From IMG/VR virus record IMGVR_UViG_3300044998_000776, positions 1 to 55,828 of that record: a stretch of DNA of 55,828 bases; one strand, written 5' to 3'. This document shows, in pieces, positions 1 to 55,828 of the stretch. The position numbers were made by a program, and so were the translations under genes. Positions within the stretch are counted from its first letter, which is position 1. Each line of letters starts with the position of its first letter. The notes under the pieces are model-generated. The model did no database searches. It saw nothing but the letters and a program-made list of their open reading frames with translations, and was not told where the DNA came from. The DNA is from a virus.

Positions 1-2
1 TT

Positions 3-506
3 TTGAAAAAGTTGACCGGTCTAGACGATTTGATTCCTGATCCTTCTCTCAATGGAGGAGGATTGCATCAGATTATGCCGGGAGGCAAACTAGATGTGCA
101 CGAGGATTACAACATCCACAGAGGACTCAAGGCTTTTCGAAAAGTCAACGCAATCGTTTATCTAAACAAGGAATGGAAGGATGAATACGAGGGTCACTTG
201 CAGATTTGGAATTCTGATATGACCAAACTGGAAAAGACCATTCTCCCCACATTCAATCGACTAGTCATCTTCCGAACCGATCAGGGATCGAATCACGGGC
301 ATCCCGTCCCTCTCGCTTGCCCGGAAGGTATGTCAAGAAAATCTCTAGCGGTGTATTATTACACACCTGCGACAGAACAAGAACTCGAATCAACCCCTTA
401 TCGATCGACTGTCTTTAAGAAATTGCCCGGAGCTGTTGAACCGCCCGAACTAGAAGAATTTCGAAGGCTCCGATCGCAGGGTCGAGTCGAAAACAAAACA
501 ACCTAA
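3..506 (+). CDS. 2OG-Fe(II) oxygenase (prolyl-4-hydroxylase type), 5' partial
   Basis: The reading frame is already open at the window edge, so the true N-terminus lies outside. The protein has the double-stranded beta-helix signature of Fe(II)/2-oxoglutarate dioxygenases: an H-x-D iron-binding pair (VHEDYN), a strand YEGHLQIW, a distal histidine in SNHGHPVP and an arginine in SRKSLAVYYYT that would bind 2-oxoglutarate. Such enzymes hydroxylate proteins, sugars or nucleobases. It is followed after 22 bases by a small unknown gene and then glycosyltransferases, so a role in modifying a glycan or its attachment residue is possible, but the substrate cannot be read from the sequence. Family call is confident, function is inference. 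Confidence 0.8.
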   Translation: MKKLTGLDDLIPDPSLNGGGLHQIMPGGKLDVHEDYNIHRGLKAFRKVNAIVYLNKEWKDEYEGHLQIWNSDMTKLEKTILPTFNRLVIFRTDQGSNHGHPVPLACPEGMSRKSLAVYYYTPATEQELESTPYRSTVFKKLPGAVEPPELEEFRRLRSQGRVENKTT

Positions 507-528
507 GAAGAAGAAGTAGAGTTGTCCG

Positions 529-948
529 ATGAATGACTCAATCAAGCCCGTACAAGGACCGCCCCCGAGGTTTGCGGAACTGCTAGAATATCATCTAAAT
601 CTCAAATTGCAGAAATTTGCCGGCACGGGTAAGGGTCTCAAACGAGAAGACATGGAAGAGATGTATTCGGTCATCAAAGAAGTCGTGCACTCTGTCTTTT
701 CGAAATCCTCTCAAAATCCATCGGATGTGACCAAAGATTGGATAGCCCAGAGGTACTATGAAGCTATCAAATTCAGCGATACCAAGGTCCTGACGGAAGA
801 CCCGGATACTTGGGATTATTCGGTCGCTCCGGTCTTCAAGGAAGCTCCCATCGAAAAAATTCCGACAAGCGATCTCAGATATATTGCTCCGATATTCAAT
901 GAATGCGTCTTCTACGAAGATATCGAGCAAGAACTTAGAAAGAGATGA
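529..948 (+). CDS. Hypothetical protein, 139 aa
   Basis: I do not recognise this protein. It is soluble, without signal peptide or membrane segment. The N-terminal half is charged and helical (KLQKFAGTGKGLKREDMEEM) and the C-terminal half is rich in Pro, Asp and aromatic residues. The ATG follows a purine-rich stretch (gaagaagaagtagag) that can serve as ribosome binding site. Its stop codon overlaps the start of the downstream glycosyltransferase in an ATGA arrangement (945-948), so the two are probably translationally coupled and co-transcribed with the oxygenase. Confidence 0.7.
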   Translation: MNDSIKPVQGPPPRFAELLEYHLNLKLQKFAGTGKGLKREDMEEMYSVIKEVVHSVFSKSSQNPSDVTKDWIAQRYYEAIKFSDTKVLTEDPDTWDYSVAPVFKEAPIEKIPTSDLRYIAPIFNECVFYEDIEQELRKR

Positions 949-1898
949 AGATCCTCTTTACGGGCGTCGATTTCGCGTCCCGTTCGGGACCGAATACTTT
1001 TGCTTTTCGGTTGGCTGATCGATTGGCAAAGAATGGACACACGCTAGCCGATCCATCGGATTACGATGTAGCCATTGTTTTTATCGAACCCTCACACCAG
1101 CTTGACCCCAGAAAACCTCTGATCCAAAGGTTGGATGGAATATGGTCCAAACCTTCCGAATTTTTGTGGAGGAACAGGGGGATCCAAGAGACATATAAGC
1201 GCGCCGCGGGCGTCATCTTTCAATCTGAATTTAATCGAGATCAGATCACAAAGTGGTGGGGTACTCCGAAATTCGGAACGGTCATTCACAACGGCATCGA
1301 TTTAGAAGTCATGACGGAATCGATGCCCGGATTCATGAAATTGAGATCTGAATATGAAATGATGTTTGTCTGCTCTGCCAATTGGCACGCTCAGAAACGT
1401 CTCAAAGAAAACATTCGCTGCTTCAAGCATCTCAGAGAGAAAAGTTATCCTAATAGCTGTTTGATCGTTCTAGGAAATCATCCCGATCATCAGGTAGCAG
1501 ATCCTCATATTTTCTACACAGGATCTCTACCGCATGATCAATGTTTGAAATTGTTTGTAATTTCTAATTGGATGATCCACCTCGCTTGGGGGGATCATTG
1601 TCCGAATACCGTCATCGAATCCTTGTCACAAGGCACCCCCGTCATCTGTGCCGAAACGGGAGGCACTAAAGAGATCGTTCGAACGAATGGTATTGTGATT
1701 CCGGAAAAGGAAAAATACGATTTTACGCTCAAAGATTACGATCATCCGCCCGATCTGCCGGATGATTTCGGAGGCCTGAGCGATCTACCGAAGATCAAAG
1801 TCGATCCTTCGTATCTAGACATCAGAAAAGTGGCAGATTCTTACGTCGAGTTCATTGAAAAATGCGTTTCACAGTATACAGACACATCAATCGGCTAA
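945..1898 (+). CDS. Glycosyltransferase, GT-B fold, family 4-like
   Basis: 317 residues with GT-B features: an N-terminal strand MKILFTGVDFASRSGPNTFA of the acceptor-binding domain, a mid-protein FGTVIHNGID linker strand typical of GT4 enzymes, and a C-terminal donor site with HCPNTVIESLSQGTPVI followed by ETGGTKEIV, equivalent to the E-x7-E region that binds the nucleotide sugar. It transfers a sugar from an activated donor to an unknown acceptor in the cytoplasm. The start overlaps the upstream stop by ATGA. The last 37 bases overlap the start of a decayed GIY-YIG homing endonuclease in another frame, so the present C-terminus may have been altered by that insertion. Confidence 0.85.
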   Translation: MKILFTGVDFASRSGPNTFAFRLADRLAKNGHTLADPSDYDVAIVFIEPSHQLDPRKPLIQRLDGIWSKPSEFLWRNRGIQETYKRAAGVIFQSEFNRDQITKWWGTPKFGTVIHNGIDLEVMTESMPGFMKLRSEYEMMFVCSANWHAQKRLKENIRCFKHLREKSYPNSCLIVLGNHPDHQVADPHIFYTGSLPHDQCLKLFVISNWMIHLAWGDHCPNTVIESLSQGTPVICAETGGTKEIVRTNGIVIPEKEKYDFTLKDYDHPPDLPDDFGGLSDLPKIKVDPSYLDIRKVADSYVEFIEKCVSQYTDTSIG

Positions 1899-2426
1899 AC
1901 GGAAAGTCGTATATCGGGTGGACGTCCAAATCCATTGATTATCGTTGGAATCAACACTGTCGTCTAGCTCAAAATGCATCATCCTTAGTGTTTCACTCTG
2001 CTATTTCGAAGTATGGCCCTGATCAATTTGATCACGAGATACTTGAAATTCATGAATCAGAAAAAACGGCGGCAGCTGCTGAAATTAGACTCATTAAAGA
2101 GTACAAGACGCATTATATCGATGGATTCGGTTACAATATGGCTTTAGGCGGTGATGGTGTCAATGGCGCAATCATCGATAAAGAATCATATAAGCGAGTA
2201 AGTGAAGCCTTAAAAGTAAATCAGCATACAAAGGGACGAATTCGTCCCGAATCTGAAAAAAAGAAAGATTGCAGCTGGACATCGAATATTGATAGTTGAT
2301 GATCTAAGCAATATTCGAATGTTGTCTGCCTCTGCCTCCGGAGTTAATTCTCATAGCCTCGCTAAGTAATTTAATTGTAGCTACGCTATGATTCGAAGAG
2401 TGCTACGAGGAGCGTATCGGATATGA
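1862..2426 (+). pseudogene. GIY-YIG homing endonuclease, frameshifted remnant
   Basis: The N-terminal half is a clear GIY-YIG nuclease domain: TVYRHINRLNGKSYIGWTS, a conserved arginine in YRWNQH, and FGYNMALGGDG before a DNA-binding tail. The frame breaks near an A7 run (2256-2262) adjoining a short AAAG repeat; shifting one frame there continues as KIAAGHR, a NUMOD-like DNA-binding piece, so the 3' part is remnant coding sequence with a further stop (TAA after SHSLAK). The remnant frame ends in TGA at 2424-2426, overlapping the ATG of the next glycosyltransferase. The 5' end overlaps the preceding glycosyltransferase. Mobile, selfish gene, most likely inactive. Confidence 0.8.
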
Positions 2427-3379
2427 AAATTTGGACTTTACCTGCAGGAGAAGATTGGATCTGCGATCGTCTGACCCAAGAGTGGATCGACGGTAATCCG
2501 GACATTACCACTTACGATCCTCGAGGAGCGCATATTTTGTGGCTTTTGAGCGATTGGAGATGGAGGGAAGTTCCGGGATATTTGCTCTCCCAAAAAACAA
2601 TTTTGACCACCGTCCACCACATCGTTCCCGAAAAATTCGGTCGCAAAGAACGAGCCGATTTTGCCGATCGAGATGCTATCACGACCGCTTATCACTGCTA
2701 CAATAAACACACAGTCGAATTTCTGCAAAAGGAAAAACTAACGACAAAACCAATCTTTTTGGTACCATACTGGGCGAATCAGAACATCTGGAAAAAAACG
2801 GGAGACAAATATGAGTTGCGGAAGAAGCACGGCCTTCCGTTAAACGGATACTTGATAGGCTCCTTTCAAAGAGACACTGAAGGATTAGATCTAAGATCTC
2901 CCAAATTAGAAAAGGGTCCCGATCTTCTTGTCGAATATATCAAAAAAGTATATTCTGAATGGAAGCAATTGGCCCCAACGTGTGGGTATACGGCTTTCCG
3001 GCAACCGCACATCGTTCTCGGCGGTTGGCGACGACAATACGTCGTTCATGAACTAGAAATTGAAGGAATCCCCCATTCGTTCTTTGAACGACCCTCGCAA
3101 GAGATTCTGAATGAACTTTATCAGACACTTGATGTCTATCCTGTGACGGCTCGACATGAAGGGGGTCCGCAAGCTTTGCTTGAATGTGGTTTGGTCGAAG
3201 TCCCTGTCGTTTCTAGATCGGTTGGAATCGCTGAACAGGTGTTGCCCGAATCAGCCATTAACTCTGATGTATTCTTGGCTACGCCAGCCGTACCCAATGT
3301 CAAAAGCATGTTGCTGCCAGGCGGTTTCGAACCGTATCATAAGATTTTTGAATCCCTCTACCGAGGAGAAGTGAAATGA
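2423..3379 (+). CDS. Glycosyltransferase, GT-B fold
   Basis: 318 residues. The C-terminal half carries the donor-site signature of GT4 enzymes: VYPVTARHEGGPQALLECGL followed by PVVSRSVGIAEQVLP. Mid-protein strands IGSFQRDTEG and PHIVLGGWRR match the nucleotide-binding Rossmann half. The N-terminal half is unusual for the family (HILWLLSDWRW, ILTTVHHIVPEKFG), resembling other phage glycosyltransferases. The ATG at 2423 overlaps the end of the upstream HEG remnant, and the stop overlaps the next gene's ATG, so the frame sits in a coupled sugar operon. Donor and acceptor unknown. Confidence 0.85.
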   Translation: MKIWTLPAGEDWICDRLTQEWIDGNPDITTYDPRGAHILWLLSDWRWREVPGYLLSQKTILTTVHHIVPEKFGRKERADFADRDAITTAYHCYNKHTVEFLQKEKLTTKPIFLVPYWANQNIWKKTGDKYELRKKHGLPLNGYLIGSFQRDTEGLDLRSPKLEKGPDLLVEYIKKVYSEWKQLAPTCGYTAFRQPHIVLGGWRRQYVVHELEIEGIPHSFFERPSQEILNELYQTLDVYPVTARHEGGPQALLECGLVEVPVVSRSVGIAEQVLPESAINSDVFLATPAVPNVKSMLLPGGFEPYHKIFESLYRGEVK

Positions 3380-3984
3380 AGGGTCTGATTTTTTCGTTTG
3401 ATAATGTCCTTTGTGACTTTAAGGGACTTCGAAGAAGAGCATTTCAAAATGCTCTGAAAGAGCACGGGTACTACTGGACGCCCGATATGGAAAGAGCCTA
3501 CGAAAAGAAGGATTCAGGATCTAGACTGGATTATCTAATCGAATCTCGTCAGATCAAAAAGGAAGATATCGACCTGGTCGAATGGGCCATTGACAGCTTT
3601 ACAACTGATCTGATATCAGAAGAAAAATTCTCCGAAAGAGCCTTTGAAATTCTAGAGAACATGAAAAAGCGAGGCATCAAGATCGCTATAGCCAGCAACG
3701 CTTCTCGGTCAACAATCATTAGCTTTCTGAAATGGACTCGTTTGAATGAAGTCGTTGATTTCGTAACGGTCACAGGAGATGACGGCAGGAACAAGCCTGA
3801 TGCTTCTGTGTATACCAGAACGCTGCAAAAGATGTCTTTGACCCCGCAAGAGGTTGTTGTTTTTGAAGGGACTTATTTCGGGTCCTTGGCCGCGAAGCTC
3901 GCCGGCATCGAAAATATTCGAGAAGTCAGCGCTCGCTCGCTCGAGCCTGCTTTAGAACACCTAGAAAAGGTTTTTGATAAATGA
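3376..3984 (+). CDS. HAD-superfamily protein lacking both catalytic aspartates
   Basis: 202 residues with the layout of a HAD subfamily IA phosphatase: motif I at the N-terminus, a helical cap, motif II (IAIASNAS), motif III lysine (NKPD) and motif IV (VVVFEGTYFGSLAAKLAG). Normal motif I reads hhhFDhDG with the first Asp as nucleophile; here it is IFSFDNVL, with Ser in that place. Motif IV normally reads FEDS; here it is FEGT. Both residues needed for phosphoaspartyl chemistry and Mg2+ are therefore changed, so the protein is probably catalytically dead or has another role (binding, scaffold). It is coupled by ATGA overlaps to glycosyltransferases on both sides. Compare the canonical HAD at the right edge of the window. 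Confidence 0.8.
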   Translation: MKGLIFSFDNVLCDFKGLRRRAFQNALKEHGYYWTPDMERAYEKKDSGSRLDYLIESRQIKKEDIDLVEWAIDSFTTDLISEEKFSERAFEILENMKKRGIKIAIASNASRSTIISFLKWTRLNEVVDFVTVTGDDGRNKPDASVYTRTLQKMSLTPQEVVVFEGTYFGSLAAKLAGIENIREVSARSLEPALEHLEKVFDK

Positions 3985-4976
3985 AGGGTCGAATTACTCA
4001 CTACGGTATCGACCCTAGAGATCATCTTGTTTATTTTCTTCGAAAGCATTACAGCAGATGGTCTGATGATGCTATCGAAGACAACAAAATGTCTCCCGAT
4101 GTCTTAGGCAAAAATTGGTCATGCTATGTCTATGAAAGAGATGGCAAACGATGGCTTATATGTTTCGACGGAGACGACGGGTCAGGCGGGACAACTTCCG
4201 ACTGTAAGTTGAATTGGTGGAAATTCGATGATGTGCTCATGAAACACAAGATTGATGACTACATCATCTTCAAGATTCAACACGCTTCGATATCGGATCA
4301 GAGGCAGTTCTATCCATTCAAGCTCGACGTATATCCTCTCGGTTTGATGACCAATCATCCTGAAAAGATCTGCAAGATCGCTGACAGCCTTCCCCAAAAA
4401 GAAAAAGATATCGACGTCATTTTTGTTGGCGGCCGCGTGCATGAGCACAATCGACCTTTCGTTTGGGCCAAAAACAGGAACATAAATCAGTGGTGGCCCG
4501 GCAACAGAAAAGTAGGTTACGAAAAACTGTTAGAAATCAAGTCTAGACGAAAAGACTTGAAGATCGAAACGTTCGATGGGCTGTGTTCGCCCGATCAATA
4601 TTACGATCTGATCAATCGATCGAAGATATGCATCGATTTTCCGGGAATCGGACTGTCTAGCAGGAAATTCTATGAATTTCTTATCATGGGAAAATGCATT
4701 CTAGCACTCAAGCAAAATAATGCACCATGGCCCCTGTACGAAAATGTGCATTATGCTTCTCTGGGTCTAGACTTCGATTATGTTCGACTAGAATCAGCCA
4801 TCGATGGATTGCTGGGAGATCCGGATCTGAGATCGCAAATCGAAAATCAAGCAAAGAGCCTCAGACCGATGATGATGCATGAGGCCGTTAGCGACTATGT
4901 CATCAAAACTGTCGACGATCATATCGATAATTCGCAAGCCGGCTGGATCTCAGTTTCTCGTCCGACTTACACTTAG
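3981..4976 (+). CDS. Glycosyltransferase, GT1/CgeB-like
   Basis: 331 residues. The central strand DIDVIFVGGRVH starts the C-terminal Rossmann domain, and IDFPGIGLSSRKFYEFLIMG followed by KCILALKQ is the acidic donor-binding segment found in spore-coat CgeB-type and related glycosyltransferases. It starts in an ATGA overlap with the HAD-like gene. It ends in TAG; the same frame stays open beyond this codon and would join the downstream GIY-YIG remnant at 5001 if the amber codon were read. Substrates unknown; assigned to the same glycan pathway by position. Confidence 0.75.
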   Translation: MKGRITHYGIDPRDHLVYFLRKHYSRWSDDAIEDNKMSPDVLGKNWSCYVYERDGKRWLICFDGDDGSGGTTSDCKLNWWKFDDVLMKHKIDDYIIFKIQHASISDQRQFYPFKLDVYPLGLMTNHPEKICKIADSLPQKEKDIDVIFVGGRVHEHNRPFVWAKNRNINQWWPGNRKVGYEKLLEIKSRRKDLKIETFDGLCSPDQYYDLINRSKICIDFPGIGLSSRKFYEFLIMGKCILALKQNNAPWPLYENVHYASLGLDFDYVRLESAIDGLLGDPDLRSQIENQAKSLRPMMMHEAVSDYVIKTVDDHIDNSQAGWISVSRPTYT

Positions 4977-5000
4977 AGAATTTCGAAAGTAGAATTCGAT

Positions 5001-5547
5001 ATGACATACGTCATCTATTGTCATACAAATAAAAAGACAGGGAAGAGATATATCGGATTCACATCGAAATCGATTGATGAACGATGGCAACAACATGTTA
5101 ACTTGGCTCAAAATGCCAAGTCAATGACGCAATTATCGCATGCGATCAGATCTTCTTCTGAAGAAGATTGGACTCATGAAATTATAGATCAATGTGATTC
5201 AGAGAATCTTGCAAAAGAAAAAGAATCGTTTTGGATAGCAGAGTTCAAAACGAACTGCTTGAGAGAGGGTCATGAAGGTTATAACATGACCGATGGGGGT
5301 GACGGGTGACGGGCTTTCGCTTAAGGGCGAACTTAATCCGATGTTTGGTAAGAAAGGTCATCTTTGTCCTAGCTTCGGTATCAAACGTTCTCCAGAAACT
5401 CGAGCAAAATGTCTAAATCAGCTAAGAAATATGCTTCGACTCCGGAGTTTAAAGAACGCGTAAGTCGAACACATAAAGGCAAAGTTCAAAGTTCTTTCTA
5501 CTGAAACTAGACTGAAAATCAGTCTCTCGAAAAAGAAAAAATCATGA
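5001..5547 (+). pseudogene. GIY-YIG homing endonuclease broken by two 7-bp tandem duplications
   Basis: The first 102 codons encode a GIY-YIG nuclease (VIYCHTNKKTGKRYIGFTSK, then ESFWIAEFKTN and GYNMTDGGDG). An exact tandem TGACGGG at 5300-5313 shifts the frame and creates the stop at 5307-5309; deleting one copy restores GGDGLSLKGELNPMFGKK, a NUMOD3-like segment. A 1-base deletion near 5428 and a second exact tandem duplication (AAAGTTC, 5481-5494) break the rest; removing one copy there restores KGKVLSTETRLKISLS. The original frame ends in TGA at 5545-5547, overlapping the ATG of the mutase gene. Three independent lesions mean real decay. Confidence 0.85.
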
Positions 5548-6638
5548 GTTACGATTATCTGATCGTTGGGGCCGGACTTTTTGGATCCGTTTTCGCCCAG
5601 CAGGCAACTGAAGCTGGAAAAAAATGCCTCGTCATAGAGAAAAATAACCACATCGGAGGCAATTGCTTCACTCGAGAGATTGAAGGAATTCATGTGCATG
5701 TTTACGGTCCACACATCTTCCATACCGATAACGAGAAGATCTGGAAGTATATGAACCGATGGACGACGTTCAATCACTACGTCAATCGTCCCAAAGTCAA
5801 CTTCAAGGACAAGATCTACTCGTTTCCGATCAACTTGATGACTCTCAATCAGCTTTGGGGAGTTCGAACGCCCGAAGAAGCGAAAGCTCGACTAGAGCTA
5901 GTCAAATCTAAAATTGAGAATCCAAAAAATCTCGAAGAATGGATGTTGTCGCAAGTCGGTAAGGAAATTTACGAAACCTTCATCGAAGGCTACACGATGA
6001 AGCAGTGGAATCGGCATCCATCCAAATTGCCGGCGTCCATCATCAAACGCCTTCCGATTCGTTTGACATTCGACGATAATTACTTCAACGATCGCTATCA
6101 AGGGATTCCGATCGGAGGGTATACGGCCATCTTCGAAAAACTTCTAGCCGGATCCGATGTCTTGCTCGGAATCGATTACTTTGAGGATCGACGCATCCTG
6201 GATAAGCTAGCCAAGCAGGTCGTATATACGGGTAAGCTTGACCAATTTTTCTCGTATTGCCTGGGTCGTCTCGAATATAGAGGACTTCGATTTGATACGA
6301 AAGTCCTCGACACTTCCGATTTCCAAGGAAATGCCGTCGTCAATTACACTCAAAAAGAAATTCCCTACACACGAATTACCGAACATCGACATTTTGATCT
6401 CAAAAAAGATGGAGACAAGACGGTCGTCACTTGGGAGTTTCCTGACGATTGGGACGAAACAAAAGTTCCCTACTACCCTATCAACGACGAAGCCAATAAC
6501 AAACTTAGGGATCAATACAAGAAGCTAGCTGCTCAGAGGCCCGACGTTATTTTTGGCGGAAGACTAGCCTCGTACATGTATTATGATATGCACCAGGTTG
6601 TGGCGGCCGCCCTGCACACCTGGGAGAAAGAAAGATGA
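5544..6638 (+). CDS. glf: UDP-galactopyranose mutase
   Basis: Flavoenzyme that interconverts UDP-galactopyranose and UDP-galactofuranose, the donor for galactofuranose-containing glycans. 364 residues, essentially the length of bacterial Glf. The N-terminus has the FAD dinucleotide-binding motif (YLIVGAGLFGS) and EKNNHIGGNC; VYGPHIFHTDNEKIWKYM and the FSFP-like YSFPINLMTLNQLW segment are hallmark UGM sequences; the C-terminal RLASYMYYDMHQVV closes the flavin site with its conserved Arg and Tyr residues. It looks complete and functional. The ATG overlaps the stop of the HEG remnant upstream. It is the best evidence that the module builds a galactofuranose-type sugar. Confidence 0.95.
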   Translation: MSYDYLIVGAGLFGSVFAQQATEAGKKCLVIEKNNHIGGNCFTREIEGIHVHVYGPHIFHTDNEKIWKYMNRWTTFNHYVNRPKVNFKDKIYSFPINLMTLNQLWGVRTPEEAKARLELVKSKIENPKNLEEWMLSQVGKEIYETFIEGYTMKQWNRHPSKLPASIIKRLPIRLTFDDNYFNDRYQGIPIGGYTAIFEKLLAGSDVLLGIDYFEDRRILDKLAKQVVYTGKLDQFFSYCLGRLEYRGLRFDTKVLDTSDFQGNAVVNYTQKEIPYTRITEHRHFDLKKDGDKTVVTWEFPDDWDETKVPYYPINDEANNKLRDQYKKLAAQRPDVIFGGRLASYMYYDMHQVVAAALHTWEKER

Positions 6639-6684
6639 TCAACTTTATCGAAAAACTTAAGCACGTCAGCTATGTCCAAGCTGT

Positions 6685-6719
6685 GGGTAGTCTTTCTTAA
6701 AGACCCGCGCATTTCTTTT
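6685..6719 (+). terminator. Possible Rho-independent terminator after glf
   Basis: A GTCTTT/AAAGAC stem with a 3-base loop, extended by GGG/CC across a two-base bulge (6685-6706), is followed after a short GC spacer by a T-rich run (tttctttt). It lies about 50 bases after glf. A 21-codon frame starting in an ATGA overlap at 6635 ends inside the hairpin. From 6720 to 6820 I see nothing else. Moderate to weak support because the T-run is not directly adjacent to the stem. Confidence 0.4.
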
Positions 6720-6820
6720 CAGTTCATCAGTATATGACATAAAACCGCTGCTCTTCTGTTACGAGTTTTTGATGCTTAGTTTGATTCAACAGAATGCACT
6801 AATCGGAATAGGATTATGGC

Positions 6821-7615
6821 ATGTTTATACGACAATGTCCGACATGTCAATTTGACATTATGTATAAAGGTAAACAAGCGTATGAAAGAGCACAAAAAAG
6901 AAACAAGAATGTCGTAGCTGTTTCACAACACGCAACAACCCATTTCGTGGAAAGCATTTTAGTCCGAAAGTAAAGCAAAGCTAAATGTTGCGCAGACGGG
7001 AAAACTTCATTCTGAAGAAGTTCGACGTAAAATGTCAGAAGCTCATATAGGCGAAAAGAATCACTTTTTGGTCAGAAACACTCTGAACAAACACGTCACA
7101 CGTCAGCTCATTTGTCAAAAAACAAAACAACGTGACCAGAATGGTGCTCGAAATCCATTCCACGGACATCATCATACACCTGAAACTCGTGAACGCATGT
7201 CAAAATCACGTGCAGATGGACTTGCGTCAGGTCGCATCATCAACACCCATGAGTATGGAAATAAATCATGGTACGTTTCTAGCAAGACAAATGAAAGAGT
7301 GCGATGCGATTCAATACTTGAGAAATTTCGAATGACGCAACTTGATAACGATCCAAATGTTTGTGATTGGACGAAGCGGTATGGTATCAAAATTCCATAT
7401 GTCTTTAATGGATATACGAAGCATTACGTACCAGATTTTCTGATCACGACAAATTCAGGTGAAAAATCGTTGAAGAAGTCAAGGGTTATGATGCGAAAGC
7501 TCGTGAGAAACTCAATGTTCTTCTAAACTACTGTGCAGAAAATAATCTTACTGCACGTTGGATTACCCAATCAGAGTTAGAACAACAAGGTTACAGAAAA
7601 TTCAAGGATCAATAA
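6821..7615 (+). pseudogene. NUMOD3 / PD-(D/E)xK homing endonuclease, multiple frameshifts
   Basis: Pieces of one HEG in three frames: an N-terminal zinc-binding start (MFIRQCPTCQFD, continuing after a shift near 6905 as ECRSCFTTRNNPF), then NUMOD3 repeats after a shift near 6980 (HSEEVRRKMSEAHIG and NPFHGHHHTPETRERMSKS), then a nuclease core with the catalytic motif HYVPDFLITT and, after a missing A in an A5 run (7462-7466), VEEVKGYDAKAREKL. The architecture matches the intact nuclease inside the split intein at 8745. The last frame ends with TAA at 7613-7615, overlapping the ATG of the dehydrogenase. Three single-base lesions make it inactive unless they are sequencing errors. Confidence 0.75.
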
Positions 7616-8712
7616 TGAAAGCAATTGGTGTCCTGGGTCAGGGATTCGTGGGTGGATCTCTGACGACTGTCTTTGCCGAGAGAGGCTTTAAGGTATACGT
7701 CTATGATAAGACGGGAAAAATAGCTACAGGAGGAGACGGACGATTTGCTCCTATCGATTTTCCGCGTCTCGGTGGTCCGACACCGACCCAAATCTTTGCC
7801 GCAGCAGTGGAAGCTCTCAAGGATTTTTCCGGAGTTTTCTTTGTCTGCCTGCCGACTCCCATGTTTGAAGATGGAGAAGCCGATCTATCGATCGTAGAAA
7901 ACACGCTCAAGGAATTAAGCGAAATCAAGGGAGAAAGAATCGCCGTCGTCAAATCGACGGTGCCACCCGGGTCGGTGGAAAAGTGGAACAAGCAGTTCGC
8001 TGATACTGGACTAAGGGTCGTATTCAACCCAGAATTTTTGACGGAAGCTAATGCCTTGGAGGATATGAGAAACCAGAACAGAATAATTCTGGGGGGTCCC
8101 AGGCCCCATATCAATAAGGTCAAGCTGATCTTCCAAGCGGCTTTTCCTAAGGTGCCGCTAATCAAGACATCAAGCACGACGGCCGAGATGGTCAAATACG
8201 TCACCAACTGCTTTTTAGCGGCAAAGGTCTCGTTTGCCAACGAGATGTTTCAAGTGTGTGAAGCCCTCGCCAAGAGTGGACTAGACATCGATTATGACAA
8301 AGTCGTCGAATATGCCCGATTTGACGAAAGATTGGGTCACAGCCATTGGTCCGTTCCTGGACCCGTGCCCACGCACGACGGCCGATATGTCAAGGGTTTC
8401 GGTGGTCACTGCATCGTCCATGGAACAAAAGTTAAAACGCCGCAGGGTGAAAAAAATATCGAAGACATTCGACCTGACACGATCGTCGCGAGTAGCAATT
8501 ACGATCTAACCACAAGTGAAAACAAGCTTGTAAATCAATTCCATTCTCGAGCGTATAACGGTAAAGTGTTGGCGTTCACCGTTTCTGTAGAAGGCGAGGA
8601 ACGGACAGTAGTTTGCACGCCCGAACATCTCTTGCCCGTAAAACGAGACGGTCGGCTACAGATTTTACGTGCGTGCGATATCGTCGATTCGGACGAGCTG
8701 TTTGTTGCATAG
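7615..8712 (+). CDS. UDP-glucose/UDP-sugar 6-dehydrogenase N-part fused to split-intein N-half
   Basis: Residues 1-265 are the NAD-binding and central domains of a UDP-sugar dehydrogenase: GVLGQGFVGGSL (NAD loop), VVKSTVPPGS, FNPEFLTEANALEDM (catalytic Glu) and TNCFLAAKVSFANEM (catalytic Lys and Asn). The sequence reaches KGFGGH and then, exactly before the catalytic cysteine, becomes an intein N-half of 100 residues ending in TAG. The rest of the enzyme is encoded at 9581-9748. ATG at 7615 is chosen over an upstream TTG because the NAD-binding strand starts there. Activity needs protein trans-splicing with the downstream half. The oxidised sugar would feed the glycan module. Confidence 0.92.
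   Translation: MKAIGVLGQGFVGGSLTTVFAERGFKVYVYDKTGKIATGGDGRFAPIDFPRLGGPTPTQIFAAAVEALKDFSGVFFVCLPTPMFEDGEADLSIVENTLKELSEIKGERIAVVKSTVPPGSVEKWNKQFADTGLRVVFNPEFLTEANALEDMRNQNRIILGGPRPHINKVKLIFQAAFPKVPLIKTSSTTAEMVKYVTNCFLAAKVSFANEMFQVCEALAKSGLDIDYDKVVEYARFDERLGHSHWSVPGPVPTHDGRYVKGFGGHCIVHGTKVKTPQGEKNIEDIRPDTIVASSNYDLTTSENKLVNQFHSRAYNGKVLAFTVSVEGEERTVVCTPEHLLPVKRDGRLQILRACDIVDSDELFVA
8410..8709 (+). mobile_element. Split intein, N-terminal half (100 aa)
   Basis: Starts with the nucleophile Cys1 in CIVHGTKVKTPQGEKNI, a clear block A with the conserved Thr and Gly. Block B is VVCTPEHLLPV with the T-x-x-H motif. The half ends after RACDIVDSDELFVA at a TAG codon; reading through would add only six or seven residues before TGA. 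There is no endonuclease domain inside, as expected for a split intein. The insertion point G-G-H / C is the most conserved, active-site position of the enzyme, typical of intein sites. Confidence 0.93.
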
Positions 8713-8738
8713 TTTGTAAGCTGTGACTATTGATACTT

Positions 8739-8744
8739 TATAAT
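8739..8744 (+). promoter_or_regulatory. TATAAT directly before the intein-encoded nuclease gene
   Basis: A perfect -10-like hexamer abuts the ATG at 8745. If used as a promoter for this gene its transcript would start inside the coding region, so it may serve the downstream C-half or be fortuitous. Similar TATAAT boxes lie just upstream of several other starts in the window. Confidence 0.3.
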
Positions 8745-9452
8745 ATGGCAAGAACAGTCGAACTCACGTGCAAGTATTGTCATACATTGTTCAACGCAAA
8801 GTACAAAGAACGTAACAAACGGAAATTTTGCAGCCGAATTTGCGTTGATCGATATCAGACGGGATATAGGAATCCCGCGTTTGGGAAAACGTACCGTACA
8901 AAAGCTACACATCCTGAATGGGCTGAACGCACAGCACGGACTCATCGTGAGCGTGGATACATTACAGGCGACAAAAATCCCATGCGTAATCCTGAAATCG
9001 CAGCAAAAGTAAGCGCTAGTCGTTCAGAGCGATTTCGTATTGATGAAGCTTTTCGACAGCGTACAAGTGAATTGATGCGGAAAGCTTGGAAAGACAGCAA
9101 ATTTGATGGAACCAAAGTCGGCAAATGCAAATGGTATGAGTTTACTAAGATCGATGGCACTGTGTGCAAAGTACAGGGGACGTGGGAGCTTGCGTATGCA
9201 AAATGGCTCGATATGCAAGGAATTTATTTTATAGCGCATCGGGGAAGAATTATGTACACTGACGAATGTGGTAGAAATCGTTCGTACTATCCCGATTTCT
9301 ACCTGCTTGACACAGACGAGTACGTGGATATCAAAAACGAGTACCATTTCAGACTTAACGAACAGAAATGGGATCAGATTCGAAAGTCAAATTCTGATCT
9401 CAAAATCATTCTCCTCTTCAAGGAACAACTTCAGGAATTAGGTGTGTTGTGA
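8745..9452 (+). CDS. Free-standing PD-(D/E)xK homing endonuclease nested in the split intein
   Basis: 235 residues. N-terminal zinc-finger-like module (CKYCHTLFN, then KRKFCSRICVDRY), a NUMOD3-like middle (GDKNPMRNPEIAAKVSASRS) and a C-terminal Vsr-like nuclease core: GTWELAYAKWLDMQGI, SYYPDFYLLD and YVDIKNEYHF giving the P-D and D-x-K catalytic residues. It would cut intein-free alleles of the dehydrogenase gene to spread the whole cassette. ATG 8745 preferred over TTG 8730 because the first zinc ligand pair follows it directly. The stop overlaps the GTG of the C-half (GTGA, 9449-9452), so translation of the nuclease and of the C-half are coupled. It is intact, unlike its relative at 6821. 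Confidence 0.9.
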   Translation: MARTVELTCKYCHTLFNAKYKERNKRKFCSRICVDRYQTGYRNPAFGKTYRTKATHPEWAERTARTHRERGYITGDKNPMRNPEIAAKVSASRSERFRIDEAFRQRTSELMRKAWKDSKFDGTKVGKCKWYEFTKIDGTVCKVQGTWELAYAKWLDMQGIYFIAHRGRIMYTDECGRNRSYYPDFYLLDTDEYVDIKNEYHFRLNEQKWDQIRKSNSDLKIILLFKEQLQELGVL

Positions 9453-9580
9453 AAACAGCAAAGATTTTGCGCATTGAAGCCCAAATATATGTTGGCACTG
9501 TTTATAACATCGAGCTCGAAACAAACGATTTGAGACACGACGATTTGTTTTGGATTTGTAACGGAATCGCAGTTCACAAT
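9449..9580 (+). mobile_element. Split intein, C-terminal half (44 aa)
   Basis: Begins with GTG in a GTGA overlap. Contains block F, VYNIELETN followed by FWICNGIAVHN, and ends with the penultimate His and terminal Asn of block G just before Cys+1. Together with the N-half all residues required for splicing (Cys1, block B Thr and His, His-Asn, Cys+1) are present. Confidence 0.93.
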
Positions 9581-9748
9581 TGCCTCCCTAAGGATCTCAA
9601 CGCCCTTAAGAAAGTCGCCGACAAACTCGGAGTCGACACCAAAGTCCTGGACGCCGTCTGGGAAAAGAATCTCGAAGTCCGACCCGAAGAAGATCGAGAC
9701 TGGGAAAAGATGCAGGGTCGCGCTGTCAGCAAACGAGACAAGCGATGA
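9449..9748 (+). CDS. Split-intein C-half fused to C-part of UDP-sugar dehydrogenase
   Basis: After the 44-residue intein half, the extein resumes with the catalytic cysteine: CLPKDLNALKKVADKLG. Joined to the N-part it restores the family motif GGHCLPKD, in which Cys is the thiohemiacetal nucleophile and Asp activates water. The joined enzyme would be 265+55 = 320 residues, shorter than the usual roughly 390-440, and appears to lack most of the C-terminal UDP-binding domain; other compact phage versions may exist. The stop overlaps the next frame's ATG (9745). Translation start is GTG, selected by the overlap with the nuclease stop. Confidence 0.9.
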   Translation: MKTAKILRIEAQIYVGTVYNIELETNDLRHDDLFWICNGIAVHNCLPKDLNALKKVADKLGVDTKVLDAVWEKNLEVRPEEDRDWEKMQGRAVSKRDKR

Positions 9749-9943
9749 AACACAGATTCAGATTGAGTCCCGAATTCATTCAGGACATGCTCAATGCTTC
9801 ATTCGAAGGCAAAGCCAACGATCCCAATATCAAAAATTCTGGTCGATATCGAGGACGAGAATTTTAAAACGATAAAGACGGTTCGCATCTCGGCGACTTA
9901 CGATCCGAGCTCTGCCGTGTATACAGTTGGGTGGATACCGTAA
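9745..9943 (+). pseudogene. Small gene with +1 frameshift, function unknown
   Basis: An ATG overlapping the dehydrogenase stop (ATGA) opens MKHRFRLSPEFIQDMLNASF; the frame ends early at TAA (9865-9867). A shift at the A5 run 9832-9836 would continue as KILVDIEDENFKTIKTVRIS to a stop at 9943, which gives a plausible 65-residue product. I do not recognise it. Either a sequencing error in the homopolymer or a real lesion. Confidence 0.5.
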
Positions 9944-9953
9944 CCTGAGCGTG

Positions 9954-9959
9954 TATAAT
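9954..9959 (+). promoter_or_regulatory. Candidate -10 box TATAAT
   Basis: Perfect TATAAT in the gap before the gene starting at 9986, 26 bases upstream of its ATG. No convincing -35 hexamer at 17 bases. It would separate the ferredoxin unit from the sugar operon. Confidence 0.4.
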
Positions 9960-9985
9960 AAAAAGTGTCATGGTATTATTCTATC

Positions 9986-10330
9986 ATGAACTTGATCTTA
10001 GTCGCGCTTGAGTCTCCATACGCAGGAGACGTCGAAAGAAACTTACGTTACGCTCGGGCCTGTATGGTCGATTGCTTTAAACGAGGAGAGGCTGCTTTTG
10101 CTTCTCATATGCTCTATACGCAGCCTGGTGTGCTGGATGATAACATTCCCGAAGAACGCAAACTCGGAATGGAAGCTGGCATGCTATGGAGCGAAAAAGC
10201 GACGAAGAGCGTCGTCTATACCGACCTTGGCGTGAGTTCGGGAATGAAATTTGGGATTCAACGGGCCGAAAAGGCCGCTCGGCCCGTTGAATATCGGGAA
10301 CTGGGACCCGGTTGGGATAAGCTTTTATGA
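9986..10330 (+). CDS. Conserved phage protein, deoxyribosyltransferase-like fold (DUF4406/DUF7768 type)
   Basis: 114 residues. LILVALESPYAGDVERNLRY followed by ARACMVDCFKRGEAAFASHM is the pattern of the nucleoside 2-deoxyribosyltransferase-like superfamily (ESPYaGd...N...A...c...G..pfaSHl). GMEAGMLWSEKATKSVVYTD and SSGMKFGIQRAEK follow the same family order. Members are common in phages, but their reaction is mostly untested. ATG 9986 is preferred because the first beta-strand starts there; an upstream ATG at 9971 is also in frame. The stop overlaps the ferredoxin ATG. Confidence 0.8.
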   Translation: MNLILVALESPYAGDVERNLRYARACMVDCFKRGEAAFASHMLYTQPGVLDDNIPEERKLGMEAGMLWSEKATKSVVYTDLGVSSGMKFGIQRAEKAARPVEYRELGPGWDKLL

Positions 10331-10641
10331 ATAAAATTCGACTCATCTGCGAATCGAAAAGAAAAAAAGAAGTGGAACTTAATGTCACAGTGGCCTGCGG
10401 GGAAGATATCCTCGATGCCACTGACGTACCTGGTTCTCCCATCGTCTATAGCTGCCGCGGAGTCGCATGCGGCTCCTGCTTCATCGAGGTCGATCGACCC
10501 GAAGTTTTTGAACCGGCAGACGATAACGAAAAAGCCGTGCTCCATAGCATGGGCGCGTCCTCTGACAACCAGAGGATAGCGTGCGCTTGTCGGGTCAAAC
10601 CCGGCGCATCAGGTTCTGTTCGCATCAAAACGGGGTACTGA
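10327..10641 (+). CDS. [2Fe-2S] ferredoxin
   Basis: 104 residues, plant/adrenodoxin-type ferredoxin fold. The cluster loop YSCRGVACGSCFIEV provides C-x4-C-x2-C and the fourth ligand lies in RIACACRV. It would carry electrons in the cytoplasm, for example to an oxygenase, reductase or ribonucleotide reductase outside the window. It overlaps the preceding gene by ATGA. Complete and apparently functional. Phage-encoded ferredoxins are known, but the partner is not evident here; the 2OG oxygenase at the left edge does not strictly need one. Confidence 0.9.
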   Translation: MNKIRLICESKRKKEVELNVTVACGEDILDATDVPGSPIVYSCRGVACGSCFIEVDRPEVFEPADDNEKAVLHSMGASSDNQRIACACRVKPGASGSVRIKTGY

Positions 10642-10660
10642 TGTACTCTTTAGTCAGTTG

Positions 10661-10711
10661 TGGTATAGTTACGATTAACCGGTGTTGAGATCCAACGAGG
10701 ATCGAGCCGGT
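10661..10711 (+). promoter_or_regulatory. Extended -10 promoter and structured leader of the NAD-salvage remnant
   Basis: TGGTATAGT (10661-10669) is an extended -10 element. It is followed by a two-part stem: ACCGG (10678-10682) with CCGGT (10707-10711), and inside it GATCC (10689-10693) with GGATC (10699-10703) around the loop aacga. A purine-rich site (gcggagagcg) precedes the ATG at 10732. The layout resembles a regulated 5' leader; no named riboswitch could be matched. Confidence 0.45.
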
Positions 10712-10731
10712 CTAACGCGGAGAGCGTCATC

Positions 10732-10881
10732 ATGCACAAGTACGGCGTCGGAATCGGTAGATTCCAGCCATTTCATAACTCGCACCTCGAATTGGTGAGT
10801 TTCGCGCTTAAAAAGTCCGAAAACCTGATCATCGTTCTGGGATCAGATAACCAGGCGAGCACGATCGCAAATCGATGGTGA
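10732..10881 (+). pseudogene. nadM: NMN adenylyltransferase (nadM type), N-terminal remnant
   Basis: 49 codons: YGVGIGRFQPFHNSHLELV and NLIIVLGSDNQAS are the nucleotidyltransferase motifs G-R-F-Q-P-x-H-x-x-H and the following strand of archaeal-type NMN adenylyltransferase. The intact enzyme makes NAD+ from NMN and ATP and is at least about 170 residues long. Here the frame hits TGA at 10879 and the sequence changes to nicotinamide phosphoribosyltransferase, so the rest of nadM was lost by deletion. Phages carrying nadV and nadM pairs are known; this is a collapsed version. The 5' end and its leader are intact. Confidence 0.8.
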
Positions 10882-11247
10882 CAATCCTGCGACGCATCAC
10901 TGAATTGGGATGGAGCGCTTCGAATCTCGCATCTCGCTATGGGTTCGGGAGGAGGCCTCCTGATGGATTGCAATCGAGACACGCAGAAGTTTGCCTTCAA
11001 GTGCTCCTTTGCTCGTGTCAATGGGTCGTCGGTTGACGTCATCAAGGATCCAATCACCGATCCGGGTAAGAAGTCCAAAGCCGGAAGGTTAGATTTGATT
11101 CGTCTTCCCGACGGCTCGATCAAGACGGTCCCTCTTCCTGAAGGGATGTCGTCGCATCCCGACAGTATCATGGTTACCGTTTTCGACATGGGCAAGATCA
11201 CGTATCATACGACTCTCGATGAAATTAGAGAGCGTATGGCGATCTAA
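10875..11247 (+). pseudogene. nadV: Nicotinamide phosphoribosyltransferase (nadV), C-terminal remnant with 7-bp duplication
   Basis: The sequence VTILRRITELGWSASN followed by GSGGGLLMDCNRDTQKFAFK and ITDPGKKSKAGRL is the C-terminal end of NAMPT/NadV, which makes NMN from nicotinamide and PRPP; a full enzyme is near 490 residues, so three quarters are missing. An exact tandem ATCTCGC (10924-10937) shifts the frame between the two parts; deleting one copy gives SASNLAMGSGGGLL without interruption. The fragment follows the nadM remnant at once, so one deletion probably removed the end of nadM and most of nadV. An ORF from 10939 could still express about 100 residues. Confidence 0.85.
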
Positions 11248-11271
11248 TTTGTGTAATTGGGTTTCGCTTCC

Positions 11272-11280
11272 TGCTATAAT
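11272..11280 (+). promoter_or_regulatory. Extended -10 promoter TGCTATAAT
   Basis: Perfect extended -10 element. The expected transcription start, about 7 bases downstream, coincides with the ATG at 11287, suggesting a leaderless mRNA or an internal start at 11323. No good -35 box, as is usual for extended -10 promoters. Drives the phosphatase and probably the tRNAs. Confidence 0.55.
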
Positions 11281-11286
11281 TGTTCC

Positions 11287-11784
11287 ATGGCTGATGATGA
11301 CGATTTCTTGGACGGCTTCTACATGAGGCAGATCGTGTTGGATATCAACAAGATCACCGAGAATCTCTGGCAGGGAGCGATTCCCCCGCGGGGAGACATC
11401 TTAGCAAAAAAAGGATTCCAGGTTCTCGTGCTGTGTGTCGATGAGAATCAGGATGCCAGCCTTTACCTGGGATTGGAAGTTATCTGCGCTCCGGGAGATG
11501 ATGACGAACGTGTCCATCGCATGGAACGAGACCTTAAAGTCTGGATTCCGGCGGCGCAACAAGTCGTCGAAGCCGTACGCCAAGGAAAGAAAGTTCTTGT
11601 TACGTGCATGGCGGGTCTCAATCGATCGGGCATGGTGACGGCTCTGGCTCTCAGAAAACTGACGAGCTGGTCAGGACCGGCAATCGTCAAGCACATGAAG
11701 GCCCGACGACCTTACGCTCTGTGCAACTCTACTTTTGAGAAATATATCAAGGAGTCTTTCCCCGAACCTAAGACGTCCCAGTAG
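11287..11784 (+). CDS. Dual-specificity protein phosphatase
   Basis: 165 residues with the cysteine phosphatase P-loop LVTCMAGLNRSGM (C-x5-R-S) and an upstream general-acid loop around PGDDDE. The N-terminal KITENLWQGAIPP resembles the start of DSP/tyrosine-phosphatase domains. It hydrolyses phosphoryl groups from Tyr/Ser/Thr or from RNA 5' ends or nucleotides; the substrate cannot be read here, but the position beside tRNA genes is suggestive. The 3' end runs into tRNA 1: the last codons and the TAG stop (11782-11784) are tRNA positions 1-10. RNase P processing of that tRNA would cut the mRNA just before the stop. Confidence 0.85.
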   Translation: MADDDDFLDGFYMRQIVLDINKITENLWQGAIPPRGDILAKKGFQVLVLCVDENQDASLYLGLEVICAPGDDDERVHRMERDLKVWIPAAQQVVEAVRQGKKVLVTCMAGLNRSGMVTALALRKLTSWSGPAIVKHMKARRPYALCNSTFEKYIKESFPEPKTSQ

Positions 11785-11848
11785 CTTAGCGGTTCAAAGC
11801 ACCCGACTCTAAATCGGCGCATCGTGGGTTCGAATCCCACCTGGGGCA
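11775..11848 (+). tRNA. tRNA with anticodon CUA (amber suppressor)
   Basis: Cloverleaf drawn by hand: acceptor GTCCCAG/CTGGGGC, D-arm GCTT..AAGC, anticodon stem CCGA/TCGG with the outer C-C pair mismatched, 7-base loop CTCTAAA, T-arm GTGGG TTCGAAT CCCAC. U33 is present and positions 34-36 read CTA (11809-11811), so it pairs with UAG. Loop bases A36-A38 fit a hypermodified A37. Discriminator is A; CCA is not encoded. It begins inside the phosphatase gene. The amino acid is uncertain; short variable loop rules out classical bacterial Tyr, Ser and Leu types. Confidence 0.85.
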
Positions 11849-11853
11849 CTCAT

Positions 11854-11929
11854 TTTCCCGTAGCTCAATCGGTAGAGCAGCGACCTCTAAATTCGCGCGT
11901 TACGGGTTCAAGTCCCGTCGGGAAAGCCA
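11854..11929 (+). tRNA. Second tRNA with anticodon CUA (amber suppressor, Gln-like ends)
   Basis: Acceptor TTTCCCG/CGGGAAA pairs perfectly, D-arm GCTC..GAGC, anticodon stem GCGA/TCGC with a C-T mismatch next to the loop, loop CTCTAAA with CTA at 11887-11889, T-arm ACGGG TTCAAGT CCCGT. CCA is encoded (11927-11929). The U1-A72 pair and G73 discriminator, together with U35, are recognition features of glutaminyl-tRNA synthetase in E. coli, so Gln charging is a reasonable inference. Only 5 bases separate it from tRNA 1. Confidence 0.87.
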
Positions 11930-12097
11930 ATCGTCGTAGTGTACAATTCGTACAGAATGATTAGATATTAACTATGTTTGGCGCGTACTCACAGAATTAC
12001 CCGCAAATGATTTTCCTCTAGCTGCCAGCTTTCGAGTTTCTCTAGCTGCGTCGAGCACGTGGACCTCCGCACGATCTCGTTTCCCTAATCTGGTTGA

Positions 12098-12135
12098 GAC
12101 GATTGATTGAATATAAGACGATTGATTGAATATAA
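12098..12135 (+). repeat. Exact 19-bp tandem duplication with promoter-like content
   Basis: The unit gacgattgattgaatataa occurs twice head to tail. Each copy contains a TTGATT and a TATAA-like box; the second runs into aaaaagg, the ribosome binding site of the gene at 12147. It looks like a duplicated promoter or regulator site. The rest of the 11930-12097 gap shows no gene. Confidence 0.7.
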
Positions 12136-12146
12136 AAAGGTTTACC

Positions 12147-12497
12147 ATGCAAACGATGAAGAGAAATGAAGCATATGCCCGTGCTATAAAGGTTTTTGGC
12201 CCTTGGAACGCGTGGAAAAGAGAACACCATTTGGCTTACGGTTTGATCCGAGGGATCTCGTATTCCAAGATGGAAAAGTGCTGTAACGACAACCCGTTGG
12301 CGGTGCCTGTCGAATACGCGCTCTGGGCTCTGGGTGCCTGGCCCGAGAATGTCAAACCGAATGATGGCAAGTTCCATTGCATTCCTATCGAGTACTGCAA
12401 GGAAACTTGGGGGTTGATCCAGTGGGTCAAGAAGCCCGTCCGCGGACCCAAGATTCGGTCGGCTAACAAGCCGCAGCAGCAGGAGGCGGCCCAATGA
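12147..12497 (+). CDS. Hypothetical protein, 116 aa
   Basis: Not recognised. Starts MQTMKRNEAYARAIKVFGPW with a good Shine-Dalgarno (aaaaagg, 6 bases upstream), which favours this ATG over an in-frame TTG at 12126. Rich in Trp (six residues), basic, with a Gln-rich tail (NKPQQQEAAQ). No signal peptide. Two cysteines in MEKCCND and further ones in FHCIPIEYCKE. Its coding end contains the AGGAGG that serves the next gene, and its TGA overlaps the next ATG, so the two are coupled. Confidence 0.75.
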   Translation: MQTMKRNEAYARAIKVFGPWNAWKREHHLAYGLIRGISYSKMEKCCNDNPLAVPVEYALWALGAWPENVKPNDGKFHCIPIEYCKETWGLIQWVKKPVRGPKIRSANKPQQQEAAQ

Positions 12498-12850
12498 GCT
12501 AGCTGTACAAACCCCTTCCCATCAAGGAAGGAGATAAGCTCTATATCGTGACTCGTGCTGATATCGATCCTGGTTATCAGATCGTTCAGTCTTGTCACGT
12601 GATTCGGCAATTTTCAGAAGACCATCCCGAACTAGACAAGGAATGGTTTCGAAATTCCAATTATGTTGCCTGCTTGTCAGTGCCGACCGAGAGGGATCTC
12701 GAATTGCTGTTGCAAAAGGCTCAAGAGAGAGGCATTCCCTGCTCTTCTTTCAGAGAGCCTGATATCGATGATCAGCTGACGGCTATCGCGCTAGCTCCCG
12801 GAGAAGCTAGTAAGAGGCTATGTTCCTCTTGCCGATTGGCGTTATGCTGA
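12494..12850 (+). CDS. Peptidyl-tRNA hydrolase (Pth2-type) with in-frame amber codon at position 3
   Basis: Pth2 enzymes free tRNA from prematurely released peptidyl-tRNA. DKLYIVTRADIDPGYQIVQS, then CHVIRQF, ERDLELLLQKAQERGIPC and FREPDIDDQLTAIALAP follow the family order. The best start is ATG 12494: it overlaps the upstream stop and has a perfect AGGAGG 7 bases upstream (12481-12486). This frame reads ATG AGC TAG CTG TAC AAA and then stays open into the enzyme. The only downstream start, GTG 12548, would delete the first beta-strand (KLYIV) and has a poorly spaced site. A start at CTG 12503 cannot be excluded. The two CUA tRNAs lie 570 bases upstream. Confidence 0.8.
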
Positions 12851-13207
12851 TTTTTTGCTCTGAGAGAATTCGTTAGCCAGTTCTTCGGCCGTAGCGATAA
12901 GCTTCTCAGAAGGATCTTTGGATTGCAAAAAAGCGTCCAACTCCTGCCTGAGAGCTTGTCGCTGCTGGTCGTTCATTTGGCTGCCCATGGACTGGACGAC
13001 GACATTCCAGACGCGCGCGTTCTTAGTATCCCCTGATTTCGGGATGGCCTTGGGATTGCCCCACTTGTTGCCGGCTATGTCCTTTTTAAACTGCTGTTCG
13101 CCCGCCGATTTAGCAGCCGGGACAGTCGGACGATCAGAGGTCGAGTCCATCTCTTCAACCAGGACTTCCCTTACAATCTTGCGGAGCTCTTTGACGTCGA
13201 TCTTCAT
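12842..13207 (-). CDS. Hypothetical acidic-basic helical protein, 121 aa
   Basis: A lone minus-strand gene inside a plus-strand region, overlapping the 3' end of the hydrolase gene by 9 bases. Starts MKIDVKELRKIVREVLVEEM, a motif seen at the N-terminus of many small phage virion or chaperone-like proteins. The rest is polar, helical (QQRQALRQELDAFLQSKD) and ends FSQSKKSA. No membrane segment. ATG 13207 is favoured over an upstream alternative that would pass through the promoter-like region. Function unknown. Confidence 0.7.
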   Translation of the reverse strand: MKIDVKELRKIVREVLVEEMDSTSDRPTVPAAKSAGEQQFKKDIAGNKWGNPKAIPKSGDTKNARVWNVVVQSMGSQMNDQQRQALRQELDAFLQSKDPSEKLIATAEELANEFSQSKKSA

Positions 13208-13212
13208 TGATC

Positions 13213-13220
13213 TATAAATA
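13213..13220 (+). promoter_or_regulatory. T4-type late promoter TATAAATA
   Basis: Exact match to the T4 late promoter consensus, located 46 bases before the plus-strand nuclease gene and just upstream of the divergent minus-strand gene. A gp55-like sigma factor in this window (16854) makes use as late promoter plausible. Confidence 0.6.
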
Positions 13221-13265
13221 GACGATTCTACACTAGTGTAGGTTGGTGGGTTACAATCATTGCAA

Positions 13266-14069
13266 ATGACTTCCTTGCTCCCTACCAAAAAACCGCACGT
13301 CTCCTTTAGCGAAATCAAAGAGTGGACCGAATGTCCCTATCGACACAAGCTCAAATATATCGATCAGATCGATATGTTCGAACCCAGCCCGATCCTGGAC
13401 TTTGGCACGGCGGTTCATTCCTGCTGCGAAAACTACCTGAAGACTCGAGTGATCGATCTGTCAATAGTCAAGGCGTCCCTCGATAAATCCTGGGAGACGA
13501 ACGCTGGCAAACCCGGATTTGAATCCTCCGAAAAAGATAAGCTACTGGAAACTGCGGCCCAGATCATGTCTCAGGTTCCGGACTTTCTCGAAAAGAAATT
13601 TCCCGGATGGGAATACATGGCAGCTGAAGAGCTGCTTTATGAAAACGTCGAGGGTTCAGATGTCAAGTTCAAGGGCCTGATCGACGGCGTCTTAGTCGTA
13701 CCAACTAAGGTGAGAAACAAGGTAAAGAAATTCATCTGGATTATCGACTGGAAGACTTCGGCTTGGGGTTGGAGTCCCCAGAAAAAGTCAGATCCGATGA
13801 CTCAATCCCAGATCATTCTTTACAAGCACTTTTGGTCAGCTAAGCATGGAGTCGATCCCAAAGATATCCGTTGTGGATTCGTCATCCTAAAGAAGATGGG
13901 CAAGGGCGAACTGTGCGAACTGATACCTGTATCCGTCGGGCCCGTTGCCACTTCTCGATCTCTAAAGATTTTGAACAACACCATCTCAGGAATGAAGCGT
14001 GGGCTCGTGCTTAAGAATAGAAATTCCTGCAAATACTGTGATTTCTACCAAACAGAACATTGCAAATGA
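13266..14069 (+). CDS. RecB/Cas4-like PD-(D/E)xK nuclease with Fe-S type cysteines
   Basis: 267 residues. Catalytic core: FKGLIDGVLVV (Asp), IWIIDWKTSAWG (D-x-K) and the helix QSQIILYKHF (Q-x3-Y motif of RecB-family nucleases). One cysteine near the N-terminus (TECPYRHKLKY) and three at the C-terminus (SCKYCDFYQTEHCK) are spaced like the 4Fe-4S cluster of AddB, Cas4 and related exonucleases. Conserved His in GTAVHSCCENYL is motif I. Probably a single-strand-specific exonuclease for phage recombination or end processing. Preceded by the late promoter at 13213. No strong Shine-Dalgarno, so the start among ATG 13266 and TTG 13260 is tentative. Confidence 0.88.
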   Translation: MTSLLPTKKPHVSFSEIKEWTECPYRHKLKYIDQIDMFEPSPILDFGTAVHSCCENYLKTRVIDLSIVKASLDKSWETNAGKPGFESSEKDKLLETAAQIMSQVPDFLEKKFPGWEYMAAEELLYENVEGSDVKFKGLIDGVLVVPTKVRNKVKKFIWIIDWKTSAWGWSPQKKSDPMTQSQIILYKHFWSAKHGVDPKDIRCGFVILKKMGKGELCELIPVSVGPVATSRSLKILNNTISGMKRGLVLKNRNSCKYCDFYQTEHCK

Positions 14070-14118
14070 TGGTCGTGTAGATCGCTATATACAGTCGTTA
14101 GGAAAGACTTAAATTTTA

Positions 14119-15366
14119 ATGATAATGAAGCGGAAGATATTGCTACTGAGCGACCACCCACTGTCGACATCCGGAGTCGGAACACAAGCGCGTTACTTGA
14201 TCAAGGGACTGGTCGATACTGGGAAATATAGTTTCGTCTGCTTCGGTGGTGCCATTAAGCATGACAACTATAATCAGGTCATTGTCAACGATGATTTCAT
14301 CATCAAACCAACCGATGGCTTCGGAGATCGAAACCTCATCAGGTTGGCTTTGGCCCAAGAGAAGCCCGATGCTCTGATGTTGTTTACTGACCCGAGGTTC
14401 TTCATTTGGGTATGGGAGATGGAGGACGAGATTCACCAAATTTGTCCTATCGTCTATAATCACCTTTGGGATAATCCTCCGGCTCCTGAATTCAACAAAG
14501 TCCTTTATGAATCGACGGATCTGATCAACTGCATCAACTATCCGACGTATGAATTCTGCAAGGATTGGTTTCCCGATAGAACAAATTTTATACCGCATGC
14601 CGTCCCGGCCGATCTCTTCTATCCGATGAAGAAAGATGAGATTAGAAAGCACCGAGAGACGCTGCTCAAGGGTCGCCCGGCCGATACGTTTGTCGCGCTT
14701 TGGGTCAGTCGAAATGCCCGGCGCAAGATGCCAAGCGATGTCATCTATTCTTGGAAGATGTTCCTAGATGACATGGAAAAGAATCACGGTCATAGAAAGG
14801 GTCTGCTTGTTATGCATACGGATCCCTTGGATCAAGAGGGTCCCAATCTAATTCATGTCGTCAACATGTTAGGATTGCAAGAGCATGTCGTCTTTTCCAG
14901 TGATCGATACGAATTCAACCACATGAATGTGCTTTACAATTGCGCTGATGTGACTATTTCTCGTTCTTCGAACGAAGGTTTCGGACTTTCTATGCTGGAA
15001 AGCATGATGACGGCGACACCAATCATCGCTCTCAAGACAGGAGGCATGACTCGGCAGGTCGTCGATCATCGAGACGGCAGTCACAACGGCATCGCTCTCG
15101 ATCCCGACGTCCGATCGCTCGTCGGTTCTCAGCTGGTTCCTTACATTTTCGAAGACTTTGTCTCTCATGAGACCTTCGCCAAAGCCTTGACGGACATGTA
15201 CGAGTATGGCCCAGAAAAAAGGTCTCAGCTCGGAACTAAGGCATATGAATATGCGAAAGAAGAATTTTCTATGGATCGCCTGATTAGGTCGTGGGACGAA
15301 ACCCTGACCCAAACTTTCGAAAAATGGGGATCTTCTCGTCGGCAATGGTCTCTCACCTCACTTTGA
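14119..15366 (+). CDS. Glycosyltransferase family 4
   Basis: 415 residues, standard two-domain GT-B enzyme. The N-terminal domain begins KRKILLLSDHPLSTSGVGTQ, including the glycine-rich acceptor loop; the C-terminal half has FVALWVSRNARRKMP, LGLQEHVVFSSDRYE and the donor site ISRSSNEGFGLSMLESMMTA (E-x7-E type) followed by TGGMTRQVVDH. Position after the nuclease and before a second glycosyltransferase suggests both act in one pathway. An in-frame ATG two codons downstream (14125) is an equally good start. Acceptor unknown. Confidence 0.9.
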   Translation: MIMKRKILLLSDHPLSTSGVGTQARYLIKGLVDTGKYSFVCFGGAIKHDNYNQVIVNDDFIIKPTDGFGDRNLIRLALAQEKPDALMLFTDPRFFIWVWEMEDEIHQICPIVYNHLWDNPPAPEFNKVLYESTDLINCINYPTYEFCKDWFPDRTNFIPHAVPADLFYPMKKDEIRKHRETLLKGRPADTFVALWVSRNARRKMPSDVIYSWKMFLDDMEKNHGHRKGLLVMHTDPLDQEGPNLIHVVNMLGLQEHVVFSSDRYEFNHMNVLYNCADVTISRSSNEGFGLSMLESMMTATPIIALKTGGMTRQVVDHRDGSHNGIALDPDVRSLVGSQLVPYIFEDFVSHETFAKALTDMYEYGPEKRSQLGTKAYEYAKEEFSMDRLIRSWDETLTQTFEKWGSSRRQWSLTSL

Positions 15367-15379
15367 TTAGGAAGCATAG

Positions 15380-16534
15380 ATGAAATCAGTTCTTCTTAGA
15401 GCCCCCGTTTTGACGGAATCCGGTTACGGAGTGCACTCTCGGCAGGTAGCTCGCTGGTTGCTGCAGAAGCCTGTCGAACTATCCGTTCAGACCCTCCCCT
15501 GGGGAGACACCCCCTGGATCATCGATCCCGATCGAGAAGAAGGTCTCATCAAACAGCTGATGGATCGAACTAATGTTCAACGGCCTATGCACGACGTCAC
15601 CTTCCAGTTACAGCTTCCCAATGAGTGGAATCCCGCACTCGGACATTTCAATGTAGGCATCACGGCGGCCGTCGAAACGGATAGGTGCAATCCTGAATGG
15701 ATCCCGTGCTGCAACCGAATGGACGTCATCGTCGTTCCTAGCGAGCACACCAAAAAGGTTCTGAACGCTTCTGGCAAGATCGAAAAACCTATTGTCGTCA
15801 TTCCGGAATCGTTTGCAGATGCCTGCGCTCAAGATGTCAAACCTTCCGATATCGATCTCTCTACGCCTTTCAACTTTCTCATTTTCGGACAGTTGACGGG
15901 TAACAATCCTAAGAACGATCGCAAGAATATCTTTTGGACCATCAAATGGTTGTGCGACGTATTCAAGAATGATCCCCAAGTAGGGATCGTCATCAAGACT
16001 AACACCGGTCGAATGACGAAAATCGATAAGAAGATCTGCACAGATATGTTTAAGCAGATCCTCAAAGAGGCCCGCTCGGGCCCTAATCCCAAGTTTCATC
16101 TCATCCACGGTATGATGACAGACGAAGAAGTGGCCGGCCTATACAGGCATCCGAAGATCAAGGGACTCGTTACTCTTACTCGTGGCGAAGGTTTCGGTCT
16201 TCCCATCTTAGAAGCGGCAGCTAGCGGTTTGCCTGTCATCGCGACTAACTGGTCGGGTCACATGGATTTCATGCGACTAGGCAAATTCGTCAATGTAGAT
16301 TACGAACTCAAAGAGATCGATGCTTCTCGAGTCGACAACAAGATCTTCATGAAGGGATCTCGTTGGGCCGAAGTCGTCGAAGACGACTTCAAGCGTCGTA
16401 TCAAGAAATTTAGAGACAGCTCTTCAATTCCCAGGGAATGGGCGGGCGAGCTGCAAAAGAAAATCCATCAATCTTTTAGCTTCGAGGCAGTGGCTCGTAA
16501 GTGGGAAGAATTGTTGGGGGATAAGTTGACATGA
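15380..16534 (+). CDS. Glycosyltransferase family 4
   Basis: 384 residues, GT-B fold. N-terminal LTESGYGVHSRQVARWLL is the acceptor-domain loop; FNVGITAAVETDRCNPEW and DVIVVPSEHTKKVL are typical of GT4 proteins; donor site LTRGEGFGLPILEAAASGLP followed by VIATNWSGHMDF has the conserved E-G-F-G-L and Glu. It follows the previous glycosyltransferase by 13 bases and ends in an ATGA overlap with a small membrane protein. This is the fifth glycosyltransferase of the window. Compared with the sugar operon at the left edge it sits beside late transcription genes, so virion glycosylation is possible. Confidence 0.9.
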   Translation: MKSVLLRAPVLTESGYGVHSRQVARWLLQKPVELSVQTLPWGDTPWIIDPDREEGLIKQLMDRTNVQRPMHDVTFQLQLPNEWNPALGHFNVGITAAVETDRCNPEWIPCCNRMDVIVVPSEHTKKVLNASGKIEKPIVVIPESFADACAQDVKPSDIDLSTPFNFLIFGQLTGNNPKNDRKNIFWTIKWLCDVFKNDPQVGIVIKTNTGRMTKIDKKICTDMFKQILKEARSGPNPKFHLIHGMMTDEEVAGLYRHPKIKGLVTLTRGEGFGLPILEAAASGLPVIATNWSGHMDFMRLGKFVNVDYELKEIDASRVDNKIFMKGSRWAEVVEDDFKRRIKKFRDSSSIPREWAGELQKKIHQSFSFEAVARKWEELLGDKLT

Positions 16535-16836
16535 TCGAGACGATCATAATTGTAATACTATTTGTCCTTCTTGTGGCATCCATCGCGATCGGGGTCTGGG
16601 CTACATCGAGACTAACAAATCTCGTGTATGATCTCGAGGAACAGGTAGAAGAATCACTGGACATCATCGACACTAGTTATCGTGAGATCGGAAAAGTCCT
16701 GGACACTCCCGTCTTTTACGATGATCCGGTTGTCAAGCAGACACTAACTTCTATCAAGAAGGCGCATTCGGGCCTGTTGCTGATCGCCAACAAGATTTCG
16801 GAGTTTTCAGGATCGAAGAAAGAAGAAGAGGAGTGA
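16531..16836 (+). CDS. Small membrane-anchored coiled-coil protein, 101 aa
   Basis: N-terminal transmembrane helix (IIIVILFVLLVASIAIGVWA) with almost no preceding residues, so a signal-anchor; then an acidic helical region (VYDLEEQVEESLDIID) and a charged Lys/Glu tail. The topology is N-terminus at the membrane with the bulk on the other side. Coupled by ATGA to the glycosyltransferase upstream, so it may anchor that enzyme or act in lysis control, both speculative. Not recognised as a named family. Confidence 0.75.
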   Translation: MIETIIIVILFVLLVASIAIGVWATSRLTNLVYDLEEQVEESLDIIDTSYREIGKVLDTPVFYDDPVVKQTLTSIKKAHSGLLLIANKISEFSGSKKEEEE

Positions 16837-16853
16837 TCCTCGCGAGCGACATA

Positions 16854-17612
16854 ATGACAGAGCAGAAAAAGCCTATCAGAAAGATCAGAAGAAGGAAGGA
16901 AGGCGGCGACGGGGAAGGTCGAGAGCTTCGATTGTATTTCAACAGGGATACTCACGCCGCAATCGTCGAGTACCAACAATCAGCCAACCTCGAAAAGAGA
17001 GTTCGAGAACAACTGTATGTTACCCGAATCATGCCGGCTTTCAATAAGCTCGTCGAAAACCTGATAAACATTCACAAGTTTTCCAGCCTTTACGACTCTT
17101 ATGACGATCTAAAAAATGATTGCGTCAACTTTCTCTTCGAAACTATCACCAAGTTCGATCCGACGCGAGGCTCAAACGCCTTCTCGTATTTCAATGTCGT
17201 CGCCAAGAACTGGTTGATCATCAAGACGAAACAGAAAGCCGTCAAAATCAAGAAGAACATCAGTATGGATGATGTCGCCGGTCTTTCCATGAGAGACCAG
17301 GGAACCATCGAAGAATGGAATACAGTCCCCTCTCAGGAATCTATCATAGAGAACAAAAATACGGCTGAGAACATCCTGGATCTTCTCAACGATATCAAGG
17401 ATAAGGCTAAGACAGAAAACGAAAAAGTCTGTATCAATGCTATCATAACAGTCTTTCAGAACATCGATAATATCGATCTTCTGAATAAGAGCGCCGTTTT
17501 GCTCTATATGAGAGAGCTTTCAGGACTCAATCCCAAGCAACTAACGATGACAATGCAGATCATCAAAAATCATTATCGACGCTTGCGTACTGACTCGAAA
17601 TACAAGATCTGA
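16854..17612 (+). CDS. Late-transcription sigma factor, T4 gp55-like
   Basis: 252 residues. The core YDSYDDLKNDCVNFLFETIT followed by KFDPTRGSNAFSYFNVVAKN is the sigma region 2-like segment of T4 and cyanophage gp55, which binds core RNA polymerase and recognises the TATAAATA late promoter. N-terminus is Lys/Arg-rich. GTG 16833 would also be in frame but lacks a spaced ribosome binding site; ATG 16854 (MTEQKKPIRKI) is preferred. A gp33-like gene follows 6 bases downstream, the same functional pair as in T4. Neighbouring structural genes show TATAAAT-like boxes. Confidence 0.88.
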   Translation: MTEQKKPIRKIRRRKEGGDGEGRELRLYFNRDTHAAIVEYQQSANLEKRVREQLYVTRIMPAFNKLVENLINIHKFSSLYDSYDDLKNDCVNFLFETITKFDPTRGSNAFSYFNVVAKNWLIIKTKQKAVKIKKNISMDDVAGLSMRDQGTIEEWNTVPSQESIIENKNTAENILDLLNDIKDKAKTENEKVCINAIITVFQNIDNIDLLNKSAVLLYMRELSGLNPKQLTMTMQIIKNHYRRLRTDSKYKI

Positions 17613-17618
17613 GGAATC

Positions 17619-17999
17619 ATGTCATCAGAAGAGATCGATTTTAATGCTTTGCAGGAAGAAAGCAAGGAGCGCATCAAAGGCAAGTTCGACTCCTTTTCCA
17701 AACTTCTTCAAGATATCGAGACGATAGAAGACAAAAAGAAGAGCCTTTGGAAAGAGATCTATGAGAACGCGGTAACGGATCGGGAAAATTCGTACATCAT
17801 GTTCATGAAACTCTACCAAGTCGTTTCTAATGACGCTGCGGCTCATGCTATTCATGGAACGACGATCGTCAAGTATCTAGAACGCATGAGTCGAGCCAAC
17901 GATCAATTGACGAAATTGGCCGAATTGTTGCAAGCTGCCGATACGAAAAATGGCAAGATCGACGCCGAAGACCTCTTCCGAAAAATAGAAGGGAAATAG
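17619..17999 (+). CDS. gp33-like late transcription co-activator candidate
   Basis: 126 residues, strongly helical and charged, no membrane segment. In T4, gp33 is a protein of about 110 residues that bridges RNA polymerase and the sliding clamp for late transcription; size, position directly after gp55 and helical nature fit, but I see no diagnostic clamp-binding tail. The segment SNDAAAHAIHGTTIVKYLER followed by LTKLAELLQAA is characteristic of a conserved helical family in marine T4-like phages. Ends in TAG; read-through would add 11 residues and overlap the next start by 8 bases. Shine-Dalgarno gaggaatc precedes the ATG. Confidence 0.6.
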   Translation: MSSEEIDFNALQEESKERIKGKFDSFSKLLQDIETIEDKKKSLWKEIYENAVTDRENSYIMFMKLYQVVSNDAAAHAIHGTTIVKYLERMSRANDQLTKLAELLQAADTKNGKIDAEDLFRKIEGK

Positions 18000-18027
18000 T
18001 CGAGCGGCTTAGATATAAGAGAATCGG

Positions 18028-19425
18028 ATGGATAAGAACGATTACTCTTCTAATAGGCAACATGAGATTGTTGCGCAACCGGGTTCTGAACTTGTCGGAC
18101 AGCAACGACAACTAGAATCTAGCATACCTCATCAGCCACCTTTGCCTGCTTTTCAGCAGGCTGTTGTTAGGGAAGTATTCTACGATCCGATGTTGCTAGA
18201 TAAGGATCGATTGGCCGAGTTGGAATTCCACTCCAACCTCAATCCCAGTCAAAAAACATATCTCGAGAGAATGCCTCGTCATTCCATCATCGCGACGATG
18301 GTCAATGATGGAGCGTCATCCAGCCAAAACGAGATCTTTTTTCCTTTCTTTCCTCCCCACATGATCCTTCCGATCAAAGCGGGAGAAAGGATTTGGGTCT
18401 TTAAAGACAATTCCAAAGCCAATGTTGAATATGGATTTTGGGTCTGTCGTGTCACAGAACCTAGAGATATTGACGATCTTAACCTAACTCATGCTGATAG
18501 AAAATTAGACACAGCTACTCAAAAGGGAGAACCTCCGACATTCGCCAACGGAGCGCTTATCAAAGGTAAAGAGGGTCCCATTGTACAGTCTTCTACCGCG
18601 ACAATTAACGGAAAAGAAGACGAATTTGAACAAATCATACAGGATTCTGATTCCGGGAAACTGGTAGACTTCGAAGAAGTTCCGAGGTTCACGGCTCGAC
18701 CCGGAGACCACGTAATTCAAGGTAGCAATAACACACTAATTGTTTTGGGAACAGATCGAACGGCTGCCGCTGCTGAGACAGAAACTAATCCGGATGCTAA
18801 GACTAGAAAAGGCAAGCGAGCGAAGGGCAAGCCTGATAAGGACGCCAAAAAGAAGGCGGGCACGATTGACATCGTCGTCGGTCGAGGTCAGGAAGCCAGC
18901 AAAAGCAAGCCTAAGAAAATCCAAAATACTCTCAAGAATGACGAAGTAGAAAAGAGAGAAGACAACGATAAAGAGGGAGATCCCGATTTCGAAAATGATT
19001 TGGCACGCATCTACGTGTCAATGAAAACAGCGGCCGACGACAACTTCGCTATCAAAACGAAAGGGCTGGAGGCACCTCTCAAAAAGGGATCAGAAGCTTC
19101 GGCCATCGTCGCCAAAGCCGATCATCTGAGGCTCATCGCTCGCAAAGAAATTCGAATCTTGGTTCAACCCAAATTCAATTCCCCTGAAGATGAATGCGCC
19201 GCCATCGTCATCAAAGAAAGCGGAGATATTATCTTCGTTCCGGCGACCAAGGGAATCGTCAAGCTGGGCGGCGATGATGCCGATAAAGCCATTGTTTGTA
19301 CTAACGCAGGAGCTGTCAACAGCGGAGGCACTGTTACTGCCCCTCCCTTGATCACTACTATGGGAGGAGTGTTTGCTGCGGGCGGAGCTCATGGTATGAT
19401 CGCCGCGAAGGTTATGGTAAAATAG
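18028..19425 (+). CDS. Baseplate hub/spike-type virion protein
   Basis: 465 residues. N-terminal region is Gln/Pro-rich and disordered. The middle contains FFPFFPPHMILPIKAGERIW and YGFWVCRV, an OB-fold-like pattern of tail spike and hub proteins, then RPGDHVIQGSNNTLIVLG, a motif found in T4-like baseplate spike proteins. A long lysine-rich linker (residues about 245-320) is followed by a beta-rich C-terminus with many Ile/Val strands ending GGAHGMIAAKVMVK. Placed at the head of the baseplate gene run. Upstream TATAAGA at 18012 may be a late promoter. Ends in TAG followed 5 codons later by TAA. Confidence 0.65.
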   Translation: MDKNDYSSNRQHEIVAQPGSELVGQQRQLESSIPHQPPLPAFQQAVVREVFYDPMLLDKDRLAELEFHSNLNPSQKTYLERMPRHSIIATMVNDGASSSQNEIFFPFFPPHMILPIKAGERIWVFKDNSKANVEYGFWVCRVTEPRDIDDLNLTHADRKLDTATQKGEPPTFANGALIKGKEGPIVQSSTATINGKEDEFEQIIQDSDSGKLVDFEEVPRFTARPGDHVIQGSNNTLIVLGTDRTAAAAETETNPDAKTRKGKRAKGKPDKDAKKKAGTIDIVVGRGQEASKSKPKKIQNTLKNDEVEKREDNDKEGDPDFENDLARIYVSMKTAADDNFAIKTKGLEAPLKKGSEASAIVAKADHLRLIARKEIRILVQPKFNSPEDECAAIVIKESGDIIFVPATKGIVKLGGDDADKAIVCTNAGAVNSGGTVTAPPLITTMGGVFAAGGAHGMIAAKVMVK

Positions 19426-19438
19426 GCCCTGGGCAATA

Positions 19439-19446
19439 TATAAATC
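19439..19446 (+). promoter_or_regulatory. Late-promoter-like TATAAATC before the HEG
   Basis: Seven of eight bases match the T4 late consensus, directly abutting the ATG at 19447. A start about 6 bases downstream would fall inside the HEG and so would serve the baseplate gene at 20028 rather than the HEG. Confidence 0.4.
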
Positions 19447-20028
19447 ATGGCTGCTATCTATTGTTTCATAAATCGAGTCAATCAAAAACGATATATCGGG
19501 CAATCTTTAAATCCCACGAAGCGTATGAAAGAGCATTTAAAAGCTGCTAAAAATGGAAATGCTAAGCCTCTTTATGCCGCTATTCGAAAATACGGAGAAG
19601 AAAATTTCGAATTTGAGATCGTTGAAGAGTGTTTGATCGAGCAATTAAACGATCGTGAACAATATTGGGTTTCTCATTTTGATTCTTTCAACAAAGAAAA
19701 GGGTTACAATCTTACAACTGGTGGAAAACAATGTCAATTCGGTCCAATGACTGATGAACATAAACGAAAAATCGGAGAAGCTAATAAGATCTCTAAACTA
19801 GGAGCTAAACTTTCTGACGAACACAGGCAAAAGATCAGCGAATCTTTACAAGGACACAAAGGTCACTGGCTCGAAAAAGAGATGTCAGAAGAACACAGAG
19901 AAAAGATATCTGCTGGTAACAAGGGAAAGAAAAAATCATTCCGAACCGAAGAGCACAAACGAAAAATTAGTGAAGCCAAGAAAGGTTCGATTCCGTGGAA
20001 TAAGGGACGAAAGAGGGACGATTCGTAA
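19447..20028 (+). CDS. GIY-YIG homing endonuclease with NUMOD3 repeats, intact
   Basis: 193 residues. Nuclease domain at residues 1-95: AIYCFINRVNQKRYIGQSLN, catalytic Arg in NPTKRMKEH, Glu in CLIEQLNDREQYWVSHFDSF. Four DNA-binding NUMOD3-type repeats follow: MTDEHKRKIGEANK, LSDEHRQKISESLQGHKGH, MSEEHREKISAGNKGKK and RTEEHKRKISEAKKGSIPW. It would cut HEG-less alleles near the baseplate genes to copy itself in. It is inserted between the spike gene (21 bases) and the gene at 20028, whose ATG overlaps its TAA (TAATG). The only fully intact GIY-YIG gene in the window. Confidence 0.92.
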   Translation: MAAIYCFINRVNQKRYIGQSLNPTKRMKEHLKAAKNGNAKPLYAAIRKYGEENFEFEIVEECLIEQLNDREQYWVSHFDSFNKEKGYNLTTGGKQCQFGPMTDEHKRKIGEANKISKLGAKLSDEHRQKISESLQGHKGHWLEKEMSEEHREKISAGNKGKKKSFRTEEHKRKISEAKKGSIPWNKGRKRDDS

Positions 20029-21005
20029 TGCCTGTCGGTCAGGATAAGATTCTTGGGCCTGCAGGCGCCGGCATGATGGGAGATGATAATAAGCTCACCA
20101 AAAAAGCCAAAGAAAGATTTGTTACCGAAGTCTTGGCCCTGCAGGTAGCCGGCAATGAAAACGGATTGGGAATTTCTAAATTCAATCCTTTGTTGCCTGT
20201 ACCGCTTATTCCTATTCCCGGTCCGCCCATGCCTTCGATCAATGGGCCCTCACCTCTTTTTTGGTTCAAACCTGAGCCCTGGGCTTTGCTGTCGGCCCCC
20301 GCAGTTCTAAATCCGGATGGTGCTTATCAAAAGTTGATCGTTACGGGTTTATACGAGCCGCTATGCAAAATGCTGAACTTGGATGGTAAGACGTCCCTGG
20401 GACCGATCTTTGATCCGACTATCTTTCTAGACCTGACAAAACCAAAATTTCAAGGTCTCAAGATACCCGATTTGCCAGGAATATTGGCTCAGCTTGTCGT
20501 CTTAGGCAATCTGTCCCAAATTTTACCGCTTCCAGGACTCGCTGCTAAGGCTATTTTGCTCAGTGATTTTGGAATTGGCGATCCCAAACTGGTGATCGAT
20601 CTTGTTCCTTTGATTTTGGCCCCTCCCATACCCAAACCGCCGATTCCAGAGATCCCGTTACCTCCCATACCGTCTGTCCCCAATCCAGGATTGCCCAGCT
20701 TTTTTCTTCCCGACCTAGCTTTAGGTCTCTTTAAACTTCCGCTAACAATATTTCCGCAGCTGATCGGTGACATCAGTCTAGACATCGATCCGCTGGCTCT
20801 GATCTTGAAGATCATCAATATCATAGTTGATTTCATTCTATCGCTGCTGAAAGATCTATTTTTGGCTCCACTAACCCTGCTGGCAGCGACTCTGACCATC
20901 ATGATCAAGAATCTAGCGGGCATGATTCTATGCGATCTGATTGGTAGTCTATTGGGCACAGGAGCTCTAGTAAAGATCGTGGCGAGCCTCGTCGGGCTAA
21001 CCTGA
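20028..21005 (+). CDS. Proline-rich hydrophobic baseplate-region protein, 325 aa
   Basis: Not assignable to a named gene. Very Pro/Leu/Ile-rich, with short proline motifs (PIPKPPIPEIPLPPIPSVP) between hydrophobic stretches, and a C-terminal third that is strongly hydrophobic (IINIIVDFILSLLKDLF, LLAATLTIMIKNLAG). It could be a membrane-interacting or tape-like baseplate component. Directly upstream of gp25-like and gp6-like wedge genes, so a structural role is likely. Start overlaps the HEG stop. Confidence 0.7.
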   Translation: MPVGQDKILGPAGAGMMGDDNKLTKKAKERFVTEVLALQVAGNENGLGISKFNPLLPVPLIPIPGPPMPSINGPSPLFWFKPEPWALLSAPAVLNPDGAYQKLIVTGLYEPLCKMLNLDGKTSLGPIFDPTIFLDLTKPKFQGLKIPDLPGILAQLVVLGNLSQILPLPGLAAKAILLSDFGIGDPKLVIDLVPLILAPPIPKPPIPEIPLPPIPSVPNPGLPSFFLPDLALGLFKLPLTIFPQLIGDISLDIDPLALILKIINIIVDFILSLLKDLFLAPLTLLAATLTIMIKNLAGMILCDLIGSLLGTGALVKIVASLVGLT

Positions 21006-21022
21006 AAGAATACGTAATACCC

Positions 21023-21496
21023 ATGGCTCGGTCATTTAAAAGCGTCGGCAAGACATCATCTCAAGTTAGGTCAGAAGAACTGGCTCAGGCTCCTGCCGAG
21101 ATACCTGTTGGTATAGTGACTCCCCTGAGGGTAGGAGAAAGAAGCGAAGGCATTTTCAAAATGCACTTTTCGTTGGCCGACCAGATCGCTGATAATCTGA
21201 GAAATCTCATCTCTACGAATTGGGGGGAAAGATTGGGTCAGTACTTTTTCGGAGCCAATCTGCAGGAGCTGACGACAGAAATAGTATCAAAGGATGATTT
21301 CGAAGAGGAAGCCATGGCTCGTATCAAGGCAGCCGTCGACAGGTGGATGCCATACGTCAACCTCATTGATTTTGATTCGGCTATTGACAATCAATTCAGA
21401 AAATCGACAGGGAAGATACGGTTGACTCTAACTTACACAGTCGCCGGAGTCCAGGATTTGCCACGATCATTACAGGTCGATCTCTTCATCATCTGA
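21023..21496 (+). CDS. Baseplate wedge protein, gp25/GPW-like
   Basis: 157 residues with the GPW_gp25 domain: HFSLADQIADNLRNLISTNW, GERLGQYFFGANL and FEEEAMARIKAAVDRWMPYV are the helical core, then a C-terminal beta-hairpin KIRLTLTYTV and LQVDLFII. In T4, gp25 connects the sheath to the wedge and nucleates sheath assembly. An N-terminal extension of about 40 residues precedes the domain. It lies immediately before the gp6-like gene, the conserved gp25-gp6 order of contractile tails. Complete. Confidence 0.9.
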   Translation: MARSFKSVGKTSSQVRSEELAQAPAEIPVGIVTPLRVGERSEGIFKMHFSLADQIADNLRNLISTNWGERLGQYFFGANLQELTTEIVSKDDFEEEAMARIKAAVDRWMPYVNLIDFDSAIDNQFRKSTGKIRLTLTYTVAGVQDLPRSLQVDLFII

Positions 21497-21551
21497 CGAA
21501 CCCATAAAGAGAGCGGGATATACTTATCTTCGACGTAGATAAGGATAGAGT

Positions 21552-23414
21552 ATGCCCAAGCCCAACGATTCGATCAAGAAGCAGGTCCGGGATAGAAAAT
21601 ATCTCAACAAGACGTTTGACTCTCTTAGACAGGACCTTCTAGAATACGCACGAATCTATTATCCGGATCGGATCCAGGATTTTTCCGATTCGAGCATGGG
21701 CGGACTTTTTCTAGATTTTGCAGCGTATGTCGGTGACGTTACATCGTATTATCTCGATCACCAATTTTCGGAACTAGATCCGACTCAGGCTGTCGAGACA
21801 GCCAATATTCAAAAGCACCTGACGAACTCCGGAGTTGAGATTGTCGGAGCATCTCCGTCTATCGTTCCTGTCGAATTTACGGTAGAAATTCCTGCCGTCC
21901 GGACAGGTAACAGCGACAAACCGAGAGCCGATCTTTTGCCGATCGTCAAGCGAGGCACAGTCGTCGCCGCGGACAATGGTGTGCTTTTCAATCTCCTAGA
22001 AGATATTGACTTTTCCAAGGTCGATAAGTCAGGCAAATACGTCGCTCGCCAAGTCATTGGTCGTTCGACCTCGACGGGCATACCCATCACATTTCTGATG
22101 ACACTGTCGGGTATGTGTTTATCAGGTTTTTACGAGCAAGAGCAATTCAGCATCGGTAACAATTTCATTCCATTTCGACGTATTACGCTCAATAATCCCA
22201 ACGTCACGCAAGTTGTCGGAGTCTACGATTCTAAGGGCAACATTTATTACGAAGTCAAGGACCTGTCAGACGACGTCGTTTTTAGAGGCGTGACAAATCG
22301 CGGAGAGGACGGCGAACTAGTTCAAGAGAATCTAAGCATCCAGCCCGCCCCTTATAGATTTAGAAGAGACGTCGATCTCGGCACTCGCCTGACGACTCTC
22401 ACTTTCGGAGGAGGAACGGCCGAATCTTTAGATGACGATGTCATTCCAGATCCTAGCGAATTTGCTCTGCCACTTTATGGAAAGAATACTTTCCCAATCA
22501 CTTCTTTAGATCCCAACAGATTGTTGCAGACGAAGACGTTGGGAGTCATATCGTCCAACACTACGCTGACTGTGATCTATAGGTGGGGTGGCGGATTGGA
22601 TCACAATGTCGATCCGGGGTCTATTGTCGATGTACAGACCCTGCTCATGGAATTTCCGCAGGCTCCGTCCGCTGCTGATGCCGCTACAATCAGATCGAGC
22701 GTCACGGTGACAAACACCACAAGAGCTTCAGGCGGAGAAGATCCCCCGCTGATTGACGATCTCAAGCAGCTGATTCCCCAGGTCAGAAACTCTCAGTCTC
22801 GCATCGTAACAAAGGAAGATTTGTTGGCCCGCGTTTATACGATGCCGGCTAACTTCGGAAGGGTATTTCGAGCAGCCGTCAGGTCGAACCCCAATAATCC
22901 GTTGGCTAGCCAACTCTTTGTCATTTCGAGAGATTCGAATTCTAATCTGATTCTGAGTCCAGACGCGCTCAAAGATAATCTCAAAACATACCTCAATCAA
23001 TACAGGATGATCTCAGATGCCGTCGACGTGCTAGATGCTCGTGTTATCAACCTCAAAATCGATTTTGAGCTGACGATCGATCCTTCGTACAACAAGCAGC
23101 TCATCTTGCAGAATGTTTTGAAGCTGATGAAGAAGTATTTTGACATAAAAAACTTCCATATCGATCAGCCCATCGTTATTTCTGATGTCGTGACGACGAT
23201 CTACAAAACACCAGGCATCATCTCTGTCAATAACAGACCGAACAATAGCTTGATCAAATTTACGAATTTGACAGGTGCTACAGGTGGTCGAATCTATAGC
23301 GATGTTAACTTCGATGTAACATCAAACATGGTCAAGGGTATGTTGATGCCCCCGCCCGGCGGCATTTTCGAAATTAAATATCCCGAAACAAATATCGTAG
23401 GTACCATCATCTGA
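21552..23414 (+). CDS. Baseplate wedge protein, gp6/Baseplate_J-like
   Basis: 620 residues, close to T4 gp6. The N-terminus (LLEYARIYYPDRIQDFSDSS, then MGGLFLDFAAYVGDVTSYYL) is the signature start of gp6/J-like wedge proteins, and the C-terminal part DLLARVYTMPANFGRVFRAA, then QYRMISDAVDVLDARVINLK, is the Baseplate_J domain that forms the inner ring. Conserved ESLSDDVI-like GGGTAESLDDDVIPDPSEF supports the wedge assignment. Follows gp25 by 55 bases, which contain gatatacttatc. Complete. Confidence 0.9.
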   Translation: MPKPNDSIKKQVRDRKYLNKTFDSLRQDLLEYARIYYPDRIQDFSDSSMGGLFLDFAAYVGDVTSYYLDHQFSELDPTQAVETANIQKHLTNSGVEIVGASPSIVPVEFTVEIPAVRTGNSDKPRADLLPIVKRGTVVAADNGVLFNLLEDIDFSKVDKSGKYVARQVIGRSTSTGIPITFLMTLSGMCLSGFYEQEQFSIGNNFIPFRRITLNNPNVTQVVGVYDSKGNIYYEVKDLSDDVVFRGVTNRGEDGELVQENLSIQPAPYRFRRDVDLGTRLTTLTFGGGTAESLDDDVIPDPSEFALPLYGKNTFPITSLDPNRLLQTKTLGVISSNTTLTVIYRWGGGLDHNVDPGSIVDVQTLLMEFPQAPSAADAATIRSSVTVTNTTRASGGEDPPLIDDLKQLIPQVRNSQSRIVTKEDLLARVYTMPANFGRVFRAAVRSNPNNPLASQLFVISRDSNSNLILSPDALKDNLKTYLNQYRMISDAVDVLDARVINLKIDFELTIDPSYNKQLILQNVLKLMKKYFDIKNFHIDQPIVISDVVTTIYKTPGIISVNNRPNNSLIKFTNLTGATGGRIYSDVNFDVTSNMVKGMLMPPPGGIFEIKYPETNIVGTII

Positions 23415-23441
23415 TAATTGATCTTAGAGTATATTTTCTTC

Positions 23442-24023
23442 ATGATTAAACGAATCAGACATCCCAAGTCATTCGATATTGACACGATCAAAAATGATCT
23501 GATCGATCTTTATGTCAATAAAGGTTGGCCAATCATCGCTCTGAGCAAAAAATTCCATCTAGGATCTCCAAAAATTCTTGCTGGACTTCAAAGATGGGGA
23601 ATTCAAAAAAGAAGCAGGTCAGATGTTCTGAAGTTTACGTTTGATGAACGAAGAAAGCTACGAGCATGCGCATCTTGTTCCGAACAATTCAGAGGAACAT
23701 ACAATCAAAAATTTTGTCAGAACTGCGTCGGTAATTCATCAAAATCTGGTCTTCTTCGTTTGTCATCGTACGCTATGAACGAAAATCAATTTAGCGAAAT
23801 GTTGAATCAACAGCAAGGAAAATGCTTGCTTTGCCAGCGCGATTTTTCTGAAATCAAACCTCCTAAATCAAAATCATCTTCGATTGTTGTCGATCATGAT
23901 CATAAAACACGAAAAGTGCGTGGACTTTTATGCGGCGGCTGCAACATATCCCTTGGTCACATAGAGAAAAAATCTTCTGAATGGTTACGAAGAGCCATCT
24001 GCTACGCGAAAGTTGAACTGTAA
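23442..24023 (+). CDS. HNH homing endonuclease, endonuclease VII fold
   Basis: 193 residues. N-terminal helix-turn-helix-like region (GWPIIALSKKFHLGSPKILA), a zinc knuckle (CASCSEQF and FCQNC), then the endonuclease VII core CLLCQRDF, VVDHDHKTRKVRGLLCGGCN and ISLGHIEKK with the H-N-type catalytic His and four zinc cysteines. Phages use this fold both for gp49 resolvases and for HEGs; the location in the middle of the baseplate genes, between gp6 and the next virion gene, marks it as a HEG. Start ATG 23442 preferred over TTG 23418. Its TAA overlaps the next ATG (TAATG, 24021-24025). Intact. Confidence 0.88.
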   Translation: MIKRIRHPKSFDIDTIKNDLIDLYVNKGWPIIALSKKFHLGSPKILAGLQRWGIQKRSRSDVLKFTFDERRKLRACASCSEQFRGTYNQKFCQNCVGNSSKSGLLRLSSYAMNENQFSEMLNQQQGKCLLCQRDFSEIKPPKSKSSSIVVDHDHKTRKVRGLLCGGCNISLGHIEKKSSEWLRRAICYAKVEL

Positions 24024-25540
24024 TGTACCGAACTTTCAGATCCAGCAAGGACACGTATATCACCGATCGAGTCTCTAGAGGACGTCGAAACACGGACGCC
24101 AATGTGGGCCGCGCCGGTACAATGGACATCTATAAGCTCTACGGAGTGACCAAGTCGGGATCGAATCCGAACAACGAACTCACTCGTGGGCTCATCAAAT
24201 TTGACATTCAAGACCTCAAAGACGACTATTCAGCCGGTCTTTTTAGCATCACTTCCCCAAAGTTCAAATGCGTCCTCACTTTGCACGACGTATACGGGGG
24301 CCAGACGACTCCCGATAACTTCGATCTTTGTCTGCTACCGCTGTCAAAATCGTTTGACGAGGGTGTAGGTCGCGATGTCGTCTTCTATCAAGACAAGGAC
24401 ATTTGCAACTTTTTGACGGCGTCGTCGACTTCCGTTTGGACCCTCAGCGGCGCTAATTCCAAAGGAAATCTCGGAGACCCAAGCATCGATGCTATCGTTA
24501 GCGGTAACTTAGGAGCGGGAACTGTAGCGCTCTGGAAGACTCAAAATTTTGTTCGGGGGGACGAGGATCTTGTTATCGACGTCACTCAATACATCTCGGG
24601 AATTCTAGCCGGAGTTTTGCCCGACCACGGGTTTAGGGTCAGCTTTGTCGAGTCTCAAGAAAACGATACTGACACCCGCTTTGTCAAGCGTTTTGCGACT
24701 AAAGAAGCTGCTGATCAGCAGAAGCATCCTAAGCTTGTCGTTCGATATGACGATAGCATACAGTCGAACAATACTGATTTCATCTTCGATTATCCAGGCA
24801 GCGTTTTTTTCTATAACAACGTCCGCGGTACTTTGAGAAACATAGTCTCAGCCAGTTCTGAGATTACAGGATCTAATTCCCTGCTTTTGAAACTTCGAAC
24901 CGAGGTCTCGGGCGGTTGGTACACGTTGACCTACACAGGATCGCAGCATACGTTTGCCGGTCAGAATATCGCTGGTACATACTCGGCATCTTTTACGGTA
25001 CCATCTTCCGACTCAGTGCTGGCTCAGAAAATCGTGCAAAGCGGCTCCGTCGTTTTTGATCTGATCTGGGGATCGTTAGACGGCACCTTGGGCTATTTTA
25101 CTTCGTCGGCCGGTTTTACAGTTCATCCTCCACTTAGAGGCGGAAATGCTCCGGGTCCGTCGAATTACATCGTCTCGGCCTTCAACCTTTCTCAAGAATA
25201 CAAAAAGTCAGATAAAGTTCGCATACGAGTCCACGTCGAAGACGCTAATTCGCCTTACACGAAGTTTGTCAAGAAGTTTTTTGTGACTCCGAGCTTCATC
25301 CCTGAAAAGGCTTATTACGCCATCAGAGACTCTATTTCCAACGAGATCGTCATCGATTATGACGATGTTTATGATTCTACTCGTCTGAGCTCAGACGCAT
25401 CGTCCCTCTGGTTTGATTTTCACATGTCTAATCTCTATGAAGGACATCTATACGAGATTGACATCATGATCGTCGAGAACGGTCTCAAACGACACTATCG
25501 AGGAATCTCCGGAGCATTCAAGATCGAAAGCTCTTCTTAA
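24023..25540 (+). CDS. Virion/baseplate structural protein, DNRLRE-like start
   Basis: 505 residues. N-terminal YRTFRSSKDTYITDRVSRGR and RGLIKFDIQDL match the strand pattern of DNRLRE-type carbohydrate-associated beta-sandwich domains; later LTYTGSQHTFAGQNIAGTYS and IRVHVEDANSPYTKF are beta-rich. In T4-like phages the position after gp6 is held by the wedge proteins gp7/gp8, so it is probably their functional counterpart. No signal peptide. Complete and in frame with its start overlapping the HEG stop. Confidence 0.7.
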   Translation: MYRTFRSSKDTYITDRVSRGRRNTDANVGRAGTMDIYKLYGVTKSGSNPNNELTRGLIKFDIQDLKDDYSAGLFSITSPKFKCVLTLHDVYGGQTTPDNFDLCLLPLSKSFDEGVGRDVVFYQDKDICNFLTASSTSVWTLSGANSKGNLGDPSIDAIVSGNLGAGTVALWKTQNFVRGDEDLVIDVTQYISGILAGVLPDHGFRVSFVESQENDTDTRFVKRFATKEAADQQKHPKLVVRYDDSIQSNNTDFIFDYPGSVFFYNNVRGTLRNIVSASSEITGSNSLLLKLRTEVSGGWYTLTYTGSQHTFAGQNIAGTYSASFTVPSSDSVLAQKIVQSGSVVFDLIWGSLDGTLGYFTSSAGFTVHPPLRGGNAPGPSNYIVSAFNLSQEYKKSDKVRIRVHVEDANSPYTKFVKKFFVTPSFIPEKAYYAIRDSISNEIVIDYDDVYDSTRLSSDASSLWFDFHMSNLYEGHLYEIDIMIVENGLKRHYRGISGAFKIESSS

Positions 25541-25561
25541 GTTGTATTTTAAAGACTAACA

Positions 25562-28500
25562 ATGGCAGATACGCCTTCGAGATTTACTCCGAGCTTCATC
25601 CAAACTATCATCGATGGTGCTAGATCGATCCGTTCGAATCTCGAGCAAACGTCCGATTCCAACTTTGAAAGCACCAGCTCGTTCTTTTACGACGTTCCCG
25701 GAGTCGGACTTAAATCGACCCAGCAGGTCAACCTAGACTGGTCTAAATTCGAAAATCACACGTTCTTCAATTCAGCCGAAGTAAATGTCAACATAGCCTT
25801 TGACAGAATAATCAACGGCTTTCCATTTGATGGTACCAGACGAGAATACGAGAAATTTTTTGAGGGACTATCAGGGTTTGAGAAATGGGTTTTTGACCGC
25901 TTCCCCAAGAACGTCGGATATCTCTTCTTTTCGGGTACAGCCACCGGAGAAAATGGCGCTAATGGCACAAGCATTTCCGTTCGTGACTACGCAGGCGGAG
26001 TTTATCCTGAACTTTCAAAAGTAAAGTCAGGAACGCCCGTCATCGATCCAGGAGATCTTTCCTGGACGGTCGAACTGCAAATCTACGTTCCGCCGCAAGC
26101 GAACGGAAATCAAGTCGTATTTCAGCGAATTTCGGGTACCAACGTTGGTTACACTTACTTCCTAAATTCGACGGGATCTTCGACTGTCACTAATTCGACA
26201 TTTGTCGTGCAGAGTGGCAGCTTCTTCATGTCGGCCTCGGTGCCTCTGACGAAGGGCCGATTCAATCATGTTGCGCTGACGTACGACAAGGATAGCAGAT
26301 TTCATCGACTGCGTACATTCCTCGAATCCGAAGGATCGATGGATTCGACGACTAGCGTCGTCATGGGCCCTTTGACGACAGCAGGCACAAATCTCACGAT
26401 AGGATCAGGGTCGACATTCAACGTCGGCATCGCTTCTATTTCTCCCGATCAGACATTCTCAGGCGCTCTAGATGAGTTTCGATTCTTTCATTCGACTCGT
26501 AGCGAATCTAAACAGGCGGCATATGCTCAAAAATCCATATATGCTAGCGACGATCTGAAGCTTTATTTCAAATTCAACGAGCCTTCCGGTGCCTTGTCGG
26601 ACGATGAATCCGATGCCATCAACAGAATCGTTCTGGATAGCTCGGGCAATTCTCTGCACTCCCACATCGATAATGGGTTTAGCTTCTCTCTAAGATCGAC
26701 CGGGTCGATCCCCAGTCCGATGACGCTCGAAAGATTCGACCTGTCTCCCGTCTTGTTCACTTCTTTTGGGGAGGTTGCGGAGCTCAATATCGATCTATTG
26801 AGAAGTGCGACTCAATACGATGCTGAAAATCCCAACCTGATTACCCGGTTAGTTCCCAAGCATTATCTCGTTGACGGACAGGCCTTCGATGGTTTCGAAA
26901 CTCAACAGGGCCTAATCGGAGAAGAATATCAAAGCAATTCTATTCCCGGCTCGGGCAAGCTGGGCAACGTGCAGCTCATGCTGACGTTCCTTTACATTTG
27001 GGCAAAATTCTTCGACGAACTTAAGATTTTTGTCGATGCTTTTAGCAAGCTTCACTTCGTCGACTATTCGTCAGACGATACCTCTCCCGATCAATTCATC
27101 CCGCAGATGTATAAGTCTTTGGGATTCAATATGCCTCCGTTGTTCCTGGATGCTAGTATCGAACAGTATGTCAATCAGGAAAACGTCGAGTTCAACATTT
27201 CTCGTGGTGCTCATCCGCTCAAATCAGTGCAAAATCAGATTCTTCGAAGGATCCTGGTCTCGATGGGCAGCATCATTCGCTCTAAGGGAACTCAAAGAAG
27301 CATAAAATCCTTCATGAGAGCCGTCGGCATCGACCCCGACAACTCCTTCAGAATCAGAGAATTCGGAGGTCCGACAGCTAGATCTCTGACGTATTCTCGA
27401 GAAGAAAAGATTGAACCCGGAACCTGGCTTAGTGGCACAACGGGTGCTTCGCTCGCTACCGCCTACTTGTCCTCAAGTCGATTGGAACCAGGATTTCCGC
27501 AGATTGCCGGTCAGTTTGTTCAGAATCATCCGACAGCATCTTATCATCCGCACGGCATTTCCAACAACAGAAACGACGGTTTACTCACTTCGGGCTCGTG
27601 GACATTCGAAGCGAACTACAAGTATCCGCTCAGTCTGAAATTGACCGCTAATACGCAAAGCCTGGCCCGAATGGAAGTAACGGGCACCCTTTCTAGTTCG
27701 GGCGGCACGACATTCAACTTGGTCGCGATTAGCGGCTCGGGCATCTTTGAACCCCATTCCGTCGTTCTTTATGGCCGCCCGTCGGCGGGAGCAAATGCTC
27801 CTGTTTTGAAACTAGAAGTCGACGTCGATATCTTTGACGGAGATCGATGGTACATCTCATTCGGTCGTATGCGAGGAGACGAATCTGGGTACTACGCTTC
27901 TTCTTCTTACTTTTTGAGAGCCAGCAAGGACTCTCTAGGAACATGGTATTCTGAAGATACAGCATGGTTCCGAGAAGTCGGAAACGAATCGACGAATGCC
28001 AGCAGTTCTCTCGAGAATCTTGACGCCGCCTTCAACGCTTCGGGATCGTTTATCCGTATCGGCACGGGATCCATGCCGACAGGAGCGGGATCGAGTTACC
28101 TCTATCTCAACAATACGTCAGCTGTCACCGAATCGGCCGCTCATCGTACTGTATTCGAAGGGCAAGTCGCTCAAATCAGATTCTGGTCTAAGGCTCTATC
28201 AAACGCTGAATGGAAAGAGCACACTAAGAATTATAAGTCGCTCGGAGTCGAAGATCCTCTGACGAATTTCAACTTCTCCAACGCTAATTCGGGATCGTTC
28301 GGTAAACTTCGAGCTGATATTTCGATGCGTCAACCGACTAAAACAACCGACCCTGATGGTCGGATCACTTTCTTCGATTTCTCTCAGCATAACTTGCACG
28401 CTGTCGGATCGAATTGGGGAGCTTCTACCAATCCGTTTATCGTCGACATCTTTAGATTCTCCACGTTGTCACCGTATTTTGATGAGGCGTCGACCAACGA

Positions 28501-29032
28501 GAAAATCAGAGTCAGAAGCTATCAAGATTATGACAAGGTACAGGAAACACCCTGGGCCGAAGTCGCGCCTGTCTATCGGATCAATCCCAGCGAACGACCG
28601 ACCGATAACACGAGATTCTCTATCGAATTCTCGTTGGTCGATGCTCTTAACCGAGATATGATCAACATTTTTGCTACTCTAGATTCTCTCGACAATATCA
28701 TCGGCAATCCTGAGCTTGTTTTCTCTCCTGATTATCCCGGGCTGGAATATTTGCGCGACATCTATTTCAATCGGTTAACAGACAAGCTCAATTTCAAATC
28801 GTTCTTCGAATTTTTCCGATGGTTCGAGCAGTCGATCGGAATGTTCATCGATCAGCTCATTCCAAGAAAGACCAAATACTTCGGAACGAACTTTGTCATC
28901 GAATCCCACATGCTCGAGCGTCCTAAGTTCGAACTGTTGGGCAATGACATTTATCTTGGTGAGAACGATCGCTACAAGTTTAGAGACGTACTGCTGCTAC
29001 AGCAGATTAGTGGGATAATACGTAAGTATTGA
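25562..29032 (+). CDS. Giant baseplate/tail protein with LamG-type domains, 1156 aa
   Basis: Two concanavalin-A/LamG-like domains: one at about residues 160-340 (LSWTVELQIYVPPQ, GRFNHVALTYD, FSGALDEFRFFHSTRS) and one at about 650-950 (SGSWTFEANYKYPLS, GQVAQIRFWSKALSNAEW). Between and after them are helical segments (GSIIRSKGTQRSIKSFMRAV) and a C-terminal domain (FKSFFEFFRWFEQSIGMFID) typical of T4-like baseplate wedge periphery. LamG domains often bind glycans, so it may contribute to host-surface recognition. Largest gene of the window; continuous frame, 21 bases after the previous gene. Confidence 0.8.
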   Translation: MADTPSRFTPSFIQTIIDGARSIRSNLEQTSDSNFESTSSFFYDVPGVGLKSTQQVNLDWSKFENHTFFNSAEVNVNIAFDRIINGFPFDGTRREYEKFFEGLSGFEKWVFDRFPKNVGYLFFSGTATGENGANGTSISVRDYAGGVYPELSKVKSGTPVIDPGDLSWTVELQIYVPPQANGNQVVFQRISGTNVGYTYFLNSTGSSTVTNSTFVVQSGSFFMSASVPLTKGRFNHVALTYDKDSRFHRLRTFLESEGSMDSTTSVVMGPLTTAGTNLTIGSGSTFNVGIASISPDQTFSGALDEFRFFHSTRSESKQAAYAQKSIYASDDLKLYFKFNEPSGALSDDESDAINRIVLDSSGNSLHSHIDNGFSFSLRSTGSIPSPMTLERFDLSPVLFTSFGEVAELNIDLLRSATQYDAENPNLITRLVPKHYLVDGQAFDGFETQQGLIGEEYQSNSIPGSGKLGNVQLMLTFLYIWAKFFDELKIFVDAFSKLHFVDYSSDDTSPDQFIPQMYKSLGFNMPPLFLDASIEQYVNQENVEFNISRGAHPLKSVQNQILRRILVSMGSIIRSKGTQRSIKSFMRAVGIDPDNSFRIREFGGPTARSLTYSREEKIEPGTWLSGTTGASLATAYLSSSRLEPGFPQIAGQFVQNHPTASYHPHGISNNRNDGLLTSGSWTFEANYKYPLSLKLTANTQSLARMEVTGTLSSSGGTTFNLVAISGSGIFEPHSVVLYGRPSAGANAPVLKLEVDVDIFDGDRWYISFGRMRGDESGYYASSSYFLRASKDSLGTWYSEDTAWFREVGNESTNASSSLENLDAAFNASGSFIRIGTGSMPTGAGSSYLYLNNTSAVTESAAHRTVFEGQVAQIRFWSKALSNAEWKEHTKNYKSLGVEDPLTNFNFSNANSGSFGKLRADISMRQPTKTTDPDGRITFFDFSQHNLHAVGSNWGASTNPFIVDIFRFSTLSPYFDEASTNEKIRVRSYQDYDKVQETPWAEVAPVYRINPSERPTDNTRFSIEFSLVDALNRDMINIFATLDSLDNIIGNPELVFSPDYPGLEYLRDIYFNRLTDKLNFKSFFEFFRWFEQSIGMFIDQLIPRKTKYFGTNFVIESHMLERPKFELLGNDIYLGENDRYKFRDVLLLQQISGIIRKY

Positions 29033-29046
29033 AAATACATACCGAA

Positions 29047-29052
29047 TATAAT
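29047..29052 (+). promoter_or_regulatory. TATAAT before the GIY-YIG remnant
   Basis: Perfect hexamer 6 bases before the ATG at 29059; a transcript would begin at or inside the remnant and could read the tail genes downstream. Confidence 0.35.
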
Positions 29053-29058
29053 GTTGTC

Positions 29059-29431
29059 ATGCATTACATCTACATCGTACGAAATAGTATAGACGAGAGA
29101 GTCTACATCGGAAAAACAAACAATTTTTCAAAAAGAAGAGATGATCATCGTTATTGCGCTCTGCGCTCGCAAAGGTGATACTCGACCGCTTTACTGTGCA
29201 ATGCGAGAATTGGGATCAGAGTCATTCGCATTTGAAATTCTTGAAGAATGTGAAACAGATTTTCTTACAGTTGAAAGAAAGAAATTTTGGATATCTCATT
29301 TTGATTCATTCAATCGAGGATTCAATCTGACGCCTTCTGGAGGTTATCACGTCGGTAACAAAGGTCGCAAATTTTCAGAAGATCACCGCCGCAAACTAAG
29401 CGAGGCTGCCAGGCGTAGATATAAGAAGTAA
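29059..29431 (+). pseudogene. GIY-YIG homing endonuclease broken by a 7-bp tandem duplication
   Basis: ATG 29059 opens HYIYIVRNSIDERVYIGKTN, the GIY-YIG core, but stops at TGA near 29175. An exact tandem TGCGCTC (29155-29168) causes it: removing one copy gives HRYCARKGDTRPLYCAMREL and continues through FEILEECETDF, the catalytic ERKKFWISHFDSFNRGFN and one NUMOD3-like repeat (FSEDHRRKLSEAARRR). The final TAA overlaps the ATG at 29431 (TAATG). Apart from this lesion the gene looks intact, so inactivation is recent. Confidence 0.88.
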
Positions 29432-30318
29432 TGTCGCTCAATCCCAACTCCGTCAAGCCGTTCAACGATACGAAGCCCAATAAAACTCATTGGACTGACG
29501 TCGAAATTTCGTACGCTGACGGCACGGACACGACATCCTTCGATCGATTTAGGCAAGGCGTCGAATTGACCATGCCTCGTTACTATTATGAGGGCACTGT
29601 CAAGATCCATTCGGGTGAGGACGAACACGAGATCAAGCAATGCACGTTCGGACAGTCTAAGATTAGAGTATCTCCTTACCCGCGTTTCGAAGAAGTCGAT
29701 AACTGGAATCCCGTAACTTATGTCCAGTGGGATCATCGCATTTCGCAAGAGACGCTGCTTCGAACATATGAGAATACGTTTCCTGTCATCGTCGGCGATA
29801 TCGATCGTTACGAGTTTTTGAATGGAGACGGCGCGCTCGAGCCGCTAGCTCTGAGAGAAAAGTCCAACAATTACTCTATCGATATTCCGTTCTTTGCTCA
29901 CGATATCAAGGCTGCCTTTCTCGAAGGCAATGTCAACTATCTGTTGGCTCACGATCAGATCGTCAACAAATATACACCTGCCGACGAACATTCAGCTATC
30001 AACTACTTTGACTCGGTCGACACATCAGAAGGTGGAGGAACCGTTATCGAAGGCTACGTTAGCCCAGAAATTGCTTTTACGGGACCGGTAAGAGACAACA
30101 AACAATCAACGGGAATTAAACTGAGTGTGAATATGAGCAGCCAGATGATAGACGCGCTGAGGCTCATGTCTCCCCCTGAAGACAGCTATGCCTCTTCTGA
30201 TCAGATCGTCATGACTTCCGGATTCATTCATGACTTTAGCAGATTCGGCACCGACTCTATCGCCTTCGGAGGAATGTCTGCTAGTCAGATTCAAATTTCA
30301 GAGGAGATAGAAGTCTGA
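29431..30318 (+). CDS. Tail/virion structural protein, first of a paralogue pair
   Basis: 295 residues. Shares with the next gene the ordered motifs F-N-D-T, FRQGVEL, GTVKIHSG, a following H-E, FGQ, DGALEP and near the C-terminus GTDSIAFGG. These conserved positions spread along the length show descent from one duplicated gene. Beta-rich, no membrane segment, no recognised enzyme motif. The two genes overlap at 30318 (stop-start overlap TGATG), so they are co-translated. Confidence 0.7.
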   Translation: MSLNPNSVKPFNDTKPNKTHWTDVEISYADGTDTTSFDRFRQGVELTMPRYYYEGTVKIHSGEDEHEIKQCTFGQSKIRVSPYPRFEEVDNWNPVTYVQWDHRISQETLLRTYENTFPVIVGDIDRYEFLNGDGALEPLALREKSNNYSIDIPFFAHDIKAAFLEGNVNYLLAHDQIVNKYTPADEHSAINYFDSVDTSEGGGTVIEGYVSPEIAFTGPVRDNKQSTGIKLSVNMSSQMIDALRLMSPPEDSYASSDQIVMTSGFIHDFSRFGTDSIAFGGMSASQIQISEEIEV

Positions 30319-31169
30319 TGCCTTCTGCGCCTCCATTCAATGATACGGTAGTTGTCAACGTCAACTATCGCCAGGCACACTCTGTGTCAGGTAGCGATAC
30401 TAATCTGACCGATCAATTTCGACAAGGCATCGAACTCAGAGACAACTTTTATTTCATGGGAGCCGTCAAGATCCATTCTGGATTTCCGCAACACGAACTG
30501 GCCCAAAATAAATTTGGTCAGGCCCGACCGGCCCTTGTCGACGAAAACTGGTATTATGACCTCGATACCTACGGGCCCGACACTTTTCTTCGCTCTAACC
30601 CTTTGACCGATGGAGCCCTCAGATCGTGCGAATCTGTTTTTCCAAAAGCTAATCGAAATTTGCCTCTCGCGTACGAGAGTTCTATGGACGGCGTTTTGGA
30701 ACCCATCGTCATTCGTGCTCGAGTTAGTTTCTACGATTCTGAAGATTATAAAGACTCGCGCAACATCTTCGGACGACTGTCAGACGGCAACGACATTGCA
30801 GATGGTAGAAACGATCAGATCGTCAGCGTTTACGAGCTCAATACACGAGCAAATGAGTCTCCTTTCCTAGACCAGGTGGGATCGATTGGCAACGTCAGTT
30901 TGCCGGGCGAAGTCGATCTGACCCCTAATAAGATCATTCCCTGGTCAGACAACATCGTCTCTTCTGGTAGCTTGGTTTCTGCCAATATGGACGCCGATAT
31001 GCGGTCCAAAGTTCTTTCTTTGGGATCGTACCAGGACAATTACATTCCGACGTCACGAAAGTCGATGCCTTCTGGTTTTTCTTTTGATACGGCAGAAGGC
31101 ACGGACTCGATCGCCTTCGGAGGGTATTATTACATTTCTAGCAGCGTATCTCGACCTCCGAGTGCCTGA
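30318..31169 (+). CDS. Tail/virion structural protein, second of a paralogue pair
   Basis: 283 residues, paralogue of the preceding gene: FRQGIEL, GAVKIHSG, H-E-L, FGQ, DGVLEP and GTDSIAFGG occur in the same order. The N-terminus (APPFNDTVVVNVNYR) aligns with KPFNDTKPNK of its partner. Probably occupies an adjacent or alternative position in the same virion substructure. Function otherwise unknown. Confidence 0.7.
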   Translation: MPSAPPFNDTVVVNVNYRQAHSVSGSDTNLTDQFRQGIELRDNFYFMGAVKIHSGFPQHELAQNKFGQARPALVDENWYYDLDTYGPDTFLRSNPLTDGALRSCESVFPKANRNLPLAYESSMDGVLEPIVIRARVSFYDSEDYKDSRNIFGRLSDGNDIADGRNDQIVSVYELNTRANESPFLDQVGSIGNVSLPGEVDLTPNKIIPWSDNIVSSGSLVSANMDADMRSKVLSLGSYQDNYIPTSRKSMPSGFSFDTAEGTDSIAFGGYYYISSSVSRPPSA

Positions 31170-31214
31170 GAGCTTTCACGATGACGTACTTAGTGTAGAT
31201 TATATCCGTCAGAG

Positions 31215-34094
31215 ATGTCTCAAAGGAAGCAGTTACCTAGAATCGAGATACGACGCCAGGACGATCGTCCCGGAGCATATCCGAGCATCCTGAGAACGGG
31301 AGATCCGACGAGGAAAGGCAATCAGTCGATATACTTCGACGATACGTCTACTATCCTCTACGATCCCTCGTATTACGTTCCCTCGGGCTTCAGCGGCTCG
31401 CAGGCTTCCTCCAGCATTTCTTGGCCCTCTACTCTGACTGTCGGTTCGAAGCTGCATGCAGCGACTGACTTTACCAGTTCGATCGTTACATTCGGTAAGA
31501 CTGTCAAAAGCTCTGTCGGCGGGCTCAACGATCTTCCTGTTTTTTCTGAAGCTCCGGGTCCTTTTAAAGAAGATGGTTTGCATGAACAGATCGAAGATTC
31601 ATCTGACTTCTTTTTGACGGGTACCGGAGTCGAACACGTCGGCTTCGGTCTGCAATCCAAGCTCAAGTCGAAAATCGCTATTCGCATCAGGCTCAATAAC
31701 GTCGAACCGCAAACTATTCCAGGAAATCGATCGAGCCTCTATTATTGGAGAAGCAGCCTCGTTGACGGTGACAATGGAACCCTGCAGGCGGTGGCCCCCG
31801 ATGCCGAGGGGCCCGCTACAGACAACGCCAGTCTGACGACGACATACCCGAACATGGACGCAAAAATGTTCGGACCCTTTGGTAATTTTTTGCTGTCAGG
31901 AGCGGCTAATGTTCCGTATTACGGTGTCAAATCCGTTTCGAAGATTAAGACATCCCTTAATGATGCGTTTCAGTGGCAAAACAACACAGCTTCGGTGTTG
32001 ACGGATCCCAGATACGCTCCTATCCCTAACAATCTCATTCGAATGGATCGATATATCAATCATCCATTTGTCATCGAAAAAGCTGTCATTGAATTCCCGC
32101 TTCGGGCAGGAGCCGGGTGGTTTAACGATCGAACTCAGATGATGCCCAATGGGCCCTTTGATAACGTACCTGACGCTGGAGGACCGTGTGTCACATTCGC
32201 TTTGCTAGGTACCAACAACATCGGAAAACGAGATCTGATAATGTCAGCGACTGTCATCCCGGCAGGAGATGACATATCGGGCACGATGACATTTACATCG
32301 GGCGGCAACACGTATCGAGCGATGTACGGATTTCGTAGCTTTGGTCGACCGTCGACGACGATCCAGCCCAACGCGGACGGAAAGTTTACTGGCTCGATCG
32401 TCGTTCCGGGAACTGCTAACGTCAGAAATAGCATAATCAGTTACGGAGCTCCTCCCGCCGCCGGACGACTTTGGACAGCCACGGAATTTAAAGAGAGCTA
32501 TATCGGTTCGATCGATCCCTATGGACGAGGCTCGACAACTGACCCGTGCGGTCGATCGATCTTTGGAAAAGAGTTTACGACCCCGCAGATCTCCAAATTC
32601 AATATTCAATCCAACAATAAGAAATTGTTTGGTAATCCAGGAACAGGGATTGCAGGGGATTATCCCGAAATTTGGTCATTCGATTCCAACGTGCCGAGTC
32701 CGTATATCATCTATCCTAAGGATAGCCTGATGTTGACGCTATCAAAACACCGACCGGTGATATCCGTCAACTCTTTGTATACTTCGCTCGGAGCCCCGAC
32801 AGGCTCCCACGATTTCGTTGTCTTGCCAGGCAAGATCAACATTACTTTGTTTGGGTCTCTTCTCAGAGAGGGTATCGAAAATAACGACGGTCATAATCCA
32901 AATAGCACTACTGCGGCCGTGCACGAAGTTATCGGAGGAGATCCGATTTACGACGAATATGACGTCTTTTATAGAGATGAACTAAGGGACACTTACATAA
33001 CTGATTATGTCTCTGGAAGCATCTTTGCTAACGGTCCTTCCGGAAGGGCTCGTTGGAGATCATCTCTTGATAGTAATGCATCTGCCCGTTTGACGTTTGC
33101 CGATCGAGTTAGCGATCGAAGAAAATTCATCTATCACCTTGTTTCATTTAGAAGATATTCGGAAGCCAGTTCTGTTACTGAAAGATTCTATGACAGCCTT
33201 GTTCCTCCCTTGGATGAAATTCTAAAAAGGGGCCGATATTTCACGAGGCTTTATGCTTGGTTGTTGTTTGGTACAGGACCTAGAAATGTTATCACGGTCA
33301 ACCTAGATTCGAATCAATACTCAAGCATCTATCAAAATCACTCGTCTAACGACTGGAGCCGGTCCTTCCCGTTTGAGCCCCGATACGGCACTGTTCTCAG
33401 AGCAACGACTCAAAAATTCTTCGCTCGTTTCCTTCTCAATTTCTTTTCTTTTTACTCTTACTACGGTCGATATTTCGACATGAATGACAACATGGTCATC
33501 AAGGTCGGAGTTGGCAGCAATGTGCACAACATCGGAATAGACCAAATCGATCCAGGTGCTCAAAGAGTCGGACTTCGAAACGAAGTAGCGCTGAAGTTGC
33601 TTTACGGCATCGGACAGTTCAATAACTGTTATCGAGTAGGATCGAAGACGTTCGGCGCGACCGACCGTCCGTTGATGATCGAAAATGTTTTCACTAACAG
33701 CTATGCCGGAGTCGAGATCAGAGGCTGGAAGTACGGATTAATCAACGGACTTCCCCAATACTCTAAGGCTCTCTATCGTCGAGATCGCTACGGTCAATAC
33801 CGAGACATGCTCGAACAGCGACAGGATACGAAGTTTTTCCAAACCGTCGACGAAGCAGAAAGAACCGGACGCCGCCTGCTAGCTACGAAAAAGAATATGT
33901 CGTATGCCGGAGCGGCCGTCGTCAATGTAAAATTTCTCAATTCATCAGGAAGCCGAGTACGACCCGAAGAAACTTATTCCTCTAATCTCAGTTTTGAAGC
34001 TACATCTTCTTTGCCATTTTTCGATGGGCAAGTTAGAAATAGAGAAGAACCTCTAAGCTTCACGAATATTCAGCAATTCCAGTACATGGGATGA
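31215..34094 (+). CDS. Large tail structural protein, first of a second paralogue pair, 959 aa
   Basis: Begins LPRIEIRRQDDRPGAYPSIL followed by RTGDPTRKGNQSIYFDDT; the paralogue at 34098 begins with the same pattern. Other shared stretches: QPF/HPF-V-EKAVIEFPLRAGAGW, RSIFGKEF, WSRSFPFEPRY, IRGWKYGLINGL, RRDRYGQYRDMLEQRQD and SNLSFEATSSLPFFDGQVRN. Beta-rich with no catalytic motif. Probably a wedge or long tail-fibre associated protein of the kind conserved in marine T4-like phages. ATG 31215 has a weak purine-rich site (cagag). Confidence 0.7.
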   Translation: MSQRKQLPRIEIRRQDDRPGAYPSILRTGDPTRKGNQSIYFDDTSTILYDPSYYVPSGFSGSQASSSISWPSTLTVGSKLHAATDFTSSIVTFGKTVKSSVGGLNDLPVFSEAPGPFKEDGLHEQIEDSSDFFLTGTGVEHVGFGLQSKLKSKIAIRIRLNNVEPQTIPGNRSSLYYWRSSLVDGDNGTLQAVAPDAEGPATDNASLTTTYPNMDAKMFGPFGNFLLSGAANVPYYGVKSVSKIKTSLNDAFQWQNNTASVLTDPRYAPIPNNLIRMDRYINHPFVIEKAVIEFPLRAGAGWFNDRTQMMPNGPFDNVPDAGGPCVTFALLGTNNIGKRDLIMSATVIPAGDDISGTMTFTSGGNTYRAMYGFRSFGRPSTTIQPNADGKFTGSIVVPGTANVRNSIISYGAPPAAGRLWTATEFKESYIGSIDPYGRGSTTDPCGRSIFGKEFTTPQISKFNIQSNNKKLFGNPGTGIAGDYPEIWSFDSNVPSPYIIYPKDSLMLTLSKHRPVISVNSLYTSLGAPTGSHDFVVLPGKINITLFGSLLREGIENNDGHNPNSTTAAVHEVIGGDPIYDEYDVFYRDELRDTYITDYVSGSIFANGPSGRARWRSSLDSNASARLTFADRVSDRRKFIYHLVSFRRYSEASSVTERFYDSLVPPLDEILKRGRYFTRLYAWLLFGTGPRNVITVNLDSNQYSSIYQNHSSNDWSRSFPFEPRYGTVLRATTQKFFARFLLNFFSFYSYYGRYFDMNDNMVIKVGVGSNVHNIGIDQIDPGAQRVGLRNEVALKLLYGIGQFNNCYRVGSKTFGATDRPLMIENVFTNSYAGVEIRGWKYGLINGLPQYSKALYRRDRYGQYRDMLEQRQDTKFFQTVDEAERTGRRLLATKKNMSYAGAAVVNVKFLNSSGSRVRPEETYSSNLSFEATSSLPFFDGQVRNREEPLSFTNIQQFQYMG

Positions 34095-34097
34095 TAG

Positions 34098-37040
34098 ATG
34101 CCCTCTAAGAAGAAAAGATCTCCACGACTTGAAATTCGGATTCTGGACAACCAGATTGGCCGATATCCGACCGTCGCACGCACGGGAGATTCTAATCGCA
34201 CGGGCGCGGGATCCATTTTCTATGACGATACCGACACGTACGTCTATACTCAGTTGTCCGATTCTTCTTCTGTCGGATCCCAATTTGTTTCCATGCCGAC
34301 GTCGATCCCTTCGGGTTCCAAATATCTTCTTGGAAACCTGACATCTTCGATTTTTGTATCGGGTAATGCTATTCGAGATGTCGAGCAATGGATCAGCCCG
34401 GTCATCGCCCGGCAATTCGAGACGATCAAACCGTATATCGAAAGCAGCCAATACGAGCAAGATCTTAAGACGACAGAATTCTACAAGACGGGATCATCTC
34501 TCGAAGAGTTTGGTCTGGGATTTTTGTCTAAGTTGGACAGCAAAACAAAGATATCGATCGATATTCCTGTCGCAACTCCCGTGCAATTGCAACCAAGATC
34601 TGCTAGCATCTATTATTTGAATAGTGAGCGAGGGCGCTTCGAAGAAATAGCGGCAGGACTTAGACATCGTCCGTGGGCAAATATAAATTTCTGGGAAACC
34701 AGACTATTCAACCATCTCGGATCTAACATCTTGTCGAGCTCTAAAAATGATGTTTTGCAGCTCGGACACATTCTCAACACACCGACAGAAAATCAGACTC
34801 TTCCCCGATCGTATCTGCAAGACAATTTACCCACAGCTTTTTCCAACATGGGAAGGCTGCTGAGTCTCGTCAATACACAGTCGGCTCTCATCGATTCGAA
34901 TTTCGAAGCCACCTCGTCTCAATACATCCAGATGAGTCGTTTCATTTCTCAACCGTTTATGGTCGAGAAAGTCATCATGGAAATCCCAATCAAGGCCGGG
35001 CCTGGATGGCTCAGAGACTATACAAGATTCGTTCGTCTCAGCGCTATCAATGGATATAGAAACGATCCGTTTGATACAGGCGGTCCGGCAGTAACTTTCG
35101 GATTAATCAATCAGATCAATCGAAACAACCGAGACCTGATTCTCTCTGCGACCATTATTCCAGAAAACGATAACTTCATCGGTCAAGACGTCAGCCCGTT
35201 GTACAACGAACGATTCGCTTCAGGTTTCAAATCGTATGGACAACCGGCTCTCGTCATTCCATCTAGTTCGAATCAAACATTCACAGGAACGCTTAAATTT
35301 CAGCTCGAACCCAGAATTTCAAACGGAGTTACTTCTCTAGGATTCTTCTGTGTATCCGGGTCGTATAGCCTTTATGGCTCAAATCGAGGAGACAAGCTTA
35401 GAAATTCTTTTGCCATTTCTGTCAATCCATTTGGACGATCGATGAGAGGCGTCGCCGCCGGACGAAGCGTCTTTGGTAAGGAATTTTCCGTACCTGATGG
35501 TGACGGAGTTTCTGCTCTAGCTCGATTCTTTCCTGAGGGTATCGGATCGTATTGCGATGTATACCTCTACAACTACCAACAGAATGCTATTTCTCCGTAC
35601 ATTCTGTTCCCGTCGGACAAGCTTGTGCTCTCTGTATCGAAATACAGAGCGTGCGTTTCTCAAAGCGCTGTCAACGGAACGGTGCCCTTCAATTTCAACG
35701 GCGGAATGAATCTCAATCAGGCGCACGATATCTGGATGGATTCGGGTACCATCAAAATCACGATGTACGGTAGTATGGTTCGAGAAGGGTCGGAATATCA
35801 CGACAGCCTCAATTCTCGACTAGATACCAATTCTGTTCATGAGTCAATTCACAATGTGATTGTCGATGAATGGGACGTCGGATCTGTGCAAGAATTTACG
35901 GGCTCGATGAGGGCTCAACACATGTCGGGCACGGCCACACCTTTCTTGAATCATCAAGAATATCAGTGGTCTAGACAGCGTCAGATAGATTCGACTGATT
36001 TCGATCCTCGAAATACATTCTCGTCTATTTTTGCATCCGAGCAGCCGGTTCAATACTGGGAGCGAGTCCAATTCTTCAGAAACATTCAAGTAACATCTGA
36101 CAACGAGCAGTATTACGACAGCATGCTTCCTCGATTCGATGAAATCTTTCGAAAGGAAAGATCGGGCGCACCGTACAATGCTATCGTCGGTTCGGGAGAT
36201 ATGTTAATCACTCTGGATTTTATAGACAGCGTGACAAGAGGGTTTTCAGTCGTTGATTGGTCTCGATCTTTTCCGTTCGAGCCCAAATATTCTGATCTAG
36301 TTCGAACTAAAGCAATAGAAAAAGTAGCTTCTAGATATAACACAAGCGGATTCTTTGCTAATCCGGGCACGGCCAGGCTATCTCTTCTGTCCCCGACCGA
36401 TACTAAGATCGCCATCGAAGTCTATAGAGTCCCCTTCGATGGTGAGCCATTCGATTCGGGAGGAAATTACTATCACATTTGGGCGGACTCAATCAACGGA
36501 AACTTCGCAGGTCTCAAATACACCGATCTGATCAAAATTTTGTACGCTTCGGGCGACTACAACAACGTTCGTTCCGGAACGACAGGGGTTCATGGATCGG
36601 ACGAAAGCCCAGGACAATTCTACGGGTCGACGTGCCGACCCTTTTTCCGAACGAAAACATTCGATGTAGGAGCTCCCAACTATGGATACCTAAATCAGGT
36701 ATACAGAGGAGCCCTCATCAGAGGTTGGAAATACGGATTGCTCAATGGATTCGAGACCCAAACTAAAGCCGTCTTTAGAAGAGATCGCTATGGCCATCTC
36801 AGAGATATGCTCGAACAGCGAAACGACTCCAAATTTCACGATGGGCTAAGCGTGCTTCCTTCCCCTGTTAACGTCAAATTTATCGGGCCCAACGGATCGA
36901 CAGTCAAGCCCGAAAACACATTTTCTTCTAATCTAAGTTTCGAAGCTACCTCTTCACTTCCTTACTTTGACGGAACTGTTCGTAATCGGGAGGAGCCTCT
37001 ATATGTTCCGAGTATTTATTCGGCGAAATTTACCCGGTAA
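34098..37040 (+). CDS. Large tail structural protein, second of a paralogue pair, 980 aa
   Basis: Paralogue of the preceding gene, 3 bases downstream of it. Shared blocks in order: SPRLEIRILDNQIGRYPTVA, FMVEKVIMEIPIKAGPGW, GRSVFGKEF, DWSRSFPFEPKY, IRGWKYGLLNGF, RRDRYGHLRDMLEQRND, FSSNLSFEATSSLPYFDGTV. The two proteins differ mainly in the middle, which suggests subfunctionalisation, for example different receptor- or neighbour-binding surfaces in the same structure. Confidence 0.7.
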   Translation: MPSKKKRSPRLEIRILDNQIGRYPTVARTGDSNRTGAGSIFYDDTDTYVYTQLSDSSSVGSQFVSMPTSIPSGSKYLLGNLTSSIFVSGNAIRDVEQWISPVIARQFETIKPYIESSQYEQDLKTTEFYKTGSSLEEFGLGFLSKLDSKTKISIDIPVATPVQLQPRSASIYYLNSERGRFEEIAAGLRHRPWANINFWETRLFNHLGSNILSSSKNDVLQLGHILNTPTENQTLPRSYLQDNLPTAFSNMGRLLSLVNTQSALIDSNFEATSSQYIQMSRFISQPFMVEKVIMEIPIKAGPGWLRDYTRFVRLSAINGYRNDPFDTGGPAVTFGLINQINRNNRDLILSATIIPENDNFIGQDVSPLYNERFASGFKSYGQPALVIPSSSNQTFTGTLKFQLEPRISNGVTSLGFFCVSGSYSLYGSNRGDKLRNSFAISVNPFGRSMRGVAAGRSVFGKEFSVPDGDGVSALARFFPEGIGSYCDVYLYNYQQNAISPYILFPSDKLVLSVSKYRACVSQSAVNGTVPFNFNGGMNLNQAHDIWMDSGTIKITMYGSMVREGSEYHDSLNSRLDTNSVHESIHNVIVDEWDVGSVQEFTGSMRAQHMSGTATPFLNHQEYQWSRQRQIDSTDFDPRNTFSSIFASEQPVQYWERVQFFRNIQVTSDNEQYYDSMLPRFDEIFRKERSGAPYNAIVGSGDMLITLDFIDSVTRGFSVVDWSRSFPFEPKYSDLVRTKAIEKVASRYNTSGFFANPGTARLSLLSPTDTKIAIEVYRVPFDGEPFDSGGNYYHIWADSINGNFAGLKYTDLIKILYASGDYNNVRSGTTGVHGSDESPGQFYGSTCRPFFRTKTFDVGAPNYGYLNQVYRGALIRGWKYGLLNGFETQTKAVFRRDRYGHLRDMLEQRNDSKFHDGLSVLPSPVNVKFIGPNGSTVKPENTFSSNLSFEATSSLPYFDGTVRNREEPLYVPSIYSAKFTR

Positions 37041-37053
37041 CGGGCTAGACTAA

Positions 37054-39408
37054 ATGCCTAGTTTCAACGTAGCAGAAGCTAAGAGGACACCTCAGATCGT
37101 TATTCGCGATGGCAAGGGTGATGTTGTCACCGTTGTTACGCCTAGAGATCTGCAGGTAGGATTTGAAGGCAGCCCGGGCGCCCTTATTCTCAAGGGCGCC
37201 CTGGACATCAATGCGTTCGTCCTGCAAATTAGCAATCCGGCCGATGCGGCTAACGTTAGAGTTTCAAACGATAAAATCGCCTACTTCATTCTGAACGATT
37301 CAGGAGTCGGCGTCACAGTCAAACTTCCCACGCCTCCCGCTAATCCTGGCCAGACACACATTATCAAGGATTATCGAGGAACTGCCAGCAACACAACTCC
37401 GATAACCATCACGACAGACGATGCATCGACGATCGATGGTCAGACGGCACAAAACATCGTCGTCGCTTATGGCGCTATCATGTTTGTCTGGACGGGGCAG
37501 GGATGGGTTTCTCTAGCTCTCGGAGCCTCAGGCACCGGCGGCGGCGCACCTAATAATTCTCGTTACGTTGTTTGGAGCACCGAAATCGGACTTTCGAATT
37601 CTCGAGTCCTATCGGTCACCTCGGGCCACCTAACTCTCGATACGACAGCTCCCAATGCCAACCTCGGACTAGCCAACATAGGAACTCCGGGAACGTATAC
37701 GTTCCCCAGCCAAATTACGGTCGATTCCCAAGGAAGAGTCACGTCGATTACTTCGACCACCGGATCGGGAGGTAATGCCGACCCAGGTGCCGACCCAGGT
37801 GCGTCTTACGTCGTAATGGCGCTGACTGCTTCTCTAACTAACGAAAGAGTCGCGACGCAAGGTTTGGGAATTCGAATCACTGACGGCGGTGCGAATGGTC
37901 CTGCGACTTGGGCTATCGATAACAGCGTCGTTGCCACTATCTCCGGATCTACCTTTACTGGAGCGACTCTACACACCGCGGGTCTGTCAGGTTCTTTGAC
38001 TAGATTGACTGATGGTCGATCTTACATCGTCGGAGGCACAGGCATCACTGTCACTTCGGCTTCAAACGGACAGGTGACCATCACGGGATTGGCAGCATCC
38101 TCTTCCGTCGATGCTCCAATCAATGCGACTTATCTTGTATTGACAGCTGATGGCACTCTGACGGCGGAACGTGTCTTTACTCCTATCAACGGCATCAAAT
38201 TTACTGATGGAGGCGCGGGCGGCGCTTATAACATCTTCATCGATGACAGAATTGTTGCCACTATTTCGGGTTCGACATTCTCGGGTGTGACGAATCACAC
38301 CGCCGGCCTCTCGGGTTCTCTGACCCGTCTGACGAACGGACAGTCGTATCTTGTTGCCGGCGCGAACATCATTATCACTTCTGCGTCTAACGGACAGGTA
38401 ACGATCACGTCGACCGCGTCGGGCTCGGGCGGCGGAGGAACAGGAACAGGAGACAATGAAGCTTCTTACGTCGTTCTGGGTCTGACTTCTTCTCTGACAA
38501 ATGAAAGAGTGCTGACGGCTGGAGCGGGTATTTCCATCACCGATAACGGACCCAACAGCAGCGTCGTCATTTCGGCCAACGGCAGCGCAAACCGTATCAT
38601 GAGATACGGGATCACTCACGAAACTATCACAACGACTCAACCCTCGTCATCCGTCGAATCTATCGGCATGACGTATTTCGACCAATCGACCTTGCCGATT
38701 GGCGCAAAGAGCTATTACTTCAAATCGATATTGGCTCCGTCGACCGAATCGACGGTCGCCTACCTAGAGCTCTACGACTATAGCGGGATCATCTCGGGAA
38801 CACCCCAAATAATCCAGGGATCGATTGTTACGGGTTCTTCCACCACATTCACTTATTTTTCCAAGGACCTAACGAGCGTCTTGACGAGCGTCACAGGATC
38901 AGGCATCTTGGAAGCTCGTTTGTGGTGCACTCCGACGGGTTCAAACCTCGCTGCTATCTGCAAGAGCGCCTGGTTGGAGATCCAGTTCTCAGGTACTCCC
39001 GTCACTCAGTCGAATAAATTCAATCTGATGAATGGCATCGCCACGACAGACCAAGGATCGGGTTCAAACGAATCTTTGGGAATGGCGTATCTAGATCAGA
39101 CGCAGCTTCCGACGGGAACCAAGAAATTCTATTTTAGAACAATTTTGGCCCCTGTCTCGGGAACGACAGTGGCATACGCCGACTTGTACGACTATAATGG
39201 AATTATCAACGGAATTCCGCAACCCATCTCGGGATCTGTCGTCACAGGATCTTCGACGACATTCACTTACTTCTCCAAAGAGATCACTGCCGCTCTGAGT
39301 TCGGTGACAGGATCTGGCATCATCGAAGCTAGATTCTGGTGCACGCCTACTGGATCCAATAGGGCTGCCATCGTCAAGAGCGCGATGCTTGAAGTAGAAA
39401 CGACATAA
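37054..39408 (+). CDS. Tail-fibre-like repeat protein, 784 aa
   Basis: N-terminal 180 residues form an attachment-type domain (GDVVTVVTPRDLQVGFEGSP). Two repeats of about 95 residues follow (roughly 250-345 and 353-450), each with VVATISGSTF or IVATISGSTF, HTAGLSGSLTRLT and TSASNGQVTIT; a partial third copy occurs at about 468-505. The C-terminus has two copies of a 130-residue domain (VAYLELYDYSGIISGTPQ / VAYADLYDYNGIINGIPQ). Gly/Ser/Thr-rich beta-structure, typical of trimeric fibres. A 12-bp tandem repeat near 37780-37800 encodes the linker ADPGADPG. Confidence 0.8.
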   Translation: MPSFNVAEAKRTPQIVIRDGKGDVVTVVTPRDLQVGFEGSPGALILKGALDINAFVLQISNPADAANVRVSNDKIAYFILNDSGVGVTVKLPTPPANPGQTHIIKDYRGTASNTTPITITTDDASTIDGQTAQNIVVAYGAIMFVWTGQGWVSLALGASGTGGGAPNNSRYVVWSTEIGLSNSRVLSVTSGHLTLDTTAPNANLGLANIGTPGTYTFPSQITVDSQGRVTSITSTTGSGGNADPGADPGASYVVMALTASLTNERVATQGLGIRITDGGANGPATWAIDNSVVATISGSTFTGATLHTAGLSGSLTRLTDGRSYIVGGTGITVTSASNGQVTITGLAASSSVDAPINATYLVLTADGTLTAERVFTPINGIKFTDGGAGGAYNIFIDDRIVATISGSTFSGVTNHTAGLSGSLTRLTNGQSYLVAGANIIITSASNGQVTITSTASGSGGGGTGTGDNEASYVVLGLTSSLTNERVLTAGAGISITDNGPNSSVVISANGSANRIMRYGITHETITTTQPSSSVESIGMTYFDQSTLPIGAKSYYFKSILAPSTESTVAYLELYDYSGIISGTPQIIQGSIVTGSSTTFTYFSKDLTSVLTSVTGSGILEARLWCTPTGSNLAAICKSAWLEIQFSGTPVTQSNKFNLMNGIATTDQGSGSNESLGMAYLDQTQLPTGTKKFYFRTILAPVSGTTVAYADLYDYNGIINGIPQPISGSVVTGSSTTFTYFSKEITAALSSVTGSGIIEARFWCTPTGSNRAAIVKSAMLEVETT

Positions 39409-39421
39409 TTAAGGTAACGCA

Positions 39422-40678
39422 ATGCCCAAATATAGAGGACGAGTAGATTGCTTTTCATACCCGCTGCAGGCAGATCCTGGTGCCGGCAACTGGAGGGGTC
39501 CTCGCGCGCACAGCGAAATGTTCATCAACACTGTGCAGCACATCCAGCAATACGGACCTGAGCTAGGTATCGAGATTATCGCTGCCAATTATGGCGCGGG
39601 TGGGACGGGATTCCAATTCTGGGATCAGGGCACGCCCCCGGGTCCTCGTACCTGGATCGTCGCCCGATTTCATTCGGCCTCGATGGGCAAGTTCGATATG
39701 CTGCTTTATCAGGTCTCGGCGAGCTCGGGTCAGACCTTGGGCGGAGTCGTCATGTCGCAACAGGTCAACTCCTTCGCCGGTTCAAATCGTCTTTACGGAA
39801 GTTTTGGTGCATCGTTTGCTTGTCATCCTTCGGGCTCGAATACAGGTTCGGCTGACGGGCCGTGGAATGGTAGCTATAGCTTGACGTCCGCTACTCTAGG
39901 CATCGGCAATTCAGGACTGTCGGCAAACAATCCGCTTTGGAAGACGACGGCCGACAGCAAGGGCGCATTTTTTCCGCGCGCCAACGGCATCGCGGGAACT
40001 TATTCGGCTAGTCGAAATTATTTGGCGACCCTTAACGAAGACGGCGCGCAAGTCGGTACCGAAGCTACATTTTTGCCGGCCCGATATCACATCCTGCTGA
40101 GCGAAGATTCTTTCACATTCTTAGTCGATCATGCCAACGATACTTCGTATAAAGTGACCCATTTTGGACCCTATTTTCCGCGTTCGGGCTCTACACCCTA
40201 TCCCGAGAGTCCGTATTACATGTTCACTAATTCCGTTTCGACAGTCAATCCTGTGGGTGCGTTTTACACTCAAGGGAATATCGGACAAACGGCCGGCGTA
40301 GGCGGAGGAGTTTCAACTCCCGATGGTGCCGTTGCTCATCCCAACCTGTTGTCGGGAGCCTTGATTTTTGGACATGTTACGATCGGTGGCCTGGATTCGA
40401 TCGCCAGTTATACGAATTTTGTCAATAGCGGATCCTTTGAGAAGATCCCAATGTGGGTGGCTATCTCAGAAGGAACCAACAACGGAATATTGGGTCTAGC
40501 TAAACACGTCGCTTGGGGTTACGGAATGAATTCGAACTCAATCAGTTACAGTTCGAGCTCAGCTGCAATGGGTCTTGCAGAAGCTCAGGGCGTCAAAATA
40601 ATCATACCATGGTCTGGATCGGCACCAGGCACCAATTGGCAACACAGAACAGGCCGAATCATGAATTTTGATGTCTGA
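39422..40678 (+). CDS. Tail-associated protein, first of a third paralogue pair, 418 aa
   Basis: Starts PKYRGRVDCFSYP; with the next gene it shares the first 30 coding bases exactly and many blocks: MFINTVQH, GIEIIAANYG, FRFHSAS/ARFHSAS, CHPSGSNTGSADGPWNGSYS, ESPYYM, NFVNSGSFEKIPMWVAISEG and the end IPWSGSAPG. Gly/Ser-rich, beta-structured, no catalytic motif. Likely receptor-binding or decoration protein at the distal fibre, because it follows the fibre gene; unproven. Confidence 0.72.
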   Translation: MPKYRGRVDCFSYPLQADPGAGNWRGPRAHSEMFINTVQHIQQYGPELGIEIIAANYGAGGTGFQFWDQGTPPGPRTWIVARFHSASMGKFDMLLYQVSASSGQTLGGVVMSQQVNSFAGSNRLYGSFGASFACHPSGSNTGSADGPWNGSYSLTSATLGIGNSGLSANNPLWKTTADSKGAFFPRANGIAGTYSASRNYLATLNEDGAQVGTEATFLPARYHILLSEDSFTFLVDHANDTSYKVTHFGPYFPRSGSTPYPESPYYMFTNSVSTVNPVGAFYTQGNIGQTAGVGGGVSTPDGAVAHPNLLSGALIFGHVTIGGLDSIASYTNFVNSGSFEKIPMWVAISEGTNNGILGLAKHVAWGYGMNSNSISYSSSSAAMGLAEAQGVKIIIPWSGSAPGTNWQHRTGRIMNFDV

Positions 40679-40686
40679 GGTTTCAA

Positions 40687-41865
40687 ATGCCCAAATATAG
40701 AGGACGAGTAGATTGCTACATGAACCCGACTTCTGATTCCGCATCAATAGATAGTCGAACGATCGGAGAGATGTTTATCAATACCGTTCAACATCTCTCG
40801 GGCTGCGCTGATCTGGGTATCGAAATGATCGCTGCCAATTACGGAGTCGCCGGCACAGGATTTACTTTCTGGGACCAAGGTACGATCGGTGCTGGACATC
40901 GAGCGTTTGCTGTTTTTCGATTTCATTCGGCGTCACTAGGCAAATTTGATTGTATGGTATTCGTCGCCACCGGCTCCGGTGTATCAAACGGCCCGATGAG
41001 ACCGGCAGGATGGGGAGTTACGAACGCGGCCGCGAGTCGAGGAAATCTTGGATTTGCATTTGCTTCTCATCCCTCGGGATCAAACACGGGATCGGCCGAT
41101 GGTCCATGGAATGGTACGTACAGCCTTACATCAGCTTCAATCGGAGATCCCGTTTGGAAATTGACTCCCGACGGTAAGGGATCATTTTTTCCTAGATCTT
41201 TGAGTCACGGCGGCACGTATTCGGGCAGCCGAAATTATATGTCGATCGCTAACGATAATTTGACCAGCATCACACCGATGAGATATCACATTATCGCTAG
41301 CGAAGATAGTCTAACGATATTGACAGATTCTTTGGCCGACGGTAATTATCGAGTTATTCATTTTGGGTCATATGCTCCTCGAGCTGGCATTACGCCTTAT
41401 CCTGAGAGCCCGTACTTTATGATCAGCAACGGCGGTGCGAACAACAACCCTTGGGGCAATACTTGGACAACCACCAACGGCTTAGCGCTCAGTCCCGGTG
41501 TCAATACTATCGACGGCGCTATAGCACATCCCACTCTAACAAGCGGATCGAGGCTTTATGGCGTGGCTCAAGTGTTAGTAAACAGCACGATCGGTTATAA
41601 CAATTTCGTCAATAACGGCTCGTATGAACGATTTCCGATGTGGGTCATCCTGTCAGAAGGCGTCGATAACGGCATTTTGGGAACGATAAATCATCTCACG
41701 TATGGAATCGGTATGGCGACTCACACCGTGACACCGACTTCTTCTTCGGCGGCATTCGGTACATTGACCGTGACTGCCGGTAAGATTTTGATTCCGTGGT
41801 CAGGCAGCCAACCTGGGTTCCAAAACGGAATTCGCACGGGCCGTACGATGAGCTTCGATATTTAA
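40687..41865 (+). CDS. Tail-associated protein, second of a third paralogue pair, 392 aa
   Basis: Paralogue of the preceding gene, separated by 8 bases: PKYRGRVDCYMNP, MFINTVQHLSG, GIEMIAANYGVAGTGF, SHPSGSNTGSADGPWNGTYS, ESPYFMISN, NFVNNGSYERFPMWVILSEG, IPWSGSQPG. About 26 residues shorter, mainly in the middle. The near-identical start and shared C-terminus suggest one oligomeric structure with two versions of a variable centre. Confidence 0.72.
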   Translation: MPKYRGRVDCYMNPTSDSASIDSRTIGEMFINTVQHLSGCADLGIEMIAANYGVAGTGFTFWDQGTIGAGHRAFAVFRFHSASLGKFDCMVFVATGSGVSNGPMRPAGWGVTNAAASRGNLGFAFASHPSGSNTGSADGPWNGTYSLTSASIGDPVWKLTPDGKGSFFPRSLSHGGTYSGSRNYMSIANDNLTSITPMRYHIIASEDSLTILTDSLADGNYRVIHFGSYAPRAGITPYPESPYFMISNGGANNNPWGNTWTTTNGLALSPGVNTIDGAIAHPTLTSGSRLYGVAQVLVNSTIGYNNFVNNGSYERFPMWVILSEGVDNGILGTINHLTYGIGMATHTVTPTSSSAAFGTLTVTAGKILIPWSGSQPGFQNGIRTGRTMSFDI

Positions 41866-41869
41866 GATT

Positions 41870-42214
41870 ATGCCCGGTAATGAATTCGCTGATCTAAGCT
41901 TTGTTGGATTGGGTGCCTTCGACCTGGTCGGGCCGACTCCCGCTTTGTTCGACGGATTGAATATTCAATCCGTCGGAAGCATCGACATCCGAGAAGGCAG
42001 CACATTGGCCGATTTCGGAGGGTTCGACATCAAAACGCTCCCCGCGACGAGCGTAGCTGTCGCGGCCATGGCGCAGAAATATCGCATGCGTGGCTATCGA
42101 GTCGCGACCAGCCAATACGAGCACTGGGTGACGACCGATCCGACCGCGGCTCCTCCCAGCGGGAATACGCTGGTGGCCATCGTCATCGAGGCTAGATTAC
42201 CCTCTACCGCTTAA
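41870..42214 (+). CDS. Hypothetical small virion-region protein, 114 aa
   Basis: Last plus-strand gene of the structural block, 4 bases after the previous stop. Two short Leu/Asp-rich repeats (ADLSFVGLGAFDL and STLADFGGFDI) in the N-terminal half, then AVAAMAQKYRMRGYRVATSQ and a C-terminal strand LVAIVIEARLP. Beta-rich, no signal peptide. Unknown role. Its last 11 bases overlap the 3' end of the convergent minus-strand gene at 42204; no hairpin terminator is visible in between. Confidence 0.65.
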   Translation: MPGNEFADLSFVGLGAFDLVGPTPALFDGLNIQSVGSIDIREGSTLADFGGFDIKTLPATSVAVAAMAQKYRMRGYRVATSQYEHWVTTDPTAAPPSGNTLVAIVIEARLPSTA

Positions 42215-42368
42215 TTTCGACGATCTCTAATTGAGGCCTAGGCGCTCGTTCGAAGATTTTTCTGAGGGCTTCCTGGCGCATCTTTTCCTTGCGCGCCTTT
42301 TCTTCCGGAGAATCCTCCGGTGGGATAATGATGACGTCATCGCCATTGACCAAATCGATCACGATCAT
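42204..42368 (-). CDS. Hypothetical small protein, 54 aa
   Basis: MIVIDLVNGDDVIIIPPEDS followed by a Glu/Lys/Arg-rich helix (EEKARKEKMRQEALRKIF). ATG 42368 overlaps the stop of the deaminase gene (ATGA), which fixes the start; longer frames in this strand are spurious. Tail-to-tail overlap with the plus-strand gene ending at 42214. Confidence 0.65.
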   Translation of the reverse strand: MIVIDLVNGDDVIIIPPEDSPEEKARKEKMRQEALRKIFERAPRPQLEIVEIKR

Positions 42369-42787
42369 TTGGGCCACTCCTCGCCGCTCAGGCGTTCTAC
42401 TGCATAAGTAGTCTCGTTGACGGTATAATAGGCCCGCTTGATACCGTAGTTGCGAAGCGCTTCGTGACACATGGCACATGGGCAGGAATTTCCCACCTCT
42501 CCGTTGCGCCCCAGTTTGGCGACAAAGATCTTGCAACCCGTCAGGTCCGTCTTGCGACGGACCTGCAGGATCGCATCGACCTCCGCGTGGATCGTCTGCA
42601 CATCAGGATGATGAGCGTAGACCGAGACGAAGGAATTGAGCTTGGGCTTGTTGAAACCGACGGACAGGATCGACCCGCCCGACACGAGAATGGCGCAATG
42701 AAAAGCCGTGAGATCCGTTTTTAGGAGCTCCTCGTGTTCGGCGCGCAGCTTAGCGACGGCCGAAGCCAACAACTTTTCGGCCCTCAA
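42365..42787 (-). CDS. Zinc-dependent cytidine/deoxycytidylate deaminase family protein
   Basis: 140 residues. Zinc site of the deaminase superfamily: VQTIHAEVDAI (His and the proton-shuttling Glu) and SCPCAMCHEAL (two Cys). Probably converts dCMP to dUMP in the phage nucleotide pathway; a tRNA or free-cytidine substrate is possible. The start is TTG 42787 in a TTGA overlap with the RNA ligase stop, so translation is coupled. The ending RLSGEEWPK is reached before the next ATGA overlap. Confidence 0.82.
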   Translation of the reverse strand: MRAEKLLASAVAKLRAEHEELLKTDLTAFHCAILVSGGSILSVGFNKPKLNSFVSVYAHHPDVQTIHAEVDAILQVRRKTDLTGCKIFVAKLGRNGEVGNSCPCAMCHEALRNYGIKRAYYTVNETTYAVERLSGEEWPK

Positions 42788-44031
42788 GGCAACGCCCTCA
42801 TCTGATCGTCCAAGTAATCGAGCGTCTTGGTGCTGATCTTTTCCGACTTGGCCTGCTCGACATAGAACGTCCGGCAGTTCTTCGTTTTGCCGATGAATCG
42901 ATCGAAGAAGTACTTGGTATCGTACTTCAAAACGACGACTTCCGAAGCGAATGCCTTGCGGTCCGACCCCGCGTTGGACTTGGCCGAGTCGTAAACTCGA
43001 TCCATGTTGTCGAAATGGGTCATCAGCTTGACGCGCGTCCTCTCGACCTCGGCCAGAGTCTCCTTGTCGAGGTGAGGCAGCATGTCATCGATCTTCTCAG
43101 CCAGGATGTAGAAGATCATGTTGCGACGCGAAGACAGCAACATGTCTCGAGACTTGGACGCCAGGACGTAGTCCGGATTCTTGATCTTGACGCGATTGAA
43201 ATTCGAATCGCGCAGAACGACGCCCTCAGCCTCCTTGGGAGGCCTATTGTTGACGAACTTGATGATGTCATCGATCGTCGCCAGCGAGTGGGTCTTGGGT
43301 CGCGGGATGATGTCAGCGATGGACGGGACGCTGATACCGAAATGCTGCGTCGGGTCTTCCGACTCTCGTCCCGTCCAGATCGATCGGCAGCCGAGAAGGA
43401 TGATACCTTCCTGGTATTCGACAACGACCTTGTTGACGGTCGAGACGACTTCAAACATCCACGTGTAGTCCGGGCTGAGCATATCGGTCAGCTGCTTGAA
43501 GCTGACACCCGTCGTCGCTTTGACGGCTCGTTCGAAAAGCTTACGAAACGTCAGCTCTCCGTGAGTGACGGAGCCCGAAGAGATAGGAACGTCAGCATCC
43601 GCGACGGAACGCGTCGCGACGCACCATTCCTTGGTAACGTCGTCCAGATAGACGATGATGAGCGTGCCATCGACCTTTTCCTCGATACGCAGATCGACGT
43701 CCTTGAGGTCGACCGCGACAGGGACAGTGGGATCGCCGTAGTTGTAGAATCGATTGAACGGATACGCGACGACCTTGGACTTGCCGAAGATCTGAGAAGC
43801 GTAATTGGGATCGTCGGACAAGACGCGCGGCGTCAGCGGCCGAATGATGAGGCCGCGGCACTGATTGACGATCGTCCCGGGCTTCGAAGCCGTCTGATCG
43901 TAATTGAGAGACAGCTTCGTGCCATTCGTCGACAACCTAGCGGAGACTCCGTATTCTCGCTCGAGATCCTCGAGCGAGTGAGTCTCCAGGTATTCCTGGA
44001 CGGCGAGCTTGAAAACCTGCTTAGATCCCAT
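42784..44031 (-). CDS. rnlA: RNA ligase, T4 Rnl1-like
   Basis: 415 residues. Nucleotidyl-transferase motif I RIEEKVDGTLIIVY with the adenylated Lys at about residue 119, preceded by NQCRGLIIRP; motif IIIa-like WMFEVVSTVNKVVVEY, motif IV EAEGVVLRDSNFNRV and motif V VKIKNPDYVLAS. Rnl1 joins 5'-phosphate and 3'-hydroxyl RNA ends and repairs tRNAs cut by host anticodon nucleases. Here it belongs to a cluster with a Pol-beta-fold nucleotidyltransferase (46033) and Thg1-like enzyme (52015). A polynucleotide kinase-phosphatase is not seen in the window. Start ATG 44031. Confidence 0.9.
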   Translation of the reverse strand: MGSKQVFKLAVQEYLETHSLEDLEREYGVSARLSTNGTKLSLNYDQTASKPGTIVNQCRGLIIRPLTPRVLSDDPNYASQIFGKSKVVAYPFNRFYNYGDPTVPVAVDLKDVDLRIEEKVDGTLIIVYLDDVTKEWCVATRSVADADVPISSGSVTHGELTFRKLFERAVKATTGVSFKQLTDMLSPDYTWMFEVVSTVNKVVVEYQEGIILLGCRSIWTGRESEDPTQHFGISVPSIADIIPRPKTHSLATIDDIIKFVNNRPPKEAEGVVLRDSNFNRVKIKNPDYVLASKSRDMLLSSRRNMIFYILAEKIDDMLPHLDKETLAEVERTRVKLMTHFDNMDRVYDSAKSNAGSDRKAFASEVVVLKYDTKYFFDRFIGKTKNCRTFYVEQAKSEKISTKTLDYLDDQMRALP

Positions 44032-44066
44032 GGCACCATCTTATCACAGGTGCCGGATCGATTACA

Positions 44067-44891
44067 TCAGCCGCAGGATCGAGGTTCCGACATGTACTTG
44101 CGATGCGCCGGGCAGTTCCAACGAGCGCAGAACGAATTGACATCTCGTCGGGTGACGCAGCGCGTGCCCTTGTCCTCGGGGTGCATGATGCTGGCATTGC
44201 TCTCGAAGTCGTGCCTGAGCCCCAGCACGTGACCAAATTCGTGCGCGAGCACCTCGGTGAATTCGGCGGCGCTGTTGAGTCGATCGGCCACCAGCATGAT
44301 GGCTTTTCTGTGGCAAGCGTTGGTAGTGTGACCCTGCAGCGTCGCGTGACCGTTGCTCGATAGAGCCTTCTCGATCTGCTGCACGATCGGGCTGTCGCTG
44401 GTAAAGCGCATGATGAGAACAGCGTTGGTGCAACCTTCCGACTGGCTCCAGAAGGGAGCTCGGGGATCGAAGGCGTTCCACTTGCTGTGGGGATCGACCC
44501 ACGTATCTTCCTCGCCCTCCTCGGGCTCGGGCACTCCGCTCGCCGACCTCTCCTGATCGAGAATCATACGCTGCATGATCCCATTTTCGAACGCCTCACG
44601 TCCCGGGTTATCCGAGATCTCCATCTTCAAAACGTCAGAAAGGGGATTCGTCCACATTCGAATCCCCTTGGCAATCAATTCTTTTTCGGGTCCGCTGAAC
44701 TCGGGATCGATGAGTACTCTTCCCTTGATGATGGGTTCGACTTGCACAGTCTGCTGGGTCTTGCCTGTCTCAGCAGGTTTTGCTGAGGGATGGCAACCGT
44801 TACACGTACTGACGAGAGCCACCGGGAAGATAAGAAACAAACTGGCCTTCGTCAGTGTGCGAAGGACGGATCCGAAAAACGTTGAAGCCAT
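44067..44891 (-). CDS. Exported metzincin-type zinc metalloprotease
   Basis: 274 residues. N-terminal hydrophobic signal (LFLIFPVALVSTCNGC) with cysteines at its end, possibly a lipoprotein. Catalytic motif VLAHEFGHVLGLRHD (H-E-x2-H-x2-G-x2-H) followed by the Met-turn SNASIMHP identifies a matrixin-like metzincin. Cysteine-rich C-terminus (RCVTRRDVNSFCARWNCPAH) fits an exported, disulphide-bonded protein. It would act in the periplasm or outside the cell. GTG 44900 is an alternative start. Rare in phages; it may assist lysis, peptidoglycan or surface-protein removal, or superinfection exclusion, all speculative. Confidence 0.82.
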   Translation of the reverse strand: MASTFFGSVLRTLTKASLFLIFPVALVSTCNGCHPSAKPAETGKTQQTVQVEPIIKGRVLIDPEFSGPEKELIAKGIRMWTNPLSDVLKMEISDNPGREAFENGIMQRMILDQERSASGVPEPEEGEEDTWVDPHSKWNAFDPRAPFWSQSEGCTNAVLIMRFTSDSPIVQQIEKALSSNGHATLQGHTTNACHRKAIMLVADRLNSAAEFTEVLAHEFGHVLGLRHDFESNASIMHPEDKGTRCVTRRDVNSFCARWNCPAHRKYMSEPRSCG

Positions 44892-44935
44892 GTGATGCAC
44901 CTACTTCCTATAATAATGGCTTCGTGACCCGTCAA

Positions 44936-45187
44936 TTACAGTTTATTTAGAGAGCCTACATACCATTTGCTGATAGTCGACACTTGGCTTATGTCCATGT
45001 TGTAAGAACCCTCAGGGAAGATAATCTTGAGAGTCGTACCCTCATTCTTGACAAAGCGATCGACCACGACCCCGCAAGATACTCGTTGGCGCAGCTTTCG
45101 ATGAGCCGCGACGCCGGCTAATTGCCTGAGAGTCGATGTATTCTTCGGACAAGGTGTGAAGACGACCAAGTCACCAAGCTCAATCAT
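44936..45187 (-). CDS. Hypothetical small protein, 83 aa
   Basis: MIELGDLVVFTPCPKNTSTL opening and alternating hydrophobic strands (SCGVVVDRFVKNEGTTLKII) suggest an SH3-like small beta-barrel, similar in style to several other genes of this cluster (45603, 48335, 50281). No catalytic motif. Function unknown. Confidence 0.65.
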   Translation of the reverse strand: MIELGDLVVFTPCPKNTSTLRQLAGVAAHRKLRQRVSCGVVVDRFVKNEGTTLKIIFPEGSYNMDISQVSTISKWYVGSLNKL

Positions 45188-45236
45188 AATATGATCCTAT
45201 CCTGATCGGAATGGTCAATACACGAACTTTCAACTT

Positions 45237-45542
45237 TCAATTCAGAGTGAAAGCCGATTCCAAGGCCATAATCGTATTGACCATATCCTGTTCGAACTGC
45301 TCGCGGTCGTCCGGATCGATTTTGTAGAGCTTCTTGATGTGCTCCTTGTAGGAGAGGACGGTTTGTCGCAACCTCTTGACGAAGAGGTAAGCATTTTCCT
45401 CTCCGATCACGTCCTTCCACTTTTCTTTGACGGCCTCGCCCTTGAGCTCGCTGTTACCTTGCCACAGGGTCGCCATCTTCTTGAGATCCGCATCGTTAAA
45501 AACGGCGGCGCTGACGTTAGGTGCCTTGAAAAGGTTCGCCAT
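45237..45542 (-). CDS. Hypothetical helical protein, 101 aa
   Basis: All-helical, charged: ADLKKMATLWQGN, KGEAVKEKWKDVIGEENAYL, LSYKEHIKKLYKIDP. Strong Shine-Dalgarno (gaggag) 7 bases before ATG 45542. Not recognised. Separate from its neighbours by about 50 bases on each side, so it may have its own promoter. Confidence 0.7.
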   Translation of the reverse strand: MANLFKAPNVSAAVFNDADLKKMATLWQGNSELKGEAVKEKWKDVIGEENAYLFVKRLRQTVLSYKEHIKKLYKIDPDDREQFEQDMVNTIMALESAFTLN

Positions 45543-45602
45543 GTCTTTCTCCTCAATTAAACAAGGTAATCATAAGTACCGTACGTTGTTAGGCCCGAAA
45601 GA

Positions 45603-45923
45603 TCATTTGTGTGTTTCCTTCCAAGAGAAGGAGACCCTTCGCAGTCTAGACTGCTCGACGACGGTCATCTTAGGATGAAAATAGACGAGCCAAGTCCTTT
45701 CTGATTTCCGGACGAGGGCATTCGGAAAGATTTCGATAGCGACGCCGATCGAGCCCTCGGGAATGGGCAGACTCCGAGTAGCGTCGGACGTCTTGACATC
45801 TCTGGGATGCTTTTCGATGACAATGACTCGTCCGGAGTAATAGCTGGATTTGTCGTTGATCATCACCAGGCAACCCGGATAGATGCTGTTGCTGATCGGC
45901 AATTCGACGTTTGACATCGTCAT
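45603..45923 (-). CDS. Hypothetical SH3-like small protein, 106 aa
   Basis: Begins MTMSNVELPISNSIYPGC and contains CLVMINDKSSYYSGRVIVIE and GSIGVAIEIFPNALVRKSER, a beta-barrel-like pattern shared with other genes of the cluster. Start ATG 45923 overlaps the TGA of the small membrane frame upstream (ATGA). Function unknown. Confidence 0.65.
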   Translation of the reverse strand: MTMSNVELPISNSIYPGCLVMINDKSSYYSGRVIVIEKHPRDVKTSDATRSLPIPEGSIGVAIEIFPNALVRKSERTWLVYFHPKMTVVEQSRLRRVSFSWKETHK

Positions 45924-46036
45924 CTCGAAAATATGAGAGCCATTCCCAAAGGGGTCGTCAGCAGGATCGTACCGATGAGGATGACATAGATCAGAAACCA
46001 CCAGATCGATTTGACGAAAAGGGAATCTTCTCTCAG
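45920..46036 (-). CDS. Small single-span membrane protein, 38 aa, probable CTG start
   Basis: Encodes LREDSLFVKSIWWFLIYVIL followed by IGTILLTTPLGMALIFSR, one clear transmembrane helix. There is no ATG, GTG or TTG in a sensible place; the frame can begin at CTG 46036 in a CTGA overlap with the upstream stop, parallel to the TTGA and GTGA overlaps seen elsewhere in the window. It ends in an ATGA overlap with the next gene, which supports real translation. Confidence 0.45.
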   Translation of the reverse strand: MREDSLFVKSIWWFLIYVILIGTILLTTPLGMALIFSR

Positions 46037-47193
46037 GGATGACTCTTGAACCCAGGAATCAGATGCTTCTTCATTCCAAGGCCATAGACATCCTCTCCTC
46101 GAGCCAACCTCTCTTTGATGAGAGCCTTCTCGGCGAGCATCTTTCTCTGGCTTTCCTTCCACGACTCCACTCTCGCTTTCGTCACCTTGGGATCCCAGAT
46201 CCGCCTCATCTCGTTGGTCTTGACGAGCAGATCGCGCGCCGTCATGTCATTGATGACACCCGTCGCCATACACAGGGAAAGCATGAAGATGACGACTTCC
46301 TCCGGAAAGTTGTGACCCACGGCTCCCAAAGTGTTGATGATGTGAACGGCGTAGTTTTGCTGGGTAAAGATGATCTTCTCCCCGCCCGAGCGCACATTCT
46401 GCCAGCCGTAGGCCTTTCTTCGAGAGGGCTCAGGATCGAAAGGCAGCGCCTCCATCGTACGAGCCATGTCGGCCATGATCCGATCGTGCGTGATGCCCGT
46501 ATGAGCGATGCGCTCGTAACCGTACTTCTGGATGTACTTCTGGATGCGATAGAAGCTGAGCGGAGAGTCCCAGACGAGCACGTTGAGTGTATTGCTGCGC
46601 TCGTTCTGCAGCCATCCGCGCGCTCGAAGAGTCCTCATCTTGCCGTTTTCCCGAAAGAATCCGATCATCGAGTTGAGGATATCAAAACGAGCCAGTGTGG
46701 TGGGCAGATCGCCGAAGGCGCACTTGATGAGCTGGAAAGGCAGAGTCTTGCCCTTCTGATCGATCTCGCCTGCCGTCACGTTGACAGCGAAGATGCCACG
46801 ACGATCGTCGTTGATCGTCTCTTTTCGATTTTGAGCGTCAGTTTGCAGGCTCAGCTGGACTCGACCCCCGCGATCCAGCAGGTCCCTGAAGGCTGTCTGA
46901 TACGCTGCGTCATTTGGGAAGAAGAGATCGCAATCACCAAACTGCCTATAGGCGTTGGCATCGACTTCGTCGTAACCGCCCATGTGATCGATGGTCTCCG
47001 TCACGTAACGAGGACATCCACCTGCCACGAAGCCGCCCGCATCGAGCGCGCACTCCACGATCTTTCTTTCGACCGGTCTCAGGCTTTCGAGGAATCGATC
47101 GGCGCAGCCGTCGTCGACTGTTTCGAATTCGATGGGCTTGATGGGACGAGAATCGATGAAAGTCTGCAGGTTATTTTCGGAGTTCGTGGTCAT
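46033..47193 (-). CDS. Pol-beta-fold nucleotidyltransferase (CCA-adding/poly(A) polymerase-like head)
   Basis: 386 residues. At about residues 45-85: FVAGGCPRYVTETIDHM followed by FGDCDLFFPND give the G-G-x2-R and D-x-D metal-binding motifs of the tRNA nucleotidyltransferase/poly(A) polymerase superfamily. The C-terminal half is helical and Arg/Lys-rich. With RNA ligase and Thg1-like enzyme nearby, repair of tRNA 3' ends is a reasonable inference, but other NTP transfers are possible. Start ATG 47193 (MTTNSENN) overlaps the upstream gene by 23 bases; longer in-frame extensions overlap more and are less likely. Confidence 0.75.
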   Translation of the reverse strand: MTTNSENNLQTFIDSRPIKPIEFETVDDGCADRFLESLRPVERKIVECALDAGGFVAGGCPRYVTETIDHMGGYDEVDANAYRQFGDCDLFFPNDAAYQTAFRDLLDRGGRVQLSLQTDAQNRKETINDDRRGIFAVNVTAGEIDQKGKTLPFQLIKCAFGDLPTTLARFDILNSMIGFFRENGKMRTLRARGWLQNERSNTLNVLVWDSPLSFYRIQKYIQKYGYERIAHTGITHDRIMADMARTMEALPFDPEPSRRKAYGWQNVRSGGEKIIFTQQNYAVHIINTLGAVGHNFPEEVVIFMLSLCMATGVINDMTARDLLVKTNEMRRIWDPKVTKARVESWKESQRKMLAEKALIKERLARGEDVYGLGMKKHLIPGFKSHP

Positions 47194-47482
47194 TCTGAAC
47201 CTCTGGACAAGAGACGGGTTCCGACTCGTCGTCGGACCATCTTGCTTCGGCGTAAAGGAAAAAGGAGAACATTCGATTGAGATGATCAGCGTCCCAGGCG
47301 GCTCCAGTGAGGAGCCAAAACTTGCCATCGACGCGAAAGATGAGCTTACGATAATCGATCTTGATACCTTTGCGCTCTTCCCAGCCTTCCTCCCGGTCGA
47401 CGATCTCGTAGCCGTCGGGCGGAGTGAGCGAAAAGATTTCCCAGGCTGTGCGTCGATCGAGGGCGAGAAAATTGAGATGCAT
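47171..47482 (-). CDS. Hypothetical protein, 103 aa
   Basis: MHLNFLALDRRTAWEIFSLT opening, aromatic-rich middle (KFWLLTGAAWDADHLNRMFS) and an acidic C-terminal. Start overlaps upstream stop as TAATG. No recognised domain. Confidence 0.65.
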   Translation of the reverse strand: MHLNFLALDRRTAWEIFSLTPPDGYEIVDREEGWEERKGIKIDYRKLIFRVDGKFWLLTGAAWDADHLNRMFSFFLYAEARWSDDESEPVSCPEVQNDHELRK

Positions 47483-47949
47483 TATCGTTTGAGGGCCTTG
47501 ACGAATTTGACTTCACGATCGGCACGAAGCAGAGCCGACAACTTGAAAGGCTTGATAGCCTGACCGTCTTTGGCCCGCTTGTGTGCTTTTTGCAATTCAG
47601 GACCCAAGAATAAGAAGATAGCTTTGAGTCTCGGCTTGTTAGCCTCGATCTGGCTTTGTTCGACTCGGGTCCCTGCGTTGAAAGCTCCGATGCGCTCCAC
47701 ATCGGACAACAGCGCCGCGTAGCGTGCCAAGATGTCCTTGTCCTTGGAACGATCATTGGCGATCTCCGGATTTTTAAGATCATTGACGATGCTGCCCACC
47801 GCCGGTATCTTAGAGACACGATCTTCGAAAGCCTTGTCCCATTCTTCGTCTCGCTCGCTTGCAGTCAAAGCTTTTCCGTCGATCTGACGAAGATCTTCGT
47901 CGGACGTCGCAGCTAATTTGTCTTTAGCGATGGGAGCTATGAATGCCAT
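47482..47949 (-). CDS. Hypothetical helical protein, 155 aa
   Basis: Soluble, helical, charged. DEDLRQIDGKALTASERDEE and KPRLKAIFLFLGPELQKAHK are its most distinct parts; basic C-terminus REVKFVKALKR. Start ATG overlaps the upstream stop (TAATG), stop overlaps the downstream start. Function unknown. Confidence 0.68.
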   Translation of the reverse strand: MAFIAPIAKDKLAATSDEDLRQIDGKALTASERDEEWDKAFEDRVSKIPAVGSIVNDLKNPEIANDRSKDKDILARYAALLSDVERIGAFNAGTRVEQSQIEANKPRLKAIFLFLGPELQKAHKRAKDGQAIKPFKLSALLRADREVKFVKALKR

Positions 47950-48134
47950 TACCTGATCTTACTAAATGATTCGGGATCTCTCAACTGTTCATTGAATATT
48001 CTGATACCGTTTTTTTCGATCGTCCAAAGCACGATGTATTGATCGGATTCGGGCAAATAGAGGAGCACGATCCCGTAGCAATATGTGCGGGATAATACTA
48101 GATCTCCGACGAGAGCCTTAGCGACAGACACCAT
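47949..48134 (-). CDS. Hypothetical small protein, 61 aa
   Basis: MVSVAKALVGDLVLSRTYCY, then GIVLLYLPESDQYIVLWTIE: a compact beta-barrel-like pattern as in neighbouring small genes. ATG 48134 lies just inside the 3' end of the exported-protein gene (overlap 17 bases). Longer upstream frame is spurious. Confidence 0.6.
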   Translation of the reverse strand: MVSVAKALVGDLVLSRTYCYGIVLLYLPESDQYIVLWTIEKNGIRIFNEQLRDPESFSKIR

Positions 48135-48351
48135 CCCACTTTCTCGATTCTCCGCAACCCAAGTAGGACATGTTGGTCGCAAAGACGCCTTGAGCCCTGG
48201 GCCAATTGTGATCGATCTCCCACGATTTGTTGGCGGCGGCGCAAGCGATCTGCCGAGCCTCGTTGAGGCGACACACGTCCTGAGCTTCGGACGGTCGACC
48301 ATTCATGAGAATCAGGATCGAAACAAATGTGATGCTAGCTAATCTTTTCAT
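48118..48351 (-). CDS. Exported small cysteine protein, 77 aa
   Basis: Signal peptide MKRLASITFVSILILMNGRP followed by SEAQ and a mature part with four cysteines (DVCRLNEARQIACAAANKSW, YLGCGESRKWDGVCR), likely two disulphides in the periplasm. No family recognised. Exported phage proteins of this size often block superinfection or alter the envelope, which is only a guess here. Overlaps both neighbours. Confidence 0.7.
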   Translation of the reverse strand: MKRLASITFVSILILMNGRPSEAQDVCRLNEARQIACAAANKSWEIDHNWPRAQGVFATNMSYLGCGESRKWDGVCR

Positions 48352-48580
48352 CGTACTTGAGCGGCAGATATCCGGCGGGATCATCCATGTCGTCTTTGAG
48401 CAATTCAGGATACCGCAAGAAAGCGGGACTCAGCATTCTGTATTCTGGGTTAGCAAAATAGAGCGTCCCAAAATAGGCGCCCGGATACTTCGGATCGGAC
48501 CAAGATCTGACGATCGTGATCACACCCCATTCACCAGAATGCCTATTGAATATTAGATCTCCGATGTTAAAGGGATTCAT
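48335..48580 (-). CDS. Hypothetical SH3-like protein, 81 aa
   Basis: MNPFNIGDLIFNRHSGEWGV, ITIVRSWSDPKYPGAYFGTL, then PAFLRYPELLKDD: again the small beta-barrel pattern of this cluster. Terminates in TAG (48335-48337). Reading through that TAG would run more than 200 bases across the exported-protein gene in another frame, so here UAG must normally be a stop. Confidence 0.65.
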   Translation of the reverse strand: MNPFNIGDLIFNRHSGEWGVITIVRSWSDPKYPGAYFGTLYFANPEYRMLSPAFLRYPELLKDDMDDPAGYLPLKYDEKIS

Positions 48581-48839
48581 TTGGTGCCCACTGATTTCCA
48601 TGTCGAACAAATTTAGTTCGGGCGGCGCGGCTCTTGCACTCCATATGAGCAGTCTCAGATTCGATTCTTTTCCATGCCTTTTCCGAAGCAGGACAGTAAT
48701 TGTAAGTAATTGCCTTGTCGCAGCTGGGACATCGACGTGAAAAGGGACGTTTCTTATAAGAGCGATGATTCGTCATTTCAACGCCATTATCGATTATCTG
48801 ATAAGCGTGTTGATAAGTCAAACGTTTCTTAAACGACAT
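48567..48839 (-). CDS. Hypothetical zinc-knuckle-like protein, 90 aa
   Basis: Basic N-terminus MSFKKRLTYQHAYQIIDNG, then PFSRRCPSCDKAITYNYCP and HMECKSRAA, giving a C-x2-C plus further Cys that could bind zinc. The start lies inside the end of the HNH-like remnant (overlap 22 bases); MTNHRSYKK (internal ATG) is an alternative. Function unknown. Confidence 0.6.
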   Translation of the reverse strand: MSFKKRLTYQHAYQIIDNGVEMTNHRSYKKRPFSRRCPSCDKAITYNYCPASEKAWKRIESETAHMECKSRAARTKFVRHGNQWAPNESL

Positions 48840-49187
48840 TGAACTCGCAAGTGTTCAACTTTTTCTAAAATCGATTCATTACTTTCGTGAATCAATTCAG
48901 AAAGTTCGTAACTGATTTTGAGTTCATTTTGATGAACTTCGCTTAAGCGACGCCGAATGAAACTTCGTTTCATCGTTGAACGATTTAAAACACTCAGCAG
49001 CTGCCAGCAAATTATATTCATTACACGCCGGCATAATAAGACTTCGAAAGTTTCCAATATCAAGTAGAGCAAACATGGCGATCGCAGGAAACACGTGTTC
49101 TTCGCACGTTGCATTCTCGCCACAATAAGCACATTTCAACCCAATGATACGATCGTACAGGTGTTGAACAGCTTGTCGATAATCCAT
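48818..49187 (-). pseudogene. HNH-endonuclease-like gene with frameshift
   Basis: N-part: LKCAYCGENATCEEHVFPAI and FRSLIMPACNEYNLLAAAEC give C-x2-C, E-H-V and A-C-N motifs of HNH nucleases. The frame breaks at a triplet A run on the plus strand (48960-48962); shifting one base continues as RRRLSEVHQNELKISYELSE to a stop at 48818, completing a typical length. The break sits among three perfect inverted repeats (48922-48973). Could be a HEG remnant or a host-take-over nuclease. Frameshift may be a sequencing error or a regulated one. Confidence 0.6.
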
Positions 49188-49217
49188 TCGATTTTGTCAC
49201 AACTCAAACCCTCTAAA

Positions 49218-49433
49218 TCATTTAGAAGGCAAGATGGGTTGATCCTTGGCTTGCTTGTCCAGAATATTCTGGGCCCAGATCTGGGGGCTCTGGACGAACT
49301 CCTGGTACTCGGTCCAACTCATTTGGAGATACTGGTGCAGCGATTTGCCCGTTTCCGGGCCATTGTGCCAGGTCTTGATCCAGTCGTCCATCGTGTCCAA
49401 CAGGCTCTTGACTTGCTCGGGATTCGCTTTCAT
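49218..49433 (-). CDS. Hypothetical small protein, 71 aa
   Basis: Helical, Trp/Gln-rich: EQVKSLLDTMDDWIKTWHNG, LQMSWTEYQEFVQSPQIWAQ, basic end PILPSK. Start ATG overlaps the upstream stop as ATGA. Unknown function. Confidence 0.62.
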   Translation of the reverse strand: MKANPEQVKSLLDTMDDWIKTWHNGPETGKSLHQYLQMSWTEYQEFVQSPQIWAQNILDKQAKDQPILPSK

Positions 49434-49627
49434 CTTCTTTCATCCGCTTTCTCCGAAGCGCCTGAGGGTACGATGGACCAGCATCTTTGCTCGCCGGCGG
49501 CGTCGGCCTGACACTTGCGACGAAAGATCACCTTCGTCGCTTCGACTTCTGTTTTTGATTCTTCGATGACTCGAGGTTCTTGGTATGTACCTGACACGCA
49601 GGTCCACTCCTTGACGAAGTAACCCAT
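49430..49627 (-). CDS. Hypothetical small protein, 65 aa
   Basis: MGYFVKEWTCVSGTYQEPRV, then KVIFRRKCQADAAGEQRCWS: three cysteines, beta-rich and soluble. Coupled to the next gene by ATGA. Upstream, the neighbouring gene's TGA lies only 3 bases before this ATG if that gene's TAG is read through. Unknown function. Confidence 0.62.
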   Translation of the reverse strand: MGYFVKEWTCVSGTYQEPRVIEESKTEVEATKVIFRRKCQADAAGEQRCWSIVPSGASEKADERR

Positions 49628-49645
49628 AGCTCACCTATCGTCGGC

Positions 49646-49813
49646 CTAGCGGTCGTCGTCTTCCTCGTCGTTGCTTAGAGAATTGCGCATCTCTTCGATG
49701 GCCATGGCAAACTGAAAGAGCGCGACGGCTGCTCCCAGCACTGAGACGGTCTTGGGTGAAAAAAGCTTCTTGGCTGCTCGCCCCAGCGAATCCTTGACGT
49801 CTTGAAACTTCAT
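49646..49813 (-). CDS. Small membrane protein, 55 aa, ending in TAG
   Basis: Encodes MKFQDVKDSLGRAAKKLFSP, then KTVSVLGAAVALFQFAMAIE, an amphipathic basic start and one hydrophobic helix, and an acidic tail NDEEDDDR. Too short for usual gene calling but well placed. The TAG is followed by codons for ADDR and TGA, which brings the stop to 3 bases before the next ATG, so read-through would give tight gene packing like the neighbours. Confidence 0.6.
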   Translation of the reverse strand: MKFQDVKDSLGRAAKKLFSPKTVSVLGAAVALFQFAMAIEEMRNSLSNDEEDDDR

Positions 49814-49867
49814 GTGTCGGCTCCTTGGTCGGACCTTAGTATCTATCTAACACTTGACGGGAGGTGA

Positions 49868-50284
49868 TTACACGGCAATGATTTCGCCGTATGCTGTCTT
49901 ATAATTGCCATCCAAGACGAAATGAACATATCCTGGTTGGACCACATATTCTATGTGCTCGACGAGCACACGATATCCGCCGACTAGTCTCCAATTTTCT
50001 CCGATGCGTACTCGTGTATGACCCAAAAAGACGCCGGCGCTTTTGTTAGGCAAGTTGATTTTGAGGCTATCTCCGTTGCGATCAGGCATCGGGCTACCGT
50101 CGGCTCGTAACTGTTTTTTATCGTTGCCTGAAAAAGTCAAGTACTCGGCAAACTGAATCGCCGGTACCTCGCCGCGATTATAAGCCCACGAATCGTTGAT
50201 CAAAACGACGAGCTCTCCAGGTTGTCTAACGCGGCGGAGGCGGGCTTTCTTTTCTTTGCCACGATTGCGTCTTCGACTTCTCAT
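49868..50284 (-). CDS. Hypothetical basic protein, 138 aa
   Basis: Arg/Lys-rich N-terminus (RSRRRNRGKEKKARLRRVRQ), then beta-rich segments VGGYRVLVEHIEYVV and YVHFVLDGNYKTAYGEIIAV. The basic tail may bind nucleic acid. Start ATG overlaps the upstream stop (ATGA at 50281-50284). No family recognised. Confidence 0.65.
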   Translation of the reverse strand: MRSRRRNRGKEKKARLRRVRQPGELVVLINDSWAYNRGEVPAIQFAEYLTFSGNDKKQLRADGSPMPDRNGDSLKINLPNKSAGVFLGHTRVRIGENWRLVGGYRVLVEHIEYVVQPGYVHFVLDGNYKTAYGEIIAV

Positions 50285-50502
50285 CTTCTTCTTTGGACGA
50301 GCATCGCTTCGGGTTCGAAGGTCCGCAACGTCTTCATCGGGCTTTTTTTATCGATCGAATCGATATAGTAGACGGACCAAAAACGTTCGGGCCCGGGAGG
50401 AGGACCGTCGATATCATGTTCCTTAACCTTGAAGACAAAGTAATACTGGCCGCTCAGAGCTATGAGATCCCCTTTTCGGACATCTTCCCACTTGAGCAGC
50501 AT
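50281..50502 (-). CDS. Hypothetical SH3-like small protein, 73 aa
   Basis: MLLKWEDVRKGDLIALSGQY, YFVFKVKEHDIDG, then FWSVYYIDSIDKKS: a small beta-barrel-like pattern. Strong ribosome binding site (caggagaag) lies 10 bases upstream. Coupled to the next gene by ATGA. Confidence 0.65.
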   Translation of the reverse strand: MLLKWEDVRKGDLIALSGQYYFVFKVKEHDIDGPPPGPERFWSVYYIDSIDKKSPMKTLRTFEPEAMLVQRRR

Positions 50503-50560
50503 CGCATTACTTCTCCTGGGACCCGGGTCCTTTCTCTTCGGCAGAAGAGGGAGCCGTCTC

Positions 50561-50761
50561 CTAGTGCAGCAATTTACGAAACTCGACCTCGTCGTTCCAG
50601 GCTTCGATAGTCCAGCCGCACTGTTTGAGAACTTCGCAAAAGATGCGATTCTGTTGGTCGCTTTTCCACGGGTTTTCCTTCACCTCGAGCGCTTCGGCGA
50701 TGGCCCACCAGGCCGAGGCCAAATCCTCGTAGGAGGGCGTAAATGCGTCTTCCATGTTCAT
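50561..50761 (-). CDS. Hypothetical small protein, 66 aa, ending in TAG with a 17-codon read-through tail
   Basis: Encodes MNMEDAFTPSYEDLASAWWA, then IAEALEVKENPWKSDQQNRI: soluble, acidic, Trp-rich. Stops at TAG (50561-50563). The same frame continues for 17 sense codons (ETAPSSAEEKGPGSQEK) to a TAA only 4 bases before the next ATG. Thus the normal stop leaves an unusual 58-base gap, while read-through gives the packing seen in the rest of the cluster. Unknown function. Confidence 0.6.
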   Translation of the reverse strand: MNMEDAFTPSYEDLASAWWAIAEALEVKENPWKSDQQNRIFCEVLKQCGWTIEAWNDEVEFRKLLH

Positions 50762-50780
50762 AAGAATTACCTTCGAAGCA

Positions 50781-50796
50781 GATCGTGAGCACGATC
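50781..50796. repeat. 16-bp palindrome GATCGTG-AG-CACGATC
   Basis: Perfect inverted repeat of 7 bp with a 2-base centre in the gap before the gene at 50561. Symmetry suits a dimeric regulator binding site better than a hairpin with such a small loop. Confidence 0.5.
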
Positions 50797-50800
50797 TTCT

Positions 50801-51172
50801 TCATTTCATTTCTCTTTCGGGGTTGGATTGGACCTTTTCTAGTTCACTTGAGCGCACGTATCCTGGTTTTCCTTCCGCTGTCATGACGATCGTCAACCTT
50901 CCGTTGGGAGAATCGATCAGATCGAGGACGATGACTCCTTCATACGCATCGAGATATTTTCCTTGGCCTCTGCAGACCGGTCTCTCTCGATTGCATGACC
51001 AGCAACAACGAATACCGCTATCTCGACCCGAGTACGCGTTCTTCCACTTTTCCCTGGGAATGGGCTTGACCAGGTCTCCGATGTTATATCCAAATTTGAC
51101 GGCGAGCGCTTCAAGCTTGATAGGGTCGCTTACGATTCGATTTCGAAGTATCTTACTGTTATATTTCCTCAT
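50801..51172 (-). CDS. Hypothetical protein with cysteine cluster, 123 aa
   Basis: The middle IRCCWSCNRERPVC has four cysteines in a short space that could bind zinc. Otherwise KFGYNIGDLVKPIPREKW and DAYEGVIVLDLIDSPNGRLT are beta-rich. Starts ATG 51172, with TTG one codon earlier also possible. Divergent from the plus-strand gene at 51196; the 23 bases between them hold TATAAT on the plus strand. Confidence 0.65.
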   Translation of the reverse strand: MRKYNSKILRNRIVSDPIKLEALAVKFGYNIGDLVKPIPREKWKNAYSGRDSGIRCCWSCNRERPVCRGQGKYLDAYEGVIVLDLIDSPNGRLTIVMTAEGKPGYVRSSELEKVQSNPEREMK

Positions 51173-51181
51173 CAAATGTCC

Positions 51182-51187
51182 TATAAT
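51182..51187 (+). promoter_or_regulatory. TATAAT before the isolated plus-strand gene
   Basis: Perfect hexamer 8 bases before ATG 51196, in the gap between two divergent genes. Likely promoter -10; the expected start would leave almost no leader. Confidence 0.4.
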
Positions 51188-51195
51188 GTAAGTAA

Positions 51196-51579
51196 ATGGA
51201 CCCGAGAAGAGACGTAGCGGCCTGGCGACCGGGCCAAAGTTTTTTGATCGTCTATAACGAACATGTTACCAATTGCGCTCCAGCCTTTTGGGACGGGCTG
51301 CCCCTGCCCTATCCTCTCGAATTCAACCCATCAACGGGTGGTCTCAGAGGACTCGACTACTTTCCCGATGAAAGTTACATCATGTGTATCGGTGATGATG
51401 TTAGGCCCTGGATGAATTCACCTACCTTCGTTGGTATCAATTGTCTCTATAAGGATAGAATTATTTGGTTTTTGATCGATACTAACCAGGCGAGGAACGT
51501 GACAAAGACACCATTCGGGTTCGAATTGGTTCCTATCGACGTGCCTTTCGTTTCTTTGCGCTCGAGAAGTTCTGAGTAA
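51196..51579 (+). CDS. Hypothetical plus-strand protein, 127 aa
   Basis: The only plus-strand gene in the 42-56 kb block. MDPRRDVAAWRPGQSFLIVY, then PSTGGLRGLDYFPDESYIMC, GDDVRPWMNS, IIWFLIDTNQARN: beta-rich, aromatic, no membrane segment, no recognised domain. Its 3' end overlaps the convergent gene 51533 by 47 bases, so the two mRNAs would be complementary over their ends and could regulate each other. Confidence 0.65.
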   Translation: MDPRRDVAAWRPGQSFLIVYNEHVTNCAPAFWDGLPLPYPLEFNPSTGGLRGLDYFPDESYIMCIGDDVRPWMNSPTFVGINCLYKDRIIWFLIDTNQARNVTKTPFGFELVPIDVPFVSLRSRSSE

Positions 51580-52018
51580 ACCAGTATTTGATAGTCGCAT
51601 CGACGTCGTCGGCTTCTTCGGGTATCGAACCCAATTGGACCCAGCCGGGAAAGCCATCGGGCGGAATGACTTCGACCAAGACGATGTTGCCATGTTTTGA
51701 GATGAGAACCTGACCGGTCAAAAAGAAGGGTTCGTTGCACTGGATCAATCGATTTTGGTCGATTCGAGTCGAACCATCATCGTTCAAGATTCGAACCTGC
51801 ATGTTGGGGAGCACGGGCACTTCTCCGAAGACTTCTCCGAAGACGCTGATGTCTCCGAAACCATATTTTTCTCCCGTCAGGTCGCTCGTCTTCCGCATCA
51901 TATACGTGCCCGGTTCTACCTTTTTTCTGTTGACGAAAGGGTTAGACGCTTCTCTTGCTGTCCAATAATCGGGCCTCCTCACCGCCCTGCCTTTCGAGAC
52001 CGGTCTTCTGTTTTTCAT
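51533..52018 (-). CDS. Hypothetical protein, 161 aa
   Basis: Basic N-terminus (MKNRRPVSKGRAVRRPDYWT), middle with repeated FGDISVFGEVFGEVPVLPNM and beta-rich C-terminal GNIVLVEVIPPDGFPGWVQL ending in a Lys/Arg-rich tail (SSAKKRKARR). Nucleic-acid binding is possible from the basic ends. Start ATG 52018 in an ATGA overlap with the Thg1-like gene, so it is in that operon. Confidence 0.65.
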   Translation of the reverse strand: MKNRRPVSKGRAVRRPDYWTAREASNPFVNRKKVEPGTYMMRKTSDLTGEKYGFGDISVFGEVFGEVPVLPNMQVRILNDDGSTRIDQNRLIQCNEPFFLTGQVLISKHGNIVLVEVIPPDGFPGWVQLGSIPEEADDVDATIKYWFTQNFSSAKKRKARR

Positions 52019-52782
52019 AGTTGTTCCTTCTTGAGATGCTGGGAAACGAAAGACCTGTCTTGCACGAAGCATGGGATGTCCCAGACAGGAATCCAACGAG
52101 CGCGCTCGGCGACGGCGCTCTTGATTTGTTTGCTGCGCTTGTCAATATATTCGACGTTTTCTTGGAAAGATTGTTTGATGACGCATCGACCTCGGGTCGA
52201 CCCGGGTTCCTCGTTTTCCCAAGGTCGCCCCGCCTCTCTCACCATGATCTTCATAGTGTCGCACGATTTCCCTAGCAGCTGCTTGTGAGAGAAGATCGAA
52301 CGTGCTAGCATTTGCACGGAATTACGAGTAGCGTCCGACTGCCTCCAAATGAGGTAATTGACGATCTCATCCTTAGGGAGGACAAAGACACGAGAATCGA
52401 ACTGAGCGACTCTCATCTTGCCGAAGATTTTCGGAGATTCCAGCGTCATACGGGTCGAGGCGATGGCCGCCGAGATGGAACACATCTTTTGGACATTGCC
52501 GTCGAACCAGATATTAGCTCCGTTGCCCGAGGAGACGATGACAGAGACCTCATCCGACTGCACGTAAGCCAGGAGCGCTCCTTGAATGTTTTCACACAGC
52601 TCCCGCGCCACCTCATTCATCGATGACTGCAGCATCTCGTCGAAGGGCTCTTTGGCTCCCCGAGTGTAAGTGTGAAAAGCTCGACCGTCGACTCGAATGA
52701 CGATAAAATCGCCCTCGTTCTCGATCTTCAGGTAGCCACGATAGGCTCCCTCGTACTGCTTCATCCTGTCGGAGAGATCCAT
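52015..52782 (-). CDS. Thg1-like 3'-5' RNA polymerase (tRNA 5'-end repair)
   Basis: 255 residues. Signature sequences of the tRNA-His guanylyltransferase family: DRMKQYE, VIRVDGRAFHTYTRG with metal-binding Asp at residue 32, YVQSDEVSVI with Asp at residue 77, and the C-terminal DSRVFVLPKDEIVNYLIWRQ followed by SDATRNSVQMLARS. These polymerases add nucleotides in the reverse direction to 5' ends; Thg1-like proteins outside eukaryotes rebuild truncated tRNA 5' ends. Together with RNA ligase and a Pol-beta nucleotidyltransferase this suggests repair of damaged tRNAs during infection. It starts 6 bases after the glycohydrolase stop (ggaaac site). Intact. Confidence 0.92.
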   Translation of the reverse strand: MDLSDRMKQYEGAYRGYLKIENEGDFIVIRVDGRAFHTYTRGAKEPFDEMLQSSMNEVARELCENIQGALLAYVQSDEVSVIVSSGNGANIWFDGNVQKMCSISAAIASTRMTLESPKIFGKMRVAQFDSRVFVLPKDEIVNYLIWRQSDATRNSVQMLARSIFSHKQLLGKSCDTMKIMVREAGRPWENEEPGSTRGRCVIKQSFQENVEYIDKRSKQIKSAVAERARWIPVWDIPCFVQDRSFVSQHLKKEQL

Positions 52783-52788
52783 GTTTCC

Positions 52789-53689
52789 TCACACGTCGTA
52801 TTCGTTCATCAATCGCTTGCCCAGCGAAAGCAAAAAGTCGGGTCCGTATTTGAGGTTGCCCGTCGCCTCGAGCGCCTGTTCAAAAAATCGGGTAGAATTT
52901 CGTTTTGATATCGAGTCGAGGCGATGCCCCAGGCGACAGCGGCGACCGAATCGGCGTCACCACGCCACTCGATCGTCTGCCGCAAGATGTCCATCAAGGA
53001 TGGTTGTTCGATGAGCAGGGTCGTAACGGCATGCGCTGTATTGATACCGATACCGTGGCCGCGTGGATCGCTATGCTGCAGGCCCACTCCGCCCTTCCAG
53101 GGTTCGCTCAGAAAATTCATATCGGGCAAATAATGGGGCAAGACCCGACTCGTAAAGAGCAAAATGGGACATGAGTCCGACGGCCTGCGCCGATCGGATT
53201 CCGCCCCAAGTATCGTGCGTTACTTTAGCCTGCGTCTCGCAAACTCTAAGGACTTCCTCGGGAGTGAAAAGCGCTCCGATGGGAACCGCCCGCATGCGCG
53301 CTCCATTCTTGTTGGAGTCGGGCACGAGATTAAGCTTGAGCTCGTCGACAGTCTTAGACTTCTCGAGGATCTCCTGAAACTTACGAGAATAACCATCTCG
53401 CGGATCTCTCTTGAAAGCTTCGAAAAAGCGCCAGGCGAACATATCGGTCGTTAGGTAGTTCTCCCAGTAGCAGCCCGCCGCGTCCCTCAACAGCGCTTCG
53501 GTGACAGCGATCGACATCTGCGTGTCGTCAGCGTACATACCGGGATTGAGCCTGTGATGCGTGGGATGCTTATGAAACTTTTCGAATTTGAGAACTTCTT
53601 CGAACAGTTCGGGATGCTCTGTGCGCTTGCAGTATTCGACGGCCATGGCATAAGCGTCGCAGAAGGAACTTATCGTTAAGATGCTTCAT
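52789..53689 (-). pseudogene. ADP-ribosylglycohydrolase (DraG-like) with three frameshifts
   Basis: Removes ADP-ribose from proteins or nucleic acids in intact form. Recognisable: DAYAMAVEYCKR at the start (after a shift near 53655), RLNPGMYADDTQMSIAVTEA with the metal-binding D-D-T, VPIGALF, then after a missing T in a T4 run (plus-strand A4, 53161-53164) HSDPRGHGIGINTAHAVTTL and RGDADSVAAVAWGIAS, and after a missing T in T6 (52882-52887) the end FEQALEATGNLKYGPDFLLS. The ATG at 53689 overlaps the upstream stop, and the restored stop is 6 bases before the Thg1 start, so gene boundaries are well conserved. Homopolymer errors in the assembly could explain two of the lesions. Confidence 0.75.
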
Positions 53690-53850
53690 TCTTCGTCCTC
53701 CTGAAAGAAGGGATCCGTGATCCATTCGAGCTCTTCGATCTGATCTCTAAGAGCAGATTTTACCTCTTTGAGTCGATTTTCTATGTCTTCGATTTCGAAG
53801 ATCCTCATCGAGAGGATGTCGATTGTCTTGCGCGCTTCTTTGGGAGTCAT
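53686..53850 (-). CDS. Hypothetical small helical protein, 54 aa
   Basis: Encodes MTPKEARKTIDILSMRIFEI and ENRLKEVKSALRDQIEELEW: a coiled-coil-like acidic peptide. ATG 53850 has a ggag ribosome binding site and an ATGA overlap with the upstream gene; its own TGA overlaps the start of the glycohydrolase. Tight coupling on both sides supports it as a real gene although short. Confidence 0.62.
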   Translation of the reverse strand: MTPKEARKTIDILSMRIFEIEDIENRLKEVKSALRDQIEELEWITDPFFQEDEE

Positions 53851-54167
53851 CCCCATCTCCTATGATGTCTCCTGAACCTGTCGATGTTGTCGTCGAGGGC
53901 GTCATTCATTAGTTGAGCCGCCAGCTCGAAGAGATCCTTGTCGGATCTCGAAAATGTATTGAACGTGTTCTCCTGCGTCCTGCGTCCCAGATCATCCAAT
54001 CCGATGCGAGTCAGTTCTTCTCTCATCCAAATCGAGATCGTGACGGTATCTTTCGTCTGCTGATCGCAGACCCAATTGGGACCCCGGTCGACGGCATACG
54101 ATGAGAACAGCCTCTCAAAATCAGCGCTCACCTTTTCTCGTATGCCGTCGGCCGTGTACCGTTCCAT
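53847..54167 (-). CDS. Hypothetical protein, 106 aa
   Basis: Starts MERYTADGIREKVSADFERL one base after the stop of the lipoprotein gene. Contains FSSYAVDRGPNW, VTISIWMREELTRIGLDDLG and an Arg/His-rich end. It may continue the SPFH-like protein upstream functionally, as Band-7 proteins often have a helical C-terminal part, but this is only suggested by position. No catalytic motif. Confidence 0.6.
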   Translation of the reverse strand: MERYTADGIREKVSADFERLFSSYAVDRGPNWVCDQQTKDTVTISIWMREELTRIGLDDLGRRTQENTFNTFSRSDKDLFELAAQLMNDALDDNIDRFRRHHRRWG

Positions 54168-54168
54168 A

Positions 54169-54576
54169 TCAGCCCAGCTTGTGACGGATGTGAGCCGCAT
54201 CCTCCTTGCCCTTTTCCGGAGGGGGTGCCTTGCCTTCGGGCGAAAGCTTTTCGAGCAACGTCTGCACCGTCTTCTCTTCGTCGCTCGCCGCGCTATAGCT
54301 GACGTAGACGTCGAGGCTGAATTGGACGCCGTCCTTGGTGAGAGCGGTCAGAGATTCCTTGACAGTGCGTTGTCCGCACTCCACCATGCGAATCTCGGGG
54401 TAGATGCCCGTATAGTACGTGCCCGGGCCCAGGATGGGTCCCTCGAAGCCTCGACTGCCGATCCAAAGAGCGGCGGTCTTATCGAACATGCGACCCTTGT
54501 GAGCCGGGGGAACGTCCTGACTGCTGCAACCGATGAGAGAGAGCGCCGCCAATGCGAGCGCGATCCGACGATACAT
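54169..54576 (-). CDS. Lipoprotein with SPFH/Band-7-like domain, 135 aa
   Basis: Signal peptide with lipobox (ALAALSLIGCSS), lipidated Cys at about residue 17. The mature part GFEGPILGPGTYYTGIYPEI, RMVECGQRTVKE and LTKDGVQFSLDVYVSYSA follows the strand order of the SPFH (stomatin/prohibitin/Band-7) N-terminal domain. Short for the family, so a truncated version or one completed by the next gene. It would be attached to the inner or outer membrane. Exported phage lipoproteins can block superinfection; not shown here. Confidence 0.7.
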   Translation of the reverse strand: MYRRIALALAALSLIGCSSQDVPPAHKGRMFDKTAALWIGSRGFEGPILGPGTYYTGIYPEIRMVECGQRTVKESLTALTKDGVQFSLDVYVSYSAASDEEKTVQTLLEKLSPEGKAPPPEKGKEDAAHIRHKLG

Positions 54577-54635
54577 TTGTTCTGTTCCGTGTGAGTTAGA
54601 GTCCTATCCTGCAACCCCAACTGTAACACAGAGAG

Positions 54636-55400
54636 CTATGGCATTACAATGCGGCGGATCGCTTCCATTTCTGTTTCGAAATCCTTGTCAGCAATCGCAG
54701 CCTGGACATCTTCGGGCGTCCCGAGGCCCCACATACGTTTCGAAGAAATGTTAGAAATTGTCCCGTCAATGTAGTTGTAGGCTGGGCACAAATAGAATTC
54801 GTTATTGAATCTATCGTTGGCCGCGATCATCTTTTTGATGGCGTTGATAGCGACGCTTCGGTTGGCATAACCATAGACACCCACAGTCGCGTGATCGGAG
54901 ATGGGATTCTTTTCGGCCACGCGAGTGATGAGTCCCTTTTTGTTGACCTCGGCGAACGACCACTTGGGATTTCGACCAGGTTCTTCAAAAGTCAGGATCG
55001 AACCGGCGTGCTTATCGAGAGACTTGAGCATCTTCTGACCGTCGAAGAGAACCAATTGATCGCAATTGCAGATGACGATTTTCTCTCCTTGATCGGGCCC
55101 GTGATTCAGCCCCCAGAGGGCCGTCTCTGCGGCGCCGCCCGTCAGCTCGGCGAGCCGAATGGAACTAGCATTCTCGAGGTGAAAATCCGTTTGCCCAAAG
55201 AGGTGACCGAATTTCTCCTGAGTGATGATCGTAACAGAACAATCGACTCCAAGCTGGGATTTCATGTTGGCAATGACGAGATCCAACATCCGGACTCCCA
55301 TGACGGGAATGAAGGGTTTGGGTTCCTTATATCCCATTTGCTGGAATCTCTTGCCCTCACCCGCAGCGAGAACGATCAACCGACAATGTACTTCAACCAT
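54636..55400 (-). CDS. Sugar-1-phosphate nucleotidyltransferase
   Basis: 254 residues. RLIVLAAGEGKRFQQMGYKE and PKPFIPVMGVRMLDLVI are the nucleotide-binding G-x-G-x-R and P-K-P motifs of NDP-sugar pyrophosphorylases; IVICNCDQLVLFD carries the metal-binding Asp. It makes an NDP-sugar from sugar-1-phosphate and NTP, the probable entry step for the glycan genes at the other edge. The beginning overlaps the HAD gene by 25 bases; TTG 55379 in a TTGA overlap is an alternative start that fits the family's usual N-terminus better. Confidence 0.88.
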   Translation of the reverse strand: MVEVHCRLIVLAAGEGKRFQQMGYKEPKPFIPVMGVRMLDLVIANMKSQLGVDCSVTIITQEKFGHLFGQTDFHLENASSIRLAELTGGAAETALWGLNHGPDQGEKIVICNCDQLVLFDGQKMLKSLDKHAGSILTFEEPGRNPKWSFAEVNKKGLITRVAEKNPISDHATVGVYGYANRSVAINAIKKMIAANDRFNNEFYLCPAYNYIDGTISNISSKRMWGLGTPEDVQAAIADKDFETEMEAIRRIVMP

Positions 55401-55828
55401 TTTTGAATCCTTTCAAAATCGAGATCGTGCTTGGGGTCGAAAACGGGAGTCACGATGCATCCCGCCGCGCGGGCCGAAGCGATGCCGACGGCCGAATCCT
55501 CGAAAACAATAAGTCTTGCGGGGCTTGTGTTCATCATCGCAGCCACCGTCAAATACGGAGCGGGTGACGGCTTTTGCCATCGAACGTCTTCGTTCGAAAC
55601 GACCAGATCGAAATACTTGAGAAGATCGTAGCTTTCAAGGGCCGTTGTGCATGTCAATCTGATCGAATTGCTGCAAAGAGCCAATCCGAATCCTTGATCC
55701 TTGATATGAGCAAAGATGCTTTGCATCCACGGCACAGTAAGAGGAGCCGTAGGAATGCGGGCCACCGTCAATTCCTGCTTGTGAAAAGAGACCTTGAAGG
55801 CCTCATTTTCGTCTTTGATCAGCTTCAT
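55376..55828 (-). CDS. HAD-superfamily phosphatase (beta-phosphoglucomutase-like), 5' partial
   Basis: 150 residues up to the window edge; the N-terminal motif I (DxD) lies outside. Motif II GLALCSNSI, motif III Lys in WQKPSPAPYL and the canonical motif IV IVFEDSAVGIASARAAG are present, so this HAD looks catalytically competent, in contrast to the one at 3376. Paired with the sugar nucleotidyltransferase it may interconvert or dephosphorylate a sugar phosphate (for example a glucose-1-phosphate-type intermediate). Confidence 0.82.
   Translation of the reverse strand: MKLIKDENEAFKVSFHKQELTVARIPTAPLTVPWMQSIFAHIKDQGFGLALCSNSIRLTCTTALESYDLLKYFDLVVSNEDVRWQKPSPAPYLTVAAMMNTSPARLIVFEDSAVGIASARAAGCIVTPVFDPKHDLDFERIQKWLKYIVG

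What the first reader, a model, noticed from the sequence alone, without database searches (positions are those of the whole stretch)
7615..9748. UDP-sugar dehydrogenase fractured by a split intein exactly before the catalytic cysteine, with a nuclease gene between the halves
The N-part ends G-G-H and changes to a Cys1 intein N-half (100 aa, blocks A and B); a separate 235-aa PD-(D/E)xK nuclease gene follows; then a 44-aa intein C-half ends H-N before C-L-P-K-D. Splicing residues are all present. Fractured genes with split inteins and a nested free-standing nuclease were described from metagenomic phage genes for replication and nucleotide enzymes; I do not know of one in a sugar-nucleotide dehydrogenase. 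Because Cys+1 is the enzyme's own nucleophile, activity depends completely on trans-splicing. The three frames are translationally close (GTGA overlap between nuclease and C-half).
Basis: partly seen in the sequence, partly recalled or inferred. Interest (0 to 1): 0.87.

Follow-up and report, generated by a model that had tools for sequence, protein, structure and literature searches.

The report
Phage sugar enzyme split by intein
A virus of microbes carries a sugar-processing enzyme cut in two exactly at its active site by a self-splicing protein with a DNA-cutting gene in the middle; relatives in other viruses show the same cutting gene beside the unbroken enzyme gene, so one can see the steps by which such a mobile element is put together.

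Summary
A phage UDP-glucose-dehydrogenase-like gene (UGD) is fractured just before its catalytic Cys: UGD-N/IntN 7615-8712, a 235-aa nuclease gene 8745-9452, and IntC/UGD-C 9449-9748, in three frames with a GTGA stop/start overlap. Eleven intein-free relatives read straight through the junction. Profiles support the split intein: relatives pass NCBIfam intein cut-offs, and the IntN family profile hits solved inteins at 1.5e-11. It is not a one-off: about 27 further viral loci carry a split intein at the same codon, nearly all with the same nuclease nested. The main new finding is that this nuclease family also stands alone directly downstream of uninterrupted UGD genes in 18-19 loci, whose insertion site is mutated (canonical H-1/P+3 in 1/18, against 39/59 nuclease-free and 10/17 fractured alleles). 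One phage is a recombinant: a 98-99.7% identical backbone with a nuclease cassette whose left edge lies 28 nt before the intein codon. The nuclease therefore very probably cuts the intein insertion site; free-standing, composite, decayed and nuclease-less states all exist. New variant of the known 'fractured gene' kind; splicing and cleavage are not shown by experiment.

The parts
7615..8409 (+). N-extein: first 265 aa of a short UDP-glucose/nucleotide-sugar dehydrogenase (NAD-binding and most of the central domain), ending ...GFGGH
   Evidence: Pfam PF03721 3.3e-27, PF00984 6.9e-13; TIGR03026 3e-48; intein-free alleles L002-L012, 62-73% identical over the N-extein
8410..8709 (+). IntN, 100 aa; Cys1 at 8410; block B T-P-E-H (TVVCTPEHLLPV)
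   Evidence: TIGR01445 1.7e-3; gp41-1 intein 5e-3 by phmmer; family profile A6 hits KlbA intein 1.5e-11, NrdJ-1 5.7e-6; T70 and H73 invariant in A6
8713..8744 (+). 32-nt spacer between N-half stop and nuclease ATG
   Evidence: sequence
8745..9452 (+). Nested homing-endonuclease-like gene, 235 aa: N-terminal zinc-finger-like module (Cys 9, 12, 29, 33), helical middle with GDKNxM, C-terminal PD-(D/E)xK (E148, P183-D184, D195-x-K197)
   Evidence: 35-sequence alignment A3; T7 endonuclease I 1.5e-7; AlphaFold2 model pLDDT 88; TnsA Z 8.8, I-Bth0305I Z 6.5, Vsr Z 6.0
9449..9452 (+). GTGA: nuclease stop overlaps IntC start (likely translational coupling)
   Evidence: same 4-nt overlap in 18 of 26 non-redundant fractured loci, all 26 within -8 to +4 nt
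9449..9580 (+). IntC, 44 aa, ending G-I-A-V-H-N
   Evidence: TIGR01443 0.15, below cut-off; relative L031 20.4 bits, above cut-off 15.6; H43 and N44 invariant in 23 IntC sequences
9581..9748 (+). C-extein: catalytic Cys (Cys+1) CLPKD... last 55 aa of the dehydrogenase
   Evidence: PF00984 continues at profile position 62; 61-78% identical to intein-free alleles

Best explanation
A phage UDP-sugar-dehydrogenase-like gene has been invaded, at the codon of its catalytic Cys, by a split intein that carries a site-specific PD-(D/E)xK nuclease gene between its halves. The two half-proteins are made separately; IntN and IntC associate and trans-splice (Cys1 thioester, Cys+1 branch, Asn cyclisation), restoring GGH-CLPKD and a 320-aa enzyme [inferred from conserved residues and family membership]. 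The nuclease recognises and cuts the unbroken UGD sequence around the same codon, and repair from the invaded genome copies in the cassette [inferred from a recombination footprint and from site-immunity patterns]. Insertion of the intein destroys the target and so protects the host phage; free-standing copies of the nuclease, sitting just after the UGD gene, are instead protected by changes of the site. The composite in the window arose by joining a free-standing nuclease already aimed at this site with a split intein at the same site (collaborative homing), or by the reverse step.
For: Empty alleles L002-L012 read through the junction. About 28 non-redundant fractured loci at the same codon with conserved splicing residues; dN/dS 0.08-0.21 in the nuclease and below 1 in both intein halves. 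Nuclease family found almost only with UGD: nested (F) or directly downstream of intact UGD (S). Site: canonical H-1 and P+3 in empty (E) 39/59, F 10/17, S 1/18; S vs E p=5e-6, F vs S p=9e-4; tree-aware correlated-evolution test on 77 E+S loci LR 27.4, 4 df, p=1.6e-5. Recombinant L009: 709/714 identical to nuclease-free L008 up to -30 nt of the Cys codon, block of differences from -28, then 88/150, nuclease, then 3391/3400 identical; its cassette is 150/150 plus 710/718 identical to L010, whose upstream UGD is only 670/714. L062/L063: exteins 52 and 62% identical but IntN 75, nuclease 86, IntC 87%, so the cassette moves. Nuclease tree: window and L032 (F) nested in a set with 11 S rows (97/85), at least 3-4 label changes.
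Against: No splicing or cleavage assay. Window IntN/IntC alone are under the curated cut-offs. About a third of nuclease-free alleles (20/59) also have Ser at -1, so site variation has other causes or reflects lost nucleases. Only one near-identical pair (L008/L009) gives a sharp footprint. All relatives are metagenomic contigs; no cultured phage carries the family at E<1e-8. The enzyme lacks the C-terminal UDP-binding domain in the window and in similarly short relatives, so its substrate is not known.
Confidence: 0.86

Rival explanations
1. The arrangement is a decayed element: the intein halves no longer splice and the window phage has lost UGD activity, the nuclease being a passenger.
For: Window IntN/IntC profile scores are weak; neighbouring homing genes in the window (5001-5463, 6821-7613) are frame-broken.
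Against: All splicing residues are kept in the window; both exteins stay 61-78% identical to uninterrupted alleles with open frames; purifying selection on nuclease and intein halves in related loci.
Confidence: 0.06
2. The nuclease is not specific for the intein site; it targets some other place near UGD, and the coincidence with the split intein is hitch-hiking at a recombination-prone boundary.
For: T4 free-standing nucleases differ from intron-encoded ones in the distance between cleavage site and their own gene (PMC2988022); cleavage is not shown here.
Against: Left edge of the cassette in the L008/L009 pair is 28 nt from the intein codon; immunity-like substitutions flank exactly that codon in S but not F alleles; the same family is used by both states.
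Confidence: 0.12
3. Direction reversed: the nuclease was first inside a UGD intein and escaped to become free-standing; S loci are derived. (Compatible with the main mechanism; it differs only on history.)
For: Contiguous UGD inteins exist in archaea (PMC4071816); the nuclease tree is unrooted and most F rows form a large group.
Against: Window and L032 sit inside a mainly S set with 97/85 support; the archaeal intein site was not tested.
Confidence: 0.3
4. Assembly or sequencing artefact creating apparent gene fracture.
For: Single metagenomic contig; frame breaks in nearby genes.
Against: Same structure with own starts and stops in about 27 other contigs.
Confidence: 0.01

Closest known systems
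'Fractured genes' with split inteins and a free-standing nuclease between the halves (Dassa et al. 2009, doi 10.1093/nar/gkp095; paper not held, content from memory)
   Same: Conserved phage enzyme broken by a split intein with a separate endonuclease gene between the halves; IntN about 100 aa, IntC about 40 aa (gp41-1, NrdJ-1, IMPDH-1 type)
   Different: From memory those hosts are DNA synthesis, repair and nucleotide enzymes and half of the nucleases are Vsr-like (EDxHD); here the host is a nucleotide-sugar dehydrogenase, the nuclease is an E...PD...DxK enzyme, and free-standing copies occur at the same host gene
Archaeal/bacterial 'udp' intein in UDP-glucose 6-dehydrogenase (Methanocaldococcus jannaschii, haloarchaea, Dictyoglomus; PMC4071816)
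   Same: Intein in the same enzyme family
   Different: Not described there as split around a separate nuclease gene, as far as I read; whether it uses the same codon was not tested here
Collaborative homing: F-CphI beside the psbA intron of cyanophage S-PM2 (PMC6083498) and composite intron formation (PMC2988022)
   Same: A free-standing nuclease next to the host gene aims at the insertion site of a splicing element; composite elements explained by their union
   Different: Splicing element is a split intein, not a group I intron; here both the separate and the joined states are seen for one nuclease family at one gene
T4 seg-type intronless homing (PMC2988022)
   Same: Free-standing nuclease beside its target gene; spread with co-conversion of flanks
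   Different: Different nuclease fold (PD-(D/E)xK with zinc-type module, not GIY-YIG)
T7 endonuclease I
   Same: Catalytic domain sequence match 1.5e-7
   Different: The T7 enzyme is a junction resolvase without the N-terminal zinc and helical part

Membership tests
Split intein | IntN with Cys/Ser1 and block B TxxH; IntC with penultimate His, C-terminal Asn; Cys/Ser/Thr+1 | tested here: met
   Window Cys1, T-P-E-H, H-N, Cys+1; conserved across 15 IntN and 23 IntC
Split intein | Profile similarity to inteins | tested here: met
   Family profile to solved inteins 1.5e-11; relatives above NCBIfam cut-offs; the window alone below cut-off
Split intein | Trans-splicing activity | not testable with these tools
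   needs expression
Fractured gene (Dassa type) | Host enzyme interrupted by split intein with separate endonuclease ORF between the halves | tested here: met
Fractured gene (Dassa type) | Intein-free alleles at the same position | tested here: met
EDxHD / Vsr-like homing endonuclease | D-x-H active site in place of D/E-x-K | tested here: not met
   K197 invariant in 35/35, D195 nearly so; a related fold is seen at Z 6-6.5
PD-(D/E)xK nuclease | PD...(D/E)xK residues and alpha-beta core | tested here: met
   P183, D184, K197 invariant, D195 nearly; TnsA Z 8.8, T7 endonuclease I by sequence
Homing endonuclease (by function) | Cuts the empty allele at or near the insertion site | not testable with these tools
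   Indirect only: footprint, site immunity
Homing endonuclease (by function) | Cassette spreads between diverged hosts | tested here: met
   L009 mosaic; L062/L063 cassette far more alike than exteins
Nucleotide-sugar dehydrogenase | NAD-binding and central domain with catalytic Cys motif | tested here: met
   PF03721, PF00984, TIGR03026
Nucleotide-sugar dehydrogenase | C-terminal UDP-binding domain (PF03720) | tested here: not met
   no match in the window; intact relatives are also only about 290-350 aa

The most novel reading that the evidence does not exclude
One nuclease family dedicated to the active-site codon of phage UGD genes shows every stage of building and losing a mobile split intein: empty site, free-standing nuclease with a changed (immune) site, composite fractured gene, fractured gene with truncated nuclease (L153, L155), and split intein with no nuclease (L103). 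The window's composite formed by capture of a free-standing nuclease already aimed at the intein site: collaborative homing for inteins, with the switch made several times.
Probability: 0.6. Interest if true: 0.87.

Novelty: new variant of a known kind. Interest (0 to 1): 0.8.

Why it matters
How an endonuclease gene comes to sit with a splicing element that is inserted exactly at its cleavage site is an open question; a study of phage nucleases says it is not clear how collaborative-homing arrangements would arise (PMC10448857). Here one nuclease family occurs beside and inside splicing elements at one gene, with a caught recombination event, so the proposal can be tested directly: does the free-standing enzyme cut the site used by the intein, and does the intein protect it? 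It also extends fractured genes to a sugar enzyme, shows that insertion at the catalytic residue recurs in distantly related dehydrogenases, and gives some 25 new natural split intein pairs, much diverged from those used in biotechnology.

Tried and rejected
Scan with the window IntN alone found no relatives: IntN diverges too fast; the nuclease was the better probe. Group I intron: no Rfam intron in the window, only two tRNAs. Recoding of TAG (two CTA-anticodon tRNAs, IntN ends in TAG): reading TAG as Gln lengthens no large ORF usefully, and the L032 IntN ends at the same place, so the stop is taken as real. Vsr/EDxHD membership: not supported. Bacterial or archaeal genomes: only one short weak nuclease match (L185). 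Cultured phages: only weak matches or none. Literature: no paper in the library joins split inteins with UDP-glucose dehydrogenase; Dassa et al. 2009 is not held. Foldseek alone gave no significant match for the nuclease. First family scans failed on a wrong frame, a first regular expression for fractured genes found nothing, and one literature query was malformed; all were corrected or dropped.
Full report
WHAT IS THERE. The window is a 55,828-base virus record. Between a UDP-galactopyranose mutase gene (5544-6638) and small downstream genes lies a gene for a short nucleotide-sugar dehydrogenase in two pieces. The N-piece (7615-8712) is 265 aa of enzyme ending GFGGH, then 100 aa of intein. 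A 235-aa nuclease gene follows (8745-9452). Its stop overlaps the GTG start (GTGA, 9449-9452) of the C-piece: 44 aa of intein ending VHN, then CLPKD and the last 55 aa of the enzyme. The three frames differ.

IS IT AN INTEIN. Direct profile matches of the window halves are weak (TIGR01445 1.7e-3, TIGR01443 0.15; gp41-1 5e-3). Relatives settle it: intein_Nterm is above its curated cut-off in L155, L055 and L041, intein_Cterm in L031; a profile of 15 IntN hits solved inteins (KlbA 1.5e-11, NrdJ-1 5.7e-6); the IntC profile gives only weak matches, two of them to inteins (0.011 and 0.088). Thr and His of block B and His-Asn at the C end are invariant. Eleven intein-free alleles run through the junction.

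IT IS A FAMILY. Searching viral contigs with the nuclease gave 80 loci. Nearly all strong matches sit at UGD genes, in two states. Fractured (F): window, L031, L032, L038, L040, L041, L044, L045, L047, L048, L049, L050, L051, L053, L055, L057, L058, L059, L062-L065, L099, L100, L104 and, found through UGD or intein searches, L153, L155, L103. A second, distant dehydrogenase class (CHPRD instead of CFPKD; TIGR03026 2.9e-27) is split at the same catalytic Cys. Free-standing (S): L009, L010, L021, L023, L024, L025, L027, L028, L029, L034-L037, L042, L061, L116, L141, L157, and probably L039, where the nuclease directly follows an uninterrupted UGD gene. L153 and L155 keep only the 3' part of the nuclease; L103 has a split intein with about 20 nt and no nuclease between the halves. 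In all 26 F loci that could be measured the nuclease stop and IntC start lie within -8 to +4 nt, 18 of them overlapping by 4: the C-half seems to be made by translational coupling to the nuclease.

WHAT THE NUCLEASE AIMS AT. (a) A caught event. L009 and nuclease-free L008 come from different metagenome records and are 97.8% and 99.7% identical on either side; 882 nt in L009 replace 112 nt in L008 by the blastn borders. Counted from the catalytic Cys codon, identity is 709/714 up to -30; the block of differences starts at -28; then 88/150 in the rest of UGD, the nuclease, and 3391/3400 after it. The cassette is practically that of L010 (150/150, nuclease 710/718), although L010's upstream UGD is only 670/714 identical. 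So L009 is an L008-like phage that received an L010-type cassette, with the crossover 28 nt before the codon where other phages have the intein. The old end of the L008 UGD gene now ends the nuclease ORF (...SKKPKG). (b) Immunity. His-1 and Pro+3 are both present in 39/59 empty, 10/17 fractured (class 1) and 1/18 S alleles; with a tree of the N-extein, correlated evolution of nuclease presence and loss of the canonical site is favoured (LR 27.4, 4 df, p 1.6e-5; a simple two-trait model with some rates at their bounds). An intein protects by insertion, a lone nuclease needs a changed site: that is the expected pattern. (c) Mobility of the composite: L062 and L063 have exteins 52% and 62% identical but IntN 75, nuclease 86 and IntC 87%. 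(d) Selection: dN/dS 0.08-0.21 in the nuclease, 0.07-0.73 in the intein halves.

TREE. In the nuclease tree the window and L032 (both F) lie within a set of 13 with 11 S rows (97/85), and at least 3-4 switches between the states are needed. The direction is not fixed because the tree is unrooted.

NUCLEASE. Four conserved Cys, a helical middle, and E148 / P183-D184 / D195-x-K197. T7 endonuclease I is the nearest solved sequence (1.5e-7); the AlphaFold2 model (pLDDT 88) resembles TnsA (Z 8.8), I-Bth0305I (6.5) and Vsr (6.0) in its C-terminal half. Middling Z means a shared fold at most. It is not EDxHD, which has His in place of the Lys.

HOW IT WORKS. Shown from sequence: exact insertion, intein identity, recurrence, cassette exchange at the site, site changes in carriers of the lone nuclease. 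Inferred: trans-splicing, cleavage, coupling of C-half translation to the nuclease, and enzyme activity only after splicing (the C-half brings the catalytic Cys; that this Cys is the nucleophile is established knowledge of the enzyme family). The model matches collaborative homing as described for introns (PMC2988022; PMC6083498), here with a split intein.

NOVELTY. Fractured genes are a known kind (Dassa et al. 2009, not held, from memory: DNA and nucleotide enzymes, half with Vsr-like nucleases, some as stand-alone inserts). UGD inteins are known in archaea (PMC4071816). New here: a split, nuclease-nested intein in UGD, a different nuclease family, and the same family free-standing at the same gene with a recombination footprint at the intein codon. 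I found no paper in the library that joins these.

LIMITS. All loci are metagenomic; one sharp footprint; no assays; substrate of the short enzyme unknown; counts of loci depend on a simple redundancy filter.

Noticed in passing
window 6821-7613: Frame-broken homing-type nuclease (NUMOD3 plus TnsA-like PD-(D/E)xK, ends EVKGYDAK...) immediately upstream of the UGD start, so UGD is preceded by one nuclease remnant and carries another.
   Followed up: partly
window 5001-5463: Frame-broken GIY-YIG homing-type gene before the UDP-galactopyranose mutase gene.
   Followed up: partly
window 1862-2299, 19447-20028, 23418-24023: Three more homing-type genes (GIY-YIG; GIY-YIG with NUMOD3; endonuclease VII type): the genome is rich in such elements.
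   Followed up: partly
window 11775-11849 and 11854-11929: Two adjacent tRNA genes with CTA anticodon (amber suppressor type), although TAG ends several genes including the IntN ORF and TAG=Q lengthens no large ORF usefully.
   Followed up: partly
window 7615-9748; L002-L012: The phage dehydrogenases are only about 290-350 aa and lack room for the C-terminal UDP-binding domain of cellular enzymes; substrate unclear.
   Followed up: no
L153 4582-4815, L155 4690-4926: Fractured UGD loci where only the 3' part of the nuclease frame remains but still ends in the ATGA overlap with IntC, as if kept for translation of the C-half.
   Followed up: partly
L103 4331-4355: Split intein at the UGD catalytic Cys with no nuclease, only about 20 nt between the halves: possibly the nuclease-lost end state.
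   Followed up: partly
L013-L017, L019 5001-5168 (L017 3271-3438) and L018 2122-2310: More distant IntN-like relatives in other phage genes; L018 is an intein-like insert with an HNH-like region in a phage head-morphogenesis-like gene.
   Followed up: no
L068, L069, L070: Relatives of the nuclease (33% identity) not next to a UGD gene; their target is unknown.
   Followed up: no

What the first reader, a model, noticed from the sequence alone, without database searches (positions are those of the whole stretch)
11775..12510. Two amber-reading (CUA) tRNAs beside a peptidyl-tRNA hydrolase gene with an in-frame TAG
Both tRNAs fold into full cloverleaves with the loop CTCTAAA, so U33 is followed by anticodon CUA. 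Some 570 bases downstream, the Pth2-type gene has its best start (ATG 12494, AGGAGG at 12481-12486, overlap with the upstream stop) followed by AGC and then TAG at codon 3, and the frame then runs without interruption into KLYIVTRADIDPGYQ. Without read-through the enzyme loses its first beta-strand. The second tRNA has U1-A72, G73 and encoded CCA, which fits glutamine charging. Phages that recode TAG to Gln are known, but here TAG also ends several genes, so the use looks partial, perhaps regulatory: a translation-rescue enzyme made only when the suppressor tRNAs are present.
Basis: partly seen in the sequence, partly recalled or inferred. Interest (0 to 1): 0.88.

Follow-up and report, generated by a model that had tools for sequence, protein, structure and literature searches.

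The report
Amber-gated phage tRNA-rescue gene switch
Many large bacterial viruses put a UAG stop codon two to four codons into one or two tRNA-care genes and carry, usually close by, the odd tRNA able to read through it, so the gene seems to be switched on only when that viral tRNA is working; the pattern looks old, widespread and previously unnoticed.

Summary
Two tRNA genes with anticodon CUA (11775-11849, 11854-11929) lie upstream of a Pth2-type peptidyl-tRNA hydrolase that begins ATG AGC TAG (12494-12502), with a well-placed Shine-Dalgarno. The TAG is not an accident of this contig. Of 76 non-redundant phage Pth2 loci, 42 have an in-frame TAG after the start ATG (codon 3-5 in 41), never TAA or TGA there, and 39 of these 42 have a CUA tRNA in the fetched DNA. 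A second gene, an HD-domain protein resembling tRNA nucleotidyltransferase, bears the same ATG-x-TAG leader in 18 phages. Cultured phages show it too: Xanthomonas XacN1, Stenotrophomonas CM1/RAS14, Tenacibaculum pT24, Salmonella Arash, Acinetobacter ME3, and Mimasviruses GAP32, CBB, Kaldavass, XbC2. XacN1's authors reported two amber tRNAs without a target. The phages examined are not globally recoded, and TAG still ends ordinary genes. In many, no start codon follows the TAG for 40-100 codons, so readthrough is the simplest reading. Best explanation: a gene-specific amber gate, opened by the phage's suppressor tRNA, on tRNA-rescue genes. Readthrough, the inserted residue and the signal sensed remain unproven.

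The parts
11775..11849 (+). tRNA gene 1, anticodon CUA (reads UAG); G1-C72, A73, no encoded CCA
   Evidence: ARAGORN; Rfam RF00005 61.6 bits; ends compared with relatives
11854..11929 (+). tRNA gene 2, anticodon CUA; U1-A72, G73 and encoded CCA (glutamine-like ends); C31-U39 mismatch next to the loop
   Evidence: ARAGORN; Rfam 59.3 bits
12147..12497 (+). upstream gene of unknown function; its TGA overlaps the Pth2 start (ATGA). Similar genes precede Pth2 in the UCA-type relatives (HLIAYGLLRG motif). No in-frame TAG
   Evidence: no Pfam or PHROG match
12481..12486 (+). Shine-Dalgarno AGGAGG, 7 nt before the ATG and 16 nt before the codon after TAG
12494..12502 (+). amber leader ATG AGC TAG (two-codon open frame ending in the gating TAG at 12500-12502)
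   Evidence: conserved in relatives
12494..12850 (+). Pth2-type peptidyl-tRNA hydrolase, 118 residues if TAG is read; conserved core 12521-12847
   Evidence: Pfam PF01981 E=5.7e-7, phrog_1866 E=1e-16, PDB Pth2 E=2.8e-10, fold match 2zv3 E=1.7e-7

Best explanation
The window carries a gene-specific amber gate. Ribosomes start at ATG 12494 and meet UAG at codon 3. When host RF1 wins, a dipeptide is released and no enzyme is made. When the phage's own CUA tRNAs are expressed and charged, they insert an amino acid (probably Gln, not proven) and the full Pth2 is made. The same gate sits on Pth2, and in many phages also on an HD-domain partner or on an HD-Pth2 fusion, in phages whose other genes keep the standard code. 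Shown here: the sequence pattern, its conservation, its association with CUA tRNAs, its restriction to TAG, and the lack of usable start codons after TAG in many phages. Inferred: that readthrough occurs, and that the arrangement is a coherent feed-forward switch making tRNA-rescue enzymes only when suppression is active. Likely purpose, more speculative: suppression lengthens normal UAG-ended proteins and stalls ribosomes, and Pth2 with the HD protein cleans up the resulting peptidyl- or damaged tRNAs; or the gate simply delays these enzymes until the tRNAs have accumulated.
For: (1) 42 of 76 non-redundant Pth2 loci have ATG-(1-7 codons)-TAG; TAG is codon 3 in 24, codon 4 in 14, codon 5 in 3, codon 9 in 1. 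(2) CUA tRNA in 39 of 42 against 9 of 34 without the leader (Fisher p=1e-9; not corrected for descent). Most of the 34 carry other stop-reading-type tRNAs instead. (3) Only TAG: 49 of 49 Pth2/HD leaders. (4) Leader on whichever domain comes first: Pth2, separate HD gene, HD-Pth2 fusion (XacN1, CM1), Pth2-HD fusion (pT24). (5) Cultured phages: Arash ML#, ME3 MT#, GAP32 and CBB MAQ#, Kaldavass and XbC2 MAH# (# = TAG); CUA tRNA found by ARAGORN for Arash, ME3, GAP32, Kaldavass, CM1, by pattern and published report for XacN1. (6) In SD-using phages the SD is usually 5-7 nt from the leader ATG, not from the codon after TAG. (7) The next canonical start lies 43-100 codons past the KL motif in many low-GC relatives, and codons after TAG are ATT, ATC, ATA, GTT, GTA, ACA, ACT, AGC, AAC, AAA or CTG, so no shared alternative start. 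(8) No global recoding. (9) The model puts the TAG residue in a poorly ordered leader outside the fold. (10) A man-made version works: a suppressor-tRNA feed-forward loop, in one build with amber inserted after the initiator Met (PMC7969014).
Against: No expression, peptide or tRNA-charging data. TAG is not purged as an ordinary terminator (about 20% of long window ORFs, 4-5% in low/mid-GC relatives), so suppression must be weak, late or tolerated. A related clade has no leader TAG yet keeps stop-reading or 8-nt-loop tRNAs beside Pth2. L057 and L072 have the leader but no CUA tRNA in their partial contigs; no CUA tRNA was found within the 5.5 kb fetched for CBB and XbC2. In mycobacteriophages a GTG directly after TAG has the well-spaced SD, so TAG is probably outside the gene there. 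The window codon after TAG is CTG, a conceivable rare start. The tree is poorly resolved, so independence is limited.
Confidence: 0.78

Rival explanations
1. Leader/minigene model: ribosomes translate ATG-x-TAG, terminate, and re-initiate at a non-AUG codon just after TAG; the short open frame tunes expression without suppressor tRNA.
For: SD plus two-codon frame is like the lambda bar minigenes; ATT/ATC/ATA follows TAG in 31 of 42; in mycobacteriophages the annotated GTG start directly follows TAG with good SD spacing; CTG follows TAG in the window.
Against: Codons after TAG also include ACA, AGC, AAA, AAC, GTA, which are not usual starts; next canonical starts are often 40-100 codons away. 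Strict TAG choice and the link to CUA tRNAs are not explained, since any stop would do.
Confidence: 0.1
2. Minigene feedback: the two-codon frame ejects peptidyl-tRNA, the substrate of Pth, so low Pth activity is sensed through its own leader.
For: TAG lies at codon 3-5, the length at which drop-off is known to be strong (minigene literature, from general knowledge; references seen); the gene product removes just such molecules.
Against: The HD gene carries the same leader though it is not a Pth; a sensor for Pth would not need TAG or a CUA tRNA. Could coexist with the gate.
Confidence: 0.12
3. Global or late-gene recoding of TAG to Gln (code 15), of which Pth2 is one of many affected genes.
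For: CUA tRNAs present; extra TAGs at conserved Gln positions in L019/L020 Pth2 and L028; internal TAG in Mimasvirus HD genes.
Against: Coding density under the standard code is mostly 0.8-0.95 and reading TAG adds about 1-2 points in most loci; structural genes of the window hold no TAG; TAG ends nine long window ORFs; leader position is not random.
Confidence: 0.05
4. Decayed gene, assembly error or start mis-assignment.
For: A stop at codon 3 would normally suggest it.
Against: Same feature in dozens of independent contigs and ten isolate genomes of different host genera, with an intact conserved core.
Confidence: 0.02

Closest known systems
Phage stop-codon recoding with suppressor tRNAs (code 15, TAG to Gln; crAss-like and Lak phages)
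   Same: Phage-borne CUA tRNA reads in-frame TAG; proposed to time late or lytic genes (PMC7886860, PMC10879173, PMC12386605)
   Different: There TAG is scattered through many genes; here one TAG sits at codon 3-5 of one or two tRNA-care genes in phages with an otherwise standard code
Synthetic suppressor-tRNA feed-forward 'leak dampener' (PMC7969014)
   Same: Suppressor tRNA plus amber in the controlled gene, in one build directly after the initiator Met, gives a conditional AND gate
   Different: Engineered in E. coli; here natural and conserved
Lambda bar minigenes and Pth
   Same: Two-codon open frame with SD; known phage connection to Pth
   Different: Here the frame is the 5' end of the Pth gene itself, with TAG always used and a CUA tRNA in the genome
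prfB (RF2) autoregulatory frameshift at an early in-frame UGA
   Same: Early in-frame stop makes a translation gene sensitive to release-factor/tRNA competition (general knowledge)
   Different: RF2 uses +1 frameshift and senses its own product; here readthrough by a phage tRNA
XacN1 amber tRNAs without known target (PMC5852040)
   Same: Two CUA tRNAs; the same phage has an HD-Pth2 gene preceded in frame by ATG AAA TAG
   Different: The authors searched for extensions after amber stops and reported no target gene

Membership tests
Pth2 peptidyl-tRNA hydrolase | Sequence match to the family above curated cut-off | tested here: met
   Pfam PF01981 30.2 bits vs 23; PDB Pth2 chains E down to 2.8e-10
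Pth2 peptidyl-tRNA hydrolase | Pth2 fold | tested here: met
   AlphaFold pLDDT 94; Foldseek best hit 2zv3 E=1.7e-7, other Pth2 structures follow
Pth2 peptidyl-tRNA hydrolase | Hydrolysis of peptidyl-tRNA | not testable with these tools
   Needs enzyme assay
Code-15 recoded phage | In-frame TAG in many genes; standard code gives low coding density | tested here: not met
   Density 0.935 (table 11) vs 0.938 (TAG read) in the window
Code-15 recoded phage | CUA suppressor tRNA in the genome | tested here: met
Functional amber suppressor tRNA | tRNA fold with CUA at positions 34-36 after U33 | tested here: met
   one stem mismatch each
Functional amber suppressor tRNA | Charged and active at UAG | not testable with these tools
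   Needs northern/acid gel and reporter
Suppressor-tRNA coherent feed-forward switch | Amber right after the start of the controlled gene | tested here: met
   Codon 3 in the window, codons 3-5 in 41 of 42
Suppressor-tRNA coherent feed-forward switch | tRNA and gene under the same control | tested here: inconclusive
   Same strand and about 570 bp apart in the window, 0.1-4.7 kb in relatives, but over 100 kb apart in XacN1; transcripts unknown
HD-domain protein (partner gene; not in the window) | H...HD...D motif and HD fold | tested here: met
   Invariant H26, H80-D81, D125; best fold hits are tRNA nucleotidyltransferase-type entries 3wfq/3wfo ('tRNA processing enzyme'), E=2e-3, prob 1.00; no Pfam HD match

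The most novel reading that the evidence does not exclude
An ancient, widely shared translational switch in large phages: a viral suppressor tRNA acts as a trans-regulator that opens an amber gate on a two-gene tRNA-rescue unit (Pth2 and an HD-domain enzyme), tying production of the clean-up enzymes to suppression itself.
Probability: 0.5. Interest if true: 0.93.

Novelty: new variant of a known kind. Interest (0 to 1): 0.86.

Why it matters
Phage suppressor tRNAs in standard-code genomes have repeatedly been reported with no known target (XacN1 PMC5852040, Summit PMC9022506) or only a vague one (RsoM2USA PMC8504454). This gives a specific, conserved target for a large set of them, shows a natural version of a tRNA-gated AND switch, and corrects annotation: Pth2/HD genes of Arash, ME3, pT24, GAP32, CBB and others appear truncated or split in the databases. 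It can be tested at once in cultured phages and with simple reporters in laboratory E. coli.

Tried and rejected
Global TAG recoding (coding density: rejected). TAG as stop of the upstream gene (reading frames: rejected). A common alternative start after TAG (rejected except in mycobacteriophages, where it is likely). Search for other amber-led genes in the window and relatives: only Pth2 and HD recur; the six-frame screens were noisy, mostly antisense or overlapping frames. Attempt to find a stop or frameshift that the UCA-type or UUA tRNAs would read in the leader-less clade: nothing convincing. Relatives through a structural gene gave one locus only. GenBank-wide DNA similarity to the region hits only unrelated tRNAs. 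Independent-pairs test on the Pth2 tree had too few supported pairs. Borges 2022 and the minigene papers are not held, so they are cited only from general knowledge or as references seen inside other papers. Genome scan for cellular relatives gave one contig, itself with TAG leader and CUA tRNA (L100).

Full report
Observation. The window is a 55,828-base linear virus record in IMG/VR with baseplate genes. ARAGORN and Rfam agree on exactly two tRNAs in the region, both with anticodon CUA. The Pth2 frame starts ATG AGC TAG with AGGAGG seven bases upstream and stays open to 12850. The TAG is not the stop of the overlapping upstream gene, which ends at TGA 12495-12497.

What the gene is. Pfam PTH2 matches above its cut-off, phrog_1866 matches at 1e-16, and archaeal/eukaryotic Pth2 structures match by sequence and fold. 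The AlphaFold model is confident (pLDDT 94) from residue 11 on; strand 1 is residues 15-21 and residues 1-10, which hold the TAG residue, average 64. A start at GTG 12548 would cut into strand 1.

Is it conserved? The closest viral relatives (55-60% identical) show the same thing: ATG TGT CTA TAG, ATG GCG TAG, ATG TCG TAG, ATG AGT TTA TAG, each directly before the conserved IKEGDKLY, and each contig has a CUA tRNA. An alignment-based search gave 80 loci; with isolate phages and after removing near-duplicates there are 76. Of these, 42 have the leader TAG, at codon 3 in 24, codon 4 in 14, codon 5 in 3 and codon 9 in 1. In this set the stop is always TAG. Screened in the same way, Pth2 plus HD leaders are 49 TAG: 0 others, while all other homologue-supported frames give TAA 14, TGA 12, TAG 5, in the listed cases mostly upstream stops with a proper start soon after.

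Link with the tRNA. 39 of the 42 have a CUA tRNA in the fetched DNA, usually 0.1-3.6 kb from the gene, against 9 of 34 without the leader. Of the three exceptions, the 636-kb phage LR756504 has a tRNA with an 8-base loop containing TCTA elsewhere in its genome, and the other two are partial contigs. The Fisher value (1e-9) ignores shared descent; the tree of this short protein is poorly resolved and needs about five changes of leader state.

A second amber-led gene. In many of these phages the gene before Pth2 encodes a conserved ~190-residue protein (phrog_14850) with an HD-type motif; its predicted fold is closest to tRNA nucleotidyltransferase-type entries. In 17 of the loci where it was recognised its own frame begins with a start codon, one to six further codons and TAG, and again in LR745206 (MNT#; # = TAG). 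In XacN1 and CM1 the HD and Pth2 domains are fused with one leader (MK#); in pT24 the order is reversed, again with one leader. The gate thus belongs to the start of the translation unit, not to a particular domain. The exceptions are informative: in Arash and ME3 only Pth2, which comes first, is led by TAG, and in Mimasviruses Pth2 is led by TAG (MAQ#, MAH#) while HD has a TAG inside at one fixed place.

Cultured phages. The leader is present in XacN1, CM1, RAS14, pT24, Arash, ME3, GAP32, CBB, Kaldavass and XbC2. CUA tRNAs were found by ARAGORN for CM1, ME3, Arash, GAP32 and Kaldavass, for pT24, and for XacN1 by pattern and by the published report. None was found in the 5.5 kb fetched for CBB and XbC2; their genomes were not searched whole. 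XacN1's paper states that read-through of its 18 amber stops revealed no target; that analysis looked downstream of annotated genes and so could not see a TAG upstream of an annotated start.

Why readthrough rather than restart. Codons following TAG are diverse, including ACA, AGC, AAC and AAA; in many low-GC phages no ATG, GTG or TTG occurs until 40-100 codons into the gene; Shine-Dalgarno sequences, where present, are mostly spaced for the leader ATG. Mycobacteriophages are different: GTG follows TAG at once and the SD fits the GTG, so I do not count them.

Why not global recoding. Coding density is already high under the standard code, TAG ends normal genes (nine long ORFs in the window), and TAG is confined to the leaders apart from a few cases. 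Those few are useful: TAG in the body of Pth2 of L019/L020 and in a SpoT-like gene of L028 stand where homologues have Gln, which hints at Gln. The window's two tRNAs differ: one has the U1-A72/G73 ends typical of Gln, the other G1-C72/A73; several relatives also carry one of each.

Mechanism. Most likely the CUA tRNAs compete with RF1 at an early UAG, so Pth2 (and HD) are made in proportion to suppression: a natural counterpart of the engineered suppressor-tRNA feed-forward loop. Early placement wastes little and gives a tight off state. A purpose that fits both genes is repair of the damage that suppression causes; timing by accumulation of the tRNA is an alternative. Neither is shown. TAG not being purged from ordinary stops argues that suppression is weak or late.

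Loose ends. A clade of relatives without leader TAG keeps pairs of tRNAs with 8-base anticodon loops (ATTTCAAC, ACTTCAAA), or UUA or CUA tRNAs, near Pth2. TGA is the main stop codon in the 8-base-loop group, so these are unlikely to be plain opal suppressors. L063 has two UCA tRNAs and a TGA inside Pth2. What these do is unknown.

Literature. Ten full-text searches found no report of an amber-led Pth2 or HD gene; the library lacks many subscription papers, so novelty is provisional.

Noticed in passing
L008:11755-11908, L025:11756-11914 and about 13 more leader-less loci: Pairs of tRNAs near Pth2 with an 8-base anticodon loop (ATTTCAAC or ACTTCAAA; UUCA/UCA), called '???' or Glu by ARAGORN. 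TGA is the main stop codon there, so plain opal suppression is unlikely; possible four-base decoders.
   Followed up: partly
L006:10582-10654, L007:10809-10884, L038:10607-10697, L051:1355-1430: UUA (ochre-type) tRNAs 0.3-1.2 kb after a Pth2 gene that has no stop in its leader.
   Followed up: partly
L063 around 10175 and 12056-12745: Pth2 interrupted by an in-frame TGA in its body, in a contig with two UCA tRNAs downstream.
   Followed up: partly
L028:10736 onward (TAG near 10856): SpoT/HD-like gene between Pth2 and two CUA tRNAs has TAG exactly where homologues have Gln (RAQVRK).
   Followed up: partly
L019 and L020, Pth2 near 10088: Second in-frame TAG inside Pth2 (HALR-TAG-F) where most relatives have Gln.
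   Followed up: yes
L156, L161, L162, L163 (Mimasvirus HD gene): All four carry a TAG at the same internal place (ELDTG-TAG-GD); annotators split the gene into two or more ORFs.
   Followed up: partly
L158:2476-2550: Salmonella phage Arash tRNA annotated as Phe is read by ARAGORN as CUA; its Pth gene is annotated from an internal start.
   Followed up: yes
L085, L086, L094-L097 (mycobacteriophages): Pth gene annotated from a GTG directly after ATG TAG or GTG TAG, with a CUA tRNA just downstream; SD spacing favours the GTG. The target of these tRNAs is open.
   Followed up: partly
window 10732-11247: NMN adenylyltransferase-like frame (MHKYGVGIGRFQPFHNSHLE) interrupted by an in-frame TGA at 10879-10881.
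   Followed up: partly
window 3981-5309: A 331-aa ORF and a GIY-YIG homing endonuclease lie in one frame separated by TAG (4974-4976), so amber readthrough would fuse them.
   Followed up: no
window 11257-11784: Dual-specificity phosphatase gene whose TAG stop (11782-11784) lies inside the first CUA tRNA gene.
   Followed up: no
L008, L022, L024, L025, L028, L033, L035, L042, L079, upstream of the gene before Pth2: A recurring stretch that would translate as ARGPP or RGPP (CGN GGN CCN CC) precedes this operon in many relatives; possible control element.
   Followed up: no
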